Shown here piece after piece: positions 1 through 35,084 of a stretch of 35,084 nt of DNA. The DNA comes from Tubiluchus corallicola (taxonomy: Eukaryota > Priapulida > Priapulimorpha > Priapulimorphida > Tubiluchidae). The notes below the pieces were generated by a model that did not search any database, was not told the origin of the DNA, and saw nothing but the letters and a program-made list of their open reading frames with translations. The stretch spans positions 1 through 35,084 of the forward strand of contig JAQGDQ010001548.1 in the NCBI GenBank assembly GCA_030141605.1, written 5' to 3'. The first letter of the stretch is position 1. The number at the start of each line of letters is the position of its first letter. The position numbers were made by a program, and so were the translations under genes.

Positions 1-889
1 AGTCATACTGTAACGCTTCTACTGTTTGTGTCGTGAAGTTTGGGCTTCACGATTCACCCGCCGTAAAGAAGCCATTGTGAATTAATCTACGTGTAACTGT
101 AGGAACTGGTTCGAGAAGTTAATCTAGTAAAAAGACCGGGGAGTTGTTGAGTTGATATGAAACAGAAAACATGTATATTGCGCTTTCGAAAAAGGAATAA
201 ATTTAGCGTTATGGCACAAGGAAAAGTTCTCGTTTTTGTTTTACTGTCGTCGCAAAAGTCACCACGACAATTTGTCTATTGTACTACCGTATATACTCGC
301 ATATAAGCCTACATCGCATATAAGCCGACCCCCTAAAACTGCTTTAAAATGGCCAGTTTTTGCAAAAACCCGTATATAAGCCGACCATCAACTTGTCTAA
401 TTTTACTCCATACCCAATCAACAAAATTGATCCCTTTTTATCACATATATTTATACATTTTTAATATTTTTTATCTAATGAATACAAAAAGCAGACATTT
501 ATTGAAATGTGAATTTTTTCTAAAAAAAAGTGGGTGGACGGCGATCCCCCTCCAATACACCACTGGTGACACACAACCAAATAAAGAGTCAGATAGCGAT
601 GAAAATGTGTGGCTGGAAAATTGGCATTAGTGTCTGTCCTTGTGTTCATTTTGTTTCATGCGCATATAAGTCGACCCCCTGATTTCAGTATTGTATTTTA
701 TAGTTCTAAATTCGGCTTATATGCGAGTATATACGGTAAGTGTTACATTCCATTAGCAAGAACGTCTACCAGTTGTAAAACTGTCTGTTCACGTGATATT
801 GCAATGTTTGTTATTCAATAAAACTATGTATAAACTAAACTAATGAATGTTTGTAAATTACAAAACAAACAAATAAACAAACGACAAAC
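1..889. other. Start of NCKAP1 intron 15; no exon seen
   Basis: This non-coding stretch follows the exon 15 donor. Half of it is the TA-flanked MITE at 287-736. I found no match to the next conserved NCKAP1 segment. Confidence 0.8.
287..736 (+). mobile_element. MITE, CCGTATATACTCGC family, copy A
   Basis: The termini are perfect inverted repeats starting CCGTATATACTCGCATATAA and ending in its complement, flanked by TA on both sides (285-286 and 737-738). The internal sequence repeats the half-motif GCATATAAGCCGACCCCCT. TA duplication and TIRs suggest the Tc1/mariner/pogo superfamily. No transposase is present. It is nearly the same as copy B at 22671-23098 in opposite orientation. Confidence 0.85.
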
Positions 890-948
890 CTGAATTCGAA
901 ACCAGTCAAGTCGGAAGCCCCTCAAATCAAACAAATCTCCTTCCTCAA
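890..948 (-). CDS. NCKAP1: NCKAP1 exon 15 (last exon in the window)
   Basis: The acceptor is TTTTCAG|TT and the donor CAG|GTTTGT, giving 59 nt that end in phase 0. The peptide (V)[19 protein letters not shown] matches [20 protein letters not shown]. The next exon, expected to start near AYTSV, is not present in 1-889. Confidence 0.95.
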
Positions 949-3900
949 CTGAAAATGAAGATCAAATTAAAGTTTGATAAAACAAGAAAAAATCAAGATA
1001 ACTTTAACGTACTAGCGATTCAATCCTATATACAATGACATGTTTAAGATACGTTACTAGCGACCACAATTCAATCCTCTATACAATGACATGTTTAAGA
1101 TGCGTTACTAGCAATCACAATTCAATCCTGTACACAATGATATGTTTAAAATACGTTACTAATGATCACAATTCAATCCTGTATACAATGATATGTTTAA
1201 GAGACGTTACTAGCAATCACAATTCAATCCTGTACACAATGATATGTTTAAAATACGATACTAGCGATCACAATTCAATCCTGTATACAATGATATGTTT
1301 AAGGTACGTTACTAGCGATCACAATTCAATCCTGCATACAATGATATGTTTAAGATACGTTACTAGCGATCACAATTCAATCCTGTATACAATGACATGT
1401 TTAAGATACGTTACTAGCGATCACAATTCAATCCTGCATACAATGATATGTTTAAGGTACGATACTAGCGATCACAATTCAATCCTGCATACAATGATAT
1501 GTTTAAGATACGATACTAGCAATCACAATTCAATCCTGTATACAATGATATGTTTAAAATACGTTACTAGCGATCACAATTCAATCCTGTATACAATGAC
1601 ATGTTTAAGATACGTTACTAGCGATCACAATTCAATCCTGTATACAATGATATGTTTAAAACACGTTACTAGCAATCACAATTCAATCCTGTACACAATG
1701 ATATGTTTAAGGTACGTTACTAGCAATCACAATTCAATCCTGTATACAATGATATGTTTAAAATACGTTACTAGCAATCACAATTCAATCCTGTACACAA
1801 TGATATGTTTAAGGTACGTTACTAGCAATCACAATTCAATCCTGTATACAATGACATGTTTAAGATACGTTACTAGCAATCACAATTCAATCCTGTACAC
1901 AATGACATGTTTAAAACACGTTACTAGCGATCACAATTCAATCCTGTACACAATGATATGTTTAAAATACGTTACTAGCAATCACAATTCAATCCTGTAC
2001 ACAATGATATGTTTAAAATACGTTACTAGCAATCACAATTCAATCCTGTATACAATGATATGTTTAAAATACGTTACTAGCAATCACAATTCAATCCTGT
2101 ACACAATGATATGTTTAAAATACGTTACTAGCAATCACAATTCAATCCTGTATACAATGACATGTTTAAACTACGTTACTAGCAATCAAAATTCAATCCT
2201 GTACATAATAATATGTTTAAAATACGTTACTAACAATCACAATTCAATCCTGTATACAATGACATGTTTAAGATACGTTACTAGCGATCACAATTCAATC
2301 CTGTATACAATGATATGTTTAAAACACGATACTAGCGACCACAATTCATGATATGTTTAAGATACGTTACTAGCGACCACAATTCAATCCTGTACACAAT
2401 GACATGTTTAAGATACGTTACTAGCGATCACAATTCAATCCTGTATACAATGTTATGTTTAAAACACGATACTAGCGACCACAATTCAGTCCTGCACACA
2501 ATGATATGTTTAAAACATTATACATTTCTATCTTAAGAACAGGAATAAAATGCAGGCAAGATTGCAACACAGAAAATTTCAGAAATACTGACGTTACAAA
2601 GGACTATAATAAGAGCAAATGATACCTTGTTTTATGTCCAACTCAATCATCGTGTTATAAAATGATGAAAGTATAACTGATTCTTCTTCCGGTACATGAG
2701 GCAATCGCTAAAATAAACGACGTGTGTGTAAAACAATAAAATTAATATAAAACTGAATCAAATTATCATATTTAATAAGCCTTTTCACAGTTCCAGCGAT
2801 TAATGATGATCGTGAAAAGGTCAAATGTTCAGTGTCCAGATAACACATTTGTATACACTTGACAATGCCTCACAGCCCAAACTATTATAACATTAACAGT
2901 TAACACCTAGTTAGAACTTTACCTAGTTCATTTTTTCTTGTTCCCAAGCAAGATCCTGCTAGTAAATCACACTACGCACAGACTAATGCATAATTATTTA
3001 AGCCCACGTAAAACAACGAAAGTTACTGAACTCACATGGCAGACGACTTTGCTTTACAAGTCACATGTCACGTGACAGTTATAGTTAAGACGCGTTGCTG
3101 TAGAAAACGTAACCGTAGAACTGTGCATGTGCACAACGAAACCGTGAAAAGGTTTATTATAGCAGACAATTATTTTAACTCTTTACCTCAAACGTTCCTA
3201 CTAAACAGCATCAGCTGAAAGGTATGTGAAGTCTATAATTGTGTGTTGAAGAGTTTGAGTAAAGCAAATGATAGACATAAGTGAACACTGTGGGACAACA
3301 CGGAAACACTAGTGTATTTTTTTATAATGAATGGTTTCATCCAGGTAAGTACAATAAGTCTGCGCTTAACGACTCCCGGCTTAGTGACGTTTCGTTTTAA
3401 CGACGCTTAATATTTGACGCTTGCTCCGCACTTAACGACGCACATTTCACTTTAATGATGATTTTTTTACTTTGCCTAAAGTCATTTTTTATTTGATCAA
3501 CCAAATTTCATCATATTTCAAGCATTAAAACGGTACATACTGCATTATTCGATTTTAAAAACGCACTCGTAGTGTAAAACATACAATTATTTATATGTTG
3601 TTGCTTTCAGATTGACTAACTGACTGTGAAATGCGAGTCGTTTGTTTAAGTCTCCCAGTTACGGCATGATTTTCAAGTGAATGGCAGTAACCGCCACCAC
3701 CTGGGAACTTCTATTCAGAGGTGATATATTTTATATTTATGCTTTATAAGCAGTTCTTTGCAAATTTGTTTGTTATATTTTTCGAAGTTTAAATGATAAC
3801 AGTAAAGTAACTCCAACATACTGAATGACTTGTCCTTTCCTTTAGCACACCACAAACAGTTTAAGTGATAACAATAAAAAAACCCAACATGCTGAGTAAC

Positions 3901-6900
3901 TCGTTCTTTCGTTTAGCACACCACAAACAGTTTACGTGATAACAATAAAACAAACCCAACATGCTGAGTGACTCGTTCTTTCCTTTAGCATACCACGAAC
4001 AGTTTACGTGATAACAGTAAAATAAACCCAACATGCAGAGTGACTCGTTCTTTCCTTTAGCACACCACAAACAGTTTAAGTGATAACAGTAAAATAAACC
4101 CACCATACTGAGTGACTTGTCCTTTCCTTTAGCACACCACAAACAGTTTAAGTGATAACAGTAAAATAAACCCACCATACTGAGTGACTTGTCCTTTCCT
4201 TTAGCACACCACAAACAGTTTAAGTGATAACAGTAAAGTAAACCCACCATACTGAGTGACTTGTCCTTTCCTTTAGCACACCACAAACAGTTTAAGTGAT
4301 AACAGTAAAATAAACCCACCATACTGAGTGACTTGTCCTTTCCTTTAGCACACCAAAACAGTTTAAGTTATAACAGTAAAATAAACACAATATACTGAAT
4401 GACTTGTTCTTTACTTTAATACGTAAAACTAACCTGTATCAACTCATTCAACACAACTGCATCATAACCAGACAAATACTGTACATAGTATCTTTGTAGC
4501 ACCTGATTGTATTTCTTTATCAAAGCTGGAAAATAAACATTGCCAATTAATGTAAAGATTTCATTAATAAAAAAATCTGCTACAATGTTTATTCACGCAA
4601 AAAAACAATCATTTTTTGGGAAAGAAAAATATAATGCAACCATTTTTGGGAATCCAATTTGTTGATGTAAATATTCTTAATTGTATTAATCATTTTGTCA
4701 GAATTCTGTGTTATATGAACACAAATGAAACTTGAACAACTAACCTCTTAGTTCCTCCATTCCAAACAATAATTCTGGAAGAGCTCTGAAGAAACAAAAT
4801 AACAAGTTAAACTTGTTTCTGACTTGTTCTTAACAATTATAGCAACAAAAAAAATCAAAATATTTATTTATAAAAAAAGAATAGAAAAAAGCAAGTAAAC
4901 ATGATCCTTGTAAATATTGAATAAAGTAAAGCATTATATTCTTAACTATCAAAATAAATGAAAAATAAACTCAGGCGTTGCCATAATTAACACTAAGCTA
5001 ATTAACAGTGAACTAATCCACGCAATAGCACTCTGTTTAGCAGACTTTTAAGATGGGTTATGTTGATCAAGAAGCAAAATTTGTGAACATTTGCTTTGTG
5101 AAACTTCCAACTGTGTACAAATTTGGTTAACCCTTTCATACCCGTTGTATCCCGTGGGATACGAGAATATTTTCTGCCTTTAAAATTAATAAAATTTTAA
5201 AACTGACAGTTATTTGATCTCTTAATAGTCATTTTGATTTAAGCCAATAACAATAGACTAAAAATGGTGATAAAATGGCAAACTAGAAAATCTACATAGC
5301 ATAAAAAACAAGGTACAGTACTTTAGAGACGACTTTGTACAGATCAGCATAGCATGCATACTAAATGTCTTAAATACTTTAAATAATTATCAGCAGTTGC
5401 AAAATGAAGCACATTTTATGCTTCCATTGAATCCCAATGTATCCCGTGGGATACAGGCTATATTTAGCACGTGGGCACAGGTAGAAAATAAAAATTATTA
5501 TGTGTAAACAAGATGGACATACTGAATAAAAGTACCAAGCCAAAAAATTTTTGCTTATTAAAAAAATAATTTGGGACTGAAAGGGTTAATACAGATCTGA
5601 ATGACACTTACTGTAGCGCTTAACAGTAGCTTTTCTGCAGAGAAACAAAACTGTCATGATTGCCTAGCAGCTAGTTCATATCTAAGTCGGTTTGTACAAG
5701 CAGGTCAAATACTGCAGTTGCGCTACGCCATCTACAATACCTTGACACCCACAGGTGCAGCAAGGTGGGGGCAACAAGGGCGAATCACCCCCGGACGCAA
5801 GGGTGAGAGGGAGCAAAAGTTTTCTAGAGCTCAAGAAACTGTTCTTTGTTAATTACTAATCCGAGTTTGTTAGTTAGTTAGTTTTAAACAGTGTTAATTT
5901 TCAAACTATGCTTCGTCAGAGATCATCGTAGCTAACCTAATTACTACATACAGTCTAGAAAAAAGACTAATGTTGTTACTCAACGGTGTGTGTAGGGTGA
6001 CCAGTGGCTTAGCAGATTGATAATTTTGGGAAAAACAGTGACGTTTCTCTAAATGCTGATTGTACTATTATGAAAACCTGTAGTGTTCTGTATCTTTCAT
6101 AATCTTTGCATGTTTTAATGCTGAAGCTGAATGTTTAACGACTGTCATGTTATGAGCAACTAACGTATAGAAAAGAGTTACTCTGCTGCAGTACCACAAA
6201 TCAAACTCAGGGTGATTCTTAGGAAAAATTCGCTGATCTTTATCCCATCATGCCGATAAAGGAAAGTGGGGTTCAGCATTAAATGTGTGGCTTTACGCAG
6301 AAAACAAATGATCAAAACATTAAAAGGGTAGGGGGCCAGCAGTTTTTTTGCCCCACCCCCCAGCACCACTAATAATTGCTACGCCACTGTTGAGACTATA
6401 GAATTTAATTTGCACAATTGATTACAGACGCCCCCGGTTTGATTACAGATGCCCCCGGTTTGATTACGGCAGCACTCATTTAGAGATAATACGAACACAC
6501 CTGTCAACAAATTCGTCAGGACTTCTGTTCTTCTGAGTACGAGGAATCACATGGTGTTGGTGACGCAGCACCCACTGCACCTCATCTCTCGCGAATGACA
6601 AAGCCATGAATACAAACAATGCCTGAAATATTGTATCACATTAAAGAGTAATAAACTAATGAATAATGTATTACTGATGGCAATGATGTTCTAACATAAG
6701 AAAACTGTATACAGCAAGAAAAAGTGTCAAAACTGTAATAAAAATTCTCTTGCTTATGGGAAAAAGAACAAAGCCACTGACAGAATGGCAAATGGCTGCA
6801 TGGAAAAGGAACCAGGAAAGAAATGGGTGCATGGAAAAGGAACCAGGAAAGAAATGGGTGCATGGAAAAGGAACCAGGAAAGAAATGGGTGCATGTGAAA

Positions 6901-9900
6901 GGAACCGGGAAAGAAATGGGTGCATGGAAAAGGAACCAGGGAAGGAATGGGTGCATGTGAAAGGAACCGGGAAAGAAATGGCTGCATGGAAAAGGAACCA
7001 GGAAAGAAATGGGTGCATGGAAAAGGAACCAGGAAAGAAATGGGTGCATGGAAAAGGAACCAGGAAAGAAATGGGTGCATGGAAAAGGAACCAGGAAAGA
7101 AATGGGTGCATGTGAAAGGAACTAGGAAAGAAATGGGTGCATGGAAAAGGAACTAGGAAAGAAATGGCTGCATGGAAAAGGAACCAGGAAAGAAATGGGT
7201 GCATGGAAAAGGAACCAGGAAAGAAATGGGTGCATGGAAAAGGAACCAGGAAAGAAATGGGTGCATGGAAAAGGAACCAGGAAAGAAATGGGTGCATGGA
7301 AAAGGAACCAGGAAAGAAATGGGTGCATGGAAAAGGAACTAGGAAAGAAATGGCTGCATGGAAAAGGAACCAGGAAAGAAATGGGTGCATGGAAAAGGAA
7401 CCAGGAAAGAAATGGGTGCATGGAAAAGGAACTAGGAAAGAAATGGGTGCATGGAAAAGGAACCAGGAAAGAAATGGGTGCATGGAAAAGAAACCAGGAA
7501 AGAAATGGGTGCATGGAAAAGGAACCAGGAAAGAAATGGGTGCATGGAAAAGGAACCAGGGAAGGAATGGGTGCACGGAAAAGGAACCAGGAAAGAAATG
7601 GGTGCATGGAAAAGGAACCAGGAAAGAAATGGGTGCATGGAAAAGGAACTAGGAAAGAAATGGGTGCATGGAAAAGGAACCAGGAAAGAAATGGGTGCAT
7701 GGAAAAGGAACCAGGAAAGAAATGGGTGCATGTGAAAGGAACCAGGAAAGAAATGGGTGCATGGAAAAGGAACTGGGAAAGAAATGGGTGCATGGAAAAG
7801 GAACCAGGAAAGAAATGGGTGAATGGAAAAGGAACCGGGAAAGAAATGGCTGCATGGAAAAGGAACCGGGAAAGAAATGGGTGCATGGAAAAGGAACCAG
7901 AAAAAAATGGGTGCATGGAAAAATCAAAAATATTAAAAGTTTCATTTTAAGGACTCTTTCTGACCGTGGGAACCCTGAGTAGCACACCGGGTACCACCAA
8001 CCCTAGTGACGCCCCCGACAATTAATGTAATTAAGATGATCTAAACTGATTAAAACTTGTGACAGAGCAAAACTAACGAGTCGATTTATTCATTCCCATG
8101 TTAAAAAAGCAAAAAACAGTTTTAATAATCTGCCTCCAGATACAAAAACATGTAGTTGACCAGAAAGGACAAAACAATTTAATTACACGAGTACAATCAC
8201 TTCTGTTAACTCTTTACTTCTGAGATGAAACTAATGATGAAACAAACAATAAACAAACTTTTGGTCCCAGCAATCCTGGCTGATCTGTCAAAATCATTGA
8301 CAGCTCCTTTAATGACGTCCGTAAGAATTTTCTGCGATCTCTGTGGGTATTTGCCCTGTATAATAAACACAAAAACAATTCACAAATATAGAGGATAGTA
8401 ATAAGTAATAACTCCATGTTTTTGTAAGTATATATGACGATGATGATGATGACAATGACGATGATGAGGAGGACAATGACGACGATGATGACGATCACAA
8501 TGACGACGACGATGATGATGAGGACAATGATGATGATGATGAAAATGATGATGACAACGATGGACGACGATGAGGACGATCACAATAACAACGACAATGA
8601 TGATGATGATGATAATGATGATGATGAAAATGACGATGATGAGGAGGACAATGACGACGACGATGATAACAATGACAAAGACGATGACAATAATGATACA
8701 GCAAACTATGTATAACTCAAAGACTTCCGGACCAATGTTTGTAAGAAAACTAGGTTGCTCATCTATGTGGAACAATACACTAGTAACACTACAGCCTGTG
8801 AAAATGTCTTACTGAGTCTTTAATCAAATATCAAATAGCAATTTTTATGAATAATCAAAAATAAAATGACTGATCCACCTCTATTGTAGTCTGAGTAGCA
8901 CGGTTAATAGAATTCGGCAGTAATAATATTGTGATCTATATTGTATAATGTTGTGATTTATATTGTGATAATATCGTAAACCGCATTTGTTAAGCCATAT
9001 GTCGTGTGCAGCGGTTTGTGGTGCACACTTTTGCTCGCAATTTCCCACACAGGAAGTTGTTCGAGATACGTGGAATAATTTCAGCCAGATTCTTAAGAAT
9101 GGTCCCGGAAATTCGGTTCAAGTTAAGCGATAATTCAAGCTACACGATGTTTGTTAAAGGGAAAAACGAAAGGAAAAATCCGTTCCAAGAGATCTGTTCA
9201 GAAATGCAAGAATTCAAGTTATAACAGCTATTTGCAGTTTACTTTAGTAATAAAGATAGTCTAGTTTACTTTAGTAATAAAGATAATCAAGAAAAACTTT
9301 AATTTTACTGCCCAGCTAAACAAGAAAAGTTTGAAGTGATACAATGTCTGTTTAATAGTGAGGATTTGATATCCAGTCAATTTTATGTAAAAAGTTTGTA
9401 ATATTTAGGACGAAGGCAACAAACATTAGCATGTTTAATTAGGTGAACAATGCTTGTGTACTTACGCACTCTGCTGTGCGGCTTGCAAACATTAGCATGT
9501 TTAATTAGGTGAACAATGCTTGTGTACTTACGCACTCTGCTGTGCGGCTTGCAAACATTAGCATGTTTAATTAGGTGAACAATGCTTGTGTACTTACGCA
9601 CTCTGCTGTGCGGCTTGCAAACATTAGCATGTTTAATTAGGTGAACAATGCTTGTGTACTTACGCACTCTGCTGTGCGGCTTGCAAACATTAGCATGTTT
9701 AATTAGGTGAACAATGCTTGTGTACTTATGCACTTTGCTGGGCGGCTTGCAAACATTAGCATGCTTAATTAGGTAAACAATGCTTGTGTACTTACGCACT
9801 CTGCTGTGCGGCCTGTAGACATTAGCATGTTTAATTAGGTGAACAATGCTTGTGTACTTACGCACTCTGCTGTGCGGCCTGCAAACATTAGCATGTTTAA

Positions 9901-12900
9901 TTAGGTGAACAATGCTTGTGTACTTACGCACTCTGCTGTGCGGCTTGCAAACTTTAGCATGTTTAATTAGATGAACAATGCTTGTGTACTTACGCACTCT
10001 GCTGTGCGGCTTGCAAACATTAGCATGTTTAATTAGGTGAACAATGCTTGTGTACTTAGCACTCTGCTGTGCGGCTTGAACATTAGCATGTTTAATTAGA
10101 TGAACAATGCTTGTGTACTTACGCACTCTGCTGTGCGGCTTGCAAACTTTAGCATGTTTAATTAGATGAACAATGCTTGTGTACTTATGCACTTTGCTGT
10201 GCGGCTTGCAAACATTAGCATGTTAATTAGTAACAATGCTTGTGTACTTACGCACTCTGCTGTGCGGCTGAACATTAGCATGTTTAATTAGTGAACAATG
10301 CTTGTGTACTTAGCACTTGCTGTGCGGCCTGCAAACATTAGCATGTTTAATTAGGTGAACAATGCTTGTGTACTTACGCACTCTGCTGTGCGGCTTGCAG
10401 ACATTCTCTCACTTCACTCACTCGTTTACCCATCCTGCAAGATAAAACACGTTTGTTTTCGGTGATGAGCCCTTTCATAGTTTCACAGCGATTGATGATG
10501 ATCGTGAAAAGGTCAAAGGTTAAGTGTACACTTGACAATGCCTCATAGCCCATGCTATTGTAATACTAACAGTTTTAACAGCTAGCTAGAACCTTACCTA
10601 GTTCATATTTCTCATTCTCAAGCAAGATCTTACTAGTAAATCACTCTGTGCACAGACTAATGCATAATTAAGTAAAGTCCACGTAAAACAACTGAAGTTA
10701 CTGATTTGATGTGGCAGAGGGCTTTGCTTTACCCACATATCACGCTGCGGCTGTAGTTAAGGCACATTGCTGTGGTGCACTTAACCTTTGACCTACAGTG
10801 CGCACAAAGAAACTGTGAAAAGGCTTCTCAATTCACAACGTATAAATGTACAATGTGGACGAGCTACGCTGGACTTATCTTCATACTAATTTCAAGTTTG
10901 AAATGAATAAGTTCAAAAAGTTTGTTAAGGAAATGTGTCCTGACATTTTACATATAATTAAATCAATACGTTTTACAATGTCTTCCTGCCAGTTTATACA
11001 TTTTAAATGTTGCAGTAATTAAACATTTTAGGTAAAATAACAGAAGGCCTTAAAATGAAAACTTTGTTTCCCAAAACAAAACTGTCTGTATGCAGCGTGT
11101 TGAAGCATTTGTGTTTGTGAATTGAAAATTTATAAACATTGGTTGACATCCTTCTGTCTCGGAAGACAATGGAGTGTGCGTCAAGAGAGTCATTGATCAC
11201 ATTGATGGAGCTGCAGCTCCTCCGCCTAGTGTCGAGATACAGTGTGGGCATCTCGCAAGCCTACAGCACCTGGTATTCCTAGGCGGTCACCCATCCAAGT
11301 ACTAACCAGGCTCTACGTTGCTTAACTTCGGTGATCAGACATTACAAACATTACACATGCTATAATTACTCACCCTTTCATGGACTCAAAAAACTGCAGA
11401 ACATACGGATGAGTGTGAATGACTTCATCTCTGAACAGTTGAGTAACTAAACTGCTACTCAACGCCTGGCACCACAGTTCCGATGCACCCGGTGCAGCAA
11501 GGTGCTGATTACAAAGCATAAATCCAACTAAATCAAAAAAGAAACGCAAAAATAAAACTTCCAGCTGCCCGTTTTTGAAAACTATGTTAACGAGCTTAAT
11601 TAATTAATTATTTCAATAAATAAACCGCTATACGTTTGTCAAGTTGCCACGTCCTAATTTAGAAATCAATGATTTCATGACGACGATAATACAGACGTTT
11701 AAAGGTGTTATAAAAACAAGTGCTGCTGCCACCTTTTGCTTGAAAAACAAAATAAAAAATTGCAAAGCTCGTGATAAGGTGGAAACAAAAGAGACTGGAG
11801 CGAGATTAACTCAGGTAAAGAACTGCATTGCTAAAGGTTTGAAATGACCACATGTATGTAACTGTATTAACTCAGGTAAAGAACTGCATTGCTAAAGGTT
11901 TGAAATAACCACATTTACATAACTGTATTAACTCAGGTAAAGAACTGCATTGCTAAAGGTTTGAAATGACCACATGTACATAACTGTATTAACTGGCATA
12001 TGTATTAACTGTCACACACTACTAAGCACATTTACACTAAAGTAACAACGACCACGAACAAAGTACACCAGGCCAACAACAGCAGATAAAAACACTATAT
12101 AACAAAACATGACATGGTGTGATTTGAAATGATATATATAAGATTATATAATTACATGAATATTTTACTAAAATGGACATCATATCTATATAAATTGTTG
12201 CTTGCATTATAGTCACATGCGTTACTTGTGTGATTATAATGCAACCAATGGTGCAGGTGTTAGAGTGCATAAAAGGGAAGGTAAAAATGATGGAATGATA
12301 GTGGAGCGCGCAGGAGATGGGAATTAATAGGATTAGGTTAGTGAAACGATGAGAACGAGAATGAATATGAGATTGCTATTAAGACATTGCAAATATATAT
12401 AAACATTTATAAACAGAAGTACACTATGGGTAAGTCTGTCGCACACCGTGGGCCGGTCTGTCGCACACCGTGGGCCGGTCTGTCGCACACCGTGAACGTG
12501 AAGAAGTACACTATGAGTCAGTCTGTCGCACACCGTGAACGTGAAGAAGTGTACTAACGGTCAGTCTGTCGCACACGGTGAACGTGAAGAAGTACACTAT
12601 GAGTCAGTCTATCACACACGGTGAACATGAAGAAGTACACTATGAGTCAGTCTGTCGCACACCGTGAACGTGAAGAAGTGTACTAACGGTCAGTCTGTCG
12701 CACACGGTGAACGTGAAGAAGTACACTATGGGCCAGTCTGTCGCACACGGTGAACGTGAAGAAGTGTACTATGGGCCAGTCTGTCGCACACGGTGAACGT
12801 GAAGAAGTACACTATGGGCCAGTCTGTCGCACACCGTGAACGTGAAGAAGTGTACTAACGGTCAGTCTGTCGCACACGGTGAACATGAAGAAGTACACTA

Positions 12901-15900
12901 TGGGCCAGTCTGTCGCACACCGTGAACGTGAAGAAGTGTACTAACGGTCAGTCTGTCGCACACGGTGAACGTGAAGAAGTACACTATGGGCCAGTCTGTC
13001 GCACACGGTGAACGTGAAGAAGTGTACTATGGGCCAGTCTGTCGCACACCGTGAACGTGAAGAAGTGTACTAACGGTCAGTCTGTCGCACACGGTGAACG
13101 TGAAGAACTACACTATGGGCCAGTCTGTCGCACACCGTGAACATGAAGAAGTGTACTAACGGTCAATCTGTCGCACACGGTGAACGTGAAGAAGTACACT
13201 ATGGGCCAGTCTGTCGCACACGGTGAACGTGAAGAAGTGTACTATGGGCCAGTCTGTCGCACACCGTGAACGTGAAGAAGTGTACTAACGGTCAGTCTGT
13301 CGCACACGGTGAACGTGAAGAAGTGTACTATGGGCCAGTCTGTCGCACACGGTGAACGTGAAGAAGTGTACTAACGGTCAGTCTGTCGCACACGGTGAAC
13401 GTGAAGAAGTACACTATGGGCCAGTCTGTCGCACACCGTGAACGTGGTATGACCCGGGCGCTGGTTCGAACTCACGACCTCACAGATGGAAAGCAGACGC
13501 ATTACCACTAGACTAAACCGTCTGGTCTTTAAGAAAAGTTTAAAACGCTGATATAAAAAACACACAAATGGGGGCAGCAGACATTGTTTAGATTAAATCA
13601 ATTTGATTTGTACTTACATACGATGTAGCGTTCCATTGTGTCAAGTGACAGGTATTCACACGGCATGGTCTCGGTCTGCGCCGGATTCAACATCTGCCCG
13701 GGCGCTGTGACGAGACTCAACATCTGAGCAGAACGCCATTGTTTCGCACTGAGATTACGACGCGGGTACACGGTTTTCAGTGACAACAATGCTCTAAGCA
13801 GAAGCTAAAAACAAAGAGGCGGGTCTCCAAATGCAAAAGTGAAAATTTATTGTTGTATCAAACGACATAGTTGACAAAACAAATCAGAAAAGAAGTTAAA
13901 ATATCCATAAATCTGAATGAACTCTTTATTTTTTCTTCAGAACTTTTCGTCCTCTCGGAGTTCATCAGATGCAGAGAAAGATACAATAATAAAAACTTAC
14001 AGATGAAAGTACATATATAATAAAGGTGTACAATGGTGTGTACAAAGGTGTAATAATAATAAGGTATACAATGTCAGTAAAATGAAGGGTACAAAAAGCA
14101 TGAAGAGGCTGAATTAAAAAACAATAAAAATAAGAATTATGCTTTTAGTACCCTTTATTTTACTGACATTGTACACAGTTTGTTTATTTCTTACTGGCTA
14201 GCAGTAATCTTTTAAATTTTTTCAATGCACATTTTTCACGCTTTGTTTTTTAGTTTCGCAATCCTAAATTATCGTATAATTATCGATTAGTGAATAGTCT
14301 CTTTTTTGTATCGTAAATTATCGATTAGTGTATAGTCTCTTTTTTGTATCGTAAATTATTGATTAGTGTATAGTCTCTTTTTTGTATCGTAAATTATCGA
14401 TTAGTGTATAGTCTCTTTTTTGTATCGTAAATTATCGATTAATGTATAGTCTCTTTTTTGTATCGTAAATTATCGATTAATGTATAGTCTCTTTTTTGTA
14501 TCGTAAATTATCGATTAATGTATAGTCTCTTTTTGGTATCGTAAATTATCGATTAGTGTATAGTCTCTTTTTTGTATCGTAAATTATCGATTAATGTATA
14601 GTCTCTTTTTGGTATCGTAAATTATCGATTAATGTATAGTCTCTTTTTTGTATCGTAAATTATCGATTAATGTATGGTCTCTTTTTTGTATCGTAAATTA
14701 TAGATTAATGTATGGTCTCTTTTTTGTATCGTAAATTATAGATTAGCGTATAGTCTCTTTTTTGTATCGTAAATTATCGATTAGTGTATAGTCTCTTTTT
14801 GGTATCGTAAATTATAGATTAGTGTATAGTTTCTTTTTTGTATCGTAAATTATCGATTAATGTATAGTCTCTTTTTGGTATCGTAAATTATCGATTAATG
14901 TATAGTCTCTTTTTTGTATCGTAAATTATCGATTAATGTATAGTCTCTTTTTTGTATCGTAAATTATCGATTAGTGTATAGTCTCTTTTTGGTATCGTAA
15001 ATTATCGATTAATGTATAGTCTCTTTTTTGTATCGTAAATTATCGATTAATGTATAGTCTCTTTTTGGTATCGTAAATTATCGATTAGTGTATAGTCTCT
15101 TTTTTGTATCGTAAATTATCGATTAATGTATAGTCTCTTTTTGGTATCGTAAATTATCGATTAATGTATAGTCTCTTTTTTGTATCGTAAATTATCGATT
15201 AATGTATGGTCTCTTTTTTGTATCGTAAATTATAGATTAATGTATGGTCTCTTTTTTGTATCGTAAATTATAGATTAGCGTATAGTCTCTTTTTGGTATC
15301 GTAAATTATCGATTAGTGTATAGTCTCTTTTTTGTATCGTAAATTATCGATTAGTGTATAGTCTCTTTTTTGTATCGTAAATTATCGATTAGTGTATAGT
15401 CTCTTTTTTGTATCGTAAATTATCGATTAGTGTATAGTCTCTTTTTTGTATCGTAAATTATCGATTAGTGTATAGTCTCTTTTTTGTATCGTAAATTATA
15501 GATTAGTGTATAGTCTCTTTTTTGTATCGTAAATTATAGATTATTGTATAGTCTCTTTTTTGTACTCATGAATGCGTATGTTCTGATAATTATGGTATAC
15601 GCGGCAACACTACTCGGCCGTTAATACACCGATTTGGCGGAAAATTTGACACTTTTTAGCCTCCGATACAATGAGCATCATACAAAACGGCAAGCCTGGC
15701 AGAAAACTCTTAATCTTTATCAATTTAAAGAAGCATCAAAGAATTACTTACTACAACGGCATAATTAACTCACAATTTTACTCATCCTGATCTTAAGTTA
15801 CTAACAAAACTTATTTTGTTCTAATGTACGTTATAACTGATGAAAATGTAATGTTAATTGTCAATTGTTTCACTTATCTGGAGGAGGACTCGAAAGCTCA

Positions 15901-18900
15901 ATGCTCCTTCCTCCTCCTCACAGTGACTCGTTTAGTTTATCATTTTTTTTCAGTGTAATAACAATTTGTATGTATGTTTGTATTGTTGTGGAATAAATTC
16001 ATAATTCATAATTCATTGTCGACCTTATTGTTTCTGTACCCACAACATGTTCACTATAACAATCTTGTGCTGTAATTTAAAATCACTTTTCAACATTATA
16101 ACTGCTTATTAGACTTACCTTGCTATGAGGAACAAATTCTTCCGACAATTTCTTTAGTGGCTGATCATAATCTAATATCATTTGTCCTAATCTTGGAAAA
16201 TTAGGATCACTGCAAATAGAAGATGTATTAAACATTATCATAAAAGACCGGTTCAGGTCGAGTCAAATACCCCAGCTGTAGTATTATGAAGTTGTGTTTA
16301 AAGTGAAGCAAAGCATACATTGAAACCCGGTAATATGAATTTTACAGGACCCTGATATTTTTTCCCATTAAGCGTGTTTCATATTATCCATTATGTACAT
16401 TTCTATTGACTCCTAATGTTATTTCTATGGTAAAATGGCAATTATATGATGCCTGTAGCCTATAAAATGGTTATCTTTTGATCGGTGAACGTAATTTAAG
16501 TTTGTTTACCCCCCCCCCCCGTTTCTCACATGTACAAATTACAAACAACATGCTGCCAGTCAGTCTAGTACAGTTGACCCAATCCTGCAAGCAAGAGGGT
16601 TAGTGGTGCCAGAGAGACTGCAATATGCAATTTTTTGCTGCTTTAATATTACAAGTGATTTTTCATATTGAACTCATGTTGGCGGGACGGGACTTTGAGA
16701 AATAATCGTATAAAATTAGGTTTCGTAGTAACGATTTTCGAGTTAAGGATAAGTGATTACATAAGATTTCTTCTAACCTTGGCAGAGACGTAATAAAATC
16801 ATTCTACAGTATTCCCTCGCTACTTCGCGGTTCATTTATCGCGGACTTGCTGTTTCGTGCGTTTTCAAAAATATTAATGTTAACTATTTATCGCGGTGTT
16901 TTCGCCATTTCACGGGTTTTTGAGGTACTTTGTCTAAAGTATTTTTGCACATGCATAGTACGTATTGTACAGCAATGTATAGATTTGATGAATTTTGCAT
17001 AAAAAATCACAAAATGTATGAAAATATATTAAAAATATTAATTCTAACATTAAATTAATATTATAAATGATAAAAAATTACCATTTACGGTAAATAGTGT
17101 ATTCATTCGGCGGATGAATACACACCAAAAATGAAATGTAGTACTTGCGCCCGCTTGAGATGCTACTTGCCGACGTGAGATTATATAGCGCCCCTTCGCG
17201 GAAATTCACTTATCGCGGGTGGGCCTCGATAACTGAGGGAGCACTGTATTACTGTGACAAGAGTTTCGTTATAAGCTGAATCGTAGTATCGAATTTTGAC
17301 TGCATATGCATATACATATAGGTAAACAGCTCAGATCAGAAAATTAACATATGACTAAGAGGAAGGTAAGAAACATGAAGTTGCTTTAATTACCGTATAT
17401 ACCTGTGTACAAGTCGACCTTATGTACAAGTCGATGTGCATTTTAAGATCAAAAATTGCATCATTTTATATATTACCTGCGTACAAGTCGACCATAAAAT
17501 ATTAAGATCTTCCAGAGTAAATGACGAAGTGTTTTATATACGCGTGTATGCTGGTAATCGATACTTTGCCAATAAAATATGCATATATAAAGCCAGTGTA
17601 AAATTTCCCGTGGAAGCCGAGAGGTGGCAGCACCTGCACAACATTGGCGATTTCCATGTTCTGAGCGAGTGCTCTGCCGCTAGTTTATTTACCGGTAATG
17701 CATAAATTTTAACTTAATTTCACATACATTAAAATAAATTACAGTAATATTTGTTAATTTTGTGAAGTAATGTCAAGATGCGAACATTCTCTGATGTGAA
17801 GTATCACAGTATAAGTGTTCATTCAGTCCAGCGTATAATGAAAGATTATTTCTTTACATATTCGGATTGTAGACGACTCTTTAGCGACATCTCCCAAAAA
17901 TATCGTAAGTATAAGTCGACCCAAAAAATTTTACCTTAAAATCGCCTTCCCAAAAATTCGACTTGTACATGAGTATATACGGTACCTAACCCACCTGTTA
18001 CCATGTAAGAGTTCATGTGCTGCATTGAAGAGACCAAGAACAACTTTCCTATCTTCCACTCTAGATAGCAGCACCATCAGTCCTGTGTACGCCACCACTA
18101 AATCTAGGTAACACTTCGTCAGGTCAAAACACGTCGTCTGAAAAGCAGAGGAAAACAATATTTGGCTCAAGTTTACAATTCCCCCCATTAGTTTGTGAAG
18201 CAGATTAGGGTTAGGGTAAGGTGTAAGGTATTTAAATTGTACGGGAAATTGTAAACTTCTTCCTAACATTTATATCTAAATGTAGCCACGAGTAGGCCTA
18301 TAAATGTAGCCACGAGTGGGCCTATAAATGTAGCCACGAGTAGGCCTATAAATGTAGCCACGAGTAGGCCTATAAATGTTTTGTTTTTTGGACACTTTTG
18401 TCATGCTATGTCGGGGGTGTGCAAATTATCTGACTAGCCAGGCCACATTAAACTTTCCCGCAATTCCTGCGGGCCACAGGCAGTTTGATCAAGGAGCCAA
18501 GTACAGAAAGGTCTAATAACGATTTTTTTGCATCCGACCTGCGTACATCATTACTACTACACTCAAGAAACTATTTTAGAAGTTATTAAAATTTATATTA
18601 CAAACCATATATTTCTACTTTCAGGACAGATAATGGTAATTTCATTACAATGCATATTAGTAATGTGTATCACACAGTCTGTGTAGTGCAGTGACATTAA
18701 GCTACAACCGTCTTGTACGGGTTAAAGGCATCCGATCTAGTAGAAAAAACTACCCGCACTATCTTTGGGATCGTGGCACAGACTTCAGCTGGATACACTC
18801 AATTAATCGCCCGGGCCGCACTTTCATTAGGTTGACAAATCTCTTTGCAGGCCGCACAAATTCTCTCGACGGGCCGCAATTTGCACACCCCTGATTTATA

Positions 18901-21900
18901 TAAAATCATATTGCTAACAAGACTGCACATAGTTTACTTGTGAATAACATGAATGGAAATTTCCAAATAATACAGTTTAAGCAAATCCACATAACATGTG
19001 TAAATAACAGTTTAAAATCTGCAACGTTTATAAAACAAGAGAGGCAGTTTAACGTCGTCGAAAAGCCATAGAAGTGAAGATAGAAGCGTTTTATTAAAAA
19101 ACAGACTGCACTCACAATGTTGAACAAGACTTGACAAGTGTCCATCGTTGTAAGAAGTTCACTCACATGATCCTATGCAAAAATAAAAATTGTATTCGTG
19201 TGAACTAATTAAGTTTGTTATTAACTCCTTATCAATACAGACTCTTCCACAGTTTGGCATACGGTAAACTGGTATTAACCCTCAACTGATGCTTATCATG
19301 GAGTTTACACGAAGGCCACGCAAGCTGAATCTGTATGCAAACCCTGATGTTTGCTATTGTGAGAAAATATGTAACACCTAATTGACAACAATCGTGGCTA
19401 GTCGACTTCGGAATAGGATAGCCCTATTGTGTAGGGTGTCAAACAAATTAGTTTCACGCTGCTTTAGGCAATCAGATAATTCATTAGGGTAGATTCACGT
19501 TAATAATTTTGCTTCACGTTACTTAAAATGCTGCAAAGCTGTCAAAACGTGTTAAATCACCAAGATTTTGGTTTCCATGGTTATGACCTTAATGTTTGTC
19601 ACTCACAAATGTGACACCACGAATAAATATGAGCAGAAAATGGGAGCAATAAGCGTTAATACTCTGTTGTCCGTTTTTCAAGTGAAACTTTAGTGCAAAA
19701 AGACCAAATATTTATAACAGGCCTCAAACAAGCCATTTGCTACAAATGACTGAGTTTCCCAATGCCAATTCTAGTGCTGAAAACCAGCAGACTTAATTAT
19801 TAATATGAAAATATTCTGTGTTATTGTCTACTGCACGCCTCACTCACCCTCACAGTACATAATGCAACATTGTCAGCTGCCGCAAGAGCCACCTAGCGGT
19901 GGACAAATGCCACCTTTGTTACAAGTTAATTCGTTAGTGGCCAGATTCAACCTGCGTGCTTTCTTGTTAAAGTTAGTATACGTCATGACGAAGCCCAGTA
20001 TAATCCTCTATTTACTGTAGGTAGGGGTGAGCATCGAACGCTCGAATTCGATTCAAACGAGTTTTTTTAGTTCAAACTCGATTCGAATCCAAAACTATAG
20101 ATTCGAATAATTCAGCACTTCAATCACACACGTTCTTTATCACTAAAACGATTGAAGCATCATGCAATTAGCGTGATTTAGCTGTGATTTCTGCACACAA
20201 TTTTAAAGAAATTACTAGTCGTTTTATTGCAGAACAAAATCTAGTGATATGCATGATCTTTGTAAGACTAATTTTTGCTGGTGGTTCGAAAACTTGTTCG
20301 AAAATCTTTCAATCTCAATTCGAATTTGGTTCGAATTCGAAATATTGAAGTTCGGTTCGAATTCGAAAGTCACAAATTCGATTCGATTCGAATTCGCTTT
20401 CTGGTAGAGAATGCTCACCCCTAACTGTAGGATGAGATATCCATGACATCACTGACTCGTGCATACCAAAATAACCTGACACAGTACGACAGAAGACCCA
20501 CACAGAAGCATGGTTACCTGTAGGTCACCCAAGCAATTAATAAGCAGACCCAACATTGGGTAACTTCAGCTTGCTAACTGGTAAGTACCACTCCTTCCGA
20601 GACCTGGCCTTGAGTATTTCGCGTTGCCGATAAAAACAAAATAACAGAAGCAGTGAAATAAATAATTATCAAAAAAAATTGCACATTTAAATTTGATATT
20701 GCTGTAGATCAGTACCTTGAAATCCAGCAAGTCGACAAATGTAAAGTAATACAGGGCTAGAGATTTGACGATGTCTGCTTTCATTTGATTCACAGCATTC
20801 AGTGTGCTCTGTAGAAAAATAAAAACACATGAGTAATTAGATTGAGCACTGACTAATGTACAACTTTGAAAAATATGCACAAGCAATTTGTTTTGGACAT
20901 AAGCACGTGGTGCCTCCTTGTGTTTGTTTTTTGCAAATTTAGGCTGTTGATAGACAGGTGAGCTACGACAGGAAATAGGCCATTGGCCTCATTTTTGCAG
21001 ACAGGATAGGAAAGAAGTCATTCTTGTTCAGTACGTCGTGTCGTTTTATAACAAAAATTTTGTCAGTCGAGTTCTCTTTAGCAAGTTAGTAAGATGCGGC
21101 AAAGATGTAAGTTTGATTTCTTCATATTTCATAATATTATTATACATTTTCATTATAGCAGTTAATTATCTTTTTGACATTGGATTAGCAGAAAATGTTT
21201 TTATTTGCTTCAGATAAAACGAAGTCGAATCGCTCATAATATGTCAGTCAGTCAGTCAGTCAGTCAAATATGTCATGATGTGATAGTGATTTTGGGATGA
21301 GACGATGATTGCCCATTTTGGACAATAAAAAAATCGTAAATTACATCTAAAAGACTGTTGGACTTGTATTTAGTACATGTCGTGCACATAATTCAATACC
21401 TAAAGCTTATGAGGTAAATGAAAAGTACAGTCAACCCTCGTTAAACCGCACTAATTGGGGGGGGGGTCCGGTGTAGCCGATTGTCCGATTTATCCGATAT
21501 GCCTATATATGGCCTATATTATACAAGAATAATCACCTTAATAAGGCCTATATACATTGCACTATATACTATACTGTATATTACTTTAAAATAGTTAACC
21601 TGTGTGGATAAAGAAATTAGCGAGTGCTTTCAATGGGGTAAGCAAACTGAATTTTGGCGGGAATCGTAGCAGCCTGGGCGGCACCGCGAGCCGCTTCGGC
21701 CCGTCAATGGCTCGTGGTGAGTTGGTAGGCCGTGTTGTGTTTAGCGCTCCGGCTCGGTCGGAAATCGGTCAGTTTCCTTTACCACGGATGACGTCCGTCT
21801 TATCCGATATCCGGGCTAACGGGGTCCGGTTTAACGAGGGTCGACTGTACTTTTTTAACTTAGAAAGCAAGGTATAGAAAATGTCCACATAAACAAAATT

Positions 21901-24900
21901 ATAAAATTACATGATTTTCAAGAGCTTTATGTGTTGGGAAGAACGTGTTGACGACCAAAACATTTTAGATCTTCAAATTCTTGAAACAAAGATAAGTTCT
22001 CGTGTATTGTAGGATTGTAATGATACATCTAGGTCACAACATAAAACATATCACGATACTAGCCTCACGATACATATCATAATACACCTATTAAGGCCAG
22101 TGTGAACCTAACTTAATAAATTTTAATTTTGTAGCGAAGGTGGCTCCATCTAGCTAGAAAGTTTAAAGTGTGGGCATTGACCTAGTTACGTTTTTCATTT
22201 ATGCTGTTCTGTTGTATGAGCGAACATGTGTCTTGTACAAGCTAGCGAACTTTTCATTAGATATGCCGCAACGATGTAAGTTTACTTCTATTAATTTTTA
22301 TTTTTATTTATTCATTGATTCATTATTCATTAACAATCTAACTAAATCAGCCAATGTCAGTCACCTTTGCCTTTCTATTTTTGTTTTAAATGTTGCAGAA
22401 ATAAAGATCAGTGGTTTATATGAAAATTCAACTGAGACTTTTGAAGTTGTTATAAATGCCTCTCAGAGACACTAACAACACCTGAGTTAATGTTCGAAAA
22501 CTACATAAAACTGTTGATAATAAATGATAAGCATATTTTATCAATCAACAGTTTAGGATTCCTAAATGCTAAAGTAATTTGACAAACTGTTTGATTTTAC
22601 TTTATTACTTGTATAATGTGCAGGTTACTGTTTGCATTATAAGTCACCAGAAAAATAAAATTTATGATTACCGTATATACTCGCATATAAGCCGAATTTA
22701 GAACTATAAAATACAATACTGAAATCAGGGGGTCGGCTTATATGCGCATGAAACAAAATGAACACAAGGACAGACACTAATGCCAATTTTCCAGCCACAC
22801 ATTTTCATCGCTATCTGACTCTTTATTTGGTTGTGTGTCACCCAATGTATAATTTCTTCTAGTATGTAACATAAAAGTAAGCATTTTACATCTTTATAGT
22901 AAAAAATTTCTATGAACCAAAAATACCCAATTAACAAAATGTGACAAAAAGGGATCAATTTTGTTGATTGGGTATGGAGTAAAATTAGACAAGTTGATGG
23001 TCGGCTTATACACGGGTTTTTGCAAAAACTGGCCATTTTAAAGCAGTTTTAGGGGGTCGGCTTATATGCGATGTAGGCTTATATGCGAGTATATACGGTA
23101 CTTTAGATTTAAAAGTTGCTTGTGCAATTTCTCTTTTGCCATGTCATATATGTTCACAACGTACTTAGCCTACTTTTTAATTAAACACCTTGGATTTTAA
23201 ACCACTTTGGTTGCTAGCAGTGTCTGTGATAAGTCAAACTACTGATCTCAGAACTGATTGTTATACAATACAGTTGCAGCTTGAATGAGCCTTTTCACAG
23301 TTTTGTTGCGTGCACACGCAGTCGCTATAAGTCGGAGATTAAGTGTACCACAGCAACACGTCTTAGCTACGTCCATCACGTGACATGAGCTTAAAGCAAA
23401 GTCAGTTGTTTTCTTCAATTTTGCTTAATTATGCATTAGTCTGTGCGGAATCTTGCTTGGGACAAGAAAAAATGAACTAGGTAAGGTTCTATAGCTAGCA
23501 TTTGTCTCTTTTCTTAATTACTATTACAATAGCATGGGCTGCGAGGTGTCATCAAGTAATTTATAGGTGTCATCATAGCGCAATTTATTATCTTTCTTCC
23601 TACCACTTCCACTAACACATCTTTCTACCCTTCCTGTGTGGTCTAACCATTCTCCCAGTTCTTTTTTTGTTCACTCATCCATTCTTTTTTTATCGGGCTC
23701 ACATGACAATGGGCTTATACAAGCCTTTGCTTCTCTAGCCCACTGCAGTACAATTATTCTTTTATGATAATGATAGTGTATGAAACATAACAATTTAATA
23801 CCGTAGATGTAATAATTTTGATGTCACTGTGTGCTTAATGTCATTATATTGTACTGAATGTAATAATAATAAACTAAAAAAAATAAACCCCGTTGATGTT
23901 GCTAGTTTATTCTTCACCTTAGCATACTCAAAAACACCCGAATAGTTACACTTCTACAGTTCTATAGATTTGGCACTGTGTAAAATACTTACAATGTTAC
24001 TTTTCACGTCTATGTTAGGAAATTTCCGAACAATGTGTTTTATAGCACCTTCAAGAGTCTTATCAGAGAGAAATGCTGGTTTAGACTTAGGATCTCCACA
24101 GGCCTGAAATGAATAGTAAACAGCATAACAAAATTAATGTTGTCTTAAATATAAGAGTGTATTAACCAATAGAGTCACTAGGCTATAGCTGATGGCGCTA
24201 AATTTGAAGTTCTTATTCTCCTGTGTATAATTTCATATTCATGTAAAAGGCGCATTTTATAACACACCACAAACAGTTACTGTACGCAGCTTTTATGTAA
24301 GTGCCACATAACAATCAGGTGCAAGATACTGCACAACAAGCTAACACTTGTAATTAATAATGATAGGTAGACACTAGGTTAAGTGTTTCTAGTACACCAC
24401 AAGTACTTGTTTAACTGCTCATTACAAAAGCAACTGTATATTCATAAGAGAGATGGGCTTGTAAAGTCTCAATAAGCCCCTGCTTACACATTACAAGCGT
24501 AATAGCTTTTACATTTACTGGTAATACTCAGTAATTGTTTTCTGAGATATTATTCTAAAATAGTACTTAACAGTAGAACCATGAATGCATGGTAATAATA
24601 GTCACATTTATTAGTAGGGCTAATAGCACATTTGCATAATATGAAAATATAACAGAGCAAATATAATTAGAAAAAGCCATTAGAAGGTAAATTATACAAT
24701 CAGTGTAAAAGTGGGATTTATTCTAGGAACACCAACTGCAGGTACAACACAGAATAAGTACAGGCAGATCAGTTAGGTTTAGGTTAGGGTTAGGAATTCC
24801 TTAATAACTAAACAATTTTTGCAATTCCTTACTAACTAAACCATTCAAAAATATCAGATTTAAAATGTACTTTACTACTGAAAAATGTAATAATGTACAT

Positions 24901-26377
24901 TAGCCACCCATGATTTTCCTACTTAAATTGTGTAATTACAATTTCTTATTTAAAATATAATTATCTTGATAAGATAATAACAATGGATATTTTAACAATG
25001 GATTATCAATGAGACGAATCTTTATTATCAATTCAATTCAAGTAGTATTTATTAACTTAGCACAATTCAATTATCATATCAGCATAAGGTTGCCACAGAT
25101 GTCCTGATTTTTCTAGAATTGTCAAGTGTGCCACTTTTTCTAATCTGTCCCAGATTTTAGTGATAGCTTTCCCGGAGCTTCAGAAACATAAAAACAATGT
25201 AATACATGAAGAAAACATGTGCTCAGGTTTCCCGGAGCTTCAGAAACATAAAACAATGTAATACATGAAGAAAACATGTGCTCAGGTTTCCCGGAGCTTC
25301 AGAAACATAAAACAATGTAATACATGAAGAAAACATGTGCTCAGGTTGTTTAGCATTGATGCCACGGTCAAGTAGCTTGACCTACAGTTTTCATGACTCA
25401 TTGGTCAGTTACATTTTAAGCTGCTTCACAGTTGACCAGTGCAAACAATATTAATTTATCATCATCGGTCGGCTTCTGTCTTATTTTCATGCACAGCATT
25501 TATTTTAATGCTGCTATGAACTTAAAAGAAATATAAAAAACAAAAATCATGTATACCTGCCTAATTAAACCTTTTAAATCTAATTAACACCTGATTTAAC
25601 ATTTATGCTGTTGGATTCTGTGTTACAAGGAGGAAATCTTAGGTCTGCTCTGTCATGCTGGGCTGGTAGCTTAGGTGTTAGAGTGTGGGAGTACTATTTC
25701 CAGGTCTAGGGTTCAAATCCCAACTAGTCTACAATTTTTCAGTCTCATTTCTCCAACTCATTACAAACAATAGATATAATTGGTAAAATAAACCACAAAT
25801 AGTTTATAAAGATTCTGGCAATCGCAGTTATAGTTAATTACTAAGTAAACTTTGTTGAGTAAAATAATATCTGAAGATTTGTTGGACTCAAAATTATGAT
25901 ACTAAAGTAAAGATTGCTTCAATTAGCATGTAGATCATGACAAACATCATTAATCCAGTAAAAAACTATTGTATACTACCACTAGTTATATCAATGCTAA
26001 TGATCTTAGTTTACAGTATGGTTTCTGCTCGACAGTAGCAACAAAACCAAGTGAAAATGCACTCCTCCCACTAAGAAAGCTTACGAAAAGATTCAATCAC
26101 CCAATTTCCCTCTTCCTCCCTAACTAACTTGTGCCTAATTTTTGAATATGGCATCAAACAGCCCAATAAATTGGTACGAGAGTATGGTAAATAAAAATTG
26201 GTTAACCGTGTGTACTTACTTTTCAGAATGCATAGTGAAAAAATAAACGTGCAGGCATTCAACGGTTATTACCTTTTTAATATTGTAGATTCTAGTAAGC
26301 ATCCCTATTCCCCTGTCGTTCAAAATTGTCAGTTTCTCAGCCAGTTTCTGCTGGCTAACATTTACAGACCTCGCCAT
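890..26377 (-). CDS. NCKAP1: NCKAP1 / Nap1 / HEM (WAVE complex subunit), exons 1-15, 3' part outside the window
   Basis: Fifteen exons, 1,491 nt or 497 codons, were assembled by eye from splice signals and by comparison with remembered human NCKAP1 and fly Hem. Each junction keeps phase and rebuilds conserved family sequence, for example [25 protein letters not shown] and [19 protein letters not shown]. The family protein is about 1,130 residues, so this is roughly the first 44%; the last exon here ends at [13 protein letters not shown]1 pairs with CYFIP/Sra1 and scaffolds the WAVE-Abi-HSPC300 module that links Rac to Arp2/3 actin branching at the plasma membrane. Invertebrates usually have one gene, so this is the common orthologue of NCKAP1 and NCKAP1L. 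No frameshift or internal stop was seen. Introns are 219 to about 3,180 bp and carry nearly all the minisatellites in the window. Confidence 0.96.
1009..2516. repeat. 51-bp minisatellite, about 29 copies (NCKAP1 intron 14)
   Basis: The unit contains ATGTTTAAGATACGTTACTA and CACAATTCAATCCTG. Copies differ by scattered substitutions, and one truncated unit lies at 2341-2355. The unit is 17 codons long and stop-free in one frame, which makes a 438-residue open frame that I regard as spurious. The array fills most of the 1,677-bp intron and ends about 60 bp from the exon 15 acceptor. Confidence 0.97.
2626..2707 (-). CDS. NCKAP1: NCKAP1 exon 14
   Basis: The acceptor is TTATTTTAG|CGA and the donor CAAG|GTATCA, giving 82 nt that end in phase 1. 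The peptide includes [19 protein letters not shown], aligning with PEDESIIMSSFVNTM of the human protein. Confidence 0.94.
2780..3152 (+). mobile_element. Unclassified TIR element, copy 1
   Basis: It begins CCTTTTCACAGTT and ends ACCGTGAAAAGG, giving imperfect terminal inverted repeats about 373 bp apart. Copies lie at 10470-10823 (same orientation) and 23290-23557 (opposite, one end lost), sharing internal blocks such as CAGACTAATGCATAATTA. I could not settle the target duplication, so I give no superfamily. A short open frame at 3036-3218 lies within it and is not considered a gene. Confidence 0.75.
3353..3452. repeat. Fragment resembling a pogo/Tigger terminus
   Basis: Repeated GCGCTTAACGAC, TTTTAACGACGCTTAA and GCACTTAACGACGC half-motifs resemble the sub-terminal repeats of Tigger-like MITEs. 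No matching second end was found, so it is a fragment or a diverged copy. Confidence 0.4.
3792..4420. repeat. 72-bp minisatellite, about 9 copies (NCKAP1 intron 13)
   Basis: Copies of TGATAACAGTAAAATAAACC occur at 72-bp spacing (3794, 3866, 3937, 4009, 4081, 4153, 4225, 4297, about 4368). The unit is 24 codons, giving a stop-free minus-strand frame of 153 residues that I regard as spurious. A degenerate first unit starts about 15 nt after the exon 13 donor but does not include it. Confidence 0.96.
4434..4525 (-). CDS. NCKAP1: NCKAP1 exon 13
   Basis: The acceptor is TTTCCAG|CT and the donor CAG|GTTAGT, giving 92 nt that end in phase 0. The peptide [20 protein letters not shown] continues to [10 protein letters not shown], a family signature. 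The 72-bp array begins about 15 nt into the following intron. Confidence 0.97.
4745..4785 (-). CDS. NCKAP1: NCKAP1 exon 12 (41-nt small exon)
   Basis: The acceptor is TTCTTCAG|A and the donor AAGAG|GTTAGT. The 41 nt give (R)[13 protein letters not shown] plus one base, matching the fly and human ELLF/ELIF-MEELRA segment. It is too short to stand out as an open frame; phase and homology on both sides support it. Confidence 0.93.
5131..5585. mobile_element. piggyBac-like MITE
   Basis: The termini CCCTTTCATACCC and GGACTGAAAGGG are flanked by TTAA on each side (5127-5130 and 5586-5589), the piggyBac target duplication. It is 455 bp and non-coding. Two copies of the near-palindrome GTATCCCGTGGGATAC lie inside, at 5147-5162 and 5439-5454. 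Confidence 0.75.
5586..6001. other. NCKAP1 intron 11 remainder; nothing identified
   Basis: Non-coding. A short open frame at 5601-5852 has no recognisable content; a GC-richer patch at 5755-5815 may be an old repeat. No other structure seen. Confidence 0.5.
6002..6389. mobile_element. Possible hAT-like MITE
   Basis: The ends CAGTGGCTTAGCA and (complement) CAGTGGCGTAGCA form short inverted repeats of a type common in hAT elements. The flanking 8-mers do not match, so the call is tentative. Confidence 0.45.
6430..6470. repeat. Two-copy short tandem repeat
   Basis: Two neighbouring copies of a unit containing GCCCCCGGTTTGATTAC lie about 20 bp from the exon 11 donor side of the intron. Confidence 0.7.
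6501..6622 (-). CDS. NCKAP1: NCKAP1 exon 11
   Basis: The acceptor is ATTTCAG|GCA and the donor GACAG|GTGTGT, giving 122 nt that end in phase 2. The peptide [20 protein letters not shown] matches [20 protein letters not shown]; the following [18 protein letters not shown] is variable in the family. Confidence 0.95.
6790..7921. repeat. 31-bp minisatellite, about 36 copies (NCKAP1 intron 10)
   Basis: The purine-rich unit contains GGAAAAGGAACCAGGAAAG followed by AAATGGGTGCAT. Because 31 is not a multiple of 3 and the unit has no stop on either strand, long frames are open in all six phases. The apparent proteins of up to 301 residues are therefore a by-product. Variants (GTGAAA, CTAGG, GGCTGC) are distributed non-randomly along the array. 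Confidence 0.98.
8259..8355 (-). CDS. NCKAP1: NCKAP1 exon 10
   Basis: The acceptor is ATTATACAG|G and the donor AAAA|GTTTGT (a weak match to consensus), giving 97 nt. The peptide [20 protein letters not shown] continues to [12 protein letters not shown], nearly identical to fly and human in its second half. Confidence 0.96.
8431..8700. repeat. GAT/GAC-rich low-complexity tract (NCKAP1 intron 9)
   Basis: Imperfect (GATGAY)n with AATGACGAC interruptions runs for about 270 bp, starting about 75 bp upstream of the exon 10 acceptor. The Asp- and Met-rich or Ile- and Val-rich translations are artefacts. Confidence 0.95.
8701..9417. other. NCKAP1 intron 9, unique part
   Basis: Non-coding. Contains a short duplicated stretch TTTACTTTAGTAATAAAGAT at 9237-9286. 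No gene or known element recognised. Confidence 0.55.
9418..10405 (-). repeat. 66-bp array built from the exon 9 end plus its splice donor, 15 donor copies
   Basis: The unit has 28 nt identical except for one base to the 3' end of NCKAP1 exon 9 (GCCGCACAGCAGAGTGC at its end) and then 38 nt of intron starting GTAAGTACACAAGC. The copy nearest the exon is the real donor (10377/10378). Of the other 14, ten keep GTAAGT and four (near 9728, 10057, 10187, 10312) have lost the G at +1. Another frame is open for 269 residues because the unit is 22 codons; in the exon frame each donor is followed by TAA. Confidence 0.95.
10378..10434 (-). CDS. NCKAP1: NCKAP1 exon 9 (57 nt; source of the intron 9 array)
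   Basis: The acceptor is ATCTTGCAG|G and the donor AGTGC|GTAAGT, giving 57 nt. Joined with exons 8 and 10 it reads [20 protein letters not shown], aligning with the human [20 protein letters not shown]. The last 28 nt of this exon, with the donor, are copied through the 66-bp array that follows it. In the exon frame, reading through the donor gives TAA at once (GCG TAA), so only splicing at this donor, or upstream of it, avoids truncation. On the other side, an unclassified repeat ends 35 bp upstream of the acceptor. Confidence 0.92.
10470..10823 (+). mobile_element. Unclassified TIR element, copy 2
   Basis: Starts CCCTTTCATAGTTTCACAG and ends AACTGTGAAAAGG, with internal blocks shared with 2780-3152. 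It sits 35 bp upstream of the exon 9 acceptor in gene orientation, so the branch point of intron 8 may lie inside it. Confidence 0.7.
11145..11340 (-). mobile_element. 5S-rRNA-derived SINE, internally deleted copy
   Basis: On the minus strand, 11339-11259 carries about 81 nt of 5S rRNA sequence, including GATCACCGAAGTTAAGCAAC, TTAGTACTTGGATGGGTGAC and GGTGCTGTAGGC; the 5' part of the 5S is missing. It is followed by a body (ATGCCCACACTGTAT, CGACACTAGGCGGAGGAGCT, CCATTGTCTTCCGAGACAG) shared with 32670-33073. Compared with that copy about 265 bp is missing between two GCAGCTCC-like motifs. It starts 35 bp after the exon 8 donor. Confidence 0.8.
11259..11339 (-). rRNA. Partial 5S rRNA-like sequence (SINE head, not a functional gene)
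   Basis: The 3' two thirds of a 5S gene are readable, including the box C region GGATGGGTGACCGCCT with one later substitution (CTAGGAATA). The first 40 or so bases are absent and no T-run terminator follows, so it is a retrotransposon head or pseudogene. Confidence 0.75.
11374..11527 (-). CDS. NCKAP1: NCKAP1 exon 8
   Basis: The acceptor is GATTTAG|TT and the donor AAAGG|GTGAGT, giving 154 nt. The peptide (F)[18 protein letters not shown] continues to [20 protein letters not shown]. This segment is more divergent than its neighbours, but LFRDEV and the FGF start are family-typical and the phases fit on both sides. Confidence 0.93.
11807..11990. repeat. 61-bp tandem repeat, 3 copies (NCKAP1 intron 7)
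   Basis: Three copies, spaced 61 bp, contain ACTCAGGTAAAGAACTGCAT and CTAAAGGTTTGAAAT. The motif CAG|GTAAAG looks like a splice donor but on the plus strand, opposite to the gene. Confidence 0.92.
12420..13447. repeat. 43-bp minisatellite with higher-order structure, about 24 copies (NCKAP1 intron 7)
   Basis: Units contain CAGTCTGTCGCACAC and GTGAACGTGAAGAAGT. Types ending TACACTATGGGCC, TGTACTAACGGTC and TGTACTATGGGCC recur in a patterned order. The array abuts a tRNA-like SINE head at 13449-13525 whose flank contains the same CACGTTCACGGTGTGCGACA, so the array may have grown from the SINE body. Confidence 0.95.
13449..13525 (-). mobile_element. tRNA-derived SINE head
   Basis: On the minus strand, TAGTCTAGTGG fits the pol III A box and GAGTTCGAACC the B box, about 30 bp apart. 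The 5' and 3' ends do not form a 7-bp acceptor stem and no CCA-adjacent stem is seen, so it is a tRNA-like SINE head or tRNA pseudogene rather than a tRNA gene. It lies about 95 bp after the exon 7 donor. Confidence 0.65.
13618..13804 (-). CDS. NCKAP1: NCKAP1 exon 7
   Basis: The acceptor is TTTTTAG|CTT and the donor CGTAT|GTAAGT, giving 187 nt that end in phase 1. The peptide includes [19 protein letters not shown] and [17 protein letters not shown]. The donor is chosen over GTATGT four bases upstream because the phase-1 T joins TT of exon 8 to restore the conserved Phe. Confidence 0.95.
13941..13974 (-). other. Hammerhead-ribozyme-like motif (possible Penelope-like element remnant)
   Basis: The minus strand reads CTGATGA, then CTCC-GAGA-GGA as a small hairpin, then CGAAAA. 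This is the order of conserved hammerhead core boxes (CUGANGA, stem II, GAAA) seen in Penelope-like element termini. Helix II has an imperfect base (A opposite C with a bulged C), and I could not find the helix III partner and cleavage triplet. Confidence 0.35.
14067..14173. repeat. Inverted repeat with 35-bp arms
   Basis: TACAATGTCAGTAAAAT at 14067 onward and its complement ending at 14173 form 35-bp arms with two mismatches and a 37-bp loop (14102-14138). It could be a hairpin or a small fold-back element. Confidence 0.8.
14270..15565. repeat. 38-bp minisatellite, about 34 copies (NCKAP1 intron 6)
   Basis: The AT-rich unit contains ATCGTAAATTATCGATTAGT and GTATAGTCTCTTTTTTG. Variants include TTTTTGG for TTTTTTG, ATGGTCTC and TATAGATT. 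A run of variant units near 14671 recurs near 15203, 532 bp (14 units) later, showing a block duplication inside the array. Confidence 0.97.
15566..16118. other. NCKAP1 intron 6 remainder; possible LINE 3' end
   Basis: The stretch ends AATAAATTCATAATTCATAA with a short repeated tail at 15992-16015, which resembles the 3' end of a non-LTR retrotransposon. No readable reverse transcriptase fragment was found. Confidence 0.3.
16119..16209 (-). CDS. NCKAP1: NCKAP1 exon 6
   Basis: The acceptor is TTTGCAG|T and the donor AAG|GTAAGT, giving 91 nt. The first base completes a Ser codon split from exon 5. The peptide [20 protein letters not shown] continues to [11 protein letters not shown], matching the family segment PRLGQMIVDYENPLKK. 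Confidence 0.95.
16510..16519. repeat. C homopolymer, about 10 bp
   Basis: A run of ten C lies in intron 5. No other feature is attached to it. Confidence 0.9.
16807..17246. mobile_element. pogo/Tigger-type MITE
   Basis: The ends CAGTATTCCCTCGC and (complement) CAGTGCTCCCTCAG are flanked by TA (805-806 and 17247-17248 in window numbering 16805-16806). Sub-terminal repeats TTCGCGGTTCA and TTATCGCGG occur at both ends. The terminus is very like widely distributed Tigger-type non-autonomous elements of animals. It has no transposase. Confidence 0.82.
17393..17982. mobile_element. MITE, CCGTATATAC family, diverged copy C
   Basis: The termini CCGTATATACC and GAGTATATACGG are flanked by TA (17391-17392 and 17983-17984). 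Sub-terminal motifs are GTACAAGTCGACC instead of the GCATATAAGCCGACC of copies A and B, so it is a separate subfamily. Its right end is 10 nt from the exon 5 donor. An open frame at 17436-17705 is internal to the element. Confidence 0.78.
17995..18137 (-). CDS. NCKAP1: NCKAP1 exon 5
   Basis: The acceptor is TGCTTTTCAG|ACG and the donor AACAG|GTGGGT, giving 143 nt that end in phase 2. The peptide includes [19 protein letters not shown] and [20 protein letters not shown]. Only 10 nt of intron separate the donor from the TA target duplication of a MITE at 17393-17982. Confidence 0.96.
18276..18379. repeat. 24-bp tandem repeat, about 4.5 copies
   Basis: The unit is AATGTAGCCACGAGTAGGCC followed by TATA, with one A-to-G variant. 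It lies in NCKAP1 intron 4. Confidence 0.93.
18412..18893. mobile_element. hAT (Charlie-like) MITE
   Basis: The ends CGGGGGTGTGCAAATT and AATTTGCACACCCCTG are inverted repeats of the hAT CAGGGGTGTGCAAA type. Internal GGGCCGCA and GGCCACA motifs are also common in such elements. The flanking 8-mers agree only partly, so the duplication has decayed. The open frame at 18691-18894 is internal. Confidence 0.65.
19116..19172 (-). CDS. NCKAP1: NCKAP1 exon 4
   Basis: The acceptor is TTTGCATAG|GAT and the donor ATT|GTGAGT, giving 19 codons in phase 0/0. The peptide [19 protein letters not shown] matches the human DHVCELLNTIDVCQVFFDI segment. Confidence 0.94.
19382..19955 (+). repeat. Dispersed repeat, copy shared with 32353-33198
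   Basis: Collinear blocks shared with 32353-33198 include AGTTTCACGCTGCT/TAGCTTCACGCTGCT, TAGTGCTGAAAAC, TTATTGTCTACTGC and the end block ATAATGC...GTGGCC. The right copy is split by a SINE. Class unknown. Confidence 0.65.
20022..20423. mobile_element. hAT MITE with perfect 8-bp target duplication
   Basis: The termini TAGGGGTGAGCAT and ATGCTCACCCCTA are perfect inverted repeats, flanked by ACTGTAGG on both sides (20014-20021 and 20424-20431). The 402-bp interior is full of ATTCGAATTCGA-type motifs on both strands. The 8-bp duplication and GGGG terminus place it in the hAT superfamily. Confidence 0.88.
20716..20808 (-). CDS. NCKAP1: NCKAP1 exon 3
   Basis: The acceptor is TTTCTACAG|AGC and the donor AAG|GTACTG, giving 31 codons in phase 0/0. 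The stretch [20 protein letters not shown] is one of the best conserved segments of the family. Confidence 0.95.
21243..21265. repeat. (CAGT)n microsatellite
   Basis: About five to six perfect CAGT units lie in NCKAP1 intron 2. Confidence 0.9.
21428..21847. mobile_element. pogo-type MITE
   Basis: The ends CAGTCAACCCTCGTTAAACC and (complement) CAGTCGACCCTCGTTAAACC are flanked by TA (21426-21427, 21848-21849). Nested TTATCCGATAT motifs occur near both ends. The 91-residue open frame at 21602-21877 is inside it and shows no transposase motif. Confidence 0.85.
22330..22480 (+). repeat. Dispersed repeat, inverted partner of 30690-30830
   Basis: GCCAATGTCAGTC, GCAGAAATAAAGATCAGTGG and AATGCCTCTCAGAGACAC recur in complement at 30690-30830. 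A short frame ends here at 22475, but the partner copy does not keep it, so coding is not supported. Confidence 0.65.
22671..23098 (-). mobile_element. MITE, CCGTATATACTCGC family, copy B
   Basis: Perfect terminal repeats with TA on both sides (22669-22670, 23099-23100). The sequence is the reverse complement of copy A at 287-736 with small indels (428 versus 450 bp), suggesting recent mobility. Confidence 0.86.
23290..23557 (-). mobile_element. Unclassified TIR element, copy 3 (truncated)
   Basis: Starts CCTTTTCACAGTTTTG and runs through TTATGCATTAGTCTGTG to CATGGGCTGCGAGG, the complement order of copies 1 and 2. The far terminus is missing. Confidence 0.65.
23560..23992. other. NCKAP1 intron 2, possible LINE 3' remnant
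   Basis: ATGTAATAATAATAAACTAAAAAAA at 23858 onward (quoted in part: AATAATAATAAACTAA) resembles a non-LTR 3' tail. Nothing else recognised. Confidence 0.25.
23993..24103 (-). CDS. NCKAP1: NCKAP1 exon 2
   Basis: The acceptor is ATTTCAG|GCC and the donor ATT|GTAAGT, giving 37 codons in phase 0/0. The peptide starts [20 protein letters not shown] and includes [12 protein letters not shown], aligning with ACGDPKAKP and KFIVRKFP of the vertebrate protein. Confidence 0.95.
25168..25346. repeat. 60-bp tandem repeat, 3 copies
   Basis: The units start TTTCCCGGAGCTTCAGAAAC and end GAAAACATGTGCTCAGG at 25168, 25228 and 25287. Copies differ by one A in an A-run only, so it is young. Confidence 0.95.
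25660..25732 (+). mobile_element. tRNA-like SINE head
   Basis: TAGCTTAGGTG fits the A box and GGTTCAAATCC the B box, 30-35 bp apart. The acceptor stem does not close, so it is a SINE head or tRNA pseudogene rather than a tRNA gene. Confidence 0.6.
26273..26377 (-). CDS. NCKAP1: NCKAP1 exon 1 (start codon)
   Basis: The 35 codons run from ATG at 26377-26375 to an AAG|GTAATA donor. The peptide begins [16 protein letters not shown] and ends [10 protein letters not shown], matching the family N-terminus almost residue for residue. The start is chosen because human and fly proteins begin at the same place (MSRS/MARP). The exon ends in phase 0. A pyrimidine-rich AG (TTCTCAG) lies 25 nt upstream of the ATG, so the 5' UTR may itself be spliced with acceptor near 26402; that part is inference. 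Confidence 0.95.
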
Positions 26378-28200
26378 ATTCAGGAAGGTGAATTCTTACA
26401 GCCTGAGAAGAGTGAACATGTGATTATTTGGCGCCGAGTAATACGTATGTGAAAAACCATTTACGCTTGCAACTTAAAGTCCATTTTCCTTAAAAATTAC
26501 ATGCCAAAACTACAAAAACTCCCAAATTTTGTAAAACTAAAAACTGTTTTGACCGGAAACAGCGAATTTCGATAATCTAGACGCACGAAAATGTGGTCCC
26601 GGTATTTTCCTCTTGTTTCAACGCCATAAATAATTTGTCAGTAAGTTTACTAAGTTAGATTAGAATTAGATTAGTAATTTATTTTTCTCCATAAATTCAC
26701 ATTAGTTTAACCATAAAATATACAAAAATACAAATAAACATAGGAGAAAGGGTGGCGAAAAACCAAATGTTAGCAAGTCAACCACCCTTTTCAGAAAGAC
26801 AAGTAAACAACATGGCGCTAATGACAGAAAGAAAAAACTATGAAAAATACATAAACATCCATAAATATAAAAAATATGACAATAAAAATACAAAAACCAA
26901 TCATTCCTAACAAAAGTCTAGAGTAAATTAATCAAATAGATGTAAATGCCATGAAAACATGAGGACGTGATCAATAAACGTGCAAAAGGTGAACTAGCAA
27001 GTGGAAACATTTGCCCCTTCCAGTGAGGGATAATGTGTGATCATTTGTCTTAAAGGACTTACATATTCCCAGAAATTGGAAAAATTAGATCTATATCGGG
27101 TTTACTGATGTTGACACAAACCAGTTTTTTAAACTCAATTACATGAGCACACTGTGCTATTTTTCAAGTATAGTGTTAATACCGAAAGGTATACAATAGT
27201 TTTCTCAAGCTGAAGAGGCTATGGGGAACTCATTACCAGAATCATTAGTATATAAATATAGATTGCTATTTTATAGACAATAGATTTATAGATTTATTGT
27301 ATACAATGTCAATGTGTACATGTGTACACGTACATGTACATACAGTATGCCACAATATGTAACATAAAAAAATTATAAATCATCAGCACATGAAGACATA
27401 TCAAGTCAACACTATAAGAAAACTTTTGCAGTGTTAACTTAATGAATGGCATGAATGAAAAAAGAAAATGGATGAAAGTTATTGAAGGGAATGGTATATA
27501 CATAATTTTTAATATTTAGATGATATCAAAGTGGGATTGGCATGTGCAAGCCGAGACCTACCGAATGTCAAAATTAAAAAAGGCAAATTTCTCACACATG
27601 GTCAAAAACACGAGAAAACATATACAAAAACTTATGGTAACATGGCCAAATGAGAGGGCAACATACACTACAGGGTCCTTTACAAGCCTCTATTTTAAAA
27701 AATTATTTAGCAAATTTCGACTAGAGTTGGATTAGCAAACTATATGTCTGTACCACCATTTTACACCTAAGATACTTGATGAAATATTTCACAATTTTTT
27801 TTTACAAAACTTTGCAAATCTTTTTAGCAGTCAACTAACAATACAAATTTTTTTCCTGTTGGTTTCAGGCTGCTTACGCGATAAAAATTCCTGATTACTA
27901 TTGTCGACGGTAAATTTTGTGTTGTGGTCGTGTGAGAGTATAGAAAACATAGGTTACGAAACGCACAGTGCGTGATGACGTCATCGAATTATGCGTTTAA
28001 GTACACAATTTCAGACTTTTAGGTAGCTGTCAACTAAAAAATATAACTTCAGAATAATCTGTTTTCATCTACGAAATTCAGCCGAAAATAGGCTTGTATT
28101 TGTCAGTAGACGAAAGATCGAACATTTGTTTTAATAGAAATGTCCGTATTCCGACCTCAAATTTGTAATAGCTCTGTGACATTCGCAATTTGATGTACGC
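26378..28200. other. Intergenic or 5' flank between the divergent genes
   Basis: This includes the NCKAP1 5' UTR and probably its promoter. Open frames here (26702-26893, 27309-27503, 27520-27735) show no recognisable family. Mostly AT-rich with no strong repeat. Confidence 0.55.
27974..27985. promoter_or_regulatory. CRE/ATF-like palindrome
   Basis: GATGACGTCATC is a perfect 12-bp palindrome with the TGACGTCA core bound by CREB/ATF factors. It lies about 470 bp before the putative first-exon donor of the plus-strand gene, in a locally CpG-richer stretch. Function is inferred from position. Confidence 0.4.
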
Positions 28201-28449
28201 ACGTCGAGTGTTATCTCCAAGAAGACATTTTGCAAAACAGCCTTCCGGTCGAGTCGGCTGCCTCGTTTGCGCTGATTATATTTCGTACAGAAATGTATTG
28301 TGTTTCATTTCGTAAACTTGGGTAACAGTATTGTTTACAAAGTTTGTCGCACTGGAAAACCGGTTACGTTGAACTGCTGCTTGGTTTTCGGTCGTAACGA
28401 AAGTGTCTGAAATGTGAATCTATCTTCCTACAACTGCATACTTATACAG
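28200..28449 (+). other. Probable noncoding first exon and promoter region of the CDK12/13-like gene
   Basis: From about 27900 CpG frequency rises against the AT-rich surroundings. The stretch ends ATACAG|GTAATG, a good splice donor at 28449/28450, with no conserved open frame. Splicing to the acceptor at 33280 would place it in the 5' UTR. The start is not defined. Confidence 0.4.
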
Positions 28450-30689
28450 GTAATGAATTTTCACAATTATAATAAACAAACATTTACTGGGTTAGTATTA
28501 CTAAACATGTCCACTAGAAAATAACTTAGGAAAGATTCAAATGGAATTTTTCTAAACCCCTTTTTCTGCTAAGTTATCGTTCGACGACCTTTTTCATAAT
28601 TTTTTCAGTTCGAGTCTAGGCATTCTTTATTTATATATGTAGTCACTACCAACATAGATAGAGACAGTAGTTAAAAGACTTTCAGTAGCATAAATAACTG
28701 GACCAAGAACCTGCTTTTGGCCTGTTTGAAATACCTAGATTTCTCCAAATATCTTCCTAACTCCTTTCTGAAATCATTTGTTGAATTTACATTGATTGCT
28801 TTCTTGAGAAGATTGTTCTATGTATTTTCCACCTGTTAAGTCAAACTATTTCTTTAAAAATTGGCGCAGTGATTGTCTAAATGATGTGCTATTATGGAAA
28901 ATGTAATTCTAATTAGTTACACAATATTTAGGTCAGTTGACTGAAGTAACTATGCAGGTCTTCATAGAGAGACTCCCGGAAATTGTGACATGGCTTTACA
29001 AAATTTGTTAACATCGCTACTTAGTTAGTATTTTCTTATACATTTGAACGTGGTATGTGTATAAACTATTGTTTACAAGTTAGTATACAGCTGACTAGGC
29101 ACATGTGAAGAAAGCTAGCTGATACTTTGAACAAGATTAACTTTGAATAGTACTTTGATAAAATTAAGCTACAAAGTATGTTCAGTTGTTTTTTTGCTTG
29201 GCATTATCTAATTGCTTTAACTGTTATCTGACGAACTTTATGAAAAACTTGTTACTGTGCAGTAATGCGCTAAAATATAGCATTTGCAAACTTCCCAACT
29301 TCAACAGATCTTTGTCAGAACTTCAACAGATCTTTGTCAGTTATAGTTATTATACTCTGAATTGATTCAACACAGCATAGGCAAATTATGTAAAAAGAGT
29401 TTCCCAACTTACTAACATTTATTACAGTAATTTTATGCTATCTATTTTTTACAGCTTGCATTGAAGATCATTTGCATTGCTGCTGTTGTATGTTATGGAG
29501 TTAACAGAGCAAGTCACAGGTCTGCTTGCTTTTGCTCGTGTGAGCTTGTAAATTATATAAATGCGGCGTAACTTGTTATAAATCAAATGAAATTAACAGA
29601 GACTGTCTTGTTTTTAATCGACTCCATATGTTCTTATTACTTTTCCGTATGACTTTGTTAACCATTTTGTAAATTAAGTTGAATAATTCTAGCTAAATAG
29701 GTGTAAACATTTCATTTCCATTCCTTTTTGATTTTACTTGTAGTCCTAACTTTTTTATAGTCAAGCTCAGCGGTTTTTTCTATTCACGTTTAATTCATGT
29801 AATTAAAGACATTTCAAGTACATCAGTTACTTCATCCTGTTTTTATTTCACACTCAGTCAATTTTACTGCACTGTGTTACCCCTTCCTATATTATTATTA
29901 TTATGTAAAAATTAATATAGCACCCTAAATATGTAAAAATACTCAGTTGCGCTTTACAATGAAAGATCCTACAAAGCCTAAAATAAATCATAAAACTATA
30001 TGCATTGTAAAGAAAAGTCTTGAAAATTTAAGTTAAAAAATCAATATAAAATCTAGTTAGCAAAACATAGGCAAAATTAAATGCATTTTAATGCCCATAC
30101 TCTAACTTGCATTACCTACCTTATTGATTGCACCATGGACACATAGTTTCCATGTTTCCATAGCACCTTATAAATGATATTTTGAAATGTGAATGAATAT
30201 AAATTAAGTTTCACATTGTGATGCAATTGTCAATGATTTCTTCAAATATTAGACAATTGCTTACATTTAGTCTGTAATGGGCTTACTTTTAGATAAATGT
30301 TTTAGGTAGTAGAATTATGCATAACATTGTGCAAACCTAGACATCAAGTGAAAATGTCTATTGTTACGTCTTTCTAATTTCTAGCTGTAGAATTGATATA
30401 GGTCGCCCACTTGCTATGATTTCTAATTTACACGTATAGTTTGGATTTTTATTTATCTAGTGGTTTATTTATTTTACTGAGATGATTTATTTATAAAATG
30501 AGTTTATGGAGAGTGAGAGAAGAAACTCCTCTTTTCTGTTATGTAACCCTCCAAAAACACTTTCAAAAATGCCTGTACATTTGATGCATGCAATAACTTA
30601 GGAAGAGAACCCAGACCAGAGGATGGCGCAAGCGGTCATAAAATTACGTCTATTGCTGTCATCATAAATCATAAGAAATTATACCATTG

Positions 30690-30830
30690 AGAGGTTTTAG
30701 TGTCTCTGAGAGGCATTTATGACAAATCTTCAAAAGTCTAAGTTCAATTTCATGTAAACCACTGACCTTTATTTCTGCAATATTTAAAAACTATAATAGA
30801 ATAGCGAAATCGACTGACATTGGCTGAATT
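30690..30830 (-). repeat. Dispersed repeat, inverted partner of 22330-22480
   Basis: GTGTCTCTGAGAGGCATTTA, CCACTGACCTTTATTTCTGC and GACTGACATTGGCTGAATTT occur in the same order as the complement of 22330-22480. Class unknown. Confidence 0.65.
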
Positions 30831-31166
30831 TATGAAAACGTACATCACTCTCGCAAGAAGATTTCTGGTACTTCCTGTTTTACCGCACAATTCACATTTC
30901 ACTGCATGTTTCACAGTTTCAAATATAAAAATTATCCAATAGTAACGAAGTTATAAGTTTAATTAATATTTTATTAATTAAAAATTCCATTTTTATATTC
31001 GCAGTAAATTTTTTTTAAGTATTGAACACAGGTTATAAGGAAGTTTGCAGCAGAAGCTATGTGCTTGTAGTATGACTTCGTTACTTTTGGAACCTTACTT
31101 GTGAAAAGTGTAGCTGTGCTTCAATGACATTAAGCGCTGAAATAAATGTCATGAAATTTGCATATA

Positions 31167-31663
31167 CAGTCTAGCCTCGTTATCTCGCCACTGTCCGTCT
31201 AGGGCCAATTTTTGGCGAGAGGCGAGTATGGCGAGATAACGGGAATATAACGAAGTTAGTCTATATGTGTATACATAATAGTTGATTAACATAGTGTTCC
31301 TCTATGTACATATAAAATATATTTCGCATTATGATACCAATCAACATTAAATCAGAAATGAAAAAATGTCATAAAAATGTCATTAATTATGTCTGTCTAT
31401 CGAGTACAGCAGCATTGTCTACATACCGCGGTTATATTGATCGACACTTGGTATATGTATTGATCGATTCACCTCTGAGTTTGTCTGTTTGGCGACATAA
31501 CGAATATAGTTTACATAAGCACTCATCCTAGCATGACGTGGCGAGAAGCGAGGGTGGCGACTTAACGAGGTAAATATCAAAGCAGGAAATCCGTCCTGGT
31601 ACTTTCTATGGCGAGAGACGAGTTTGGCGGCATAACGAGGGGCGAGATAACGAGGCTAGACTG
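31167..31663. mobile_element. pogo-type MITE with nested sub-repeats
   Basis: The ends CAGTCTAGCCTCGTTATCTC and its complement are flanked by TA (31165-31166, 31664-31665). Motifs of the GCGAGATAACG type recur inside near both ends (31215, 31546, 31617, 31640). The open frame at 31331-31531 is internal. Confidence 0.85.
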
Positions 31664-32352
31664 TATATCATGAACCATCACTAAAAGAAAACTGCACCCT
31701 ATCTTAAATTGTAGGTAAAAACAATTTATTCTGTGAAAGCTTGAAAGGAAACAAACGTAATTTCTCGTTCGGCTAGGTTTTTGCTGTTACATACATTTTG
31801 CCATTAGGTAGTTAGATCTGCGCTAGCGCCTGCATGTCGGAAAAGCATTGCAGAAAAATGGGTGCTGTACCTCTCAGGTCAGTGGTTTTCAGTTGTGACA
31901 TAGTGCACACACTCGAGAGCTAATGAGTCATGAGTGAGTCAGCGGTAAACTTGAAATTGTTTGTGCTGTTGAAAATTGTGTTCGGGTATGATGTCATTAC
32001 TAGTTGGGCTACCTCCCTATTAATTAAGGCTTTTAACCTGCTATTTAATGACCCGAAATGCTTTGGCATTATTGTATGTGTTAAAATGTATACATTTTAC
32101 CGTACTTCAAATTGGGATAAGATATGAAAAAATCATCCTGTTTTCCTTTAATTATACATCTACAGTTAGACTGAAGTTTTTTCAGTTGAATAACGTACAG
32201 CGTAAATAAGCATGCGGGCGTACGTGAGCCTACTTGTGTTTCATGCGTATCTTATATGAGTTTTACATGAAAACAGTTTATGGTGAAACCGCGTCCCTGT
32301 GCTAAGGCCTATTGTTTGCTTATTTGTTGTTTCTTGTGCGAAATTATATAAT

Positions 32353-33198
32353 ACGTAATTAACAATGATCATGGCTAAGCAACTTCAGAACAGGCTTGAC
32401 CTATTCAAACTCATTAGCTTCACGCTGCTAGGAAATCGGGATAATCATTTGGATAGATTCGCGCTAGGAAAGTGCCGCTAAGCTGCCAAAACGCGTTAAA
32501 TGGCCATGGATGCTCAAGCAAATTAACGGTGGAAGAATACACAAGTGAAAATTTTTTGACTATTAGGCAAGAACTTGAAATACTTAATTGTAGTGCTGAA
32601 AACGAGCAGAGGAGTTGATTACTAACAAGAACATATTCTGCGTTATTGTCTACTGCGTACCTCTCTCTCATGCCCACACTGTATTTCGACACTAGGCGGA
32701 GGAGCTGCACAAGCAGCCAACGGCTAGAGGGCAGAGAAGGTCAAGTGACCCAACGGCCATATGTAGCGGAGTAAACCTTCGAAATCAGGAGTGGAGCCCC
32801 GAAGGCGGACCAGTGCAGCATGCTCACTGACTCCGGCAGCTCCTGCAGCCAACCTGGTGCCAAACGTATCGGAGGAAGAGAGGGGGTTCCTGTTGTCTGG
32901 GCAACTCAGGATCTCCATACACCTTGCCCAGGCGTGCGCCCTGGAGACTTTCAAGGATCACACTGCTCAGCCACAGTCTACGCTGCAGCTCCATCAATAT
33001 GATCAATAGCTGACTCTCTTGACACACACTCCATTGTCTTCCGAGACAGAAGGAGGCCAACAACAACAACAACCTCTCTTATTCCCAGTACAGAATGCAA
33101 TAGGTCAGCAGTATCATCAACCACTGCAAGAGTTACATAGCGGTGAATGAATGACACTTTTGTCACCAATTAATTGTTTAGTGGCCTGTTTCACCGCG
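32353..33198 (+). repeat. Dispersed repeat split by a SINE
   Basis: The outer parts 32353-32668 and about 33074-33198 align in order with 19382-19955. The middle is an inserted SINE. Several short open frames here follow from the SINE. Confidence 0.6.
32670..33073 (+). mobile_element. 5S-family SINE body with (AAC)n tail
   Basis: Body blocks ATGCCCACACTGTAT, CGACACTAGGCGGAGGAGCT and CCATTGTCTTCCGAGACAG are shared with the 5S-headed copy at 11145-11340, and the tail is CAACAACAACAACAAC. The 5S head is missing (5' truncation). Short CTCTCT direct repeats flank it, and the site is uninterrupted in the copy at 19382-19955. Confidence 0.7.
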
Positions 33199-33280
33199 GG
33201 CAGTTTTCGTATGAAGTCCATATTATGCTAAAAGTTGTTTTAAAGGGCTTTGATTTAAAAAAAGATCTTTTTTATTTCAG

Positions 33281-33835
33281 CAGGATGCCAGGTACGGGAA
33301 GTAAGAGCCATTCTCGTCAACATTCCAGGAGTGCCAGTCCATTCCGTTCGAAACGCGACAAGCCTCACAAGAAAGAACGCCGAGAGAAAGAGAAGTACAA
33401 AAAGGCGAAGAGAAAGAAGCATAAGACGTCCAAACCCAGCAAGCCTCTTGTCGAGTACGACGACGTGAGTTCCAATTCTTCGTTCTACTCACACGAGAGT
33501 AAGTCGCCGTCGCCGACCGTCAGTCGAGTATCTTCAAAGAAACGTTCGCGCGCCGTGTCGCCCGCTACGGAAATACTGGCCTATAAGCAGAAGCAGCTGG
33601 AACGGGAACACAGTTCAAGGACGAGCTCTCCAGTTCGTAATGCGAAGCCGACCTCCATGAAACCCATGTATGACACTGCGCCAGTATCGTCAGCACAGAA
33701 GAAGGGGATAGAGCCGCCTAAAGCTTATCGAACAAATTCTCCTACCAGATACGTTCCTCCTCCAATGAAACGTAGATATTCTCCACCAGATGACGCATCT
33801 AGGTCCAAGTCTCGTAGAGATGGAAGCCCAGAAAG
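33281..33835 (+). CDS. N-terminal coding exon of a CDK12/CDK13-like RS-domain kinase (partial)
   Basis: The exon follows TTTTATTTCAG at 33280; the ATG at 33285 opens 183 codons plus two bases up to an AAAG|GTATGC donor at 33835. The peptide is rich in Arg, Ser and Lys, with an SR stretch (SRQHSRSASPFRSKR, residues 6-20), a basic KEKYKKAKRKKHK segment and KPLVEYDDVSS at about residue 52. That last motif follows a basic stretch in human CDK12 and CDK13, the cyclin K-dependent kinases that phosphorylate the RNA polymerase II tail. SP and RS dipeptides continue to the end. The kinase domain would be in later exons outside the window. The AG is doubled (CAGCAG), giving a 3-nt choice inside the 5' UTR only. 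It could be another SR-rich nuclear protein if the motif match is chance. Confidence 0.7.
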
Positions 33836-35084
33836 GTATGCTCAAGTTGTTTTTAGGTTTACATCCGTATTACACGTATTTTTCAACAAGCTGAATGTTA
33901 TAACTAGCAGTTAATTGATTTATGATGGCCCTTTTGAAAGAATGGGTTATTCAGAGCCGGTTTTAAGCCCGTTAGACAGGTTTGTTCAAATTGAGCCCCG
34001 CACTCGAGCTGAGGATCTTCTTCTTCTTCTCAGCTTTTCCCCTATGCGGGGTCGCCGTTGTGAATGAGTCTTCTTCACGCATTCCTGTTGTTGACCATCT
34101 CTTCATTTATGTCTTCCCTTCCCACAAGATCTTCACCGACTCTTCTTTTCGGGTGTCCATACCATCGCAATCTTGCGAGGCTCTTCCACTACTTTTACTG
34201 TTCCTTAGATATTATTATTTCTAATTTTATCTCTTCTTGTTATTCCCACCATCCATCTCAACATCCTCATCTCCACCACACCCATTTTCTTCTCTTCGGT
34301 CTTCTTTAGAGAAGCTGCTTCCAGCCCATAGATTAGAGCGGGTCTGACCACTATCTTTGTGGACTTTACCTGACTCATTGACTCACTGACTCATTCATAG
34401 AAGGTTTTGGAGCAGTTTTTACAGGCGGATGCCCTTCCTGACCCTAACCCTCCCTATTTATCCGGGCTTGGGGTCGGCACTGAGCTGGGCTGGCTTCCCC
34501 CCCCTCACCCAGTGGCTAGATTGCACTCAAGCTGAGGATGCTATGATAAGTGTGATCATTTATCTGTTTTGTAATTTCTGTTTACCTGTTTTACGAAAGG
34601 TAATTGGCGAACCCTGTTATTAGTTAGATTGTCATTGGGTTTTAATTTTGCCAATTTGTGGATGACATTCAAACCCTCAGTGCAGATTAAAATGACCTAC
34701 GGTCAACAATTTCTCAAGAGAGACTGGATAATTTGGTGATGCTATCTGTAGAAAACGGCATTGCAAAAAACCATAGACTGTGAAATGATTTTGAAAGATT
34801 TCTCGCATAAAAAAGCCAGAAAAGTCTGTTTCTGTTTTTAGAAGAAAGGCACATACACAAACAATTTGTCAATAATTATATTTATGTGTAATTAAATATT
34901 AAAACGTTCATATTGGCTTTCAATTTTTAGACTACAATTGAGGCTATTCATGGAGCTGGCTTACTACGTGAAGCATAACATATCAGTCTGCAGCTTTTGT
35001 CGGATAAATGGCCCTATTAACCATTTTTTAATTGGGCCCCCACACTTATTACACTGGCCTTGGGTTATTTAAATCATTCATGCG
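33836..35084. other. Following intron of the CDK12/13-like gene
   Basis: It holds a truncated LINE (34017-34522). I see no further exon with conserved content. Confidence 0.6.
34017..34522 (-). mobile_element. 5'-truncated, rearranged non-LTR retrotransposon (LINE) with 17-bp target duplication
   Basis: The minus strand encodes VVRPALIYGLEAASLKKTEE, then EMRMLRWMVGITRRDKIRN, and in another frame LRWYGH, the order of the C-terminal part of many LINE ORF2 proteins (RTE-like). Stops and a frameshift break it. The 3' end is GAAAAGCTGAGAAGAAGAAG. Direct repeats GCACTCGAGCTGAGGAT (34000-34016) and GCACTCAAGCTGAGGAT (34523-34539) flank it. At the 5' side is GGAAGGGCATCCG, a sequence I associate with LINE 3' UTRs, so the copy looks rearranged. 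Confidence 0.75.

Follow-up and report, generated by a model that had tools for sequence, protein, structure and literature searches.

A minisatellite, probably of the mirage type, repeats the 5' splice site of NCKAP1 exon 9

When the donor of an exon is repeated many times at the start of the intron that it opens, which copy can the gene use, and how might such an array have arisen and been kept? The question is raised by the window analyzed here, a complete contig of 35,084 bases from an assembly of 343.5 Mb in 2344 contigs. Its minus strand carries the NCKAP1 gene, represented by the first 15 coding exons that could be placed; the term exon 9 denotes the ninth of these. The joined NCKAP1 fragment matched Pfam Nckap1 (E 9e-205) and the solved Nck-associated protein 1 (3p8c_B, residues 2-494; E 2.6e-193). 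Protein alignment placed exon 8 at 11374..11527, the 57-nt exon 9 at 10378..10434 and the 97-nt exon 10, to which it is joined, at 8259..8355, all on the minus strand. Several exon ends upstream of exon 7 were set by eye and were used just for the list of neighboring arrays. Protein evidence that exon 9 ends elsewhere had been named as a possible refutation of an amplified splice site. The alignment to 3p8c_B is gap-free around the exon 9/10 junction and the splice is in frame, so that an end of exon 9 at 10378 is well supported by the protein. The true donor of intron 9, GTAAGT in the context TGC/GTAAGT, lies directly behind it at 10372..10377 on the minus strand.

TRF reported a minisatellite at 9420..10405 (minus strand), with a 66-bp unit in 15.1 copies, the exon end included, at 94% matches. 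The last 28 nt of exon 9 (10405-10378) form copy 0 of this array. Cutting the array at the donor gave 14 further copies, all intronic, at 9428..10339, and a partial copy, AATGTTTG, at the far border (9420..9427). The sequence-only reading had proposed that a minisatellite amplified a gene's own 5' splice site; the TRF array, taken together with the protein-supported junction, bears this out. Its count of 14 copies behind a real donor at 10377, 10 of them with an intact donor, was likewise recovered when the array was cut. The 66-bp unit and its 28 exon-like nucleotides also stand, but GTAAGT lies within the 38 intron-like nucleotides and is not an addition to them.

The motif GTAAGT is kept in copies 2, 4, 6, 7, 8, 9, and 11-14, with +1 at 10251, 10122, 9993, 9927, 9861, 9795, 9663, 9597, 9531, and 9465. 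It is lost in the other four (+1 at 10313, 10188, 10059, and 9729), where copies 3 and 10 show a G>A change at +1 and copies 1 and 5 lack the G. Successive donors are separated by 64, 62, 63, 66, and 63 nt and then nine times by 66 nt; the ladder described earlier is therefore not spaced at 66 nt throughout. Similarly, the exon-side context, which had been called identical, is uniform among the 10 intact copies over the last 15 nt, while farther out copies 2, 4, 7, 8, and 9 deviate from the consensus. Nine of the 10 have T where the exon has C, the exception being copy 9, and copies 11-14 are identical over the aligned stretch. The 21-mer around the donor, CGCACAGCAGAGTGCGTAAGT, occurs exactly 11 times (copy 0 and 10 copies), and two further matches differ from it at 2 and 3 positions; there was no occurrence in 100 shuffled sequences. 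When the array and exon 9 were used as a query, the whole assembly returned one match.

Donor strength was considered as a mark of the true site and rejected, since all 11 intact donors have the same computed pairing with U1 (-7.1 kcal/mol); the values computed for eight other NCKAP1 donors span -1.6 to -11.7 kcal/mol. RNA structure was rejected in the same role. A CGCAC/GTGCG hairpin is possible at every intact donor, and the predicted probability that positions +1 to +6 are unpaired is alike among the 11 (0.02-0.06; 0.00-0.11 at the eight other donors, those of exons 7, 8, and 10-15). The earlier statement that U1 would face equal sites is thus upheld by the computed values. Given equal pairing and similar predicted accessibility, position should decide among the intact donors.

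The consequences of choosing each donor can be computed from the reading frame. The frame runs into intron 9 as GC/G TAA, and an in-frame TAA is retained from all 14 downstream donors, so that full-length protein can come only from the first. The claim that the gene needs that donor alone holds in this sense. RNA carrying a premature stop is expected to decay.

Published rules of donor choice bear on which site would be used. Carranza and others studied a pair of identical CAG/guaagu donors, separated by 52 nt and flanked by 365-nt introns, and reported exclusive use of the upstream one (PMC9225289). According to the same source, the upstream preference is seen with near-equal donors under exon definition, whereas among human alternative-donor events taken together the downstream donor is preferred in about 60%. 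It also reports that short introns favor the downstream donor, in agreement with Reed and Maniatis, who are cited there for preferential use of whichever donor is closer to the 3' splice site (PMC9225289). The introns flanking the 57-nt exon 9 are 939 and 2022 nt long; at these lengths exon definition, and hence use of the first donor, is expected. The unrepeated 5' part of exon 9 (10406..10434, minus strand; 29 nt) is 79% purine, compared with 57% in the repeated part, and a putative enhancer there would also favor the first donor. From these features of the sequence we infer that the first donor is used in NCKAP1 intron 9. Should intron definition predominate in the host, the last copy of the array would be favored instead, which would count against an array tolerated behind a working first donor.

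The borders of the array suggest how it could have been seeded. The exon and the array part company upstream of AATGTCTG (10405-10398, minus strand), and at the other end the array stops in AATGTTTG, which is followed by TTGCC instead of CAAGCC. We propose these two sequences, 66 nt apart before the array arose, as exon partner and intron partner that may have mispaired or recombined to yield one tandem duplication. The duplication junction would have taken the intron's version of the motif, as most copies have TTTG where the exon has TCTG; this would account for the single mismatch between exon and array. The imperfect 8-nt direct repeat is thereby a suggested source of the unit, for a class of arrays whose mechanism of generation is called unclear in PMC3087553. 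AATGTYTG occurs five further times on the minus strand of the window and is therefore not rare there, so that such a repeat is weak evidence for the seeding step. To judge from the variants that copies share, the array would later have grown in steps of more than one unit, whether through unequal exchange, conversion, or slippage. Two pairs of variants recur in the same order along the array (10166/10148 with 9971/9953, and 10194/10188 with 9735/9729), which suggests growth by blocks.

Tandem repeats of exon-intron borders in which many copies carry splice signals have been described in amphioxus under the name mirages (PMC3087553). Reported examples include an Adh3 mirage with units of 10-72 bp and somatic instability, a BflGb6 globin mirage with 150-160 bp units (6 and 3 in two haplotypes), and a 157-bp BflGb9 globin mirage in which an exon's 3' border is repeated (PMC3087553); PGBD5 and troponin C are further examples (PMC3902484). 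The original paper on amphioxus Adh is reportedly that of Canestro in NAR in 2002, known to us through papers that cite it. The NCKAP1 array is likewise of minisatellite type, spans the exon-intron border of a real gene and carries the donor in 10 of 14 copies, and, as in BflGb9, the 3' border of the exon is what is copied. It differs in its gene and in having 14 extra copies with 10 donors intact. Length instability has been reported for the amphioxus mirages, together with RT-PCR results suggesting that regular splicing is undisturbed (PMC3087553), and a second source also reports no disturbance of splicing (PMC3902484); the NCKAP1 array, in contrast, is known from the sequence of a single assembly.

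In humans, a parallel is offered by a variable number tandem repeat (VNTR) in intron 18 of ABCA7, which has 12-427 units of 25 bp and starts at the GT of exon 18 (PMC5954066). Both arrays adjoin an exon and contain its donor, and a retained unit leads to a premature stop in both, for NCKAP1 in silico with all 14 downstream donors. Unlike the NCKAP1 array, whose unit starts 28 nt inside the exon, the ABCA7 unit begins at the GT with no exon sequence copied; that VNTR is also described as polymorphic and as affecting skipping of the next exon (PMC5954066). In the human gene IFI6 (G1P3, 6-16), a minisatellite supplies multiple donors, and two downstream repeat units are reported to be used as such, giving three mRNA species (PMC4526556); in NCKAP1, use of any of the copies would terminate the reading frame immediately. 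Where duplicated human genes have internal tandem repeats at their exon-intron borders, these can change splicing and give rise to introns (PMC2812944). As described there, they lie in recent paralogs of segmental duplications, whereas the NCKAP1 array with exon 9 matches the assembly once. The novelty implied by the sequence-only reading is therefore not sustained: the amphioxus mirages (PMC3087553, PMC3902484) and human ABCA7 (PMC5954066) are earlier cases, and NCKAP1 is a further one in another gene.

We consider it very probable that the NCKAP1 array is a minisatellite of the mirage type, in which a single duplication spanning the junction of exon 9 with intron 9 was amplified into the intron and tolerated, with the first donor in use. 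Tolerance would follow if exon definition pairs the acceptor of exon 9 with the donor closest to it, here the true one, as published rules lead us to expect, and if the exon-side copy is kept intact. The downstream donors would then be mostly silent, and low-level use of them would give a premature stop and RNA that is expected to decay.

Two functions had also been put forward, and neither is borne out by the present evidence. In the first, downstream donors capture U1 and are partly used, so that longer arrays yield more stop-containing RNA and less NCKAP1. Ten intact and equal donors, each bringing a stop, are what such a control would need, and longer VNTRs in ABCA7 go with lower expression and more skipping of exon 19 (PMC5954066); skipping of NCKAP1 exon 10 would shift the frame. 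We regard copy-number-dependent control as very unlikely all the same, because retention of one unit in ABCA7 was 2 +/- 1% irrespective of length (PMC5954066), because under exon definition only the upstream one of two equal donors was used (PMC9225289), because mirages are reported not to disturb splicing (PMC3087553, PMC3902484), and because the present data hold no sign of regulation. The dependence of next-exon skipping on VNTR length in ABCA7 nevertheless makes it unsafe to say that the NCKAP1 array has no effect. The other function, a reservoir in which the additional donors keep U1 bound to the intron, so aiding the true donor or guarding the transcript against premature polyadenylation, would fit the 11 GTAAGT motifs in less than 1 kb of array, compared with 9 on the remaining gene strand of the window. 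Four of the 14 copies are dead in this assembly and nothing in the sequence calls for a reservoir, which makes it the least probable of the readings considered.

A further alternative concerns the substitutions. With events merged by eye, the copies carry six distinct substitutions in the 28 exon-like nucleotides and four in the other 38, and a general constraint on the exon-like part was rejected on these counts. Five of the six are synonymous in the frame of the exon, among them CAA>CAG, which is synonymous by the standard code; the probability of this excess is 0.002-0.011, depending on weighting, for a small, post hoc count. Exchange with the coding exon could produce such an excess, but the survival of copies with a dead donor speaks against any strict filter. 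A purely intronic array leaves it unexplained, and to that extent this small, post hoc count stands against the array being tolerated as inert intron sequence. Taken further, the coding end of exon 9 would be a working member of the array: exon and intronic copies would exchange sequence both ways, with mostly synonymous changes, copies with a dead donor would put the exon at risk through conversion or contraction, and the share of NCKAP1 RNA in stop-containing forms would be set by the length of the array. We consider this extended version a long shot.

The quality of the assembled sequence also has to be weighed. Measured against its consensus, the array shows 17 substitutions and 12 deletions but not a single insertion; one more substitution, at 9419, falls a base beyond its border. 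All 12 deletions are of single bases within 260 nt (10059..10318, minus strand), where we suspect consensus error. Seven other arrays in the window have four deletions and four insertions in 5794 nt in total. A cluster of deletions only, which includes the donor losses of copies 1 and 5, resembles long-read error left uncorrected; in that case 12 copies instead of 10 would have intact donors. The exact copy number is uncertain. This imbalance, and the published misassembly of the BflGb6 array in a draft genome (PMC3087553), could be taken to mean that the copy number or even the whole array is an assembly artefact. The copies have shared as well as private substitutions, which simple collapse or stutter does not make, and the exons on either side are intact; an artefact on that scale is accordingly highly improbable.

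An array of mirage type that is tolerated behind the first donor amounts to a natural version of the two-donor experiment, with 11 donors that have the same core, equal computed pairing with U1, and one acceptor. The earlier description of the locus as a natural test of donor choice is therefore a fair one, but the rule itself has already been tested directly with two identical donors (PMC9225289). Counts of junctions would reveal how strict exon definition is, as the first donor alone gives full-length protein. With NCKAP1, a conserved cell-skeleton gene joins the genes that have mirage-type arrays, a category already known. If the host is not a lancelet, the array would extend mirages beyond the cephalochordate cases of PMC3087553 and PMC3902484.

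The surroundings of the array were compared with a sample of 17 loci (169,685 bases) from the genome, counting arrays with a period of at least 15 and at least 5 copies. Such arrays make up 7.8% of the sampled bases, their share being 0% at eight of these loci and 47% at another; in the window it is 19.5%. Minisatellites are thus common in the sampled loci, and the idea that the locus is unique was rejected. Of the 14 other placed exons in the window, 9 have an array within 400 nt of a border, and one of these arrays lies 15 nt downstream of the exon 13 donor. In a genome so rich in arrays, one that overlaps an exon border is unsurprising, and an array that spares the exon at its edge would be the kind that survives. 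Among the sampled arrays, in which GTAAGT, GTGAGT, and GTATGT were the donor motifs sought, a single array (18-bp unit, positions 6096-6189 of locus L006) carries GTAAGT or GTATGT in 50% or more of its copies.

In a 260-nt stretch (window 10059-10318) inside the 66-bp minisatellite that begins in NCKAP1 exon 9, we found 12 single-base deletions and no insertions. Such a deletion-only cluster is the pattern expected of an uncorrected long-read consensus. On the minus strand, an open frame of 279 codons (9383-10222) runs across the array in a frame different from that of the exon. It remains open through the array because the 66-bp unit corresponds to 22 codons and is free of stops in that frame.

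The unrepeated part of exon 9 (10406-10434) contains the hexamer GTGAGT, immediately preceded by CGA, which could act as a cryptic donor upstream of the true donor. Intron 9, which houses the 66-bp array, also contains a degenerate CAT/ATG trinucleotide array (8434-8697) that ends 78 nt upstream of exon 10. Farther along the gene, a 72-bp minisatellite of 8.8 copies (3786-4418) starts 15 nt behind the exon 13 donor, which itself lies outside the repeat, and a 51-bp array (1018-2515) is located between exons 14 and 15. At L006, one of 17 loci sampled elsewhere in the assembly, GTAAGT and GTATGT are also present in the units of an 18-bp array (6096-6189 of that locus).

The exon 8 donor lies only a few nucleotides ahead of a 5S rRNA-like sequence on the minus strand (11258-11367; Rfam, 45.3 bits), which is perhaps a 5S-derived mobile element. 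Translated stretches resembling those of this region occur near 32420-33078. Intron 1 contains a tRNA-Ser-like gene (25660-25732) identified by ARAGORN, with the anticodon printed as act, and matched by the Rfam tRNA model at 38.5 bits; this sequence could be a tRNA-derived repeat. On the plus strand, an open frame of 246 codons (33174-33914) with a high content of Ser, Arg, and Lys possibly belongs to another, putative gene oriented opposite to NCKAP1.
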